A stretch of DNA of 64,000 nt from positions 82,998,408 through 83,062,407 of the forward strand of contig OX377202.1 of the NCBI GenBank assembly GCA_947396885.1, in the 5' to 3' direction. The position numbers and the translations under genes were made by a program. Numbering within the stretch: position 1 is the first letter of the stretch; the number at the start of each line of letters is the position of its first letter. Origin of the DNA: Heligmosomoides polygyrus polygyrus (lineage: Eukaryota; Nematoda; Chromadorea; Rhabditida; Heligmosomidae). Of the stretch, positions 1-64,000 are shown piece by piece. The notes under the pieces are model-generated. The model saw only the letters and a program-made list of their open reading frames with translations. It had not been told where the DNA came from and did no database searches.

Positions 1-99
1 AAGTTTAGATCTAATTCTGATTTCGAAAGAAAAATTTGATGAGCTCCCTCCTCTTCCTTCCTAGAATTCCTGTAACCTAGAAACTATCAAGCTTGGAAA

Positions 100-108
100 T
101 TTATCTAT

Positions 109-143
<35 letters not shown>

Positions 144-146
144 TAT
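100..146. repeat. (TTTA)n microsatellite
   Basis: About eleven near-perfect TTTA units. Both CR1-like LINEs at 6.4-12 kb end in the same kind of A/T-rich tail on the minus strand, so this may be the tail of an otherwise lost minus-strand LINE. No recognisable LINE coding sequence follows it. The open frame read through it is a by-product of the repeat. Confidence 0.8.
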
Positions 147-2720
147 TTCCTACACTACAATGAGTGCGTCATAAAGTCTCAAATGCTAGGAGCTGTAGGG
201 GTGGAGAAGAGGTCAGACAATAAAAAAAAACGAAAAACTACGAAGACAAAAAACGAAATTGAAAAAAGGAAAACAGAAAAAGTTTGTTGTCCTAGTGATT
301 GCTAATAGCGTAGACTAATAAGAAAAACTGTGCATACAAGTTGGCCATGGTTTACATTATGATAACACAGTTGTCAAAAATAAGATCAGTATGCATATGG
401 CAACCAGCAGATAATAATTCAGGTGATAATTCTAGAAAAGATTTTTTGAGGTCGTACTTGCCCCTCTAGCACTCAGGTCTGGTCGTACAAAGAACGAAGA
501 AACATCAAGGAAATCAAACTTTAATAAGAACAACGCGAAGCTAAGTGGAACATAGCGATGCGCTTGTAAGGACAGGAAAAGCAGTCAACTCAACAGAATA
601 GATTTGATGTATAGCATGATTTGATGTAATGGTCGAAAAGTTTGGAGTGTGCACAAGAGGTGACCAGACAGCGTTATTCTCATCTGTAAACGCTGCTGCT
701 GTAGGATACATGCTGGTAAAATTTATATGCATTGCGTACCACCAGTATGGAGGCACTTTAAAACATGTGGTTTCAGCCTCCCGACGAGAAAACGTTCGAA
801 CGCTGCATATCATCGGATACGAAGCCTGCGAAGTAGAACACCATAAGTAGAATTCTCCATTCTATATGACGTCTTTCAGCGGAATACACTGCAAGAGCTG
901 TATCCACTGTATCACGTGCAGATGTAGCGAAGCGCTGGACAAGTCCACGGCGGAAGTTTTCCTTCCGCGTACGGGAGATTACTGTTTTTTATAATCTTCG
1001 CCAAGCTTAACACTATTTTTGGTTTAGGTTTCCTTCATTTTCGACGCCTGGTTCAGGCGCTTATAATTATAGCATGGCCAATCTTTTCAGTAAAACGGAA
1101 AAGGTAGAAGGATAAAAGGTGAAGGACGACGTTAAATCCTCCCTTTTTGGATACTGCACGTACTCTACCTTTACACAACATCGTGAAGGCAAGATGCATG
1201 CGTATTTCGCCAATGCAATGACTCGCGGTGACAATCCGACGGACAAGTCAGTGCTGTATCCTTTACAGACAAGTCTGGTAGCAGTCCATCAACCCCGAGG
1301 GGTTGGAGCAGCTGGTTGGATAGGGCGGAAAATCCCAACAAAGATCCTGTACTGGGCGTATGTGACGGTACCTCTTCCGACTGCTCTACCACGTGCCCAA
1401 ACTGATCGTGAGGAGAGCTACGTACAACAAATATCCGCCAAAAAACGACTAACAAAAATTCTTCAGATGCTAACTATGTATTGGGTTACTGCAGGGTTAT
1501 AAATTGTGACTTCCGATATCCTTTCCTTATCACACGAAGTTGGAAGATAAAATAGGATGCTCAAAATCCAGCAAATATTTAATGAACTGGGCAGGGACTT
1601 TTCATTTACCTGCCCTTTCATGCAGTTACCAGTTCTGAAAAGGGCAATCCGTCACTTTTGAGTTCCTCGTCTCCCGGTCGACATGTCTCATACTATTCTA
1701 CGATGCTTTATTAGACGGTTCCATCTTATTGTGACGTCAAATTTTTACAAATCTAGCCTACTGTTTCCAATATACATGCCATAAAGCTTGAATACGCAAG
1801 AATAACCAAAAATGGAGCAAAGACTTTTTTCGTTGTGTATCCATTTTTTAAACCTACTTAAAACAATGCTCTCCATGAAATGGATCAGAATCACTCACTG
1901 AGCAATAAATACCATAAAACTATAAAAAGGATTGGACATTCTTAAGGCCAAAGTTTCGAAAACTTTGGAAGAACCCTTATGCAAATTAATATGTATGAAT
2001 TTTGAGTAATTTGGGTTTGGATTTAGGAATTTTTAAGGAAATTCAAAACGTTTCGAATTATTTCTAACTTTTATATAGGGTGGGATTTAACATTCCTTGA
2101 ATGTGTTTAGCCTACTATGGAAGTCGTCTCGTTTGGTTATCAAAAAAAAGAAGGATAAAAAGAACGCGAACAAGAAGAAGACAGCAGAAGACACAACGCA
2201 GTCTTTATGCGCCTCGTTGACCAGACAATTTTCTTCTGTAATGATTCTTTCACTTCGCATGAATCTATAAACCGCATCCATATCTTGCCGTAGTTTGGAT
2301 TTCCTGTTTGTCTTTGTACTGATTTGGGATCATTTTCATTTACGACTTTTGTCAAGTGTTCTCTCAAGAATCGTTACAGTCACCTCCCAGTTCCAACTGC
2401 TTTCTGACAAATTGATCAGCAAAAAGACAGAACGCCTCTTAACCCTTGCTTTCAAACTTAATCAAACAAAATGAAGCGATGAGCTGCTGAATACATGTAG
2501 AGAACGGGGTGGGAAACGAGGGTGCAAATTACCTCAACAAGTGGTAATACGCTTGCGTGAAGGGTTTCGTATCCTTTGTCTTCAACCATTCGCGAAACTT
2601 GACGGTGTTCAGATTCCTTATCTGGAATCGAAATGCCACTGAAGCGAGAAAGCGAGGGCCGAGTGAAAGACCAGTCTTGTATCCTGACCTTCGACCAGCA
2701 GAAATGCATGAAGGATTACT
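147..2720. other. Intergenic, mostly unassigned
   Basis: AT-rich sequence with short open frames in several phases, none with recognisable domains or exon-like borders. The only repeat I can assign is a reversed SINE body near 1240-1345. The stretches 147-1235 and 1350-2720 show nothing further that I can support. Confidence 0.5.
1240..1345 (-). repeat. SINE body fragment
   Basis: Read on the minus strand, this matches the body of the tRNA-derived SINE best seen at 46625-46925. It has the block around ACCAGACTTGTCTG and the downstream GG-rich block next to the tRNA-like head, in the same order. The tRNA-like head is mostly lost. Inference from visual alignment; divergence is high. Confidence 0.5.
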
Positions 2721-2724
2721 TACT

Positions 2725-5700
2725 TTGATACTTTGATGGTCCTTTGTCGGCTGGAGGTCTTCTCAGCGGGGACCACAACTCTTCCAGACCGCTCGATCTC
2801 TGGCTGCATGCATCCAGTGAGGCAGACTCCGCTCTCTGAAAGATCTTGAGAATGAGTCTGCCCATCGCGTTGGCGGTCGTCCCAGTGGTCTCTTATGGTC
2901 TCTCGGGAGCCATTCTGTGACACGGAGACTCCATCTATCGTCCTTTCGTCGAAGCAGGTGTCCGGCCCAGCGATATTTGGACTTATTCATGTACTGCAGC
3001 GGGTCTGCTAATTGCGACTTCTCCCGTAGCTCCGAGCTTCGTAGGCCTTCTTGCCATTGCTGACGAAGGCTTGTCCTTAGAAGACATCTCTCCAGTGCAC
3101 GATACGTAGTTTGCATCGCTCTGGCGATTTTCTTGTTGTCGGGCCAGGTTTCCGTCGCGTAACACATCGCAGGCAGTACAGAGGCGTTGAATATCGAGGC
3201 CCTGAGGCCGGCATCCTTGACCTGATCGGTGACTTCGCGAATCGAACTGAAAGCTGCCCATGCTGCGCGTCTCCTGCGGGCGATTTCAGGAGCGAGGTCG
3301 TTAACCATGTTCAGCTCTCTTCCCAGATAGACGTAGGAGTCGACCTGTTGCAGAGCGACTCCATTTAACCTTATGAGTCCCGTGTCACACCACTGGTTGA
3401 CCATAAATTGCGTTTTGGACATATTCATGTCCAATCCAATCTTCATACCTGCCACATTGAGCTCGTTCAGCATTTCCTCGACTTCTGCCGTGCTGGTAGA
3501 TATGAGAACAATATCGTCGGCGAAGCGAAGGTTGCTGATCCGTTTACCGTCGACAAGGTAGCCTTTATCGTCCCAGTTCAAGTCTTTCATGGCATCCTGG
3601 AGTGCCGCTGTGAATAGCTTGGGAGAAATCGTGTCTCCCTGCCGTACTCCTTTCCCGATAGGAATTTTAAGCTTTCGATCGAACAGCTGGATGGTAGTCG
3701 ATGTGTTCGAGAAGCATTCGTCGAGAAGTCGGATGTAGGGCGATGGTATACCAGCGTGCACAAGTGCGTTCAAAACGGCGTTGATTTCCACAGAGTCGAA
3801 CGCTTTCCGGTAATCCACGAAGACAAGGACAAGTGGGAGGTGGTATTCGCGGCTCCTCTCGATGAGCTGTGAGACAGTCTGAATATGGTCCATGCAGGAG
3901 AAATCCTTGCGAAACCCTGCTTGCTCCACTGGCTGATATTCATCCAAGCAACGCTCCATGCGGTTAAGCAGTATCTTGGTGAAGATCTTGTACACAACCG
4001 AGAGAAGACTGATGGGTCGATAGTTGTTGATATCCTCCTGCTGACCTTTTTTGAAGATTAAAACTGTTTTCGACTCCTTCCATGAGTCCGGAATCCTACC
4101 AATTCGAAGGTAGTGGTTGAAGTGCTTGGCAAGAAGTGAGCAGACGGCACTGCCACCCGCACGAAGGAGATTAGCAGAAATGCCGTCCGGTCCGGGAGCA
4201 GTGCCCGGCTTCATCCTTCTGATGGCATGAGCAACTTCTGATTCCAGAATGGGAGGTACTTCCTCAGCTGGTGGCATCAAGCATTTCGGGACAGTGATGG
4301 AAGAACGGAACAGATCTGTGTAGAATTCCTGAACGATGGCCTCCATCGCTCTTCGAGACGTTTGCGTTGTTCCATCCTTATCCACAAGGGCTGACATTAT
4401 TGCCTTCTGATCGCAGAGATCTCGTTTGCAGCGCTTTATGCTTGAACCTTTCCCAGCCGCTTCTAACAGCTTCAATCTTCTGTAGGCTTGAATGGACTCC
4501 TTCACTGCAATTCGACAGGCCTTCGAGATGGTGACTTTTTCCAGATGGGAAGCATTAGGATCCAGTTTAACAGCTCTTCTTTGCTCCAAGAGTTTAATCG
4601 CATGTGCGTTGAGTCTTGAAGCAGACGGTGATGTGGCTTCGCAAGAGCTGCTAGCACATTTCAGCAGTCCTTTGGAGAGAAGGTCGTAGTCTTCCGATGG
4701 ATCTTCAAGAAGATTCCAATCGTACGACTTTATCGCATATTCCAACTCCTCAGACTTGAATGTGGGGATCCTCACCGGTGCCGGTTTATGAGTGTCACGC
4801 TTGAACATCCTCTTTTTGAGAGTCAGCTTCGCACGGACAAGACGGTGATCCGAGCCGGTGTCAAATGAAGGCAGCACGGAGACGTCGAACAGACTCCAGC
4901 GTCTGTTTGTAAGAACATGGTCGATCTCCGAACGTGTTTCTCCATTTGGGCTTTCCCAGGTCCATCTTCGGTTTGAAGGCTTCTTAAACATAGAATTTCC
5001 ATGGTAGAGACGGCACGCGGATAGGAAGTCTATCAGGCGCTCTCCGTTTTCGTTCCTTGAGGAAGTTCCATGTGGTCCTAGCCTCCATTCGTCGTGATCA
5101 TTCGTACCGACGATAGCGTTAAAGTCACCAACTACAACTTTGTAGTAGCTCTTCTCGTCGTTGACAGTCCTTTCGAACAGCTTGTAGAATTCCTCCTTTT
5201 CTTCATCTGTGGCCGCAGATGTTGGAGCATATCCATTTATGATGGAGATGGTTCCTTGATCTTTGGTTTCCAGACGAAGAACAGCTACTCGCGGACTGAT
5301 GATCTTATAAGAGTCTACTAGGTGGTGCACTGTCGAATTGACGAGAAATCCAACTCCGCCAATATTCTTTCTGTCCACCTTTGCTCCGATAATGAGAAGC
5401 TCGTTGTGGTCGGTCCTTCTTATGGTTTCCGTTCTGCCTTTCGTTTCCTGCAGGGCGATAACGTCGTATTTGATGTTGCGGCTTCTGTAAAGCAGTGTCC
5501 GAAGATCCTGCTCAGATGCGATCGAACGACAGTTATAAGTGCAGACGAACAGGCAGTTTCCGTGTCGTGGTGGGAGGGAGTTTCCGGTAGTCCGATTCCA
5601 ATGACGTCCTGATAGTTTAACTCCGAGATTAGATGGCCCCTCGCCGAAGGTGGATGCAACCGACGTCGTAGAAGTCCACCTCCGGCGCGCGGAGGACTGG

Positions 5701-5830
5701 GGCGCGGGTTTAGTTGTTTGAGCCGTACCGGTGGTCTGGTTACTCACATGTTCCTGGCCAGGGATACAGGAGAGCCGCCCATACACGACAAAGCGTCGCG
5801 TACTGCGTGACCGTTTGTGCCGTTAGCCAC
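2725..5830 (-). mobile_element. RTE-clade non-LTR retrotransposon, apparently full length
   Basis: A minus-strand LINE built around one long open reading frame (see the CDS at 2763-5786). The 3' UTR is very short: about 40 bases after the stop it ends near a TTTGATACTTTGATGG block. The same block ends the second copy near 29600, so this marks the shared 3' end. Single ORF, apurinic-type endonuclease plus reverse transcriptase and minimal 3' UTR are all usual for RTE elements. The 5' boundary is uncertain; GC-rich sequence to about 5890 could be 5' UTR. Confidence 0.88.
2763..5786 (-). CDS. RTE endonuclease-reverse transcriptase (1007 aa)
   Basis: One uninterrupted frame. From about residue 80 an endonuclease/exonuclease/phosphatase domain begins (CTYNCRS, then DVIALQETKG, VVGDFNA and GSDHRLV), carrying the Asn, Glu, Asp and His positions expected for target nicking. 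The reverse transcriptase follows with GTAPGPDG, NYRPISLL, VDYRKAFDS, GVRQGDTISPKLF and the catalytic FADDIVLIS. The C-terminus has the family GRPPTRW block. The length suits an RTE polyprotein. No frameshift or stop was seen, so this copy could be autonomous. A broken relative lies at 29600-30960, and 3' fragments of related elements lie at 40980 and 60455. The start chosen is the first Met of the open frame; the true start could be internal. Confidence 0.9.
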   Translation of the reverse strand: MYGRLSCIPGQEHVSNQTTGTAQTTKPAPQSSARRRWTSTTSVASTFGEGPSNLGVKLSGRHWNRTTGNSLPPRHGNCLFVCTYNCRSIASEQDLRTLLYRSRNIKYDVIALQETKGRTETIRRTDHNELLIIGAKVDRKNIGGVGFLVNSTVHHLVDSYKIISPRVAVLRLETKDQGTISIINGYAPTSAATDEEKEEFYKLFERTVNDEKSYYKVVVGDFNAIVGTNDHDEWRLGPHGTSSRNENGERLIDFLSACRLYHGNSMFKKPSNRRWTWESPNGETRSEIDHVLTNRRWSLFDVSVLPSFDTGSDHRLVRAKLTLKKRMFKRDTHKPAPVRIPTFKSEELEYAIKSYDWNLLEDPSEDYDLLSKGLLKCASSSCEATSPSASRLNAHAIKLLEQRRAVKLDPNASHLEKVTISKACRIAVKESIQAYRRLKLLEAAGKGSSIKRCKRDLCDQKAIMSALVDKDGTTQTSRRAMEAIVQEFYTDLFRSSITVPKCLMPPAEEVPPILESEVAHAIRRMKPGTAPGPDGISANLLRAGGSAVCSLLAKHFNHYLRIGRIPDSWKESKTVLIFKKGQQEDINNYRPISLLSVVYKIFTKILLNRMERCLDEYQPVEQAGFRKDFSCMDHIQTVSQLIERSREYHLPLVLVFVDYRKAFDSVEINAVLNALVHAGIPSPYIRLLDECFSNTSTTIQLFDRKLKIPIGKGVRQGDTISPKLFTAALQDAMKDLNWDDKGYLVDGKRISNLRFADDIVLISTSTAEVEEMLNELNVAGMKIGLDMNMSKTQFMVNQWCDTGLIRLNGVALQQVDSYVYLGRELNMVNDLAPEIARRRRAAWAAFSSIREVTDQVKDAGLRASIFNASVLPAMCYATETWPDNKKIARAMQTTYRALERCLLRTSLRQQWQEGLRSSELREKSQLADPLQYMNKSKYRWAGHLLRRKDDRWSLRVTEWLPRDHKRPLGRPPTRWADSFSRSFRERSLPHWMHAARDRAVWKSCGPR

Positions 5831-5889
5831 CACAAAGTGATGTTCACCCCTTCACCGCGGTGAGGTGGCACATGAAGGGGGCATGAAGG

Positions 5890-6384
5890 ATTAGGCATGT
5901 AATATTGCGCAAATTTTAAGTCGATGTCAAAAACGCAAAGAATAATGGAGTAGGCAGTGCAGCTGAGACCAGCAGTTTTTCATGCGGCGATGGTTTCGTA
6001 GATGTGGGTTCCTGCATCGCTCTTATCATCGCTGATAAAAGGCAGCAGACTCTCCCCGCATTGTCCAACATCGAAGCACAACTGATGTGAAGGTCATTTC
6101 ATAAAAGGTGAATCTATGCTTCTCAAGCCGTCTCGCCTTCTAAAATCTGAATGCAGCACTGATTTTCGTGGGTCCTGGAGCAGAATAGAAATGAGTAACC
6201 ACTTTGCGAACCGAACTGCTTTGTTGTTTTAGTATCCGCCTTACATTCAATGCTTGGTGGGAAGTCAAAATGTGTATGCGGGGCGTTACTCTGAGTGGAT
6301 GAAACAACTTGAGCCTTGTTTGTCATGTAGTGATGATAAAGCCGCGATCACTAGGAAGTATGCAACACATTCAATTTTCTTTCT
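5890..6384. other. Unassigned spacer
   Basis: Between the RTE 5' side and the tail of the old CR1-like LINE I see no coding exon, tRNA-like sequence or inverted repeat. Short open frames here are in random phases. Confidence 0.4.
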
Positions 6385-8150
6385 TAAATGTTTATTTATT
6401 TATGTATTTATCTATTTATTTATTTTTTTAAAAGATGGGCCGCAACCACACGTAGAAGTAGATTGGTAGATTGTAAAAAAACATCCAAGGAGTGAAATAA
6501 AGTACAATAAAAAGAGTACAAAAAACATCCGATGAGATTCATTGCAAACGCAACAGTAGATTCTTGAAACCACGCAGAGATAGACCCAAGGCATCTTGAT
6601 TTGCATTCAAAACAAAGTTGAACTCCATTATACTCCTGTAGGTGAAGAAAGTTGTTCTGGCTCGCGATTTTACAACCGCAACATAGTTTGCCCCTTTTAT
6701 TTCTTGTCAAAGATGAACCGAAAAAGCGGAGTGGGCTAATAGAAACCTTGATGTGAGTATTTTGAGAAACGAGAGAAGATCAAATATTTTCCTTTTACTG
6801 TGAAGACTTGGTAAAGACAACATTTTGGCTCTCTCAGCACTATTTGGTATATGGTAGTAACTGATGCCATAGCATCTCATCATATGCTTACGAGTAAAGC
6901 TGTTTTGAACGCTGTTCAGAAGTCTGATGTCTTTTTTCTTTGTAGGGTTGAAAATGGTGGTTCCGCACTCTACGATGGGCATTATATACGTCTTATATGC
7001 TCGAAGAAGAACATGTGGATTTCTTCTTCCTAAGGTCTCAAAAAGGGATTTCTAGTGCAGGTCAAATCTCAAGTCCCTATATATCAAGAAAGCTAGGTGA
7101 CGAACTTTATTTACTGACTACAAAGTGACAACTCTCAGTTTAGATGCAGAGTTGCCGCTGCCACGGTTCTCTCCAGTAATGAAGCAGTGCAATTTCTCTG
7201 CTGCCAAAGGTAGTTCCCATCTTTCAGCCCAGGAATCTATATAGTTCACCGCTGCTTGAATAGAAATGGTATCGTCTGTCTTCTCAATGGTCTTGTAAAT
7301 CTTAATGTCATCGGCGTACATTTTGCAAACGACTCCGTACCTCGAAACCGCTTGCGACAGTTCGTAGGTGTACATCAGAAACAGCAAAGGTCCATCGAGA
7401 CCTTGCGGTACTCCGCTGAACGTTTTAAAGACATTGGAATACTGTCCCTCTACTTTAACTTGGTATGTCCTTCCTGAGAGAAAATCTCGTATCCAGTCTA
7501 CGGTCATGTGGTGAACGCCCACCATTTGCAGTTTTTGCAGAAATTTTATCAGTGGAACTTTATCAAAGGCCTTACAAAAATCGAAGTATATAACATCTGT
7601 ACGCTTCTTTTTCTCTACAGCTTTTGTCCAGTCATTCAGTGCTGTGAGAGTGGCGGTCTCGATGGACCTTCCTTTTAGGAGTCCAAACTGATTACAGGAG
7701 ATAGCCTTCTTCTCTTCCAGATGCTTTAGAATATGTCGCCGACATTTTTTCAAATGCCCTCGCGAATACGGACGTTATGCTAACTGCTCTGTAGTTTGAT
7801 GGATTACTAAGAGGAGGTTTCTAAGGAATCGAGGTGACAAAAGCGTGTTTCCATCGCTTAGGGACTTCTGCTCTCATGTAGCTCCCGTTGAAAATACATT
7901 CCAAAGGAAATCCTATGTAATCAGCTACGTTTTTGATAAAAGTAAGTGGTATGATATGCATATGATCCGGTGACGCTGAATAACTGTTTGGCCACTCCGC
8001 AATGATCTTAGATATTTCTTTTCTGTGAAACCACGACGAAGCACTCATCTCAGGGAACTCTGTTCGCGCATCATCGTTACCCGATAACAGGTCTTTGCCC
8101 TGGTCATCAACTTTTGTGAACACCTTTTGAAATTTCCTAGCAAGCAAATT
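6385..8150 (-). mobile_element. Old CR1/jockey-like LINE, 3' part (interrupted)
   Basis: Degenerate minus-strand LINE. Reading 5' to 3' from 8150: the start of the reverse transcriptase region (LLARKFQKVFTKVDD), RT core pieces at 7118-7753 (YFDFCKAFDKVP, SGVPQG, KMYADDIKIY) and the C-terminal segment at 6707-6982 (ECGTTIF, LNSVQNSFTRK). A (TAAA)n-type tail ends near 6385. Frames are broken several times, so it is a dead copy. Its 5' half continues at 12053-12930; the younger LINE at 8151-12052 sits between the halves. Confidence 0.85.
7118..7753 (-). pseudogene. Reverse transcriptase fragment of the old LINE
   Basis: A 211-aa frame with the RT palm: YFDFCKAFDKVP contains the first catalytic Asp region, SGVPQG is motif B and MYADDIKIY is the YADD active site. 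It lacks the continuous N-terminal fingers (frame-shifted, at 7821-8147) and the C-terminus (at 6707-6982). About the same region of the intact element at 8924-11050 aligns along its length. Non-functional as it stands. Confidence 0.85.
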
Positions 8151-8274
8151 TATTTATGTATACGTGGAAACCCACGCAAAAAAACAACACATTACGAAAA
8201 AAAATCAGAACACTGAAAACATCAAGAACAGAACCAGTGGTTAGTGAAACAATGTAATCAAAGAAAACGAAGTA

Positions 8275-9066
8275 CTAGGAGACTTCTTGCAGATACCTGT
8301 CAATAATCGTTTTATATTGCCTCAAGGAGTTTGCAAGCACAAATTTCTTTGTTAATTTCAGGAATTCAGTGCCTGCTCTGTTTGTGAAGAAAGTAGATCT
8401 AATATTACTATGAGCTCTAGGAATTTGGATATTCCATGGGCCACCTCTGGTGTTCGAATGAGATATTGAATAGAAGTCATTTACAGAAAGACCCACAGTA
8501 GCATTTATCATCTTATAAATTGTGACCAAATCATATCTTTTCCTGCGACAGGCGAGAGAGCGCAAATTAAAGAGTTTATTCCTTTCAGATGCCAAGGGGA
8601 TGCTGTTGTAGTCATATCCATGTACTCTTATCCAGAGCTTTCTTGTAAAACTGTTTTGCACCGCTTCCAATCTGGCGATTTCTCGCTTGGTATTAGGACT
8701 AAACACAGTAGTACCATACTCTAGCATAGGCCTCACATAGGTCTTGTATGCGCGTAGTAAGTGTACTACTGAGTTCGTTCTTAGGGATTTAAATATACTA
8801 TGTACAACTCTTTCAGCCCTCTTTGCCGTATATTCGCAATGCTCTCTGAAGGAAAGCTTATTGTCCAAAATGAAACCTAAGTCACGCAATGAAACAGTGC
8901 TATTGAGTTGTACTCCACCAAGACTATAAGTATTTCTGTTGGATTGCTGTCCCAGATGGAGAACTTTGGTTTTTTTCCCTTGATAACGGAAGGTCCCACA
9001 TTGTTGACCAATCCGCAACTGCGTTAATTGCAGTTTGGAGAGCAACGTGGTCGTTCTCCTCAACAA
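8275..9066 (-). CDS. LINE ORF2 C-terminal region (shifted frame)
   Basis: Continues ORF2 beyond the break near 8970. True homology starts around TKVLHLGQQ and runs through LGFILDNKLSF, LEYGTTVFSP, LEAVQNSFTRKLW and a C-terminal block ending DRYLQEVS, a layout typical of jockey/CR1 RT C-termini. The upstream residues of this frame overlap ORF2 out of phase and are not real. The one-base shift lies in a homopolymer, so it may be a copying slip in this copy or an assembly error. Confidence 0.8.
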   Translation of the reverse strand: MLRRTTTLLSKLQLTQLRIGQQCGTFRYQGKKTKVLHLGQQSNRNTYSLGGVQLNSTVSLRDLGFILDNKLSFREHCEYTAKRAERVVHSIFKSLRTNSVVHLLRAYKTYVRPMLEYGTTVFSPNTKREIARLEAVQNSFTRKLWIRVHGYDYNSIPLASERNKLFNLRSLACRRKRYDLVTIYKMINATVGLSVNDFYSISHSNTRGGPWNIQIPRAHSNIRSTFFTNRAGTEFLKLTKKFVLANSLRQYKTIIDRYLQEVS

Positions 9067-11050
9067 TGTTCCTGTATATTTTTATGTCATCAGCAAACAT
9101 TTTGCAAGTGACACCGTATTCATCAATCAGAGAGGGAATTTCGGCAGTATAGATAATAAAAAGGACTGGTGAGAGTACGCCTCCTTGAGGGACTCCACTA
9201 GTAACTGGAAGGGACTCGGAAAATGACTCATTGACCTTAACCTGAAAAGATCTTCCAGTTATAAAGTTTTTTATCCAATTAGTTATCCTTGGATGAACAC
9301 CGATTTTCGTCAGTTGGAATATCAGCTTATTTGATGGAACCTTGTCAAAAGCTTTCATAAAGTCAAAGTAAATAACGTCTACATCGATCCTTTCATCAAG
9401 AGCTCTCGTCCAGTCATTTAACGCAGACAGCATTAATGTTTCAGTAGACCTTCCTGCGCGAAACCCGTGCTGATTGGTTGGAATTAGGGAATTTGATTCA
9501 ATATGGGTTACGAGAGCAGATTTGAGTTTCTTTTCGAATATTCTGGCAAAAACGGAAGTGATGCTTATGGGGCGATAATTGGCAACAAGATTGTGAGGTG
9601 CTTTCTTGGGGATCGGAGTAACAAAAGCGTGTTTCCAACGAGCAGGGACTTCTCCTAACATATAACTCGCGTTAAATATGTGCTCCAATGGGTACGATAT
9701 CGCTATGGCAATTTTTTGTATAAAATAAGGTGGCACTTCATCCGGAGTAACGGTAAAGGTTGCAGGTAAGGAAGACAATGCCTCGTAGATTTCTTCCTTG
9801 TAAAACCATATCGAACTTTCCATACTGTGAACAGGGCTCGCGGAATCTAAAGCATCATTATTTGGAAGGGACACCGAGAAGGATTTTTGAAAGTGTTTGG
9901 CGAGCATGGAAGCCTTAGACATATCAGATACTGCTGATAGACCTGCAGCATCCTTCAGGGGTGGGATTCGTTCGGGTCGCTTTAGCACAGAATTTAATAA
10001 GGTGTAAAGAGATGCTTTATTGGGCCTTTCAAGAATTTTTCTTTCAACATATTTGTGATACCTATTCAGAAGCCGATCAAACCTATCGCTCAAAGCTTTG
10101 AAACGGCTAAAGTTGTTCTCACTTGGATGAGTTTGATAATCTGTCCACCTTTTTTGTCTTTGTTCAAAAATCCTGACCAAGTTTGGCGGCAGCTTACCAT
10201 AATTGAGAGGTAGCCTTTCCAAGGGCACGAACTCTTGAATGCAACTGTGCAATATAGATAGGAAGAACTCATATTTGTCGTTAACGGAACGGTATTCCTC
10301 AAGGAGCATTCTCCAATCCAGTGACAGTAGAAACTGACAGATATGAGAATAGTTAGCCTTATGAAATGACCTTCTCAGGCGAAATGCAGGCCTGTTTGTG
10401 AGACACTCAATGGTAAAGAAAATACTTGAGTGATCACTGGATCCAATTGGTGGAAGAATGTCAACGTTCTTAACCAGGCGTGCCTCACTGCTAAGAATGA
10501 GGTCTAACACACTGTCGTTCCGAGTTGGTTTTGAAACATTTTGGTGGAGCTTGCATGATATGCACATCTCCACAAAACGTTTCGAGGCCATACTGACACT
10601 GGAAGGAGAACTCCTAGACCATTCAATGTCTGGCAGATTGAAATCGCCCATAATCACACACTGTGATTTGGAAGAGCAGAGATCGCTTATTGTCTTGATC
10701 AATTGGAGTGTGTGGTTGATAGGAGCGCTAGGTGCCCTATAAATAGCTATTATCCTTAAAGATGCCTGGGGTAGCTTCAAATCACAAGAAAGTAGTTCAA
10801 AGCCATCAGCGATTGATTCAGTCCAAATGGTCTCAAAAACAATTGGAAGCCTAATAAGGATAAGAACTCCACCACCTCTTTTACTTGTCCTATCACATCT
10901 CACATAAGAATATTTGCTGCACAAATCACCAAGAATTGGACCAGCGTCAGTGAATTCATTTAACCATGTCTCTGTCAGAATAACTAAGTCACAATTTAAG
11001 TTTATTAAAGTAAAACGAAGTGGCAAAATATTCTTCTGGATTGATCGCAC
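8924..11050 (-). CDS. LINE ORF2: endonuclease and reverse transcriptase (708 aa to the frame break)
   Basis: The frame is open upstream of 11050 to about 11090, overlapping ORF1. It includes LKCLYCNVRSI, the first endonuclease motif, yet shows no ATG there, so the start is probably by reinitiation or a non-AUG codon. Endonuclease motifs LVILTETW, GDFNLPD and GSSDHSS are present. RT motifs follow: NYRPISITSVF, YFDFMKAFDKVP, SGVPQGGVLSPVLF and MFADDIKIY. The frame stops at 8924 after an A7 run near 8970; the C-terminal part continues in another phase at 8275-9066. Except for that one-base shift the polyprotein looks intact. Confidence 0.85.
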   Translation of the reverse strand: MRSIQKNILPLRFTLINLNCDLVILTETWLNEFTDAGPILGDLCSKYSYVRCDRTSKRGGGVLILIRLPIVFETIWTESIADGFELLSCDLKLPQASLRIIAIYRAPSAPINHTLQLIKTISDLCSSKSQCVIMGDFNLPDIEWSRSSPSSVSMASKRFVEMCISCKLHQNVSKPTRNDSVLDLILSSEARLVKNVDILPPIGSSDHSSIFFTIECLTNRPAFRLRRSFHKANYSHICQFLLSLDWRMLLEEYRSVNDKYEFFLSILHSCIQEFVPLERLPLNYGKLPPNLVRIFEQRQKRWTDYQTHPSENNFSRFKALSDRFDRLLNRYHKYVERKILERPNKASLYTLLNSVLKRPERIPPLKDAAGLSAVSDMSKASMLAKHFQKSFSVSLPNNDALDSASPVHSMESSIWFYKEEIYEALSSLPATFTVTPDEVPPYFIQKIAIAISYPLEHIFNASYMLGEVPARWKHAFVTPIPKKAPHNLVANYRPISITSVFARIFEKKLKSALVTHIESNSLIPTNQHGFRAGRSTETLMLSALNDWTRALDERIDVDVIYFDFMKAFDKVPSNKLIFQLTKIGVHPRITNWIKNFITGRSFQVKVNESFSESLPVTSGVPQGGVLSPVLFIIYTAEIPSLIDEYGVTCKMFADDIKIYRNIVEENDHVALQTAINAVADWSTMWDLPLSREKNQSSPSGTAIQQKYL

Positions 11051-11097
11051 ATTGCAATAAAGGCATTTAAGATTATTGACAGGTGTCCGGGGAGGTT

Positions 11098-11823
11098 TTA
11101 TGAGTTTACCGAAGACACATTGAGTTGAGTCCTTTGGGAGTCAACAGCTGACACGTTGTGAGAGACACGGCGCGCTAACCAAGCTTCTCGATTGCGCTCT
11201 CTCTCCTCCTTCGTAAGTGAGGGCCGTATATATACGCCCTTGGAGGAAAAAGAACGCAATCGCGGAGCCCTCCTAAGGATCAGAGATTTATAGAACGTGT
11301 TAGGTAGCAGAACCTTTACAAGACGGGGACGATCAGCTTGAGGTTTGCCAAGTCTATACGTTATTTGGGGGATACATTCAATCTCGAGATGGTTGAGAAT
11401 GCTCTTAACAAAGTCGAGATCATGCAGAGCCCTTTCAGTAGACTTTGGGTCCTTTGATTCTGGAATACCAGAAATAACCACTGATCGTTGCCTTTCTTTC
11501 TCCTCGACTAGGGACACCACATTAGCCGTGGCTTCAGGAAACGATCGAGATGATTCACTTTTTCCTGCTTCAGCCAACGCGCTTTTTAGGGCCATATTTT
11601 CCTCTCGCAAGCAAGAGATCTGCTCCTGCAACTCTTGGTTTTTCGCAAGAACCGAGCAGAGCTGCTTCTGGACGCTGAACATATGGCTTATAAGCGTCTT
11701 TAAAAACAACGGTGTCTTCTTATCTGCGTGCAATTGTTCCAATGCTGCTGCGACTTCGTTTGAACCGAGTCCCGCCTCGCTTTCGTCACCGGTCTTCTGC
11801 ACAATAGTCCTTGAGGGCGCCAT
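11098..11823 (-). CDS. LINE ORF1 protein (241 aa), coiled coil plus RRM-like domain
   Basis: First ORF of the younger LINE. Residues about 35-90 are rich in Leu, Glu and Gln with heptad-like spacing (QKQLCSVLAKNQELQEQIS), suggesting a trimerising coiled coil. From about residue 110 the sequence resembles the RRM-like domain of LINE ORF1 proteins (RSVVISGIPE, followed by RLGK and RPRLVKVLLP). The C-terminus is basic (EERERNREAWLARR). Such proteins bind element RNA and form the RNP for retrotransposition; the specific function is inferred. It is intact. Its stop overlaps the open frame of ORF2 in the -1 phase. Confidence 0.8.
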   Translation of the reverse strand: MAPSRTIVQKTGDESEAGLGSNEVAAALEQLHADKKTPLFLKTLISHMFSVQKQLCSVLAKNQELQEQISCLREENMALKSALAEAGKSESSRSFPEATANVVSLVEEKERQRSVVISGIPESKDPKSTERALHDLDFVKSILNHLEIECIPQITYRLGKPQADRPRLVKVLLPNTFYKSLILRRAPRLRSFSSKGVYIRPSLTKEERERNREAWLARRVSHNVSAVDSQRTQLNVSSVNS

Positions 11824-12052
11824 CGTGGGAGGTCAGCGAGCGAGAAAACAACGATCGATTAGCAGCAAATCGACTAGAACTGGCACCAGACACGTCGACC
11901 AGATTTACCTTTCGTGGTGGCTTTGTTGAAATTGGAGTTTAATCTGAACCCGCCACAAGGTTCTAAGCTGTCCGATCAACCAAAGAACCAACGGATGTGA
12001 AGGTAGACTCTGTCTTGACAGCGAATACAGGACACGGAAGAGGAATTGAAAG

Positions 12053-12930
12053 AAATTGGCTTTCTCGCAAGGAGAAGCAAAGTATAGACCATCACTACTA
12101 AGCAAAGTTGGCACGCATTTAGGAGCACTTCTTCTACTGCCACTACGAGAGCTAATATATTTGTAGAATTTCCCCCTGTCCCCTTGCTCTAGAATTTTTT
12201 CTCAGTGTATAAATTGTACCGCAAAAAAAGCTTTGTCTACCTTTCTATTGAAGGCCACATAATCTGACCCTGCGTTTGAGTCCATTGATTTCGAAGCACT
12301 ATCCCACAGCAAGGAACGGTGACGGTTCATTCGTTCAAGATTAGTTAGGAATTTTTAGATTTCCTGGCTTAATCTCATGCATGGGTACATACAGGTCAAT
12401 CACGTGATGTGAAAAGCTTCGTACTGTTCGTTAACTGTTTCTAGAGCAGTTAGATTTCCTATCCAGTGGACATCTGCCAAGTGCTGCTTGATCTTGTCAT
12501 AGTCCGTCGCATTAAAATCTCTTCTTCAAGTCGACATTTTTCATTCCATTTCCCCTCTCAACTTGAATGTTACAGTAGAATGATCGCTACTTTTCCTATT
12601 GGAGGAACCACAGATTGGTCGTGTATTAATGCAAGCTCATTGCAGAGCACCAAATCCAGGAAGCTTTTCCTCGTGTTGGTTCTGCTACCAGTTGTTGAAG
12701 ATCGTGCGTTTCGAAAACATCACGAAACACAGTGGCGGCGGTGTTAGGGACATCCTTATATAGATCTGGTAGGTTGAAATCGCCTATAACAATGCTCGGG
12801 ATGCCGCAGGAGCAGAAGTCACTTACAGCCTTTGCGAGCTGAGTGGACATTTCAACATTACAACTTGGGGCTCGGTATACAGCTACAAGACGATTTGAGT
12901 TCGAAAGGAAGGTTAGATCACATACCAAAT
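12053..12930 (-). mobile_element. Old CR1/jockey-like LINE, 5' part
   Basis: The 5' half of the LINE interrupted by the younger insertion. Minus-strand reading gives an endonuclease segment (LVAVYRAPS, IVIGDFNLPDLY), then DLVLCNE and, after a frameshift near 12590, SSDHSTVTFKL. Next come a linker (KILEQG and KFYKYISSRSGS) and finally CEKAN at the junction with the younger element. Several frame breaks make it a pseudo-element. The start of its endonuclease domain is missing or unrecognisable above 12930. Confidence 0.8.
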
Positions 12931-13179
12931 ATTATGGACAACAATGCCCAAGCCACTGTTTCCTCGATTTCAGTTCAATGATTAGTGCCCTCTTAAGTGT
13001 TGCCTTGAAAATCCTCTATTCCTCCTCTCCATCCTTTGAGTTTATGTGATAAGTGCTCCATATTGCACGACCATTGAGAATGTAATTTCTGAGCCCTTTC
13101 AAAGCTTAGGCTCATGTTTCAAGGCTGAAATAAGACAGAAAATCTGATAAAACACTTGCTTCTCCGAACATCGAAAGTG

Positions 13180-13378
13180 TAAGGCGAACATCGCTGCCCG
13201 GAAAGCAGAAGATGCGGGTTCGAGTCCCGCCTGGCGCAAGAGTTTTGATCGCAACAAAACATCCTGTAACAACATATAGCTTAGTTCTCCATTGGCTGGC
13301 CGCCGCAAGTCCACATACACATTCAAATTCTATCCAGTAGATCGGGTAGAAGTAAAATGCATGGCGTGGCCCTAACAT
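13180..13378 (+). repeat. tRNA-derived SINE
   Basis: Contains a perfect T-arm/B-box (GCGGGTTCGAGTCCCGC) followed by TGGCGC, then AGTTTTGATCGCAACAAAACAT. The body shares CATTGGCTGGCCGCC, CATTCAAATTC and GCATGGCGTGG with other SINE copies in this window. The D-arm side is decayed, so this is a SINE and not a working tRNA. Copies with the same head lie at 40430-40550 and 58735-58835 on the minus strand. Confidence 0.65.
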
Positions 13379-13379
13379 A

Positions 13380-14094
13380 GATTGACTAATGCGGTCTTTT
13401 CCCTATACTGCAATGTGTATCAGAAATACAGAACCACCCCAAATTTTGGTACTACCTAAATTTCGAGATGGGAGCTGTTATACTTGTAATACAAAAAATT
13501 GGAACCCACAGAACACTTGAGCTCCTACAATTTTTGAAACTTTCGTAACAAAGTATTTCCACCGTCAGTAAGTTTTGATTCAGATCGGCTCACTTCTTTG
13601 AACGAACTTTCACAAGAACTGCACAGCTTAAGGGAAATGGAAAATCCAATGAAGGATTCAACTGTTCATGAAAACTCCTAAATTAGGGGCGGAGAGCGTA
13701 TTTCGAGGCCGTTCCAGATTTTTATGCCGATTGGAGGCAACTCCACGTTGTTTACAGTATATATGCTGTTCAAACCAATTCGGTCCGAATATGGCATAGA
13801 GACTTGGGCTGATTGCTGATCTATCCTAGTGGGGAGGGCCGCATCACGCAGTCTCCTTGACAACGACAGTGAGATTGTAGATTGACTATTTTCAAAGGCG
13901 ACACGTGGACCAGACTTCTACGAGAGACCCTTTCTAAGCAGTTTCCTTGCGGGGTAGGTTACCCTGATTGTGTTTGTTTGCGGTGTCTTCCAGATAGCTC
14001 CTTGGTTGCATCCGATCTAGAAAACAAATATAGTCGGGGGGGGGGAGTCCGTATTTCACAAACCTTCCCAGATATCCGTGACGTGTAGTATACA
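13380..14094. other. Unassigned intergenic sequence
   Basis: No gene, tRNA-like sequence or long inverted repeat recognised. A run of ten G lies at 14036-14045. Short open frames lack domain signatures. Confidence 0.4.
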
Positions 14095-14640
14095 TTGGAT
14101 CCGATCGAAAATCTTCGGATAACTGGATGATTCGGAGACGGGCAATTTCGCGGACTCCGGATCTCTGCACCAGATTCATGAACCACCTACCGGCTCGTAC
14201 CGGTGAAATGTTCTGACGAATCTACTGGTATCGCTATTCATCAACATGCGGTGTGGTAAATTTGGGGTCAAACTCTCTCTCCCCCCTCTCTCTCTATGTA
14301 TCGGTTACTAAGAAGGCCGGTATGTGAATACGCAGTGAAATGATATCGGCGGTACTGTTGGTTGGTGAATCTGGCCCTGGATGACTCGGATAAGGGCGAT
14401 TTTACGGGCCTAGAATGAATTTTTGGATGATTTGGATCGAAACATCCGAACATGATCCATTCAATGAATGGGACCCAATCAAATTTTCGGATAATTGAAT
14501 GATTCGGACAACACTATTGTCGCGGACCTCGGATTTTGGATGATTCGGATACGGGCGATTCCGGCCGCTTCAGATTTTTGGATGAATCGGACCGAGATAT
14601 TCGAAAGTGATCCATTCGAATCCAGTGTATAATCGTCGCT
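14095..14640. repeat. Degenerate tandem array, ~160-bp unit, interrupted by a MITE
   Basis: The block around GGATGATTCGGATACGGGCGATT recurs at 14379 and 14538, a period of about 159 bases. The companion block TTTTCGGATAATTGAATGATTC near 14480 recurs near 14110. The 370-base gap between the companion blocks becomes about 160 after the 209-bp MITE at 14168-14376 is removed, so the array was contiguous before that insertion. There are about three partial units, and no coding potential is evident. Confidence 0.65.
14168..14376. mobile_element. MITE (GGCCAGATTC-type ends) inside the tandem array
   Basis: Begins CACCAGATTCATGAACCA and ends TTGGTGAATCTGGCC, an imperfect terminal inverted repeat related to the copies at 17991, 24096 and 35695. 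It is flanked by CTG at 14165-14167 and 14377-14379, a candidate 3-bp target duplication. Removing the element with one CTG rejoins the ~160-bp repeat unit. Non-coding, so presumably mobilised in trans. Confidence 0.6.
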
Positions 14641-15519
14641 ACATTCCGCTCTGCGCTCGCAATTGTACCGTGCGCAGATCCCGCTGGTAAAACGTGCTTG
14701 TAAAGCTCCAGCTGCAGTTCAAGCCAAATTGAATTCTCAGACACTCGCTGGGGTGACGACTGGGAAACGATGACGAATTATGACGTTGCGGGTGACGACT
14801 GAGTGGCATTTCAGGGCGGAGCTTCGCGAGAGGCAAGACGGCGGCTGCATGACGTCATTCAGCCGCTCATCGCGACACGCACCGCGTCTGGATTTTGAAT
14901 TGTGTCGCGTCAACCCTGTGCTATGACCATGTTTCAACATGCAACATTTTCAAAGTTAGCTTTTCCAGTCCGTTTCATCATGGCTTCTGTTGAAAGCTCT
15001 TTTGGTGGTTGCCTGTGTGTTTGTTTCATTGGCTAGCCTTTCCTCATACCGTGGAGTGTTTTGAGTTTGCTTCTATATGGGGGGAATGTTAAAATTCCTA
15101 GAGATTGATACAATGGCAAGGTCTGAGTGAAATCGGAAATCACTGCTGACTGGCCATCTTCGAATCAGGATTAGAAGGTAAGTGATATACTATAAAAAAT
15201 AATTTGTACTTTACACTATATTTTAGGGTGGCTGAGGTGTACCTGCAGAGCGAGCTATTACTAACCGTCGACTTGTTCTCGACGAGGGATGGTACTCTAC
15301 TATGACACAGGTGCTTTTCTAAACAGTATCTTGGTTAGGTAAACTAATAGCTTCGTCAATTTGAGAGCCATGCGCTGTGCCCTGATTTGTGCTTATGCCT
15401 TGACAAAGGATGTAAACGACCAGAGGATACCTAGCGAGGCGTTGGATTTGTTCGAAATGGTTAGTTTTGGTTACTAATATTGAAAGACTTCCACGACCGT
15501 TGAGAGTTCTTTAGTTGTA
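14641..15519. other. Unassigned intergenic sequence
   Basis: Nothing gene-like was recognised between the tandem array and the fold-back element. There are no matches to the LINE, SINE or mariner blocks used elsewhere in this annotation. Confidence 0.4.
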
Positions 15520-15527
15520 GAAAAAAC

Positions 15528-16009
15528 GGCACTATTGTACTTTCACAACTCCACGGGTCGAGGAGAGGTCGAAAAAAAATTTTTCGCCCAAACTTCGGCT
15601 AGGGGGGGGGGTTATTTGGGGTGCTGATCACGAATCTAAGATCCGTTTTCAAAGTTACGGCCGATTACGGTAGGTTACGGTAGGTACCGGTGACTAAGGC
15701 TGTCGAGGTCATAATCACCGATTTCGCCCAAACTTTGCCTAAGGGGGTTATTTGGGATGCTGATCACAAATCTGACATCCGTTTTTCGTTTTAAGCTGGA
15801 GTACGGTAGGTTACGGTGGGTACCGGTGAGTATGGGTACCGGTGAGTAAGGTAATGGTCACCGATTGCGCCCAAACTCCAGCGTAAAACGAGTAACGGAT
15901 GTCAGATTCGTGATCAGCACCCCGAATAACCCCCATAGCCGAAGTTTGGGCGAAAAAAAATTTCTCGACCTCTCCTCGACTCGTGGAGTTGTGAAAGTAC
16001 AATAGTGCC
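15528..16009. mobile_element. Fold-back DNA transposon derivative with 8-bp TSD (482 bp)
   Basis: Ends GGCACTATTGTAC and its inverted complement, with arms pairing over roughly 110 bases and internal short repeats built on GCTGATCACGAATCTGACATCC. The flanking direct repeat GAAAAAAC (15520-15527 and 16010-16017) is a perfect 8-bp target duplication. Eight-base duplications are made by hAT, P and Merlin-like transposases; the class cannot be settled from these ends. No coding sequence. A 719-bp relative is at 21113-21831. Confidence 0.85.
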
Positions 16010-16017
16010 GAAAAAAC

Positions 16018-17241
16018 GCCTTAAAGCTTTCTAGAAGGCGTGTCTTTCTCTGTTCAAGATGCATCCGATGGTGGTACACGCAATACGCTATTTGGACATG
16101 TTTGGTTTGAAGAGTATTCCAACTACTCCGGGCAGCTTCGTGCTCAGCGGGCATTGATTGAACTGCACAATTTTGTGAACTTTAAATTCACGTATGACGG
16201 TAAGTACCTTAAATATGTGCACGGTTACAAATCATATTTGTGTCTTCTCCAAATTATCAAGTTGTAAAATGTTATTTCCAGGAGTGATATTCAGTGTGGA
16301 AAGTCCGATTCCGTGTTTATCAAGAGGATTCCTACATGGCGATCATTCGACGAGACCTCAGCGACTTCCTGACGAAACTTTGGTGCTACGTGGCTCGGTG
16401 TAGGGAGGAGGGGAGGGAGTTCACCTCTTACAATTTCCCGATAGTATAACATCACATGAATATGTAAACAAAAGGTAAGTAAAAAATGAAGAATCAAGAA
16501 GAGAGAGAAAACTGCAAACTGGATTACTCGCTGTTACTTGTGTGCATCTAGATTTGAATGGTGATCCAACCCCCCCCCCTCCTCCCACCGCTCCTCATCT
16601 GGTTTGCTTTAGTGCTTAGAAAGGCCTTGTTACGTTTTCGTAGATGTTTGCTGCATGCCGCTGTCATATATTTGCCATATAGTTGCCACTTGCCATATAT
16701 AGTTGTAATCATTGTACATGTTTTGGTGTTTTTTTACACATGGTCCTTCCTCGTGTTGTGTCTATGAGATAAATGATTGTAAAGAAATGCGCAGCATTAC
16801 TACTACAAAACGAGCAAAAAATGTTCTCTAAGCATCACAGCGTGTTAGAGAGGAAAGCAAATAAGACAATATAACGCTGAAAAGTTGTGATGTAACATGG
16901 AGGGTAGTCCCCCGATGCTGGAGATCCCTCGTCTGCTGGGTATCTCAGTTTTAAAGGAAATTCTTGGTCCACATGAAGGGAAGAAACGTGCGCCTCACAG
17001 ATCCACGTCACCGACGGGGGAACGGCCGGTCACCATCGGGGGACGGCGCGGTGACGACTGCGACACGGCCGAGTCACCAGTGATGTGACCCGAGAGTGAC
17101 CGCGCCGTCCCGCAGTCGTCACCCCAGCGAGTGTCTGAGTTCAAATTATCGATTGTCGTCAATCACATGAACGGTTCTGTAGGTGCACATCGTGCGCACC
17201 CGCTACGCTTGAATTTTGAGTTGGAGCGAGGTCTTGAGAAT
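16018..17241. other. Unassigned intergenic sequence
   Basis: A C-run lies at 16570-16579. A GC-rich stretch at about 17010-17125 has GGGACGGCGCGGT and its inverse ACCGCGCCGTCCC about 60 bases apart, a possible weak hairpin. No gene recognised. Confidence 0.4.
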
Positions 17242-17386
17242 GGCCTATGTCATACCATCGCTCACCCCGAGCGAAGCCTAATGATAGGCTCCCATATGCT
17301 CATATATCGACTCATCGCTTCGCGCGATCAATATGGGAGCTTATCATTAGGCTTCGCTCGTGGTGAGCGGTGGTATGACATAGGCC
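17242..17386. repeat. 145-bp palindrome
   Basis: Two arms of about 56 bases, starting GGCCTATGTCATACCA and ending TGGTATGACATAGGCC, separated by about 30 bases. Arm mismatches are few. No clear target duplication was found, so it may be a small MITE or a remnant of a fold-back element. Confidence 0.75.
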
Positions 17387-17990
17387 AATGGGAGTTGCAG
17401 ATGAAGCAGTGCTTGGGTTGCGAGTTGTCAGGGCTTGCAAGTGAGAAGCGGGGAAGCCTATCCCACAGAGCCGGATCCTGGTGGTAAAGGTCATCGCTCA
17501 TTAGAAGCCGCTTCTTTGTCCTGTGGTGATTGACTCTAGAACCTACTAGAACCTGCTAGAACCCGCAGGGAGAACTTCGTGGTCTGCCCGCTGCTTCGTT
17601 GGTGTTTCCCGGCCGGCGTTCTGCATTTCAAGAATCGCCCGGGCTCGACGGCTGTTCGTGCGTGTCGCTGGAGCGCCTCGCTTGTTGTTGTCGTCGGCTG
17701 AGAGGAATCGATGAATCGTTTTTGGCTCTCGGCTGCGCCAGTACTGGCTGTGCAGACGCGGTCCGCTCACCAGGTAAGGAGACTGTCGAGAACATCTGCT
17801 TGTTTGCCTCAGCCACAAACCAACCACCACTGCCCCTTTCCAGATCCGGCGTTTCTGCCGTGTGTTGGAGCAAAAAAGAGAAAGGTCGAACCTCGGGACG
17901 CACCGTTCATTCTCTGACTATTAAGTAGTATTTGATTGATGGAGCGGAAGAACTGCCTTAGAGGGCGTGATAGGAAATAAGTAGAGCCCT
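17387..17990. other. Unassigned GC-rich sequence
   Basis: Open frames exist on both strands around 17546-17928, but overlapping frames of similar length in GC-rich sequence point to chance. No domain, signal peptide or splice structure could be supported. Confidence 0.4.
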
Positions 17991-18158
17991 TGGCCGGATT
18001 CATCAACGATTTACAGCAATTTAACAGAGAAATTACAGCCGAAATTCCTGATAGCGCGGCTTATCAAGCGATATGGTGAGCGATGTAAGCCGCGCTATCA
18101 GGAATTTCGGCTGTAGTTTCTCTGTTAAATTGCTGTAATTGGTTGACGAATCTGGCCC
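17991..18158. mobile_element. MITE, GGCCAGATTC family
   Basis: About 170 bp with arms reading GGCCGGATTCATCAACGA at the left and the inverse of GGCCAGATTCGTCAACCA at the right. The inner arms are GAAATTACAGCCGAAATTCC and its complement, giving a near full-length hairpin. It is the same family as 24096-24277 and 35695-35863. No coding content; target duplication unclear for this copy. Confidence 0.75.
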
Positions 18159-20165
18159 CTGCTGGAATTCATTCCACCATCTGTTAAAACACGAGGTGAC
18201 TATTTTGTTGCAAATCTAGAGCGGTAGGGGAGTTCCGTCATCTAATATCCAAAGAGTTAGCTTAAAATCTTATGGAATGAAAGCACTAAACTCGCGTTCA
18301 TATCCACTATAGCCCTAGAATGGCACCTAGCTAGGATAAAGCAGTAAGAAATATATATGGGACGCAGGGTGGACCCCACCGTATCTCTATATTTGCTCCG
18401 CAATTTTAACTGAAATCAGGTTGGCTTATCCAGTGCAAGTACCTACATCCCATGTTGGTTTCTCGGTAAGCAGTGGGGTTGTCTAGTCTTTGCAGTAAGC
18501 TGCAGATCTGAAAAATAGCGAAGGACGGTCCAGACCCTCCGAGTGGGATTTCCAGTCTTCTACCACTCGTCTTGTAACCCTTATTAGGGATTTTTCCCTA
18601 TTTCGTTGCAGAAATGATACTTGATCGTTCCATCGTTCTGCGGTATCAGGTAGAGGTCATAGATAATTCCTAGTCTGCCGAAGGTCAACTGAATGTGACG
18701 ATTTAGTTAACCTACCTTGTCAGACCTCCCCTCTTGCATTTGTTTAATTAAAACCAGTCACATCATGGGGCATCAATAGGCTTCGTGAGTGGTTGGTGGG
18801 CGAAGCACCGTGTACATCCTCCCTGGGATGACCTCAAGGTCGTAATCGATAGTAATCTTCGAACATCAGGAACGATTTTGGCGCTGAGTGGCTGCGGGTT
18901 CACATTCTAAGATGGCCCCATGTTGCTTGTTGTGTTGCCCGAAAGAAGTTTTATATGTATTCTGCACCTCTGCTGGATAAGGTGGACCAGTTCTGTTGTA
19001 GACTGATATTCATGTGCCTTCAGGGAAGATTTATGACGACTGACCACAAGGGACCCTACTTCGCGCGAAGATTTCTTCGACATTTTTGTTCCCAATTTGT
19101 TCGATCCGGACAGACCACTACTTTAACTGTACACTGGAACTCCAAAAAAAGATTCATATACGAATGATCAATCTGAAATACATCCTCTTCATGAAGGTAA
19201 CTTTAACTAATTCGATGTAAGCTCTTTACCGGTAAAGTGCCAGGAAACGGTCATTATTGTTCCTTTTCGTGGTATCTAATCGGATGAGACTTGTTTGGGG
19301 AGGCCACCCACTTGCTTCCAAGATTCTCATCAAAACAACAGAAGTTTTGTCGTTGATAGTGAGGAAAAGCACCGAGCAACCACTCCACGTTAGTTCTTAG
19401 GGCAGATGCGTTTGAGCTGTCCCGAAATGTTCTTTCGTCTCCAAAGGCAGTGTGCTTAGCTCCTATTACCTTTGGTTGACTAATAACATGCAGTTTGCTA
19501 TAATTTTTCCCTCGCAGAGATGAAGATGTCGATTTCTGCATCGGTTTCAGATCGATAAGTAGCCACAACCCGTTATTTTTATTGTTTTGTGCAGGTCTCG
19601 TGGACAAAGATCATCACTGCAAGCCGACGTTCTGTTGTTTTGGTGATTAGAAGTGCTCAACGATATATTGGTCATTGATAAGGCTGTGGGGAGTGCTATA
19701 TGTTCTTTCGCACAGCGCCTATATCTTCGCTGCTATTAATTTCGTAGTTTATCCTTGTAACGGGCGCGGTAGCGCACTGAAAGTCACCCCTATTATTCTA
19801 GGTTCTTGGTTCGAATCCCACCAAAGTCAACCTAAAAAAACCTAGGTTTCGGTAAATTGGTCCCAGATTTGTCAGGGAAGGATAAAACACTGAATTCTTC
19901 TCCATTGAATGGCCACCCCAAATCATTGAAATACTCAAATAGGCATTTAGATTACTCCACGATAACCCGTAGTAGAGAGTGGGCATCCCTCGAAGGGGTG
20001 GAGTAGTTCTTCCTTCATCTTTGGTTTTCTAGCAGCACTGACTTCTTTAGAATTGATGCATCATCCTTGCTGCTGCTACTTTCGAGTTATTCTTTGATCT
20101 GCTTCTTCATTCCTGGGTTCATAGATATGGCTAATCTGACACTATAATGCTACGTGAATATTGCA
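18159..20165. other. Unassigned upstream region of the DHRS1-like gene, with one SINE
   Basis: Apart from the SINE at 19750-20020 I see no gene. Short frames at 18907-19167 and 19254-19607 have no recognisable domain. A promoter could lie here, but I cannot point to a motif. Confidence 0.4.
19750..20020 (+). repeat. tRNA-derived SINE
   Basis: The head has A-box-like GCGGTAGCGCACTG and a perfect B-box GGTTCGAATCC about 40 bases later. The body carries CAGATTTGTCAGGGAAGGATAAA, CTCCATTGAATGGCCACC and CATTTAGATTACTCCACG, all shared with copies at 45500, 46625 and 13180. The head does not fold as an intact tRNA. Confidence 0.7.
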
Positions 20166-20184
20166 GGCGAAATCAGCGGCAACA

Positions 20185-23100
20185 ATGAGTCGCGATCTTC
20201 AAGGACAAATAGCTCTGGTTACGGGAGCGAGCAGAGGGATTGGTGAGAACTTCTTTTGGAGGCTGTTTTATGTGGTAGCTTTCAGCCAACATTTCTTGGA
20301 GCCCGTTAAGTATCAAGAGTTGACATGCTTCTTCATCATACTTCTTTCATTTCTCTCTTGTTTCACTTCTTTCTTCTTTCTGGCATTCTTCCAAGAAGTT
20401 CTTCTGATCATCAAAAGTATTGGAAGATCCATGTAGTTTCTTTGCGACTTTGTTGTCGAGTCTCATCTACTTCTGTGATACGATAATTGCCTGGGCATGA
20501 CTGTGCAGTCATTCTTAGTTTGGTCAGAAATGGACCTCTTCAGGTTCCTTTCGACCTTGGGTTATCTGTAGATTATGCTTCTGCCTTCTATTGGGGCATA
20601 GATCACTTGCTTGTGAGTGCTCAGTGTGACAAAGGAAGCTTCTGAGAGATTGTGCTGACAGTTACTTGAATGCTAGGGGCGGCGGTTTTGTTTTTTCAGA
20701 ATCTTCTCAACCACAATCTTCATTAGCTGTCTCTACAAATCGAAGTTTTATGTAGCACCGTCTAATACCAATGCTTTTAGGGAGAGGAATCGCTCTTCAG
20801 CTGGGACAGTCTGGTGCCACCGTGTACATTACCGGTAGGAAGCCTGAAAAAAGTCTGCAAAGCCAGTATCCGGGACTGCCGACTTTAGAGCACACGGCAG
20901 AGGGTAGGTATGCGATCGACTGTGTCATTTCCTTCGTTCATTGGACTGAAATAATTTGATGATCGTAATCAGGGTGGTCTCCATGGTATGAAAATTAAAA
21001 ATAATAAATTAGCTAAAAGGTAAATAGCTACAGCTGTACAGGAATCGATTCGGATAAGGACAATTGATTCTTTTACGTAGGATATCACTCTCGACATTCG
21101 AAATGTCAGCGCGGCACTATTGTACTTTCGGGACTCCAGAGCACGAGGAGAGGTTGAAAAAAATTTTCCGCCCAAACCTCGTCCAGGGGGTTATTTGGGG
21201 TGCTGATCACAAACCTGACATCCGTTTTTGAAATTTTGGCCGATTACGGTAGGTAGCGGTGACTAAGGCTGTCGAGGTCGTAACCACCGATTTCGCCCAA
21301 ACTTCGCCTATGGGGGTTATTCGGGGTGCTGATCACGAATCTGACATCCGTTTTTCGTTTTACGCTAAAGTACGGTAGGTTACGGTGGGTACCGGTGAGT
21401 AAGGTAACGGTCACCGATTACGCCCAAACTCCAGCGTAAAACGAATAACGGATGTCAGATTCGTGATCAGCACCCCGAATAACCCCCATAGGCGAAGTTT
21501 GGGCAAAATCGGTGATTATGACCTCGACAGCCTTAGTCACCGGTATGTACCGTAATGTACCGTACTGCAGCGTAAAACGAATAACGGATGTCAGATTCGT
21601 GATCAGCATCCCAAATAACCCCCTGGACGAGGTTTGGCGAAATCGGTGATTATGACCTCGACAGCCTTAGTCACCGGTACCTACCGTAACCTACCGTAAT
21701 CGGCCGAAATTTCAAGAACGGATGTCAGATTCGTGATCAGCATCCCAAATAACCCCCCTGGACGAGGTTTGGGCGAACAAATTTTTTCGACCTCTCCTCG
21801 TCCTCTGGAGTCCCGAAAGTACAATAGTGCCGTCAGCGCTTAGCTTCAACACTGCCGTTCAACTTTGATAAATTCTTCTAAATTGTTGTGAACTTTCCTG
21901 GCTTTACCCAAGGATATTTCGTTGATTCCAGAATTTGTTGATAAAAGAACAGGATTTTTGCCCCAGAACCGAACGGGTTGCAAAATTCAAGGTTTGAGAT
22001 CAGATTTGAGTTTTCTGTAGCCCGCCACACTTCGTATGGACCACCGCGTATCATTGAACAGTAAATACTGGTTTTCACTTTGCTCTTATTTGGTGTAATT
22101 AGATTGGTAGTATGAATACTCATACTGTGCACATATCTCAAGTTACGTTTTGTTGAGTTATAGCGCTGAAATTTCTACTAAATTGGCGGCTAACAGATCA
22201 CCTAAACACTATGGTGGCTCGCATTATTTACATACGAAGCAACTTCTCTCCGCAGTTCACAGCAGTGCCGTTTTAGATATTCGCCGAAGAGGTGGAAAAG
22301 CGGTTCCAGTCTACTGCGATCACACTGACCACAAGGATATTGCTCAGCTATTCGAACAAATCAACAAGGAAAACGATGGGACACTCAATATCCTAGTGAA
22401 CTCTGCCTATTCCGGAGCAAAGGTTGGCCACTAATTAGTAATCCATCGCTAAGATTACTCAACTCTTCCTCTGAACAGCTAATCTAAAGTTGTGTTGTAG
22501 GACATGGCAGAAGCTGGCTCAGTTCCTTTCTTCGAGGCTGATCCACTTCTATGGGATTCCGTCAACAACGTTGGACTGAGAAACAACTACATATGCTGCG
22601 TGCACGCAGCAAGGATGATGGTGAAGAGGAAGTAAGTTGTTACCGGTGAACTTAAACATGGGAATGTGTTGCTATTGCAAGAGTTAGGTAAGCGAAAGTG
22701 CCAGAGTATGACAGTTCTTCTATTCACTGTGTTAATTCTCCATCTAATTCCTGTTGCATTATCAGTGCTCCTGTTCTTATTTCAAATGTACTAACGAGAA
22801 AAGGCTCTCAAGCGTGTCTGATATGGCAAAATGAATATAACTGCGAGAGTGTCCATCCGTCAACTAGTATAAAGTATGTTTTCCTTCTGTAAAGTCTTCG
22901 AACCTATCGAGTTAAGACACCTTGGAATTTATGCAATCGCTCAGTGGAACAAGGCAGTACCTTCCAAGCAGCGCTATGCAGAAAAAATGCAAAAATACTG
23001 CAATATCAAGGAATCGAACATCTGACTCCTCGCTTCGGAAGCAGTTCTTTTACTTTTTCTGCATATTCCATGTTCAGAAGGAGGTCTTGTGAGATTGCGC

Positions 23101-26100
23101 GATTCCAGGTAAAACTTTTTGACGCCTAATTCGGTAGGTCCAAAGACTTTGCAAAAGTGGAACATATTTTTCTGCTAATGAAGAGTGGAGATTTTCGTTG
23201 TGTTATTCACATTCGACGTTCAGACGTACGCATGGGATCCTTTCATGGTAAGAATTATCGCAGGTTTTTATCGCAAGTGGGATTGATTGCTCTAAAATGC
23301 GAAGGATGTGAGACGCGTGAGTTAAAATGTGATCTAGTATTTCCAATTTACCTACCTTTCCTGTATTCAGATCTGGCCTGATAGTAAATATCTCGTCAGC
23401 CGGCGGATTACAGTACACTTTCAACGTCCCCTACGGCGTTGGAAAGGCCGCGGTAGGTTCTTATTTGCCATCCAGTGTTGGCTTTTGTTGATTGGAAGGG
23501 GGATCTAATTCAATTTATTGATGATAGGAATCTTTCATCAACACAGGTGTCCTAGTATTAAGCTTGGGAAGTGGAATACTAATCTGGCAGCTTTATATGA
23601 GAGCATTCACTTGAATGGGCAACAAATGGAATTTTCGAACAAACTCGGACGGTTCACGGTGACTTAAAACACCCTCTGTTCTCCTTCTTCTGAGATGGGT
23701 TTGTCAGCCTACCGTCAATCCTTGGAGTCTGTGTTCACCATCTAGACTCAGCTACTTGTTCAGTGTCAGCATCGATTTCGGTGATACTGGCCGTTCTTTC
23801 AAATTACTTCATCCTTTTAGACTTACCACAAGCTCAAATTCTTATAGCCATCCTGGCAAGTTATCCTGTCAGCACTTCTAAACGTGCGACAGATTTGGAA
23901 CCGTAGAGCAATCATAGAAGGTGAAAGTAGTGCTATGAGGACTGCTCTGTGTCTGAATGATCTCAGAGAGAATATCTGTAGGATGGGAGGTCTTTGACTG
24001 CCCACGCTCCTACTTTAGGAGTCGTTAGTTTGTGCTGCTGCCAACCGGTTTTATACAATTATTAATGGTGAAGTTGTATGGAAAGTTTTGTACAGGGGAC
24101 AGATCCATCAACGACTCACAGAGATTTAACGAAGAAATTAAAGCCGAAATGCCTGAAAAAAAAAACGCGAATTATCGCGGCTTATCAACAGCCGATATGG
24201 TGAAATGTTGGCGATATCAGGAATTTCGGCTGTGATTTCACCGTTAAATCTCTGTAAGTCGCTGATGAATCTGGCCCCAGGACGCCAACGAGGTGTGTAT
24301 GAATCGCGATTCTCAGTTATCACATGACGACGTCTTTGAAAGGCGGAATTGTGCATCAAGACTTATCGAATTGTCATCCTATGCTCGCTAATAAGTTCCA
24401 CGATCCTTCAGTTGGATCGGATGTCTGCGGATATGGCGGTCGAACTAACTCCGTATGGAGTTTCTATTGTATCACTTTGGCCTGGTATGGTACGAACCGA
24501 ATTCTCTGATGTGCTCAGAAAAGAAGGAAAACTGGAGAAGATGGTGCAACAGACAACGGTATGAACTTCCTATACTTTCTGTCCCTTTAGTGTTTTCGTG
24601 GTCTCATTGGGTTTGTCTTCCTGCATTTACAAAAGATCCTCTTGGGCAGGCCAGCCAGCCAGACTACTAAACACATATGTTGTACGAGTCTGATCTCCAC
24701 TTGTTTAGGCAGCTATAGACAGATCGTTCAAGGAGAGTGAGTCACCGGAATTTCCCGGCAAGGCTGTGGTAGCTCTGGCATCCGATAAGAAAGTTATCAG
24801 GAAGACGGGCAAGATACTTATGACATACGACCTCGCATGCGAATACGGCTTCAAGGATGTTGATGGTGGGTTTCGTTTCTGATTCTTTACTGCGATTATT
24901 TGATGTAGTTCTTAATACATAATTTGCGTTCCATGGGTCTATTTTTGGTGGTTATTTTAGCCCATTAATTTAATTTGAAAGGAAAATGATGCTTTCTTCA
25001 ACCGTTTCAGCCTCACCTGTCGTCATTTAGTTCGTTGTTAGCTGTTGCTTTGAAAGCGATAAATTCGCAAATGCTTTCCTCATTTTTGAACTATGTGCCC
25101 TACTGGTTCCTGTTGGTCTACCAGGTTGGCGGTGGTCTCAGGGATGCCCGACTTCCTTTAGGATCCACTTCGGTGCTCTTCTCACCCACAGTCGTCTTGT
25201 TCTCCTATGATGTAGCCGGCCAATCAGGATTTAGCCTTTCAGACTTAATCTGCTGAGTGACGAAAATGATACATTCTTCTTTGTGAGACCCCGAAGTTTT
25301 CGATGTTGGGGCCAGTTGTACTATAAAGGCATCGTTCTAGTGACCTGCGTTTGGTCTTTACGCTTAAGATGTGGCTGCAGTGCCGGCCCACGTATCCGTG
25401 GCGTAGTAGAGCACGAGGAGAGTAGTCGAGCCGTATAGATTTGCCAGGTCGAGGTCCGCCAGATAGTCAGCCGCCTGCTTTAGTGCTCCAGAAGCGGCCC
25501 ATGAAGCTCATCGCTTCCTTTTCAGATTGTTTTGTCATTGTTTGTCCAGCAGTGGCGGGATCCAACGAGTGGGCACTTGGCATTTGCCTCCTTTATATTT
25601 GTAGCTGTACCCTTTTCCCAGCTTGGAACAGTTTGACCGTCGTTCACTGGTTCGTGGTTCAGCTCCGGGAAGAAGGCGACGCTTTCGCAAATCGAATAGT
25701 GTGTATGTCTTATAGCAGCTGCGGGCTGTCCTACACGAAAGTAGTGGATCTTTGAAACATTAGCTGCGTTTTCAAAGAACTGTACCTGAATCCACGATAT
25801 CACGGAGAGTCGAAGACATGGCTTACTACTGGATCGACGAAGAGGTACTGACCGGAATTTCTCCTTCATTTTTTTTCGTCGTTCAGGTTCCGAAGTTCAG
25901 CAGCTTATGCATGGGTCACCACTGATCTTGGAAGAAAGGAACTCAAAGTAGAGCATTTCTTATAAATTTCACCAACCGAGGAGCCGGATCTTCTAGGGCT
26001 CTTCTGGAAGTGGATTGTCCTGGAGCAACCGCTGACGGTGTCGCGCATGTTGAGATAAGAAACCTAAATCCCAACCGAGTGGCAATATCTTTGAGAAAGT

Positions 26101-27263
26101 CTTCGTGCCTGTGGACAACCAACGATTCATGGACGCTTGTCCTCACCGCTTTGTTCGAATCACAGTTCTGGAGTTCGTGTGGCACCCAAGTCGATAGAAT
26201 TTCGGATAGCCAATGCCGTGAAGGTTGCTTGGGTATGGTCTAATTGTCGCCAAATGTTGCTGATAAGTCGCGAGTTGGAGCATGTGCATTTCCTTGCAAG
26301 GAGTTGGCCTTAGGCTCGTCGTCCAAGGGTGTCCAGAATGTGGTTGATATTCGAATGAAGTATCTCCCGTTTAGAGTCGCTTTTTCCGCGGAGGCCAATC
26401 AAGACGTCCATCCCTCCCAGGTCGTAAGTTTGTATCAGACTTGTCTGAAAAGGGTGAAACATAGACTTGTTCATCGACTGGATACTGCAAGACGTTGGTA
26501 ATCGAAACACGCATTCAAATCACCTCCACGGCATCTCGTGGAAGTGGAATGCTTAGCGCATCCCAAAGGAGATTGATCATTTATCCTTCTCATCTTCTTA
26601 TTCTTTATCCCACTTAGGCGAAGTAAAAATCTTAGCCACCGGAGGTTTCTATCCTTGGCCTAGTAGGAACTCATAGTAGTCAGTGTCGCTTCAATAAAGC
26701 TATGATTGCCTCATACTGGTAGCTATGCTAGTTCTCTAGGCGTCTCGAGAACGCCTCACCACATTTTAACAGGATCTTCAAGCATACTGAAGCGACTGCA
26801 TGCAGTGTAATTTCTTTATCTGGCGATTGTCTATCGTGGGATGCGCATAGAAAATCCAGTACAGAAAGTAGACAGAAAAACGCCGCCAGGATGGCAGCCA
26901 GTGCGCGTTAGCACTTTGACATATCGGACCTACTGATGTGGTTGTTGGGCCGCATTGAAGACCCCTCTTTCTCACTTGGGTTTTACTCCAATCACTCGGA
27001 ATTTAACGCTTCGCTGTGTTTAAAAACAATTTCTGCGCCACGGGTTGGGTTATTCTGGTCCTGTTGAAAAGCAATGACGAATTACTATGGCGACCTAATG
27101 GTTCCCGTTTCCAGGTCGTATGCCTATGGATATTCGTCGCGTCTCAACAGCACTCGAGTTCTTCGGTTTCACCAAAACTGCCTCGATGATGCCTTCATTC
27201 GTCAGGATTCCTCTCTGGGGGCTTCACTTCGCCTCGTACAAGTTTCCCTACAAAATATGGTAG
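20185..27263 (+). CDS. DHRS1: DHRS1-like short-chain dehydrogenase/reductase (8 exons, 337 aa)
   Basis: Exons: 20185-20242, 20781-20903, 22256-22422, 22501-22631, 23371-23452, 24412-24558, 24709-24865, 27115-27263. Every junction is GT-AG and all phases agree. The product is a classical-fold NAD(P)-dependent SDR: cofactor motif TGASRGIG near residue 14, then VYITGRKPE, CDHTD, LNILVNSAYSG, catalytic Ser in VNISSAGG, Tyr and Lys in YGVGK, and WPGMVRTEF. The C-terminal tail (exon 8) and 337-aa length fit the DHRS1 family, which reduces carbonyl substrates and is ER-linked in vertebrates; the substrate here is unknown. TTGCAG at 20161-20166 could be a trans-splice acceptor. Intron 2 holds an 8-bp-TSD fold-back element, intron 5 a MITE and intron 7 a SINE body. 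The orthology call is from sequence memory only. Confidence 0.9.
21113..21831. mobile_element. Fold-back DNA transposon derivative with 8-bp TSD (719 bp)
   Basis: Same family as 15528-16009: ends GGCACTATTGTACTTTC and its inverse, with long arms and repeated inner blocks (GCTGATCACGAATCTGACATCC, TTTCGCCCAAAC, CGACAGCCTTAGTCACCGGT). It is flanked by a perfect 8-bp duplication, GTCAGCGC, at 21105-21112 and 21832-21839. It lies in intron 2 of the DHRS1-like gene. It is longer than its relative because the inner repeat block is present more times. Non-coding. Confidence 0.88.
24096..24277. mobile_element. MITE, GGCCAGATTC family, in intron 5 of the DHRS1-like gene
   Basis: Arms begin GGGACAGATCCATCAACGAC and end in the inverse of GGGCCAGATTCATCAGCGAC, folding almost end to end. 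Candidate 3-bp target duplication CAG at 24093-24095 and 24278-24280. No coding content. Confidence 0.75.
24866..27114 (+). other. Intron 7 of the DHRS1-like gene, degenerate repeats
   Basis: The longest intron of the gene, 2249 bases. Frames at 25035-25256, 25441-25869 and 25943-26510 look like eroded mobile-element sequence, but I cannot name the family. A SINE 3' body (CATTCAAATCACCTCCACGG, then GTGGAAGTGGAATGC and GCGCATCCCAAA) lies at 26500-26580. Confidence 0.55.
26500..26600 (+). repeat. SINE 3' body fragment
   Basis: Matches the 3' module shared by the SINEs here: CATTCAAATCACCTCCACGGCATC, GTAGAA-like block, then GCGCATCCCAAA. The head is absent. Confidence 0.6.
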
Positions 27264-28470
27264 ATCTCAGACGTTCTCCCGGTTCTGCTCCTGTGACCTC
27301 ATAGACCGGTAGTTATTTTTTCTTTCGAAGCGCCAGCAACTTTGAGCTTTCTTTAATAAGCTTATATTGTAGCATACGTGGCTTTCTTTTCCTTGATGTA
27401 AATCTGTCATGTAACATGACCTTCGTCATGCCGTTGAAGTTATTCATTTCTCCCACATTCGTGCTGAGCCGTTTTGCACAACTTGTATACCTCCTAGCTA
27501 CATTAATCGTGGTGTATGACTTGTATATTAGGCATCCTAGATGTGATATGATTTAATAAAGCTCGAAAATTTTGAGAAATTGGAAAAATCATCCGATGTT
27601 TCGAGGAGCATCAATTCGGTTTAGCGCATAAATTCTTACGTGTTAAATGCCACGCTACCCATTTGAGTCCCTTTTAGGGTTGTAGTATGGATTGGACTCT
27701 GTCGTTTAGAGTTATCATCGTGTCGCAGCGACAGCGTTCTGAACCAGTGGTGCATATTCAAAGATAAACATTTTTACCATCTCAACTGATGCACGGCATC
27801 TTCCATTTAGCTATGGCTTAACGGCTTTTGTGCAGTCATAAGTGGTGAGACGAATTCACTCCTCAATGCTCTCATCCGAAAGAGCTGCCGCTCGTATCGA
27901 TTATCATGCTGGAGCTCACATCGAATCGAAATTTCTGAGGCAAATCAGCTGTTGTAAACCTACTAATATGTGAAATCGACTCTTGACGAGAAATGGCCAT
28001 AAAATATCAAAAACTGCTAAAATTTGATGATATTAGAAAGAAATTGTGAGCGCTGTTGAACATGCTGGGAGAAGTCAGCTTTTTATTGGGGTGTGCGTAA
28101 AGCACTGAGCGTTAAGTTGTTTTAATTGTTTTAAGCGAGAAATTTTCATTAAATTCCGGTAAGTCGTTCAGTTTCGCTAAGAAATACAAACGGCTGCAAC
28201 CTGTTATTTCAAATGAAGAAAGTGGGAGCGTTTCATATCCTATTTTCACGTCAAATTGGACGCTCTCAAAGGAAACTGAGCAACTTTTAAATCAAATTAA
28301 TACCAGGCTGCCCAATAATTCCTGTCCGAAAAATTTCAAAATTCTATAATTTTCCTTAGAAGTGTTATAATATCAGGAAAGTGGAAAAACCTTCTAGAAG
28401 GTTCTCCAGAGTTCCACGCTAGGGGTATATAAGGCGCAGTCGCCTCGTCTAGCTACCAGTACAAGCTAAA
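27264..28470. other. 3' flank of the DHRS1-like gene and intergenic sequence
   Basis: AATAAA at 27555-27560 is the best candidate polyadenylation signal for the DHRS1-like gene; a weaker AATAAG is at about 27354. From 28307 the block CAGGCTGCCCAATAATTCC looks like a mariner-type inverted repeat end, and TATATAA occurs just upstream of the mariner fragment at 28471. Confidence 0.45.
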
Positions 28471-28554
28471 ATGGACCAAGGTCGAATTCGCACGTTCGTG
28501 TACTACGAGTGGCTGCTGGGCAACGACACGGGCACCGCGGTCGCCAACATCTGA
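28471..28554 (+). pseudogene. Mariner transposase N-terminal fragment
   Basis: A 27-codon frame (begins MDQGRIRTFVYYEWLLGND) resembles the start of the N-terminal helix-turn-helix of mariner/SETMAR-type transposases. It stops abruptly after AVANI, where further helices are expected. With a TATATAA box just upstream and a possible inverted-repeat end at 28307, this looks like the 5' stub of a deleted mariner. Confidence 0.5.
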
Positions 28555-28559
28555 GAATG

Positions 28560-29595
28560 AACAAGTACATGACACGATCTCTTTTGCAATGCACTAAAAA
28601 CTGCTCTTGCATTTTGAAGTAAGCCTAAGTTCGTTTTTCTCCTAGAAAACAAAAAATTCGTGAACCTTCATTCACCGCTTTTGGGACAAATGATTTATAA
28701 ATATTCAAAAAACTCATAGCAAATAATCACTTATTCTCTGCGTATGTCTCGCTATCTGGAAGCTCCCCCTGAGCAGACGATGAGTTTTAGAGCCAGCTTG
28801 ATGAGAGTACAGCAGAAGGAGCGTCGAGGGGTGTCTTTATTGTCGCAGGTAACCTCAACGTAACGCTAGGACAGCGAAAGACGGTTGCAGACGAGGTTTT
28901 GGCTATGGATAGCGCAAAGCGATGATGAGCGCAGTTTTGAGTATGCAGTGTCTCATAACCACACCATAGTGAGCACAGCTTTCCGTTGTAGTGACTCCTA
29001 CCGCATCCCGTACTGCGGTGGGAATATGAAAGCCGCGACTGTTTTCATTCTTGTGAAGAACTTTGGTGAAGGCTTCTCACACATGAAAATCGCACCGTAT
29101 GAGCCACGCAGCACCGTCCGCTGTCCTGCTCCTGATGGTCACCCTCCCCATCCCCTGTCTCGAGCTTGAAGCAGATTGAGCGGTGCGATGTAGAAAGAAT
29201 GAAGTTACTTACGGCACTTAGGGAGAAAGAAGCAGCCTAATCCCTTTCGTACGTTTGTCGACTGTCACGACTCTCGATGAAACTTGGACTCAAAGTTGAC
29301 AAGCAGGCATGGCTTTGGACAGATTAGCTGGTTCCACCCTGATATAGCACGAGATCAGGAAGAATGGCGTCATGGCACAAAAAAAGTGGACCCCGTGATT
29401 AAGCAGGACAAATGCCGAAAAGGAAGAATGCGAAGTTGGCTAGAAGAGCTTCTCCACCATTTTCAATATAGGCAGTACACTTTTCATTTTAAACTGAACA
29501 CTTTTAGTTCGAAGCTGGGATGAACGAAATTTTTTTTTGAAATAAATTACCCTTGCTGCGTGTCTTACGAAAAAAATATCTACACTGTTTGAATC
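28560..29595. other. Unassigned intergenic sequence
   Basis: A 94-codon frame at 28885-29169 has no recognisable domain or signal peptide. No repeats matched. Confidence 0.35.
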
Positions 29596-29599
29596 ACTT

Positions 29600-30960
29600 A
29601 GTTTGGTACTTTGATGGTTCTTTTGTCGGCTGGTGCTTCTCAGCATCCAGTGGAGCAGACTCTGCTCTCTGAAAGGTCTTGAGAATGAGTCTGCCCATCG
29701 CATTGGTGGTCGTCCCAGTGGTCTCTTAAGGTCTCTCGGGAACCATTCTGTGACACGGAGACTCCATCTATCCTCCTTTTGTCGAAGCAGGTGCCGGACC
29801 CAGCGATATTTGGACTTCTTCATGTACTGCAGCGGATCTGCCAATTGCGACTTCTTTCTTAAATCCGAGCTTCGTAGACCTTCTTGCAGTTGTTGACGAA
29901 GTGACGAAGGCTTGCCTTCAGAAGAAATCTGTCCAGTGCACAATGCTCTGGCGTTTGCATTGCTCTGGCGATTGGCTTGTTGTCGGGCCAGGTTTCCGCT
30001 GCGTAACACATCGCAGGCAGTACAGAGGCGTTGAATATCGAGGCCCTGAAGCCGGCATCCTTGATTTGATCGGTGACTTCGCGAATAGAACTGAGGGCTT
30101 CCCATGCTGCGCGTCTCCTGCGGGCGATTTCAGGAGCGAGGTGGTTACCCATGTTCAGCTCTCTTCTCAGATGGACGCAGGAGTCGACCTGTTGTAGAGC
30201 GACTCCATTTAACCTTACGAGTCCCGTGTCACACCACTGGTTGACCATAAATTGTGTCTTGGACATATTCATGTCCAATCCAACCTTCATACCTGCCACA
30301 TTGAGCTCGTTCAGCATTTCCTCGACTTCTGCCGCGCTGGTAGAGATGAGAACAATATCGTCGGCGAAGCGAAGGTTGCTGATCCGTTTACCGTCGACAA
30401 GGTAGCCTTTATCGTCCCAGTTCAAGTGCTTCGTGGCATCCTGTAGTGGCGCAGTGAACAGCTTAGGAGAAATCGTGTCTCCCTGCCGTACTCCTTTCCC
30501 GATAGGAATTTTAAGCTTTCGATCGAACAACTGGATGGTAAAAGGATCAGCGTCCCTTCCCGATAGGAATTTTAAGGTTTTGATCGAACAACTGGATGGT
30601 AAAAGGATGTTCGAGATGGTATACCAGCATGCACAAGCGCGTTCAGAATGGCGTTGATTTCCACAGAGTCGAACGCTTTCCGATAATCCACGAAGACAAG
30701 GACAAGTGGGAGGTGGTATTCGCGGCTCCTCTCGATGAGCTGTGAGACAGTCTGAATATGGTCCATGCAGGAGAAATCCTTGCGAAACCCTGCTTGCTCC
30801 ACTGGCTGATACTCATCCAAGCAACACTCCATGCGGTTAACCAATATCTTGGTGAAGATCTTGTACACAACCGAAAGAAGACTGATGGGTCGATAGCTGT
30901 TAGTATCCTTCCTCCTGTTTGAATAAACAACAGTTTTATCACTTTGCTTCATTTTTGCCA
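29600..30960 (-). pseudogene. 5'-truncated, frame-broken RTE copy
   Basis: Closely similar to the RTE at 2725-5830 in the RT and C-terminal regions: VDYRKAFDS at about 30670, GVRQGDTISPKLF at about 30480, FADDIVLIS, and GRPPMRWADSF. Frames are broken at least twice, and homology stops near 30925, well inside the RT, so the endonuclease is absent. The 3' end matches the shared terminal block near 29600. A 61-base stretch around GATAGGAATTTTAAG is duplicated in tandem at 30498-30619. Confidence 0.88.
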
Positions 30961-30961
30961 T

Positions 30962-32860
30962 AGTTTTAGGTTTACCCTAGCAAGCTGCAGATTAATTAAT
31001 TTCCTGGTGTGTTATTAGGAGACTGCGTCACTCTTCAACACTCGTTCTATACGTTGCACTGTCTACTGTAACGGCAATGTAATGACGTTCACATGCGTGT
31101 AAATCTAGAAATGGCAAGAGCGCTCACAATAGAAGAAAGACATCACCATTCATAAATTAAAAAAAATCCAGGAATTTTTAAAAAATACAGAATTTACGCT
31201 GTCAATCAAATAAATCTACGAACCAGTACGACACAACCTCTTCACACGAACAATTCCTTATGTGGGAGCACTTCAAAGTGCATCCAAAACACCGTTTTGA
31301 CCAAAGGAGTAGAGATTCTAAACTCATTCAAAGAGCGCACTCATTTCTTCTTAAGACACGCTTTTTCTCGCAGATTTTCTTAGAGAAAAAAATATTTTGC
31401 CTGTGTTACAAAGCGAACCGTTTGACTTTGGATCCGTTCATTTATGCCTGAAGAGTGCTCGCATCAAAGCGAAAGTGGTACTTATTGCTGGGACTGTCCT
31501 GTCCAGTAGGGAGAGTCAATAATTACAATGCCTAAGCTTATTCTGTCACTAGGCGTCAAGTCAACGACTCTGTTCTATCTTTTGAGATTGGGAGGCAATG
31601 GTTGGATCAAGCAACAACAATGATTGGGAAGCCCTCGTCGTTTTCGAATTCTCTGATCTCAGTGTTTTTATGCTACTTGTCCTGGTTTAGAAGACGGACA
31701 GTTCAATTCCACACCGATTCGTTTGCACTAAAGGCTGTGAAAAACTGTCTCAATTCATCCCTGTCAACGACTACGACGAAGCTCTCGAAAGACCTCGATC
31801 TTACTTACCAATATTACTCGTCGATAAGCAGGATGCAGCTAACTATCACGAACAAGAAGGCTACTGAAGACGCGTTGTAAAGTTGCACAGGAAGCCAGCT
31901 GGAGGTCGTCATCGTTCGCTTCTCGGCATTCATTGTCACGGCACGGCCTCGACGCTCCCTACCGGCTGTTACAGCGATCCGCGCGCATCGGTAACCGGTC
32001 GAAAAACACAAAAGGCAACTACCAGCCCGCCCCCGAATTCGATAAAGTCCACGTAGACGCGTCTTTTGTTTTCCTACCCCTGTCTGTGCTTTCGCTGCCC
32101 TCTCAACTTACTCCTTTCAAGGTTCTACGCAGTCGCTACATCGTCATACCCGTTGTATTCCAACTCCAATAGGTCATTTTGACACAAGTGCTGCTGCTTT
32201 TTCTTTCTGCCACTCAAATTCGATGTCTGCTGTGCCAGTTTTTCATCTACTATGGAGCTCAAGCTCTACTCGGCGGTGCGATTCTAGTTCGCTGCTTAGC
32301 TGCTTAGCCTGACATGACACACGGTAAAGAAGTAGAATGGGAGTAAGCGTATAGTTCGGAAATGACACGAAACCGTCTTCTAGACCACTGCTCTATCCTA
32401 GTTTTGCTCCACCCAACATGAACAGCGGCTCCCTTACACCTCACTTGTAGAATTCACTGGGTCTATTTTAGGGAGGCGCATCGTTAGAGAGCCAGTACCC
32501 AAGGAACAGTAGTCACAGATAGTTTACAGAGAAGTGTCGCACGTCTTCCACCTGATCTCGACACAGAGCCTCTTTCAGCCTTGTTTGTGTCAAGTATTTG
32601 TCAAGACGTTTCTGTGCTCTGTTCGCGTTTCCGACAGACTTATCCCAGAGTAGTTTTGAGAACACTAACCTCTCATAGTGATTTTAGTTCTTTGTCTTTG
32701 CGTCGTAATTAGCCTTGAATTTCGCTGCGGATGCCGGAGAGGTGGGGTGAATTACCCGGCCACGAGGATAGATCCTGTTCACTTCTTGCTGCAAAGCCGG
32801 TTTCGAACATTTTGTCAGATCCTGGATGTCCGCGTGGGTTATAGCAGTTCCTGATTCAGG
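30962..32860. other. Intergenic region upstream of the TTR-like gene
   Basis: A 92-codon frame at 31602-31880 begins with Met but shows no domain or exon-like borders that I could support. The promoter of the TTR-like gene should lie here; I see no clear motif. Confidence 0.4.
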
Positions 32861-33523
32861 ATGAAATTTCTTGTCCTGCTCTCGGTTGTGTCGGCCGCCT
32901 CCGCCCTGCCGTTCATCGGAACAGTTCAGTCCGTCGCGGTCACGGGTAAACTCACCTGCAATGGAAAGCCAGCGGAGAACGTGAAGGTGAAGCTGTACGA
33001 GAAGGAAGTTCGTGAGTTCTTTGAAATATTGGCCGCACACCATGAGGCAAGTATGCTATGAAGGCGCTGTCATTCAGTGCTCGACAAACTGCTCGACGAG
33101 AAGTTCTCCGACTCGAAAGGCACGTTCAACCTGTCCGGTAACAAGAAGGAACTGACCACGATCGACCCCAAAGTCAACATCTACCACAAGTGCAATTACG
33201 AAGGAGTGAGTCACCTAATATCAGTATTCACTGTTCACATAATGTGACTGATGATGCATAAACTCGAACCTGTCGGCCACAGAACGAGCCTCTCTGATGA
33301 ATTCAAGTTTTAAGCGACCACCAAGCGCCGACTTTCGTTGCTTGGTCACCTTGGTAGTGTCTGGAAATGAGATCTTCTCTTTCAGCTCTGCTTCAAGAAA
33401 ATCTCTGTGAAGATCCCAAAGAACTTCGTGACGGAAGGAGAAACTCCGGACAAGGTTTTCGACATCGGAGAGCTCAACTTGGCCGGAGCATTCTCTGGAG
33501 AGAGCACGGATTGTTTGAACTGA
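32861..33523 (+). CDS. Transthyretin-like (TTR) family secreted protein (3 exons, 138 aa)
   Basis: Exons 32861-33011, 33078-33205 and 33386-33523; GT-AG junctions with consistent phases, TGA at 33521-33523. The product starts with a clear signal peptide (MKFLVLLSVVSAASA, cleavage before LPF). The beta-sandwich of nematode TTR-like proteins follows: VAVTGKLTCNGKPAENVKVKLYE, LLDEKFSDSKGTFNLSG, DPKVNIYHKCNYEG, and KKISVKIPKNFV. The C-terminal FDIGELNLAG block is also family-typical. Cysteines in KLTC, YHKC, LCF and DCLN could form disulfides. Family members are abundant secreted proteins of parasitic nematodes, and a few act in engulfment or signalling; the role here is unknown. ATTCAG directly before the G preceding ATG suggests a trans-splice acceptor. 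Confidence 0.93.
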
Positions 33524-33530
33524 GTTTTCA

Positions 33531-33536
33531 AATAAA
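33531..33536 (+). promoter_or_regulatory. Polyadenylation signal AATAAA of the TTR-like gene
   Basis: Canonical AATAAA eight bases after the TGA, giving an unusually short 3' UTR. No competing signal is seen in the next 100 bases. Confidence 0.75.
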
Positions 33537-33540
33537 CCTT

Positions 33541-34758
33541 AAGATTTGTACGGCTCAGTTTTGTCAACAGCAAGAATTTAACAGCATCCAGTTGCAGCTG
33601 CTTACAAAGTTGCAGAGTGCTATTCTAGCAATCTGTTGTTTTCAAAATTGGATCTAATCGTAACATTTCTTCTACCTCTATAAGCTACATCATTCTTATG
33701 CATAATTTTTGAAAAAGTACAGCACATACAGTGCCAATGAAGTGAATTATGACTGTCTATGACCGGGTTTTAAATTAAACTACTAATTACTGGTTGGTTC
33801 AAACATAATGCTGGATTCTACAACTACACGTTTAACCTTCACATAGTGCTCAATTTAAAAGTTTCTAGAAAAGCATCATATATTTTCTGTAAAAACGGAA
33901 TGGAATATAGAAAACAGCAAACGTTATACAGAAATAATCAACGCATTCTTAATTTTTTAACGTATTTTCTGTTGCTGAAAATGCGAATTAATGTCTTTGT
34001 TTACGAAAAGTTGGAGCAAGATACCTCTAAAAAATGCACAATTCAGCTTTGGCGTTAAATATTTCGTAGATAAAATTAGTCCTCAGTCACAACATTTTGG
34101 TATTTGGTTGGCGGATATTGATGGAAATACGAAGGATGAGATAAAGATGAACCATTGGCGAAATGGGTCAGAAAGCGGGTTTTCTGATGCATATATACTC
34201 CAAGCACTTATTGGTAGAATAGGCGACAAATGCTAAGTAATCGAAATCTTTCGTAGTTGACGAAGAGAGCAGCTTTCAGAAGTAGTGTGAGTTCGCGCTC
34301 ATTCTCCTACATGCAGCGCAGAGCCACCTTTCAGCATTACTGCAACCATGCGTAACGCTTTGATATCCTACGACAACGGAAACTGGTATGTGAAGTACGT
34401 GAACTGCAGGATATTCAAGAATGCACGGCAGTGTTGGATATTCTCTCGCTATCAAAGAAACGACACCAGCTGCATATCTTGCAGGAATTTCGGACAGGAA
34501 ACGAAAATAAGCCTAACGATGAGAAGACGATATATGTCATGTTCGGAATTATCTATTCCAAGCTAGAGGAATTAGGCATGGAAAACCTCTTGGTTCTATC
34601 ATACGACGCTTATCACTCCAAAAATGTCACCTTAGCAATTGACTTCTGCTGAACCTATGATGGATGGAACCGACATTCACGAATTCACTAATTTTCAAAG
34701 TCCCGTATCGCATTTTTGCGAGGCTCTATTTTAACCACACAACCAGCAAAGACAACTA
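33541..34758. other. Unassigned intergenic sequence
   Basis: Frames at 34348-34652 overlap in two phases and show no domain. No inverted repeat or SINE block recognised. Confidence 0.4.
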
Positions 34759-36202
34759 TTAGGTTGAGTCATAAATTTGGCAACAAAATTTGTCTGCCAG
34801 AAAAAATAAGACTATACCACGACAGAAAAATGATTGACTTAATCGAAGTAATTGCCGTTATTCTCAGTGAGTTTCCTCCGCTTTTCATGAACTGAGTGGA
34901 TTACATCTCTGTAGAATTCGGTCGGTTTCGACCTGCAGAAATCGTGTACCACCGCCATGGCCTCACGAACTTCGGCGAAGCGACTACCATGGATGAAGTG
35001 ATCCATCGACCGAAGCAGATGGCAGTCAGATGGCGCAATGTCCGGGGTGTGTGGTAGTTGTTCGATTTTAATCCAGTCCAGTTCTTAGATTTTTTTCAAC
35101 GTCTGAAGTGCCGCAAGCGGTCGGTTGTTGCCCTGGTAGAAGAAACATCGGTTCGTATTGAGTTTTTTCGAATTTTCATTAGAAGTCCAACAACTGGACT
35201 AGTTGCTGGCAAAAGCTAGCCTCGAGGATGGTTAGACTAGGTGGAGCAGAACCCGGTGCACTGGACCACTATATATTCACCAAACGCACAGAAGGATCTT
35301 CTTTCGGTGGAGCTCCGGTTTTGACGTCAGAACCCCGGCTCGTAGCGTTCCAGCTATGGCTTTCCACCTTTACATTTGTAGTGAAGTATCACCTTTTCAT
35401 CGCTGGCAAAGATTCGATCCAGGCCGCCTCGCATGAACCGCTACCGGACCTCCCGGCAGTCGGAAGCACAGCGACTTAGTTGAGTTTTCGTCGAAGCATG
35501 AGGCACTGACGAAGGCGATTTTGGCGACATTCGAATCTTCTGCAGCCGACGAGCGGTGGTTCACTGGGAGTTGTGGAGATCTGCGGTCAGTCCTGGTTTG
35601 GTTTGAGAAGAATTCGACCTGAAGGGTTTGGGCAGACGCCCTTTGTTCACAGCTGTTGGTCTTCCTGGGAGTGGTTAGTCTTTGTTACCCTTCTTGGGTC
35701 GGATTCATCAACGACTTATATAACTTTATCAGAGAATTCACAGCGGAAAACTCAGATGAATCAGCTTATCGCTCACCATATCGCTTGATAAGGCGCGCCA
35801 TCAGAGACTTCGGCTGTAATTTTCTCTGTTAAATTGCTGTAAGTCGTTAATGAATCCAGCCCCTGGGCGGCAAAAGAACTGCTGATACCATCTCCAATAA
35901 TTATTCGGTTGTGAACTTGCTGGTGAAATCCTGAATGTGCTTGACCCCGTCGCTGAGTTGCTGCCGAGCTTGAACCAATTGGAAATGGAATCTTACATTT
36001 TCTCACTTTGAGTAGTCATCGTTATAGTGAATAGAACTTTTCAACTTTCCAACAGCGGAAGGAAAATTAACGAAAATTAGATTAATCACCACTCAAAATG
36101 ATTGCTAGGAAACAGGCTTTCAAGCACGTCATAATACTTTAGCGGATTTACTTTGAGTTCCAGAAAAAACAAAAATGTTGCAAAACTTCTGGCTCAACCC
36201 AA
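34759..36202 (-). pseudogene. Degenerate mariner element with TA target duplication
   Basis: Ends TTAGGTTGAGTCATAAATTTGG and the inverse of TTGGGTTGAGCCAGAAGTTTTG, flanked by TA on both sides. Minus-strand translation gives transposase pieces: DEKVILHYKCKGGKP (catalytic Asp region) near 35390-35440, then IAPSDCHLLRS and a C-terminal VHEKRRKLTENNGNYFD near 34840. Frames are broken. Without the 169-bp MITE at 35695-35863 the element would be about 1275 bp, the normal mariner size. Confidence 0.82.
35695..35863. mobile_element. MITE, GGCCAGATTC family, inside the dead mariner
   Basis: Arms GGGTCGGATTCATCAACGAC and the inverse of GGGCTGGATTCATTAACGAC, about 169 bp, foldable over most of its length. 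Sitting within the mariner at 34759-36202, it inserted after the mariner. Confidence 0.72.
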
Positions 36203-37687
36203 TATATGTAGATTCGAGAGGGTGCTCTGTTGTGATGATGACTTTTCTTAATTGTTTTTCTCACTACAGCCTCATCGTTCCAATGGAATCCTAGTACTGA
36301 AGAAAAGAATGCAACATGCTGTCTCATTTATTTCATACCCCTATCAATGGTGTGCACAAACGAAAGAAAAAATGAGTTTAAGCAATTCACGCCTACGAGA
36401 GAATGCCTGCCTCTCCCAGCTCGCATAGGATTCTCTCATAAAGTTGTAGCATGTCGAATAGTATTCGCAGACCGTTAGAAGGATCAGCGTTCCGCTGCAA
36501 TCCTTCTTGGAAGAAACGAATTCCTGCCAATACCATAACGAAAAGATGAACAATCAAAAAGAAATAGCATATCCAAGTATGCAAGCAGACATGTCACTCT
36601 GGCTGCCCAAATGCTGAGTTTCCGAATTCCATAGTTAGGAAGTGCATTTTTAACAAATATTGTGTGAGTGAACAGAAGATGTTCATGATCGTTGTGTGTG
36701 GTTGATAGCCTGTTTTATCAGCGCACTTGCGGTGCAGTTATAAATAAATAAATAAACATGTGAAGACCAAAAGCTGTCATTTAGGCTGAGGCCTGAAACC
36801 AATGATTCTTGAGTGCAGTATGAAGATCGTATTACGGACAGCAGCCGGCATTTCGTCTTTATCATTTGCAAACGTCTGTGCTCAAGCTTCCAATGCTGTA
36901 TATCTTAATCATTTCACATGATCTACTTGGATCTCGTTAATGCAGTTGTTTTCCTCGTATGAGTGTGTTCGATACGTGGCTTAATCTTCGATGGCATCGC
37001 TAAGGTGCAGCTTCCTCCAATTCGGAAGGTACAAGTTCTCCTTACCGTACGGGTCCACTGATTATCTGATTGGTGGAGACCTCGTTAGATTCGGAGTTAA
37101 CGAGATGTGATCTTATCGAGATGGTGAAGAATTGATTCTTTGGAGCGCAACAGCTGGAAAATGCGAAAGAGATGCACCAAGACCACGTACGCGTCAAGAC
37201 CCCCAACCCCGAGTAGTACCTGAAATGCAATCATGCCAGAGCGCAGGAGAACCGAACCCCCGGACTCCCTTGCATGAAGCGACTCCCTACCCACCGCACC
37301 ACGACCCGCAGGACGCAGAGAGGACGCAGACAGCAAGGGATTACGGTGTAGAAATTGTGGCCATTTCTCTCCCCCTGGGCACCTTCATTTAATTTTGCAG
37401 ACAACCTACTGCGTACTTTATAGTACTTTATAGTATAGGAGTGTGACCAATGTCCGTTGTGTGGCAGCAAAACATAGTTCAACCTTTATAAATCAGTGCC
37501 TATACTCGATACCTAAACAATAAGGCAGAGAACGAAAGGCAATCCGCGCTCTCACACGACCCAATTCAACAACCAGTGACGATGAGCAATTAACAACAGC
37601 AATCAAGCTAGAGGCATATTATGTGGGTCTTTGTACAAGGGGAACGCGTACAATAATTAATTTTAACGACGAATAATATTTCGCATT
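36203..37687. other. Spacer between the mariner and the ABCA 3' end
   Basis: Contains an (ATAA)n tract at 36737-36757, possibly the tail of a lost plus-strand LINE, and a SINE-like head on the minus strand at about 37140-37330. No gene recognised; the ABCA 3' UTR should lie just below 37688. Confidence 0.45.
37140..37330 (-). repeat. tRNA-Ser-like SINE head
   Basis: Minus-strand reading gives an A-box-like block (GTGGTGCGGTGGGTAGGGAG) and a B-box-like block (GGGGGTTCGGTTCTCC) about 45 bases apart, as in long-variable-arm (serine-type) tRNAs. Related heads occur near 44570 and 45850. Too decayed to be a tRNA gene. Confidence 0.5.
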
Positions 37688-40600
37688 CTAACTTTTGGGT
37701 CTAGCTTGGTCAGTCTCTGTAGCAGTCGTGTGAGAGGACACTGTCACGGGCATCGGTGTGAGCGGCTGCGGCTGCAGATGGATGCCGCCGATCGTGTGTT
37801 CCGAGGGGGAGGTGGCGGCGACGACGCACACCTCTCCGGATGAGACGGCGATGTGCTTGCTGCGTTGGCCGCCGGGGTCAGTCTGCTCCTTGACGAAGTT
37901 CACGAAGGCCTGGTCGAGGCTGTTCTGGGAAACCTGGAAGCAGAGCAGGTGAAACGGCGGCAGCATCGGTACTTCAGTGAGTCGCCGGGTGGTGAAACTG
38001 ACCGAAAATGACAGCACCAAATCGCTGAGGTTTGCGCCGGCGAAATGGAAGAGCTGAGAGAGGTCGCACGGCGGCGGCAGCTCGAAGTGGAGCAGGGTTG
38101 CGTGGGTTTCCTGAATTCGTAGCACTAGTTCTGACACGCTGAATCTCTTCCACTTTTCTTTAGACATGCATGAATTCCCCTATGCATGAGCCGCGCACCA
38201 ACCGCGTGAAATGACCCACCCACTTCAAGACCGGCGTCGAGCTTAATGGTGCATTTGATAACGCTAACATCTCCTAGCTCAATCAGTGTCTGCTATCTGT
38301 CATCGTAAGATCGTCGGCTCAATGCTTTTAAACTTTCTACTCGCAGCCGGCCCACCACTAGCTTGAACTGAGGATTTGGGGATCAATCCTCAGTTCAAGC
38401 TAGTGGTGGGATCAATCCTAGTCGAAGGAAGCACCACTAGAAAAGGCAAAAGACCACATGGTTCCTCCAAACTAGGATTGCAATCTCAGACGGAGACCCA
38501 TGATTCCGATACTTGAATTTAAGGTGGACTCCTCTTTAGATCTCATCGGCCTGCTGTGGAACACAATTTCAAAGATACCATTAGATCCTTACCAGCAGAA
38601 TTGACTTCGGAAAAGCGGATCTGAAGCGCTCAACCACTTTGGCCTTCTCCTCGCCAACCATGGAGCATAAGCGGAAGCGAATACTGTAACCGGTCCCGTG
38701 GCGAGTTTTGATCAGTAGTGGTGACCCTGCAACGCACCGTTGTGCACCTTCTCCAGCACCTAACTCACTCAGAAACAACTTACGCACCAACACATTTGAT
38801 TTCTCCGTTGACCATGATCGCCAATTTCCCGCAGAGAGCTTCACTTTCGGACATCGAGTGAGTCGTTAGTACGATGCTTCTGCCTTCCCTCACCAGCGTG
38901 TAGACGATCTAAACAGATCTGTAAGTGATGGTCACTAGTAAAAATCGGAGGGTTGGGTTACAATGCAGGTGCGAACAGCAGCGCACAAGGTTTGGCCTCT
39001 AGATGCTGGACAGAGACGCCGACCTGCTTATGACGTGGGCTGCAAGACACTTCTTTGGAGAAGATGCCGTCGAGTCAGAAGGCCATGGATGAACAACTGA
39101 ACCACCCCTACCTCATCCATCCTTCAGCGCATTTGATAACCGACTGATAAAAGAACGCGAATCATTGGGATGTCTAAAGTAAACAGACGGTTAAGCGGTG
39201 GAGAGAATTCTCGTGGAGCAGGCCGAATGGTACAGCGTAAGACGTTGAAATAATGGAAGAAGGGTTTGTGGCCACTTGGAGTTTCGGAGTCTCAGCCTTT
39301 TACCCATTTTCAGTTAATACCACAGTCGTCGTCTGAAGCTCGTCAGCGTCCTCTAACAATGGACGTCTACTGAGCGTGAAGCTCTCTGACGTACAAGAAA
39401 GTGTTAGGTTGTAGAGAGAGTTCTGGTGCTTTCGGAAAGCACGTCTTTTCCTCCCTCATACTACGTCTCAGCAGCTTGTTTTGTGGATACATAAGGAGAT
39501 CGCTGAAGTTGATTTCAAAAGTTTTGAACAAAACCCAATTTTACATTACAAAGGAAGATGAGATGAAATAAACATTACGAAGAAGAGTGAGACTGGACCC
39601 CCTCTCTAGAGTTTCAGGAGATCTTGTGTGTGAAGGCTTTTTCTTACTACCAACCTCCTTCTATTGGTATTCGCGCGGGTATGCGGGGTGTAAGGGGTTG
39701 GTATGTATGCTTCATCGTGGGCTTCTGTACCCCTTGCACCCATGAGTTTAATCATTGATCAATGTGGCCCCTGTTGTGCACATTGGGTTCCCCACAAATG
39801 ACGGAAAGCGAGCGCCAGCAACGTGAGAAGGTGGCTACCGTATTTACGTTGTACAGGCGCACAAATAAATGGCTGCAGTCCAGATTCACGTTGGATGAGA
39901 AGTGGTGTCTGTATGCCAGCAAGCGCCGTCGACACTGGGTTAACAAACACGGGCAGCTTGATCCACCGTTGAAGGTCGGCCTCCACACCCCTGAAGGCTG
40001 TGGTTCGCATTTGGTGGAATTGTAAAGGCATCACCCACTACCAGCTGCTGCCACGCAACACTACCCTCACGGATCTGGTTTTGTAGGTTTAAAAAATCTA
40101 TCCGATGCAGAAGACCTCCAACCAGGTGGGCAGATAAGTTCGTCGCATGGCTGATCCAACTGGCAAGTCGGGAACGAATCAAGCAGCCCGTCAACGACAC
40201 CAAGTTCGAATGGCAGCAACGACTTGGATGATGATGGCGAGGCAATGAAACGAATGAAAGCGGTGCTATGACCCGCACAATCAGTGTAGACGGCCATCTA
40301 AGTTTGTGCCTCAAGAGTTCGTAAAAAACTAAACGTACTTTCTTGCAGTTTGGAGGATGGAGATTCTTCCTATTGTATAAATAATTTCTACGTCTTTGCC
40401 TAAACATGGAGCGGCTGTTATAGAAGACAAAAACTGTTGGAGGACGTTTGGTTGCGATGGTTGATGAAACTCTTGCGCGAGGCGGACTCAAACCAGCACC
40501 TTCTACTTTAAAGTAGCGGTGCTACGCCGTACACCACCAGCGCTGTTTGATCGTATGGAAAGTGCACCTTCGATATGTCAAGCATCCTGGAAAAATCTTC

Positions 40601-43600
40601 CCGTTCTTGCTGCTTCGATGTACCGCTGAGACAGTTCCCATGTAATCGTCTAAACAAGGACTCGTTGGTGTGCTCGGTACGAGGCCTGATCTCGCCTGCT
40701 ACTTCGAATCGATCGGTTTGGTGTCCATGCCAGCAATTATCCTCCCACCCATCCGAACTGGCACCACATTCGTCAGGGATCGAGAACAGAGAGCTGTTAA
40801 CGGCGTTCCCCACTGGTTATTGCCCAGACCGCATACGCGGATGAGCAATCATCTCGGTCGAATTAAAATGAGTGGCAGGGTATACAGGTAAGGGCCAGCA
40901 AATTCAACCACCATTTTAGCCGTCATTCAAAAACGGTTCTAAAGAATCTACGTTTTTACATTGTTAAACACAATACTACGGTGATACCACATATCATTAG
41001 GACGGTGCTCGAAGTGATGCGATTCACGCAATTGAGAGGTTTAGGGAGTTCCGAGCTTCCTCGATGTTCGAAGATCAGAGACGCTGTTCCATGGGCCAAG
41101 CCGTTGAAAATTAAGTGGGCCAGCTACGTGATGCCCTTCGCTGACACCCGCTGGACGAGAGTCGACTGGATTCCAAGCTGTGTCAAGGGAACACCAGGAC
41201 GCCCACCAACGCGTTGGTTGGACCACTTCGTGAAGGCCTGAACGAACGATATGACACTCTTCATGCCCCTCGAGCGAGTAGGATCCAGTGGAGCAATCTG
41301 GCACGCGACACGGACGAATGGAGACGCTGCTGCCCTCCCCCCCCACAATTCTATGAGCAATGGGGCGACAGGTGATACAGGTGAATATCCTACTATATGT
41401 AAGTGAGAACGGCCGTTTGTCTGTCTGTTTGTTTGCTTGCATAGGAGTGCTAGAGGAGTGTGTTGGGGAAAGTGGGGATGGGGGGGGGGGGGGAGAGTTG
41501 TAGTTGTGCAACCTGCCTGGCGACTCAGTAGGCGTGCCGAACACGGTGCCGGAGGAGTGTTTCACTACAGCTAATTTCACTAGAGTTCTCCATGCGCGTT
41601 TGGCCACACATGACATGTGGGAAAACCCTTAACTTTAAGTGTTAGTATTGTGCCAAAACGAGGTTATTGTAATGGGTGTAAGGAATTTAAGATATAATAG
41701 TGTAGATTAAGGGATAAAGGGATTATCCTAGGTAAGATCTGTTCTGGTATGTACTGCGGTCTTGCCAGCCGACCCAACAGTCGAGATGTGTATAGCGATA
41801 CACATCTCGACTGTTGGGTCGGCTGGCAAGACCGCAGTACATACCGGAACAGATCTTACCTAGGATAATCCCTTTATCCCTTAATCTACACTATTATATC
41901 TTAAACTCCTTACACCCATTATATTATTATGGTGAATCTTCTTTATTTATGCGTGGTCCAACGTTTCGACGAGATCGTCGTCTTCAGAGGCCTGAACGTA
42001 GTGCAAGATTGAAGCTGCACTCTACCCCGTAGCCCTCCAGCATTTCCGAAAGCAACGAGGGCCTCACCAAAGTATTTCGAAGAGAAGGATGCACTCACGA
42101 TTCGATCCACCAAGAGTGCCGATGCCACTCTGCGTTAGTAAGGTTAGCGAGGACGAATGAGACTTACTGCAGCGGTCGTATACCACTATGAAATAATAAC
42201 AACCCTGCACGTCGTCCTCTATTCCACAGCTCACATCTAGGCACAAACGGCAGAAAGTCATGTGTGATTGACGGACGTTCATGGCGGTCGTTTATACTAG
42301 GATTCCTTGCGAAGATCCAGAACGCCTCCAACGCTTTGCGTGCCGAAATTTCTGTCTCTACGGCCAGAATCGTGCATCTAATGCCAAAATCGTTACCGTC
42401 GTGGTCAACCGCCCTATGCCTTCCTAGGGGTGTTCTTAAATTAATACGATCTTTGCCAGCCAGATGCTCTTTAACTCGAACAGCTAGCCTTCTTCCGGTT
42501 TCCCCAATGTATGTGGCGTTACAAGCCTGACATTCGATTTGATAGATTGCCCCATATGAGAACAATCACCTAGTTTACCGTAGGGACATGTAACGCAGTT
42601 CTCTGACAAGCACTGCTTATCGTAGAGCCTGTTTCTAACTAGCTGACGCTTGATTTTATCGTTTGGGATGTCAACTAAAACAACATCGTTTTTCAGCTGA
42701 GCTCGCACAATGCTCCTTTGAATTGCAGCGCTTACCTTATCAGAGATAAAAGGCATGCAAAGGGGTACCCTGCTTTCGTGCGGTTGTTCTGATTGGCGGT
42801 TAGCTTTGACTCTGTGCCGACGATGAGAAACGGTATAGCCGTTCTCTTTGGCTATATTTGAAGCCAATCTCAATGATTCCAGCCGCTCCTGATCACCTGT
42901 GCACACTTGTGAGGCCGTTCGAAACATGTTTCTTACGACACTACGCTTTATGACTACAGGATGAGCAGAGGTCGTAGAGACAGAAATTTCGGTACGCAAA
43001 GCGTTGGAGGCGTTCTGGATCTTCGCAAGGAGTCCTAGTATAAACGACCGCCATGAATGTCCGTCAATCACACATGACTTTCTGCCGTTTGTGCCTAGAT
43101 GTGAGCTGTGGAATAGAGGACGACGTGCAGGGTTGTTATTATTTCATAGTGGTATACGACCGCTGCAGTAAGTCTCATTCGTCCTCGCTAACCTTACTAA
43201 CGCAGAGTGGCATCAGCACTCTTGGTGGATCGAATCGTGAGTGCATCCTTCTCTTCGAAGTACTTTGGTGGGGCCCTCTTTGCTTTCGGAAATGCTGGAG
43301 GGCTACGGGGTAGAGTGCAACTTCAATCTTGCACTGCGTTCAGGCCTCTGAAGACGACGATCTCGTCGAAACGTTGGGCCACGCATAAATAAAGAAGATT
43401 CACCATAATAACCTCGTTTTGGCACAATACTAACACTTGAAGAACTTGAAATGCCGAGGTTTTACGAAGGGAGAAGCTTTGATTTCATACCCTTAACTTT
43501 ATTGGATTGGTGATCTCGGCACCGTTTTACGATGGGGGCAGTCCTCCTTAGGTTGTTACCTCAGTACTAATAGCACAGACTTGGCCGAAAGGCTAGTAAT

Positions 43601-46600
43601 GTAACATGTTGCAGTGATTTTCTGCTGTTAATGTAAGGAGGGGTGGAATCGGATGTACAAAGTCAGCTAGTATCCACTATGAATGACCAACATTTTCCCA
43701 GGAAAGGCAACGCAGAGATGCAGAAACTATGCTTGTTCAAGAAACCGTTTCAGAATTTTCTGTAATGTAACACGGGATAAAGAGATAAGACCGACCTCCC
43801 ACAGGAACAGCCGGCATTTCGGATCCATACCAGCTGTTGGTTCATCAAGCAAGAGAAGCATAGGATCTCCAATGAGCGCTTGTGCTAAGGAAAGCTTTCG
43901 CTAAAAAACGCAATAACCAAAACGTTGCACTGAGAAAACTCATACGGACATGCTACCTTTGTTCCACCACTTAGAGCTTCGCATTTAGTGTCAGCATAGC
44001 GAGAGAGATCGAGCGCTTCCATAAGACGGTCAGCAATCTGAAAGAAGAAAGTCCGATAACGCTTCTCAAAAAGCAACGAGAAAATGTTCTAAGAAATTAT
44101 GAATCACGTTCTAAATATAACCTACTGATAGTTAATGCAATAACATGGTAGCGCAGTCGAGGTTGATGCCTGCTGTCGCGTGCGCCCGTTTCCAGGTTCC
44201 TGGTTAGGATTTCTAGCCCAGGCCAACCAAGCCTTCCATCCCTTCGGGATTGGGGCATGGTACCAGACCTCTCTGGCAAGGACGCGAAGCACTGACTTTT
44301 AGATCATTTGATCCCAGTAAGTCATTGTATGGCCAAACACGCATTTAAACGGATTCCACAACAATATGATTGCACTAACCAGGGAACTACCTGAAGTGTA
44401 GGTCGCCTCCCTCTCAGAAGTAGCAATGTGCAAGTATCTCCACCCGAGTGGAACTTTGAGTAGAGTTACGACCCGTGGAAGCTGCACCATTGGTGGTGAA
44501 GCAAGCAAGAAGAATGATATCTTATCGTTCTCGAGTTCATTGTTCCTCCGAAGGCGTGTGTTGACCAGACGGCTGAGTGAGTAGCATAGCAGACTCACGA
44601 GTGAATGATGAGGGTTTCGATCCTGTGTGGGGCATGTCTTTCGCATTATCGCAAACCTCATGTTTATGTGAGCGAACAGTGAGCAGGCAGACTACAGGTT
44701 TGGATGCCATCCAAACTTCACCTATACATCCTGTCGCCCATTGATCATCGAGTTGTTCCAGCTGGCGTCATTTCTGTCGTGCCAGGGTGTTCCAATGAAT
44801 CATTCTCGCTGTAGGAACATATCGTTCGTTTGGGGATTTTGCGAAGAAGTTCGAACGTCCTGGTGCTCCTTAACCCCTTCCCCCAAATAAAGTCGCTACC
44901 CTCCATACAAAACGCGTTACGTGGCCGGCCCACGTAGAGTAGGACATGCAAGAGCGTCTCTAGTCCTCAAACGTCGACAAAGCTCGGAACTCCGGAGGTC
45001 CTTTCTTACCTACTTGAATCGTGTAACTTCGAGCATCGTCATTTCGACTGCTCGCTTCGTGATATGATGGTCACGTATTCATTCTGCTTTTTTATGGTAC
45101 TTCAGTGCAGAAAGAGAGCAGTGATGTCGAATAGGTGGGAAGGGAGCCAGAAGTTCTTCATCTTCTTAATGACTACTTGGTAGAACTCTGGCTTTTTTCG
45201 TCCTTTTTCAGATTGTCTGCGTGAGGTTCACTTAGAGTCTAATGCTCTCACATAGAGGAAGTCGGCCAGCATTCGCTCCTTTTGACTAATACTTGGTGTT
45301 ATAGACATCGTGACTTTTACGGTTTAGGAGGACCCAAACCAGGAACTCAGATTTCGGAGTGCTCTAGGAAGCTGGTCCCTCTCTGTTACACTTACTAAAC
45401 ATGATACACTAGTTTTCAACAAACCAAGGTTGTTTTCCGTACCAGCTTCACATGTAGAGTACCAAGAATTCATGGTTCTTGGTTTGGTCTCGACAAGACT
45501 AGCTACAAGTTTCCCATCCCGGCTGGAGCGGCGGTTTTGTAGCAGACATGTCTCGGAAGGATAAATTCTGACTCGTCCATCGTTTGGCCACCCAAGCCAC
45601 TATAAAGGGTAAATTCGCACCGAAACAGTCTTAACGGTATCACGTGGGAGCAGGCATCGGCGCACGGCGCATCCCAAACTGGGATATAGTAACGCCAACC
45701 TTCATTCTTCATAAGGGTTAACAACATGTAGACCTGTTGTTTACCTGCTCTACTGTCAGCGCATCACCCACTCCTCGCATTGGAAATGAAGTTTGTGGAA
45801 ATGCAAAAGATGTGCCACACGCAGGATCCAAACGCCTAACCTTTCTCTCGTGAGCCTACTCCCTTATCCATTCGGCCGTGTGGTTGGCACTCACCTTCGG
45901 GGGAACAATGAACTCGAGAGTGAGATACCAGCCTTCCTGCTTGCTTCACCCCTCCACTTCAACGATGCAGCTTCCACGGGCCTTAACTCTGCTCAAAGTC
46001 ACACTCGAGTCGAGCATACGTGCATATTGTTACTTTTGAGAGAGAGGGGCTTTTGCCCATATTAATCGCATCGCTGGCACAGACCTACACTTCAGTTAGT
46101 TCCCTGGTAAGAGCTGTTGTCCACTCCTTTTTCGTGCTCATCGACACATGAAAAATGTGAGTCCTTAAAGTGGACTAGTGTATTGCCAGGGATCAGAATG
46201 ATTTGTTTGATTTTCAAGGGGAGAAACTAAGACGCTTCAGGCTTTAGGTCAGTCAACATTGAACATCTTGTAACACATCGCCCTCTTCTGAACCTAGAAC
46301 GTACGTAAGCAATGCCCTGCAAGCTTACAGCAGGGGGTCCTTCCTCATTATCGTTCATAAAATGCTGATTATGGCCCAAAAACGTTCAGGGTGAAAATGA
46401 TTAGCACGGCTACGTATGCTAACTGCAGGAGGACACTGCTGCGGTTAGGCTAATGCTATCAGTTGTGTTTTCCTACCCCCCCCCCCCCGCGCCTCTAACC
46501 GTGCACTTTTAATTTGACCTCGAAGTATACATTGTAACTCTACAGTGCTTTTTCGTTTTTCTTCTTAGAAGAATAAAGCATTTTCTGTTGTACAACACAC

Positions 46601-49600
46601 TAATTCTATTCGCGCTATTCCTATGTATGGGCGCATGTAGCGCAGTACATAGGAGGAGGTGCCGACAGTCGCGAGCACTCGATACCAGGTTCTCGGTTCG
46701 AATTTCCCGTCCAGGCCAACCACGCCTTCATCCCTCTGGATTCAGTGAATTGTTACCAGATTTGTCTGGGAATGATGAAGCGTTGTTCATCGGCTGGTCA
46801 CTGCAGGTCATTATATGGCCAAATGAGCATTCAAATCATCTCCACAACATCCTGTAGAAATAGAATATGTGGCGCATTCCAAAAGTGAAGGTGTAACGCC
46901 GTCCTTTATCCTTTTATCTGTTATTCCTATGGAGGGCAATGCAAAATGACGTTCTTTCAGTCTTTTCTCTGGAAGGGTCATCACCTTTGTAGCTCACAAG
47001 GAGGCTATTCCAGAAAAAGCCTCTGAAACTCCACTGAAAAGGAAACCTCTCTATAAGCGTGTAAACCAGCCTAAATGCTTTCACCTTACTGCAAAATTCA
47101 AATTCCAATGCAGCTTGATCAACGTAGTGCTGGAGTAGGTGCTCAAATCACTGGAGCAGTTCCACCAATTTTTATTGCAGCCATATGAATCCACACGCTA
47201 GCACAGACTTATCTAGGCAGCTTGAGCAGCACAATTTGTGGAATTCGAAAATATGGGGAAATGCGGCTTGGGGGGAGGCTGCGTTGTGGATATTACATTA
47301 AGTGGTTATCCGCCTCACTAAGAAGGCACATAAATTCTCAATTACACCAGAAGTAGCCTAGCCCTTTTCACCACTGAGGTAGGACACATTAGTTCAATGT
47401 AAAAAAAAACTTAATTCCGTGCAACACCTTCCGGGCTGCTTTACATGGAGCGTTTTGCGTCAAATTAAATATTTGATGATTTTCAAAAATCATGATCCCT
47501 TCTTCAATTAGACAACAAGCCAACCTGATAAACAGACGAGGCAGTGTAGCCGTGGAACCTGGCAAGAATCTCCAGATGCTCTCTGGGCGTAAACTCTGTG
47601 TACAATGCGTCGAACTGCGGACAGTAGCCGATGCGAGTGAACGCCTTGGCCCTAAATTAAGATAATTAGTGAAGCACAAAAAGACAGGCCTGATCGATGA
47701 GGAGCAACCCCTGGGCACCTTGGTTTAAGCTTCTCTCGCTCCAACAAAACGACTCCCCGATCCGCCTTCTGCTGTCCACTGAGCACTCGAAAAGTGCTTG
47801 TCTTGCCCGCCCCATTCACTCCTGCAAGGAAAATCTACGTTCTCCGCTCTTCCCGTCTGTCGCATTCTCAGTCACTTACCCAGCAGACCAATGCATTCTC
47901 CCTTTCGAACGGCCCAAGTCACGTCACGCACTGCGTGGTGAGGCTTAGAAAACATGGATCGTCGGTGACACTGAAACGTGGAAGAAAAGTAAATGAATTT
48001 GAGACATGAATGACTCTGTGTGAGAGAGAGTTGTCTGTTTCTGAAAACTGAAGCGCACAACCTCTCTCAAGATTCGGCACACACAACCTTGCAGCAGGTA
48101 GTCGAAACAGCGGTCTACGTTTGCGACAAGAAAGCTACTCCAACATATTCGTCACAACGCGGCAGTTAGCTCATTAATGTAGGCCCAGCAGCAGGCTCAG
48201 TTCGGCTTCGGTGCTGACGGTGACGAACTTGCTTCGGTGCTCGAATCCCATCGGTCCCGATCAAGACGGGCGGATTCATTAACGACATACAGGAATTTAA
48301 CTGAGAAAATACAGCCGAAATCCCTGATCCCTAAGACGGGCGGAAATCTCGAAAATTTCTCCAGGAAACAGATAGGAGAAAACGGGTTTGTCAGAAAACA
48401 GGAAATGTCGAAATTATTGCTCTAACTACCTGTTGTGTAACATCTAAAGATGCATTTTATCAATAACCAACTTTTTTAATACCACTTCTCCTCAGACACT
48501 GACACTTATCGACGTAAGCCAGATAGTTTTGCAATCAAACTGAACATCTCCCAAATCCCCAACAAATGCGAAGATGTACTTTTTTGAAAGTCTCTACCCT
48601 AGTCGAAAGGGGCACATGATGCTTTAATTCAGCGATCTTTCGCTCTCCCTTAAACTTATCCGGGAGCATCACCTGGTGCACCATGATATTAACTGCTCTT
48701 GGGCAAATTCAAGTACGGTGGGTATGTGCCACGACACTAAGGAGACAATTGCCGGTACTTATGAAGCAAAGGGCCCGTGGTGCCGTGGGGCTGCCGGGAA
48801 ACATGTTAACGCGGCAACGGCAACGGAAACGCGGCAACCCACGGCACCCGAGGACGGGTGCTTCATAAGTACCGGCCCCGTGGTGCCGTGGGTTTGCCGC
48901 GTTAACATGTTTACCGGCAACCCCACGGCACCACGGGCCCTTTGCTTCACAAGTACCCAATTGCCTGTTCTTTTTAGGTCTGCCCCCCTCCCTAGTAGGA
49001 TAATAGATCTAATATATCACGTACCCCAAGACATTGAGTACAAGGCTCTAAAATTTTATGAAATTTTGATTTTTGCACGTAAAATGATGAAGCGAGTATA
49101 AGTTCAACGTGGAGTTGTAAAACAGCAATTTTTGGGTGTATGAAGGGCAGAGATCACACCGTGCCGTCGTCTAGGTAATGATTTCTCTTTGTAAATGGTG
49201 TTCTGGAGCTGCAAAAAGGATATGCGTATTTTCTGCAATTGTTTTTGTGCACCGCTCAAAAGTGCGTACTTACACGTAAACAAAATTGTTGCTATCAATC
49301 AAAGGAAAACCCAGATGCTATACGAGTGCATGGGCCATTTGTTCTCCAAACAAGCTGAAAATTTGCTGTTTTCTTCCACTTTAAAATAAATTGCGACATA
49401 TTCTTCCTATAAAAATGAAAATTTAATCAAGTTTCAAACACTGTATTAGACCTTTGGGAATGGTGAGTTAAAAATTTTCCAACCAGGTGAATTCTGCTGA
49501 CGACAAAAACTTCGACCTCTTAATGGGTGTCTGCTTAATGTGCAATGCGACCGTTTTACTTTGAAATTTACGCGAAACATAAACGTAGTTTGTGAAGGAT

Positions 49601-52600
49601 ACTTACAAAGGATGTCAACAAGGAAAATTATAAGGAAAAGAGAACATAGAGAACAGTAACCAAGATTTGTTGAACGCAGATTTTAAGAACTTATACAGTC
49701 ATAAGAAAGTAAGCAACTAGTCGGAATGCTTGTCCAAAAGCCTCTGGAAATTGCTTTAGCAGTCGGGAAATGGAGAAGTTTTTGCTAGTGTGATGAATTC
49801 GGAACTAGTCCGTTTAGCAAAAATTTGCTCAAAATGACCATAAAATCAGAAAACAAGAACATCTATGTAATCCGTCCACCCCTGGCCCGATCTTCTTCAG
49901 TCCCCTCTCAGTGATAGCTTCTCCGGATGCCCTTTCGAACGCTTGTCTCCTTGCTCTTCACCAACGATTTAAGGGGTTGTTTTTATTGGCTAAGTTGCTG
50001 TCTTCATTAGAATCCTTTTTCACTTTTCTATTCTTTGTAGGATGGTTGATGGTAGTCGCTTTTATTCTTTCTCGACGTCGTCAACTGCTTTCTCTTTGGC
50101 TTTCCATTCGCAGGCGAAAATGAGCCCTTTGCCCTTTTATCTGTATCTCAGACTCTCAGACTCAGACTTGGACAACAAAACCGTAGCTGTGTGGTAGCGC
50201 AACCGGAGGAGGTTCGAACCAGGCCACAAAGGCATTCACACTGCCTTCACGGTATTCCGTTAAAGTGAAAGGCGTGGTGCATCCCAGGACGGAGTGATTA
50301 ACGCCGTTCTTTACGTGTGTCACCAATCAGAGCGGATCGCGAAGCTACTAGGTTATGGATGAGATTCCACCAGTCACTTCTATGCTCTCCTCCGGATGAG
50401 TAGCTTTGATGGGGTACTTGTGGGAGTTCTAGGATGTGGTCACTTATGCGACAGACGACAGCACAGAACGTAACCGTAGCAGTGGGAAGCACCGGCTAAC
50501 AATCCACACGGCTGATGCTGGACTTTGACCGAGAGCTCACGCCCCCCCCCCCCTCCATTATTCCATCATCTAATGCGGTCCATGCGGAAAAGAGAAGCAC
50601 CGCTCTATCGGTGCGCCTCTTTCCAGAGCGTATCACACAGAGTAGTGTCAGGAGATCGTCCGTTTGTTGGCCGGCGTCTTCAGTTCTATATATGGTGGCC
50701 ACAACGTTGACTGGTGCCGAAGGTAACCCGTCCAGTAGTCTGCCCGATGTTTCTGTTGCCACTAAATTGCAAATGAATGAAGCCCTTGATCGGAGAACTG
50801 TCTCCGCGCCTACAGGTTTCCGCTTTTAAAGGAGGAAGGCAGGAAAGCTTTTGAAGAGGCGTTTCAGTATTATCCTTATCGAGTATTATCAGGATCTTCT
50901 ACCTTTCCACTGCATGCCTCTGAGGGGATGTCATCAGTCACGACATGAAAAATACGACTGCATCGTGAATTACCTTGCGATACTACAAAGAGTGCCAAGA
51001 GCTAGCAGGCCACTAGAATAAGGCTGTCTTGGGAAGATTTTGAGCTGCCATGCTAGCGAAGGGCAGTAGTCAACACCACTTTCACTAAGGTCAGTGCTGC
51101 TACGCCACGATGTCGGACCTTTATAGAAGAGTAACTCACAACTTCAAGAGAGTCAACGGTAAGAGCGTTACGCTCCATGGCTCCGATTGTGCGAACGCTT
51201 CGTCTCTCTTCCGTCACGCTCTCCTGCTCGACTTCTCCGTATTCTTTCAATACAGCGGGCCTGCGCAGTCTCCTAGAATATGTATTAGAAGTCAGCTACT
51301 TGAACAAACTGCAGAGACAACTCGTCAATGATGACATCTGCAACATACAATGTGGGCGCTACCACACGCATAATACAAGGTGAGCCAAAATAATGTGGAC
51401 AAGATTTTTTCGTCATAATTACAAAACAACCAACGATTCGAGAAAACGACGACTAAATTACAACAATACAAACATTAGGGTACGTATGTTTAAGTGGTTT
51501 TGTAGTGGCCTCCCTTGGAGTGGATGCAGATGGCCAAACGTTTCGCGAATTTATCGACGATGGGCCGCAGGTCGTACCTGGGAACAGATTCTGTTCACGG
51601 ATGAGAAGCTGTTCACCGTAGAGCAGGCGCATAATCGCCAAAATGGTAGGATGTGGTCTACAGAGGCTAACAGCACCTCTGCTATCGTCCAATATCCACA
51701 ATCTGTCATGGGTTGGGGCGGAATCTGCGCCAGCGGCAAGACGCCTGATTTTCGTTGATAAAGGAGTGAAAATCGACGAATATGTGTACCAGCGAGACAT
51801 TCTTGAGTCCGTAGTTCTTCCCTGGACCCACCAGCACTTCGGTGATGATCGTTGGACGTTCCAACAGGACTCTGCACACGCACAGAGTGCGGAGTTTGCG
51901 CAAGCGTGGTGCAAGGTCAATTTCTCCGACTTCATCACGCCTTCGGAATGGCTGCCGTATTCTCCGGATTTGAATCCGATGAACTACAGTGTATGGGCAT
52001 TTTAGAGACTAGAGTCGGCGTCAAACGCCACCGCAGTATCGAATCACTGAAGAAATCCTTGCGCCAGGAGTGGGAGTGGTTGTCTCCTGATGACCTGCGG
52101 CCCATCGCCGACAAATTTCGCCAAACGTTTGGCCCTCTGCATCTGCTACAAGGGAGGCCACTTCGAAACCACTTAAACATGATGTACCCTAATGTTGATA
52201 TTGTTGTAATTTAGTCGTCGTTTTCTCGAATTGTTGGTTGTTTTGTAATTATGACGAAAAAATCTTGTCCACGTTATTTTGGTACAACCTGTAATATTTT
52301 TGTATTTATTCATCTGCTGAATAAACTAAAACGTATTCCGAGACTAGACGCGTAACTCCTAAAGACGTTAAATTAGATGTCTAGTCCTTGAATGATACCA
52401 CGCTCAGTTGAAAGAGTTAGCAACCATAGTATTCTAAGGTGAAGAAATAAGGAAGCTTCGCCAAACAAGCAGACTATGCAACTCAGCACCTACAATCTAT
52501 GCACGGTAGAACTCACGGAGCGCTACAGCAGGAAAGCAGAAGAGTGATGATACTGGCCACCACCGCCGTGATGGACATCGATATGAGGTAGTTGTCGAGT

Positions 52601-55600
52601 ATTCCCCTCTCTAGCGCAGACTTGACATTCCACCATTGACCAGCGAAGGCATAGAAGCTGAAATTCATTTCTGCGTTAGTTGTAAATGAGAAAATGACTG
52701 CGATCGTGTCACAAGAGCTGAGGTTCCGAACACGATTCCCGTTTTCGAGAATAAATCCTTGTAGGTTCTTCACTTTTTATGACATTTCTTGAAATATACA
52801 ATTTTCACGTTGAATAGAACACTTTCTGCTAGCGAGTTAATGCAATTGGTCTACATTATTCAAATAAACTTAAGTAACCCAAGTTTAGGTAATCTCTGAC
52901 AAATTTCAGTACAGCTGTCGATTCGATTCGACTTCAAATAACGTCGTCTGCGCACTTGCACAATTCGCAGGTAAAATTGTCCAGATAGGCGGCAATAGTT
53001 TAGGATTTCTACTATCTCGAAGGAAGAGGTGTTCGTTTTTGATAGACCAGAGATCCGAGGCGCTTTGTCCACCTTCTCGTTAATCGTGCAAGATGGATGC
53101 TAAAGATGGAGTGCGTCTGCTAGTTGTCCATAAGAGGGAAATTTTTAAAGTCCGTAAACCTTAACCTCAGTCCTCTGTGTCAACGAAAGGTTTGCGCTGA
53201 GCAAGTAAAACTATTTGACGATGAAAACATTGCAAAGTCCGAAGAGTGTTGATTCAACCTAATGCTCCAGACTTTTCTAGTGTTCAACAAGGTCTTCAAG
53301 GAGTACGCCTTATTCGCTTACTTGTTATAGTACTCGTTCAATGCCGTGTCAAGGATGCCACGTCCGAGAGCAAAAGGAGGAAAGAACGAGAAGAATTTTC
53401 GAGTCGTCGCATCGGCTTCCGCAAATATTGCCGATTCTGCTCCGAACAACTATAAATAGTACGCTTCCTTGTTTGTAATATAGAGGATAAAGAATAAAAG
53501 ACGGCATTAATCGATACCCTTCGGGATACGCCACGCTATCTACTTTTGCAGTTGTCGTGGAGGCAATATGAATGCGTACTTCGTCTCTCATCTCTGTACG
53601 ATGAGTTGACTTGGTCAACCAATAAACAAGTCAGTGATTTGTCCTTCCCAGACAAGCCTCGCTTCGACTGCGGAGGGATGGAAGGACTGGTTGGCCAATG
53701 CGTGGAACCCGCACGAGGACTGGGTGCGCAAGACAGTCGGCGCCTCCTCCGACTGCTCTATTAGGGGGGGGGGGGGGGGGGGGCAGAAGTAATGAGACTC
53801 ACTATACCGTACCCTCTATATGTCGTGAGTGGAGTCCGATTTCGTGCTTCTCGTATTTGTATGTTTGTTGCATGCCAAAACCCTGGTCTGTCTCATCCGA
53901 AATCCCAGTCTGACGAGTCGACCTGCGTCGCGCAAATCTCGCCCAATTCCCAACCCCGAACAGCCTGGGCCCAATATTCACGCAAGATGAGAAGTACGTC
54001 TTCTACCTTAACCCTTCCAGGCAGCGAGTCTGGGTGAGGCCTGGTGACCTGTCACCGACCTTCGCTTGGCGAGATGTTCACGGCGAGACGCACCTTCTGA
54101 GCTTTTGAGTCTGTACCCATGGACTGGTATATTGGAAGCTGTTTTCCAAATTCACGACGATGGACTCTAAGGCCATGGTGAAAGAAATAGAAGAGATGGA
54201 CCGGCGACTCGCACTTATTCGGTCTCAGCGCTTCAAGTGGGTCCTCCTATTCGACAACGCCGCACCCCATCGGGCAAAAGAGACCACGGATAAGCTTGCT
54301 CAGCTGGGCTACGTTCACATGCCTTACCCATCGTATTCGCCGGACACCTCTCCATGCGACTACCACTACTTCTTGAGCCTACAGGACTTCATGGTCAGAA
54401 GGGACACAAGGATCCAAGCAGACCTCGACAACCATAACGAGCAGTGGATCAGCACCAGGCCTAAGCAGTTCTGGAAGGATGGGATCAGGAAGTTGGCTGA
54501 CGATGGAAGCAAGGTCATTGACCTTAACGACGAATAAATTCTTCAGTACCGTTGAACTGCAATTGAGTTATAAAGAGATAAAGAAGTTTATTGAATTTGT
54601 CTCATTACTTTTGCTCCACCCTAATATTACGCGCCTAATTACTTGTTCATTGGCTGGTCAGGAGAAGTAATTGTATAGCGCACACGGCTTCTGCGACGCC
54701 TGCAGAAGTGGAATGCGTGGCGTATCTCAAAAGGGATTGAATAGCGCTGTCCTTTAGCCTTTAAACATTTGTGATCCACATGGAAAAATGATAATCGAGT
54801 CATGCTTACCTGCAGGCAAAACGTTGTGAGCATAAGCATCATCGTCAGAAATAAGCTTCCCATGGTCACAACGATGTATGCAGTGGAGGCGTTGTTGAAC
54901 AAGTACGACATCTTAAACAAGAGGAACACTGAAGTCGTCCAAGCGTTCGCACGTCTTTTCGTCTTCAAAAGGTTTACATATTTTTTAGGGTTGTTGCGCC
55001 CTAGTGACGTAAGAATTCGACTATTTAGTTGGATCCCTGTGTTTGAGAATGTAGTTAAGTTAGCTTATGGTTAGCTGAGAAGAAGCCAGCATCAGATGAT
55101 TCCTTTCAGAGGAAAACTCAAGAACTGATATCAACCTAATTTCACTGTGACCCAATTGGTTAATGTGGTGCTTATCGACTACCACAAACACCGGTACTTC
55201 GATCTCAGAAGTAGCGAAGTAGCAGTATGTAGTGAGCATGGACGTACCAGGTAAACCAGCGGTATTGAAGACATGCCGAACAGAGCCATGAGCAATGCAA
55301 ACGCCTGTATGTTGGCGGCTGAAGTGTACACGGATGTCCCTATTAGGCTGAAATTCTTATCTCGAATTCATACACAAATCAAAGTGGAAGAACTGGCCCA
55401 AGGATAAGAAAGCTTACAAGATGACGAGTAATGTAAGCGAAGCAGTTAAGTAGAAGCTCAAGACATCACAGACGTAGTTAGTTGTCCAGTAAAGCAGAGG
55501 TGAAAGACCCGCCATGTGCTGCAATTAATATCATGTATGGAAACCGGTCCACACGGATTCTGAATGTTTCTTTCAGTGGTGCAAGACTACTGTAAGTGAA

Positions 55601-58600
55601 GTCTGAAACGACACCTGAAGATGAAGAGCTGAGGAGGCTCGTTCGGAGACGATCAGGAATATGAATGAGCAGGGCACGAAAATCAGTGCGATCACAATGA
55701 AAAGAGCAATAATGCAGTCGTTGTTTTGCAGGCTGAAAGTTGAGAACGATAGAATTACAGTTAAAATTCACAGACGCTTCATGAAACACGATAAAAAAAA
55801 GGCTACACTTCGGCAAGGGCAAGTCAATAACCTGGCGCTACGCGTTCCACTTCTATGGAATATCGCGGAGGGAATTTCCATTCGCATGTGGCTTCTACAG
55901 TGAGTTGATTTGCGATCGTCAGCCAATGAGTAATTTAGTTCGTGCTTTATCTTCCCAGACATGTCTGAAACTAATTTTCCGACCCCGGAGGAGGTTGAAA
56001 GGTTCGGCAGATCTACCCGAGCCGGGAGGAGGCAGCGCTATGGTGACACTTCCGTCTAGCATCTCGCGACATGACACCACATTCTCTGAGTTCGCACGAA
56101 AGTTATCGATTATCAGTAGTTGAAGCCCAGAGCAAAATCAAGGAAGGGCTTGGAAGGGCAGAGCCACGAAAGCCCCCTCCGAATAGGATAGATACTCGAT
56201 TGGCCAGGGCGCGACCCAAATGAAGCACCTTCAATCGAGGTGCTCGCTACAGCGGGCGCCTACTCCGACTGCGCTGCTATTTACCCACAGGTAACAGAAC
56301 AGTGGCAATCTGTTGGCGGACACGAACACCTCCTAATATCCTATTACCGTATAACAGAGGCTATGAACGTTTTGAATTTTTGATTATTTTATTTACGTTT
56401 TTGTCAAAACGTCTAAGATAACATGATCACTACAAGTATGGAACACTTGCTGCCACCTGTTCAACTCCTTGTCTGCATAGCTCCGGAGACCTTGACGGAA
56501 AGAATGAGTTCGGGTTATTTTCCACTTGATTTCTACTACCGTAAATTTTCCTGTCAGAAAAATGCGCCAGAGAATGGAAGCATAAGCTGACAGTGGATAG
56601 TGCTGCTTCCTCCAAACACAGGATAGCCCATAAGTCCTGCGACAAAATTAGGCGACCTTATTGGTTGTCTTTTTCCAATTGCAAAGAACTGCATACCAAC
56701 TGCTATGTAGCATGTGCTTATTGCTATACTTCTGGAAAGTACCATGGTTGCAGCTGCTCTTATTACAAAGTAATGCGCCCTCACGTAAAAAAAAGGAAAA
56801 TTCTTCTCTGGCCCGTGGTGGAGCGCTCCCATTTCGATGTGACTAAAGTTCGGAAGACTGGTTGTTGAACATACGGTATGACGGTGTTATGTAGGGCAGT
56901 TCAGAGGCTTCCCAAGATTGAACATTAGATGAACGGATATGAACTACGATATTAATTTTCTGATCATACACAATGCAGCAACCAGCTGGAACGAATGCAA
57001 TATTCAGAAGTGTGCGTAATCTACATATTACTAAGTAATATGTAGTTTCTAGAAAACTACAAGGAAAGCTCTACAAGCCCACAAGTGAGGCGATGACTCA
57101 GCTATGAGGAGAAGAGAGTAGAAGGAAAAATTTGTAAGCGCAGTTGGAGCGTGTCGTTCGAAATGGGTATTCAGCCTCTGCCTCACTTGATGAAAAATTT
57201 CTCAAAGTTGAGCGAGAGAGGGGTCCCAGAAAGGTTAAAATAATAGTGCGTTTAATACTACCTTCGCGAAAACCTGATGATATAAACACAATGGCGACGC
57301 ATGGCAGGTTTCTGTCATACACGATTTTCCAAATGTCTCCCGGCACACCCTAGGTTTTTGTGTAAAAAAGTTCGAAAATCAAGAAAAATATCCGTTTGAT
57401 GTGAACAAAATCATAACACCATATATTGAAGACTCAATCGCGCTGTTTAAAGGCAAAATGCACATTCTGGTAAAGCGATTCTTCTAACAGCAAAAGAAAA
57501 GGACGTGCACCTGCGAAAGACTAGCTGTGAAATTCCTGAATCTTTAGATTTTCAATCTTTGTTTACTAACCTTCTTAAAGCGAATGTCCTGCTCTATAAA
57601 GCCTGAAAAAACTATTGTTCAATATGTTCTTTGGAACGAATAAGAAATAATACACCGTACGAGGTGCTGTGACTCGAGCTGCAAAGCATCCACACGATCT
57701 GAAGGCTCTTATCAACCCAGGAGTGGTTCCTTATGAATAAACCGCTCCACCATAATGTACAAGCCATGGGCAAACATTGTTTAAAAGTGTGCCAAATTTG
57801 TTGCATTCTTAGCTTTTTTATACGCCTATGTTTTTGTTGCAGGACTTATAGGCCACCCTGAACTTGAAATCTGTTAGTGTCTCCCACCGCTGCACTATCA
57901 ATTTTAAGCGTGCATGGATAGTAAAATATTGGCGACCGTTACCGGTTGAGAAGTAACACCACCCGAAAGAAATTCGCGGCAGCTATCTACAACTAGCTTA
58001 CCTTGTGACCTTCTCAATTTTCAGACATGGTGGTCTACCGATAGCTATGCCAGAATGACCTATTTGAGTAAGTATCCGAATGATTTTAAATCGAATTTAA
58101 ATATCCGAACTCCGCTTCGCTACGTACTCCGCTCGGTACTCCGCACCGCTACTCCGCTCCGTATTCCGCTTTTCGAAAATATTCCGACTCGAATGCTGCA
58201 AATGTTCGGTAGTTGAAATCATTCGAAAGTTCGTGTCATTACCAAGCAGATATTATGCCGAACGCACGTCATCCAATAAGGACAATGACCGTACACGTCC
58301 TATCTGAATGTCTCGTTTATTTGGTACGGCCTTATCGGCTGGCGCCGTCGCACTTCCCAGTGCTACATTCGAGACATGGATCCTTTCGAAGAGTCGAATG
58401 ATTTTCAACACCGAAAAAGGAATCTTCCGAATGATCAATGGAAATCTCCTTCTGTTCTCGCCTCCTGACCAGTCGTAGTGTTCAATATTTTTGTGACCTG
58501 GTGCCATTTCGCCTACCAAGGCCGTTATTTGCCATGGCGTCGACTTCAACGAGATCTCTTTTGATGATGTCTTTCCATCTTTACTTTAACATGGCTCTTT

Positions 58601-59619
58601 GCGCTGCACCACTGTAGCAATCTCACACTCGTTGTGGCATTTTAATCATTGGTGTTGTTCAAATCAGTTTCTTTAAGCCTCAAGTGCCTGGTACCGAGGT
58701 AGTAAGCTGTCACAACGATGTTTTGTTGCATCAAAACTTCTAGCGCCAGGCGGGACTCGAATCGGCCCTTCTTCTGACCGCGCGGGAATGCTCTACACCC
58801 TTACACCACCGGCGCCGTCTGATCGAACGCAACATTGGTGTTGTTTGTTAACCTACAGATCTTTGCATCAAAGGTGAACCTAACACCCAGGTCTTTCCTG
58901 GAAGATAATGAACTCAAAATTTTTTTCTCGATTATCTTGATGATGTCTTATGCTAAACTGTAGGGCTATATAGATAAAGTCACTGCGAAATCTCCTAGCA
59001 AACACCTTATAATGTGAGCTATTACGGACTATCAGAGGCCAGATTCGTGAATGAATTTACCCATGGTTATGTGGGTAGAGAGTAGAAATTGAAGCATCCC
59101 AAAAAATTGAAAATTGAAGCATCCCCAAATTATATCATATCATGAATATCAAACTTGCCCAGTATCCTCTGTTGGTAAACTTATCCATTACCATTAACCC
59201 ATTACCATACCAATCGTGAATTCGGCCTCACAAGTACTAAAAGAGGAAAGTGAAAACCAACATTTGCTGCACGCTGAACATCACTGCCTTGCTTGGGAGG
59301 GGATGGTTAGTCAGCCGAATCGCATACGCTCCTGGATTCACGTCTTTTCCGCTCTTACGTATAGCAGCTCTTAGTAGAGAATTGTGCCAAAGATTGAGGT
59401 AGACAGGTTGTGAATGGAAGGCTCTGTTGTCGAACAAAATCTGAAAAAAGCTGCTCAGAGCACTGCAAGAAGACGGGACGAAATCTTCTGTACGGTCTCA
59501 GTCCTGAGCGTACCTTCGTCACATGACGCACAGCTATCTTACGAAGGAAGTCGTGCTTGCCAACGCCGTAGTCGAAGGGAACATTTGGATTCTGATGACC
59601 GAGAGCGATCCCGCCGTAC
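37688..59619 (-). CDS. ABCA-type ABC transporter, C-terminal half (18 exons, 736 aa, 5' partial)
   Basis: Exons 5' to 3': 59514-59619, 59262-59440, 55615-55732, 55418-55518, 55248-55347, 54810-54911, 53322-53449, 52517-52657, 51140-51260, 47880-47970, 47719-47821, 47525-47651, 43957-44037, 43796-43900, 38788-38908, 38593-38726, 38003-38110, 37688-37933. All phases join. The order follows ABCA proteins: end of the extracellular loop ([21 protein letters not shown]); TMD2 ([69 protein letters not shown]); NBD2 with Walker [12 protein letters not shown]-loop YCPQFDAL, signature LSGGTK, Walker [13 protein letters not shown] and H-loop TTHSM; and a regulatory domain ending [19 protein letters not shown]. 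Catalytic motifs are intact. ABCA transporters move lipids; the C. elegans relatives are CED-7 and the ABT proteins, and which one this matches is undecided. Upstream exons were not found. Confidence 0.9.
38351..38410. repeat. Perfect 26-bp stem hairpin in an ABCA intron
   Basis: The arm at 38351-38376 (starts CCCACCACTAGCTTG) is the exact reverse complement of 38385-38410, with an 8-base loop. It lies in the intron between exons 38593-38726 and 38003-38110. No target duplication was seen. Confidence 0.8.
39762..40025 (+). pseudogene. Mariner transposase fragment
   Basis: An 87-codon frame with the first catalytic region of mariner transposases: [19 protein letters not shown], then [12 protein letters not shown]. 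Sequence before and after the middle third of the transposase is missing, and no inverted repeats were found. It lies in the large ABCA intron (43795-38909). Confidence 0.75.
40430..40550 (-). repeat. tRNA-derived SINE head
   Basis: Minus-strand reading: AGCGCTGGTGGTGTACGG (A-box region) and GCTGGTTTGAGTCCGCC (B-box region) about 50 bases apart, then GCGCAAGAGTTT. The same head type occurs at 13180 and 58735. Confidence 0.6.
40980..41385 (+). pseudogene. RTE LINE 3' fragment
   Basis: Encodes the C-terminal block of an RTE polyprotein: [45 protein letters not shown], and after a frame break a WRRCW block followed by GGTGATACAGGTGA, the usual RTE tail. It is heavily 5'-truncated. A closer relative of the fragment at 60455-60830 than of the RTE at 2725. 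Confidence 0.78.
41669..41923. mobile_element. 255-bp near-perfect hairpin inserted in the Penelope arm
   Basis: Arms of about 123 bases with very few mismatches around a 4-base centre at 41792-41795. Ends are TAATGGGTGTAAGG and its inverse. It is flanked by TTATT at 41664-41668 and 41924-41928, while the intact right arm has GGTTATTATGG at the same place, so the empty site is visible. The high arm identity suggests a young insertion. Non-coding. Confidence 0.85.
41955..41993 (-). ncRNA. Hammerhead-ribozyme-like motif, copy A
   Basis: Minus-strand sequence has CTGAAGA, one extra C, stem II GACGA/TCGTC, then GAAA and CGTT. The flanking AGGCC and GGACC blocks form an imperfect stem I. Penelope elements are known to carry minimal hammerhead motifs at their ends. 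Relative to the canonical core there is one extra nucleotide before stem II, so activity is uncertain. Confidence 0.5.
42164..42565 (-). pseudogene. GIY-YIG endonuclease domain of the Penelope element
   Basis: Contains [20 protein letters not shown], the GIY-YIG core of Penelope elements, followed by [11 protein letters not shown], then [13 protein letters not shown] and [21 protein letters not shown]. This nuclease nicks target DNA to prime reverse transcription. The upstream RT thumb and the C..C-type linker ([15 protein letters not shown]) are in another frame at 42484-42970, so a frameshift separates them. The element is 5'-truncated, so this copy is inactive. Confidence 0.85.
42484..42970 (-). 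pseudogene. Penelope reverse transcriptase thumb and Cys-rich linker
   Basis: Encodes [70 protein letters not shown] and [15 protein letters not shown]: the segment between the Penelope RT palm and the GIY-YIG domain. The palm with the catalytic Asp pair is absent. The open frame extends to 43071, but above about 42975 it runs through the inverted arm and is not original coding sequence. Confidence 0.78.
43343..43380 (+). ncRNA. Hammerhead-ribozyme-like motif, copy B
   Basis: Same core as copy A in the inverted arm (plus strand): CTGAAGA, extra C, stem II GACGA/TCGTC, GAAA, CGTT. Here stem I is better: GGCCT pairs with GGGCC over five positions including one G-U. Stem III would be minimal (ACGT), as in hammerheads that act as dimers. 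Confidence 0.5.
44145..44365 (+). repeat. tRNA-derived SINE
   Basis: Head with TGGTAGCGCAGTCGAGG (A-box) and GGTTCCTGGTTAGGATTTC (degraded B-box). The body has GGCCAACCAAGCCTTCCATCCC, GGTACCAGACCTCTCTGG and GTCATTGTATGGCCAAACACGCATT, matching the copy at 46625. Lies in an ABCA intron. Confidence 0.7.
44400..44660 (+). repeat. Serine-tRNA-like composite repeat, plus copy
   Basis: Shares, in order, GTGGAAGCTGC, TGGTGAAGCAAGCA, CTCGAGTTCATTGTTCC, GACCAGACGGCTGAGTGAGTAGC and GGGTTTCGATCCTGTGTGG with the inverse of 45790-46065. The tRNA-like part sits towards the right end, with unrelated repeat sequence in front. Confidence 0.6.
45500..45725 (+). repeat. SINE body copy
   Basis: CATCCCGGCTGGAG, GACATGTCTCGGAAGGATAAA, TTTGGCCACCCAAG and GGCGCATCCCAAACTGGG align in order with the body of the 19750 and 46625 copies. 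The head is lost. Confidence 0.55.
45790..46065 (-). repeat. Serine-tRNA-like composite repeat, minus copy
   Basis: Reverse orientation relative to 44400-44660: minus strand reads CTCGAGTTCATTGTTCCCCC, CACACGGCCGAATGGATAAGG (A-box-like) and GCGTTTGGATCCTGCGTGTGG (B-box-like). The two copies, 1.2 kb apart and inverted, could pair in the ABCA pre-mRNA. Confidence 0.6.
46625..46925 (+). repeat. tRNA-derived SINE, most complete copy
   Basis: Head: GCATGTAGCGCAGT (A-box) and GGTTCTCGGTTCGAATTTC (B-box). Body: GGCCAACCACGCCTTCATCCC, TTACCAGATTTGTCTGGGAATG, GGTCATTATATGGCCAAATG, CATTCAAATCATCTCCACAAC, GTGGCGCATTCCAAAAG and AACGCCGTCCTTTATCC. Used here as the reference for the other copies. Lies in the ABCA intron between exons 47525 and 44037. 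Confidence 0.75.
48265..48332. mobile_element. Single arm of a GGCCAGATTC-family MITE
   Basis: CGGATTCATTAACGAC, then AATTTAACTGAGAAAATACAG and CCGAAATCCCTGAT match the left arm of the MITEs at 17991 and 24096. The right arm is missing. Lies in an ABCA intron. Confidence 0.6.
48742..48966. repeat. GC-rich compound palindrome
   Basis: Outer arms (AATTGCCGGTACTTATGAAG and its inverse CTTCACAAGTACCCAATT) enclose inner inverted copies of GGCCCGTGGTGCCGTGGG and of TTAACGCGGCAA. The block GTACTTATGAAG plus CCGTGGTGCCGTGGG occurs three times in two orientations, so several alternative folds are possible. Lies in the ABCA intron between 51140 and 47970. No coding content beyond chance frames. Confidence 0.75.
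48967..51139. other. ABCA intron sequence, mostly unassigned
   Basis: Between the compound palindrome and exon 51140-51260 I find a SINE copy at about 50185-50320 and a C-run at 50542-50553. The remainder is AT-rich at 49000-49900 with no recognisable element. Confidence 0.5.
50185..50320 (+). repeat. SINE copy (internally deleted)
   Basis: GTGTGGTAGCGCAACCGG (A-box) and GAGGTTCGAACCAGGCC (B-box, joined to the body) are followed by GTGGTGCATCCCAGGACGG and AACGCCGTTCTTTACG. The middle of the body is missing. Confidence 0.6.
51376..52291 (+). pseudogene. Internally rearranged mariner-like element with 190-bp inverted arms
   Basis: TA flanks both ends. The ends read CAAGGTGAGCCAAAATAATG and the inverse of CAGGTTGTACCAAAATAACG. 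Transposase pieces on the plus strand: [13 protein letters not shown] (first Asp), [22 protein letters not shown] (second Asp region), [13 protein letters not shown] (third Asp), and the C-terminus up to [10 protein letters not shown] within the right arm. The left arm (51376-51570) is an inverted copy of the right end (52098-52291), including the last ~45 codons, and replaces the DNA-binding N-terminus. Dead but foldable. Confidence 0.85.
53761..54624 (+). pseudogene. Deleted mariner element with a 20-G tract in its left end
   Basis: TA on both sides; the right end is the inverse of TTAGGGTGGAGCAAAAGTAATGAGAC. The left end is TTA, 20 Gs, then CAGAAGTAATGAGAC. The intact C-terminal frame at 54160-54537 has [20 protein letters not shown] and [16 protein letters not shown] (second and third Asp regions of a DD34D transposase), ending KVIDLNDE. 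Upstream pieces ([10 protein letters not shown] near 53980) are in other frames. At 864 bp it lacks about a third of a normal mariner. Confidence 0.85.
54635..54775 (+). repeat. SINE 3' body fragment
   Basis: TTCATTGGCTGGTCAG, GCAGAAGTGGAATGCGTGGCG, ATCTCAAAAGGGATTG and AGCGCTGTCCTTTAGCC follow the order of the SINE body. Directly next to the mariner right end. Confidence 0.6.
55733..59261. other. Large ABCA intron (3.5 kb)
   Basis: Between exons 59262-59440 and 55615-55732. Contains a degenerate short tandem repeat of TACTCCGCTCCG at about 58105-58175, a tRNA-like SINE head at 58735-58835 and a possible inverted-repeat element at 59041-59229 with GGCCAGATTCGTGAATG ends. Frames at 56430-56868 and 57098-57353 are not exon-like. 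Confidence 0.5.
58735..58835 (-). repeat. tRNA-derived SINE head (well folded)
   Basis: Minus strand: GGCGCCGGTGGTGTAAGG (A-box region), then GGCCGATTCGAGTCCCGCC (B-box) and TGGCGCTA. The first and last seven bases pair as an acceptor stem with two G-U pairs. It is followed by AGTTTTGATGCAACAAAAC, as in the 13180 copy, so it is SINE sequence and not a free tRNA gene. Confidence 0.65.
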
Positions 59620-59804
59620 CTGAAGGCTTTATAATAATAATTTACTACAACGTATAAGACAGTCGTGAGAGAAGCGAACAATGAACAATGAAACAATGAA
59701 ACACAAACATGAGAAAAACATGGGAACAGATACTAAGGATAAAAGTAGTTAAACAAAGTTAGACAGACAAAGCTGTGAAGTAGATGAAACACGAGAGGTA
59801 GACT

Positions 59805-60083
59805 TTAAAAATTTAGCATGCTTTTCGAGGCAAGTCGCTTGAAAGCAACAAAATTGGCTGAGGAGTGGCTTAGCCCAGATCTCAGGGAGATAAATGCCGA
59901 TCCCGCTCTTACTGCAAATGAGTGAGCTCGAATACTAGTTCTAGGCCGGCCGTAGCTTAATTTTACATTGCCACCCCTGGTTATAGACGGTACTGTTTTA
60001 TAGAAAGCTGTACCGTCCACATCACACAGTCCAGAAATTATTTTAAATAACTTCAATAACGCTTTCATGCGTTTAAGCAACAC
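59805..60083 (-). pseudogene. CR1/jockey-like LINE C-terminal fragment
   Basis: A 92-codon frame with LLKLFKIISGLCDVD, VPSITRGGNVKLSYGRP, and AHSFAVRAGSAFISL, the layout of the last ~90 residues of jockey/CR1 RTs and comparable to the ORF2 C-terminus at 8275. 5'-truncated; not closely similar to the two LINEs at 6-13 kb. Confidence 0.7.
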
Positions 60084-60454
60084 ACAAATTTCTCATGATA
60101 GCACTAGTGTGTGTGTGAAAGATCGTGCGCATTTCTGAATCGTGAAATTTCAAGGGCGAATGAAACCTCAAGGAGTAAACGTTTTTATGTAAGCCAGAGC
60201 GGAGTTGATTGTATGGTTTGTCCCATCTCTCAACAATGCTTGCTTCCTCGACGATACCAAACCTTGTGCCTATAAACCATAACGTAGCCACACCTCATAA
60301 AGGATATCCGCATAACGTAAGATCAGCACTAAAACATAGAAATGGAGGGAGCACGAAGCCGTCCAAGCCTTTCGCGATCTTCTTTGTTCATTTGACTTAC
60401 TGTACTCCAGCGTTGTTCTTGTGCAGAAATTCGATTTTAGTGGACCAACTCGAG

Positions 60455-60830
60455 GCAAAAAATGACACGATTCACGCAAGTGAGACCACTCCGTAGTTCT
60501 GAGTTTCGTCGACGTTCGACGATCAGACTCTGTTGCATGGGCCAAGTCATCGAAAATTAGGTGGGCCGCCCACGTAATGCGCTTTGCAGACACCCGATGG
60601 AAGACAGCCGTCACCGGCTGTTTTTTCCGCGGATGTCAATGGAACAGCAGGACGCCCGCGTTGACCGGATTTCCTGAAAACTCTGAGCGAATTAAATGAC
60701 GTTCTTCGTGTACCTCGAGCGAGGAGGACCTATTGGAGCATTCTAACACGCGACAGGACAAATGGAGACGCTGCTGGCGCCCGCTTGAGCAAGTCGATGA
60801 TCAACGGGACGACAGGTGATGCAGGTGATA
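60455..60830 (+). pseudogene. RTE LINE 3' fragment
   Basis: Reads, across frame breaks, a WAKSSKIRWA-like block, GTAGRP, WSILTRDRTNGDAAG-type sequence and then DDQRDDR-like residues with TGATGCAGGTGAT at the end, the typical RTE terminus. Similar to 40980-41385. Confidence 0.68.
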
Positions 60831-61735
60831 CCCAGAACAATCCTAATTACATGGTTTTCCATCTTCTTTCGAAAATGTGAAGCACTCTTGGTGGTGAGAC
60901 AGCGTAAGTGTTATGATTATCTGAAGGAGCCCTGTCCGAAAATTTCTGCGAACAGATTGCAGCCAACATGTGAACAGATCCATCATCTGGATCTGTTCAC
61001 ATTATACCGACGTTGAGTCGCTCTGCACAATGTGAACAGATTCAGATGAGGATACAACGAGAAAGGACCGAGCGACGCTTGTCGCATGTCAGAGATTACT
61101 TGACAAGATGGCGCTCATCATCTCATTCGTGCACCAGCAATATTCCTGCAGTGCCCTTCCGCCTGATGCTGACGCTATGTCTTTCGGAAGACGCCATGTG
61201 ATTGAATTTCAAACTAGAAGTTTGTTTGTTTGTTGAAGTATTGATAGTACAGGGCATTGGAATACATTTGAGGGTCACTGGAGCCAGGGTGAATGGCAGC
61301 CTGAAGAAGGCGGTGTTGCTTTTTAAGACATCATAAAAGCATCTCGAAAAAAACATATTACCCATAGCTGTAGCGAGACTCAAACAGCTGATGCATCGAA
61401 TAATTCACAACAATGACCACACCATGATACTGGATGAAGAATAAAAGATAACTACGGTGAGTCCATTTCGATGCTCCACGCATGCGACCTCCAACATTTG
61501 GGGAGGGGGACTCTGAAGATGTACTTGGTCTATCCCATGACTTGTGAGGACCAGACTTCCGTGATTCGCAGGCAACACTGGAACCAGCCAAGTAGGCCTT
61601 TCCAGCCAATTGTCTTAAGCGTTGATCGAGCCTGTTACCAGGTCTGAGTCGCTACATGTCTTGTGGCTTGGTATAGATACGTTCCCATTTTTCGGTACTT
61701 TCAGCACGTCTCAGAATGTAAAATCCTACTATATA
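60831..61735. other. Unassigned, possibly upstream ABCA intron
   Basis: Minus-strand frames at 61123-61609 include a hydrophobic stretch (SYLLFFIQYHGVVIVV), but no conserved ABCA block is visible, so I do not call an exon. A 15-bp perfect stem (ATGTGAACAGATCCA) with a 5-base loop is at 60968-61002, and a third, direct copy of TGTGAACAGAT follows at about 61031. Confidence 0.4.
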
Positions 61736-62782
61736 TTAGATTGTCCCATAAGTCCCCGCCGTTTTTTTCAACGATTCACTGCAGATTTCGCCGGCGGTCT
61801 CTTGCATAGCGCTGCATAGCTTTCGAAAGAGAATGATTTGCCCTATCAGAACTTGTATTGCATTTCTTTTTTCAACATGAATTTTTTCAATTTTTAGGTC
61901 GTTGAAGTGAAAAGTGAAAAAGTAGCCATTTGCGCACTTGTTCTCTCCGCTTAGGTTTGTAAATTTTTGCGCAGTTTTTTATAGCACTTGGAAGACAATG
62001 TTCTGTGCTACAAGAATATGTGTTGGTCCTATTTTCTCACTTGCTCTTTATTGATTTTTAGGCCATCAAATTGGGAATTCCGACTTTCCCGCCCGAATTT
62101 TTACCAAAACTCCGGTTCTGTGGTTGAACTTTTTTGCTTGGTGTTATATGTCGTTTGGAAGAGGATATCTTGCTCAGTAAGAATTTGTGTCGCGTTTATT
62201 GGCTCACGGTGATTTCTGTCGAATATCAACAACTGAAGAAGGAGAAGGAGTTTTTGGTGAAGACGATTTTTCTTTTTTAGCATTTTGTTGAAATTCAAAA
62301 GAAATCAATAAACGCGACACATATTCTTATAGAGCTAGACATTGCCTTTCGAAAGACATATAACACCAACCCAAAAAGTCCAACCACAGAGCAGGAGCTG
62401 TCGGCAAAAATAACCATCCTCCTTCGGACGTCCCAATTTGATGACCTAAAAACAATAAAGGACAAATGGGCAAATAGCACTAACACATATTCTTGTAGTA
62501 CAGAGCATTGTCTTCCAAATGCTATAAAAAAATTGCGCAAAAAATTACAAACCTAAACGGAGAGAACAAGTGCGCAAATGGCTACTTTTTCACTTTTTCA
62601 TTTTTCACTTCAACGACCTAAAAATTGACAAAGTTCATGATGAAGAAAGAAATGCAATATATGTTCTGATAGAGCAAATCATTCTCTTTCGAAAGCTGTG
62701 CAGCGCTATGCAAGAGACCGCCGGCGGAATATGCAGTGAATCGTTGAAAAAAAAAACGGCGAAGACTTATGGGACAACCTAA
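61736..62782. mobile_element. 1047-bp inverted-repeat element with mariner-like ends
   Basis: Ends TTAGATTGTCCCATAAGTCC and the inverse of TTAGGTTGTCCCATAAGTCT, flanked by TA on both sides. Two arms of roughly 480 bases cover nearly the whole element, meeting near 62230-62290. End sequence and TA duplication fit the mariner group, but no transposase motifs are present. Frames reading out of the arms (for example 62570-62782) have no known domain. Confidence 0.82.
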
Positions 62783-62864
62783 TATAAGAGTACGCGGTTG
62801 TGTCTGTCCTTCCGTCTGTCCATCCGTCTGTCCATCTGACCTTTCGTAAACGTCCAGTAACAGC

Positions 62865-63420
62865 CATCCGGGTTCACACGAGATGTCACCTACGTCGTGT
62901 TGAGAGTGGGGTCAGAAGACGTGTCGCCGATGTCACGCAAAGAGTGTCCGAGTTCCGAACATGTGTCATCGACGTCATTCAACAGGCGTCCGGGTTCATA
63001 ATTCGTGTCACCCATGTCGCGCAGTGGGTGTTTGGGTTCAGAAGACGTGTCGCCGATGTCGCGCAAAGGACGTCCGGGTTGAGAAGGCATGTTACCGACG
63101 TCATTCAACAGGCGTCCGGGTGAAGAAGACATGTTACCGACGTCATTCAACAGGCGTCCGGGTGAAGAAGACATGTTACCGACGTCATTCAACAGGCGTC
63201 CGGGTTCATAATTCGTGTCACCCATGTGACTCATCAGGTGCCTGGATTCAGAAGAGGTATCAACGATGTCGCGCAAGGGGTTCCGGATTCACACATCGTG
63301 TCATCGATGTCGCGTTAAGCACGTTCGGGTTGAAAACACATGTCACCGACGTTGTTCAACAGGTGTCCGGGTTCAGAGGAGGTGTCACCGATGTCGCGCG
63401 AAGGTTCCGGATTCAGACGA
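62865..63420. repeat. 42-bp minisatellite
   Basis: Consecutive units such as GTTGAGAAGGCATGTTACCG followed by ACGTCATTCAACAGGCGTCCGG are 42 bases long. About 13 units occur, the three around 63080-63210 nearly identical and the outer ones diverged. Because 42 is a multiple of three, 14-residue periodic frames stay open on both strands, which explains the open frames here. Confidence 0.85.
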
Positions 63421-64000
63421 CCAGAGAAGGTGGGACCAGTAATGGGGGACCGTTGAAGGATGGGGTTCCATTAAGGGTAACCGGTAAAGGGTTGACCAAT
63501 AAAGGAGGGACCAGTGAAGGTGGACCAGCAATGGGGACCGGTGAAGGGGGGGGGGGGAGGGGGGAGGAAGTGGTCCAGTGAAGGGTGGACCGGTGAAGGA
63601 GGGGAAGGGTCCAGTGAAGGGGAACCGGTGAACGAGGGGAGGGAGGGGTCCGATGATGAGGGGACCGGTAGAATGTTGACCAGTGAAGAGGAGACCAGGT
63701 GAAGGGGGGAGGGGTCCAATGAAGGAACCCAGAGGAAGGGACCAGTAATGGGATCGGTGAGGTGGGGGAGGTGTCCAGTGAAGGGGGGCCCGATAGAAGG
63801 TTGACCAGTGGAGGAAGGAACCAGGTGAAGGGGGACCGTGAGGAAGGTACCAGTAATAGGGACCGATGAATGGGGGGAAGGGGTCCAGTGAGGGGGGACC
63901 GGAAAAAGGTCATGAATAAAAGGGGACCAGTGAGGGTGGGACTAATAATGGGGATTGGTGAAGGATAGGATGACCATCGAAGAGGGGACCAGTAAAGAGA
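63421..64000. repeat. Purine-rich tandem repeat, continues past the window
   Basis: Built on variants of GGGGACCAGTGAAGG and GGACCGGTGAAGG at irregular 13-30 base spacing; the plus strand is strongly G and A rich. Includes a 12-G run at 63546-63557. Proline-rich minus-strand frames are by-products. Confidence 0.8.

What the first reader, a model, noticed from the sequence alone, without database searches (positions are those of the whole stretch)
41955..43380. Two hammerhead-ribozyme-like motifs in opposite orientation at the ends of one Penelope insertion
Both arms carry CTGAAGA, a GACGA/TCGTC stem II, GAAA and CGTT, with a flanking stem I (five pairs in the 43343-43380 copy). Minimal hammerheads with tiny stem III are known from Penelope elements and may process their RNAs. 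This version has one extra base between CTGAAGA and stem II, a departure from the canonical core shared by both arms. The left-arm copy differs at stem I (GGACC for GGGCC), which weakens pairing there.
Basis: partly seen in the sequence, partly recalled or inferred. Interest (0 to 1): 0.78.

Follow-up and report, generated by a model that had tools for sequence, protein, structure and literature searches.

The report
Decayed Penelope hammerhead, inverted twice
A broken Penelope retrotransposon, probably in a roundworm genome, carries the same small self-cutting-RNA motif at both ends because its tail is present twice in opposite directions; the motif is of a kind already known from Penelope elements and looks weakened here.

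Summary
The motif is real: CTGAAGA-C-GACGA/TCGTC-GAAAC-GTT with a 5-pair stem I at 43343-43380 (+), and the same sequence with one stem I mismatch at 41955-41992 (-). These are the ends of one inverted repeat (431 of 442 nt identical, running 31 nt further out), so two copies are one observation. The insertion, about 41640-43435, is a 5'-truncated, frameshifted Penelope-like element (GIY-YIG endonuclease), 3' ends outward, with a 255-bp palindrome inserted later. Minimal hammerheads in Penelope elements are known. So is the 'departure': an assayed Anolis element has one extra base (U) at the same place, as does a viroid hammerhead. Here that base is C, reported as harmful in the viroid and able to pair with core base G12. 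Both arms run about 60 nt past the predicted cut, so the copied RNA was probably not cut there; a transcript of the whole locus is predicted to bury the motif in a long hairpin. I read it as a decayed relic, probably weak or inactive (activity untested). The inverted layout fits copying primed from both sides of one DNA break (inferred). No other copies could be obtained, so covariation within the family is untested.

The parts
43343..43380 (+). Right-arm hammerhead-like motif: stem I GGCCT/GGGCC (43343-43347, 43376-43380), CTGAAGA 43348-43354, extra C 43355, stem II GACGA/TCGTC (43356-43360, 43363-43367), GAAA 43368-43371, stem III AC/GT 43371-43374, predicted cut after T43375
41955..41992 (-). 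Left-arm copy of the same motif; stem I third pair broken (GGACC); predicted lowest-energy fold is a different one
41924..42365 (-). Left arm of the inverted repeat: end of the GIY-YIG endonuclease frame, 3' region, hammerhead, start of the tail
42970..43411 (+). Right arm of the inverted repeat, 431 of 442 identical to the left arm; 3' end faces outward
41640..41668 (-). Outermost part of the left arm, cut off from the rest by the palindromic insertion (repeat finder reports 41633-41668)
43407..43435 (+). Outermost part of the right arm (tail); inferred 3' end of the insertion, 60 nt past the predicted hammerhead cut
   Evidence: end point inferred from where the arms stop matching and from the candidate target duplication
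42366..42969 (-). Unique centre: Penelope linker-like region and first part of the GIY-YIG endonuclease; 5'-truncated, and the linker and endonuclease lie in different frames
42164..42565 (-). Open stretch with GIY-YIG catalytic domain (PF01541, E 5.1e-07); the named relatives are from Necator americanus and Haemonchus contortus
41669..41923 (.). Near-perfect palindrome, a MITE-like insertion into the left arm, with TTATT at 41664-41668 and 41924-41928; the right arm keeps the site without it
41633..41639 (+). Candidate target-site duplication, left copy CTTTAAG
   Evidence: 6 of 7 match to the right copy, near-palindromic, weak
43436..43442 (+). Candidate target-site duplication, right copy CTTGAAG
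   Evidence: 6 of 7 match to the left copy, near-palindromic, weak

Best explanation
A dead Penelope-like retrotransposon copy whose 3' tail, with the minimal type I hammerhead motif usual for such elements, is present twice in head-to-head orientation. Mechanism (inferred): the element's endonuclease cut both strands of the target; reverse transcription started at one internal point of the element RNA, about 60 nt past the hammerhead cut site, from both DNA ends; and the two 5'-truncated cDNAs (about 1.07 kb and 0.47 kb) were joined near 42970-42973. The hammerhead had not cut the RNA that was copied. In its present state the motif is probably weak or inactive: the extra C can pair with G12, and the left copy lacks one stem I pair. 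A palindromic element later inserted into the left arm. My estimates: Penelope hammerhead motif 0.97; template uncut at this site 0.8; weak or inactive as a lone RNA 0.7; two-ended priming 0.45.
For: Motif and stems beyond chance (only the window's right arm has both stems of 3 or more pairs among its own matches and 93 outside matches of the same pattern). It follows a Penelope-type GIY-YIG endonuclease frame on the same strand. Same architecture as the assayed Anolis PAc motif: CUGANGA, one extra base, stem II starting G-C, GAAAC, loopless AC/GU stem III; stem II pairs 2 and 4 differ on both sides and still pair. Both arms pass the cut site, stop together near 43435, and the flanks beyond differ. 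PAc protein cuts and extends both strands, starting at internal RNA sites, and its insertion did not need hammerhead cleavage. Extra base paired to G12 is favoured by 2.5 kcal/mol here, against 0.8 in PAc. Viroid extra base changed to C: major detrimental effect. Inverted pseudo-LTRs are described in rotifer Penelope elements.
Against: No second genomic copy was available, so the family's true 3' end, its usual letter at the extra position, and its covariation are unknown. The target duplication is imperfect and near-palindromic. The viroid result comes from a different hammerhead. Energy predictions are weak evidence: the lowest-energy fold of the PAc piece is also not the hammerhead (-14.4 against -8.6), yet PAc cleaves with its protein. 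The right arm's best fold keeps stems I and II. A dimer or the Penelope protein could rescue activity.
Confidence: 0.7

Rival explanations
1. The motif is an active ribozyme that processes Penelope RNA, acting as a dimer through the self-complementary ACGU of stem III or with help from the Penelope protein.
For: The core letters are intact and the right-arm best fold contains stems I and II. [quoted passage not shown]
Against: The extra base is C; the left copy is broken; each strand of the locus has one sense and one antisense motif, so one transcript cannot offer two sense copies; the whole-locus fold puts 39 and 40 of 40 nt of the motif region in the long duplex. Predicted two-molecule folds of either arm do not show the stem III dimer. 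Both arms pass the cut site.
Confidence: 0.22
2. The inverted layout arose by self-priming on an antisense template, as proposed for rotifer Penelope elements, rather than by two-ended priming.
For: PMC3846280 argues this from palindromes at inverted junctions (passage).
Against: Here the arms are separated by 604 nt of unique sequence, and no inverted repeat of 16 nt or more was reported across the junction near 42970.
Confidence: 0.27
3. The inverted layout is a later DNA-level inverted duplication of one 3' end.
For: One locus cannot tell where the family's 3' end lies.
Against: Both arms stop at the same base with different flanks and a candidate target duplication, though that duplication is weak.
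Confidence: 0.23
4. Chance resemblance to a hammerhead.
For: No Rfam hammerhead model matched. The loose descriptor occurs in 32 of 300 shuffles. A looser PAc-like pattern gave one viral-contig match, L199, with stems of 3 and 4 pairs among 107.
Against: Strict descriptor: 1 hit in 300 shuffles. 0 of 93 outside matches to the window-type pattern have both stems of 3 or more pairs. The motif lies where Penelope elements carry it.
Confidence: 0.02

Closest known systems
Hammerhead of Poseidon_Ac (PAc), a Penelope-like element of Anolis carolinensis (PMC11167929)
   Same: CUGANGA, one extra base before stem II, stem II starting G-C, GAAAC, loopless AC/GU stem III, GUH cut site; genomic copies reach past the cut
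   Different: Extra base U, part of the AUG start codon, in PAc; C here (ACG). Stem I 3 contiguous pairs in PAc, 5 here. Stem II letters and loop differ
[quoted passage not shown] Lunse et al. 2017; neither paper was held, known here through reviews)
   Same: Minimal stem III, location in the Penelope terminal region
   Different: Reviewed as occurring in tandem; here one sense and one antisense copy per strand
Chrysanthemum chlorotic mottle viroid plus-strand hammerhead (PMC3705267)
   Same: One extra base between A9 and G10.1
   Different: Extra base A there, C here; unrelated genetic setting
Rotifer Penelope elements with inverted pseudo-LTRs (PMC3846280)
   Same: Inverted terminal copies around a Penelope body
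   Different: Here the inverted copy includes the end of the endonuclease frame, and the element is 5'-truncated with no direct repeat seen

Membership tests
Hammerhead ribozyme, minimal type I (Penelope kind) | Conserved core CUGANGA ... GAAA ... NUH | tested here: met
Hammerhead ribozyme, minimal type I (Penelope kind) | Stems I and II able to pair | tested here: met
   Right arm 5 + 5 pairs; left arm stem I broken at one pair
Hammerhead ribozyme, minimal type I (Penelope kind) | Covariation of stems among relatives | tested here: inconclusive
   0 of 10 pairs covary between the two arms; against PAc, stem II pairs 2 and 4 differ on both sides and remain paired (a single comparison placed by hand)
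Hammerhead ribozyme (Rfam models) | Match to an Rfam hammerhead model | tested here: not met
   None at gathering score in the window, none at E up to 10 in 39000-46000 or in 43320-43410. The PAc motif was not run against Rfam, so I cannot say that the models miss Penelope hammerheads in general
Hammerhead ribozyme, minimal type I (Penelope kind) | Self-cleavage at the NUH site | not testable with these tools
   Needs transcription in vitro
Penelope-like element | GIY-YIG endonuclease of Penelope type | tested here: met
   PF01541 E 5.1e-07; 30 proteins at E of 0.001 or less among 50 candidates. None of the names given says Penelope; that label rests on established knowledge of this endonuclease in retroelements
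Penelope-like element | Telomerase-like reverse transcriptase domain | not tested
   The copy is 5'-truncated in the linker region; no Pfam family matched the 219-aa open stretch 42484-43143
Penelope-like element | Repeated terminal regions (pseudo-LTR), direct or inverted | tested here: met
   Inverted only

The most novel reading that the evidence does not exclude
The insertion is a product of two-ended target-primed reverse transcription: one Penelope protein complex cut both strands, started copying at the same internal RNA position from both DNA ends past an uncut hammerhead, and the two cDNAs were joined head to head. Inverted Penelope copies would then be direct records of two-strand priming, and their paired outer end points would map the RNA start site genome by genome.
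Probability: 0.42. Interest if true: 0.5.

Novelty: new member of a known kind. Interest (0 to 1): 0.3.

Why it matters
How Penelope elements insert, and what their hammerheads are for, remain open (reviewed as 'still a mystery' in PMC7761336). This locus gives a concrete case in which the copied RNA seems not to have been cut at the hammerhead, and in which both ends of one insertion share an outer end point, as two-strand priming predicts. Counting such end points across a worm genome would test that. The ribozyme motif itself is an ordinary member of a known kind.

Tried and rejected
Independent support from two arms: rejected, they are one inverted repeat. The extra base as a new departure: rejected after reading the PAc leader printed in PMC11167929 and the viroid precedent.

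More copies for covariation: none found. My first two pattern scans (viral contigs, 20 stretches, prokaryote contigs, 13 stretches) carried one fixed base too many and would have missed the window's own motif, so they were a poor search; of their 34 matches none has both stems of 3 or more pairs. A corrected scan of viral contigs (81 stretches) and a PAc-like one (107 stretches) gave, over all 213 loci then held, 93 and 107 outside matches; 0 and 1 (L199, stems of 3 and 4 pairs, not followed further, read as chance) have both stems of 3 or more pairs. The prokaryote collection could not be rescanned (2 of 2 used). Protein scans, tblastn of plasmids and blastn of phages gave no relative; a protein search with the frame through the motif found nothing. 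These collections hold few or no animal sequences, so absence there says little.

Rfam matches to microRNA families around 41744-41847 are the palindrome, below gathering score, and were set aside. Primary papers on Penelope hammerheads and Terminons were not held. Two-strand priming as the source of inverted Penelope copies: the listings show no title or abstract start that says so; this is no proof that it is not in print.

Full report
Observation. CTGAAGACGACGATCTCGTCGAAACGTT occurs at 43348-43375 (+) and 41960-41987 (-); the general pattern was found in 0 of 100 shuffles. A descriptor scan of both strands passes only the right-arm copy. Its loose form is not rare by chance (37 hits, in 32 of 300 shuffles); with both stems at 5 or more pairs it gave 1 hit in 300 shuffles, and random letters between the fixed ones give both stems at a rate of 5.9e-5. 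A natural control agrees: of 93 matches to the window-type pattern in 92 public viral and prokaryote loci, 0 have both stems of 3 or more pairs; the window's right arm has 5 and 5, its left arm 5 and 2. My earlier patterns for this control were mis-set by one base and would not have matched the window's motif.

Anatomy. The two motifs are one sequence. Arms 41924-42365 and 42970-43411 are inverted copies, 431 of 442 bases identical, and they continue as 41633-41668 / 43407-43442, 35 of 36 identical, overlapping the first pair by 5 nt on the right. The left arm is interrupted by a 255-bp palindrome (41669-41923) with TTATT on both sides; the right arm shows the sequence without it, so the palindrome most likely came after the inverted layout. 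The centre and left arm read, on the minus strand, as a linker-like region and a GIY-YIG endonuclease (PF01541, E 5.1e-07) in two different frames. Of 30 relatives found, the six with a species name are from Necator americanus (3) and Haemonchus contortus (3), which suggests a strongylid nematode host (inference). Both 3' ends point outward. Candidate target duplication: CTTTAAG 41633-41639 and CTTGAAG 43436-43442, 6 of 7 and near-palindromic, so weak.

Comparison with an assayed relative. The PAc leader printed in PMC11167929 (passage) reads CUGAGGA-U-GCCUGC...GUGGGC-GAAAC-GUC. It shares the extra base, the first G-C of stem II and the loopless AC/GU stem III with the window motif; stem II pairs 2 (A-U here, C-G there) and 4 (G-C here, U-G there) differ on both sides and still pair. 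This is one comparison placed by hand, not a covariation test; the arms themselves show 0 of 10 covarying pairs and one broken pair. In PAc the extra U lies within the start codon; the window has ACG there, and all three right-arm frames meet a stop within the tail.

Is it active? Not shown. PMC3705267 (passage) reports that in the chrysanthemum viroid hammerhead a change of the extra A to C or G was strongly detrimental, and to U raised the trans-cleaving rate 3-4-fold. In nearest-neighbour energies, pairing of the extra base with G12 gains 2.5 kcal/mol in both arms and 0.8 in PAc; that G12 is a core base is established knowledge, not from a call. The right arm's best fold keeps stems I and II with this extra pair; the left arm's best fold is another one. 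Such folds are weak evidence: PAc's own best fold is not the hammerhead either (-14.4 against -8.6), yet PAc RNA is cut when its protein is present. Two-molecule folds of either arm do not show the stem III dimer. A transcript of the whole locus in either direction folds as a long hairpin, with 429 and 438 of 442 first-arm bases paired to the other arm and 39 and 40 of 40 motif-region bases paired far away. In PAc, hammerhead mutants did not affect insertion. The tail runs 60 nt past the cut on the right arm, and the left arm matches it apart from the later insertion, so the inserted RNA was probably whole at that point; this rests on 43435 being the true end.

Mechanism. PAc protein cuts and extends both DNA strands, and copying starts at internal RNA sites with no difference seen between strands. 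Two cDNAs of different length, both starting at the same RNA position and joined at their far ends, would give this layout: a shared outer end, a unique centre contiguous with one arm, and no long palindrome at the junction. This is inference from one locus. Self-priming (proposed for rotifer elements, passages of PMC3846280) and a later DNA duplication are not excluded.

Known or new. Minimal hammerheads in Penelope elements are established, as reviewed in PMC7761336, PMC6155905 and PMC7229834 (passages); inverted terminal copies are described in PMC3846280 and mentioned in PMC8969392 (passages). Rfam's models did not match. The window adds one nematode-type member, in a decayed state. Of PMC11167929 I read parts 1 and 2 of 4 and passages; every other paper cited was seen as passages only.

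Noticed in passing
41669-41923: Near-perfect 255-bp palindrome with TTATT direct repeats, inserted into the Penelope left arm; it also scores below threshold as microRNA precursor families in Rfam, probably because of its hairpin shape.
   Followed up: partly
43727-44088 and about 47822, minus strand: Pieces that look like an ABC transporter (Walker A-like near 47822, LSGG near 43974, LDEPT near 43849; PF00005 E 0.0015, below Pfam's cut-off). The Penelope insertion lies downstream on that strand, so a host transcript could read the left-arm motif in its sense direction; motif searches showed no following exon.
   Followed up: partly
42970-43411 versus 41924-42365: Of the 11 differences between the arms, 10 are transitions.
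   Followed up: no
43388-43393 (+): AATAAA, a possible polyadenylation signal, starting 13 nt past the predicted hammerhead cut.
   Followed up: no
2763-5822 and 8924-11140, minus strand: Two long frames with endonuclease and reverse transcriptase domains, as in non-LTR retrotransposons.
   Followed up: no
13168-13238: tRNA-like match just above Rfam's gathering score (30.6 against 29).
   Followed up: no
L199 (viral contig): One PAc-like pattern match with stems of 3 and 4 pairs; probably chance among 107 matches.
   Followed up: no
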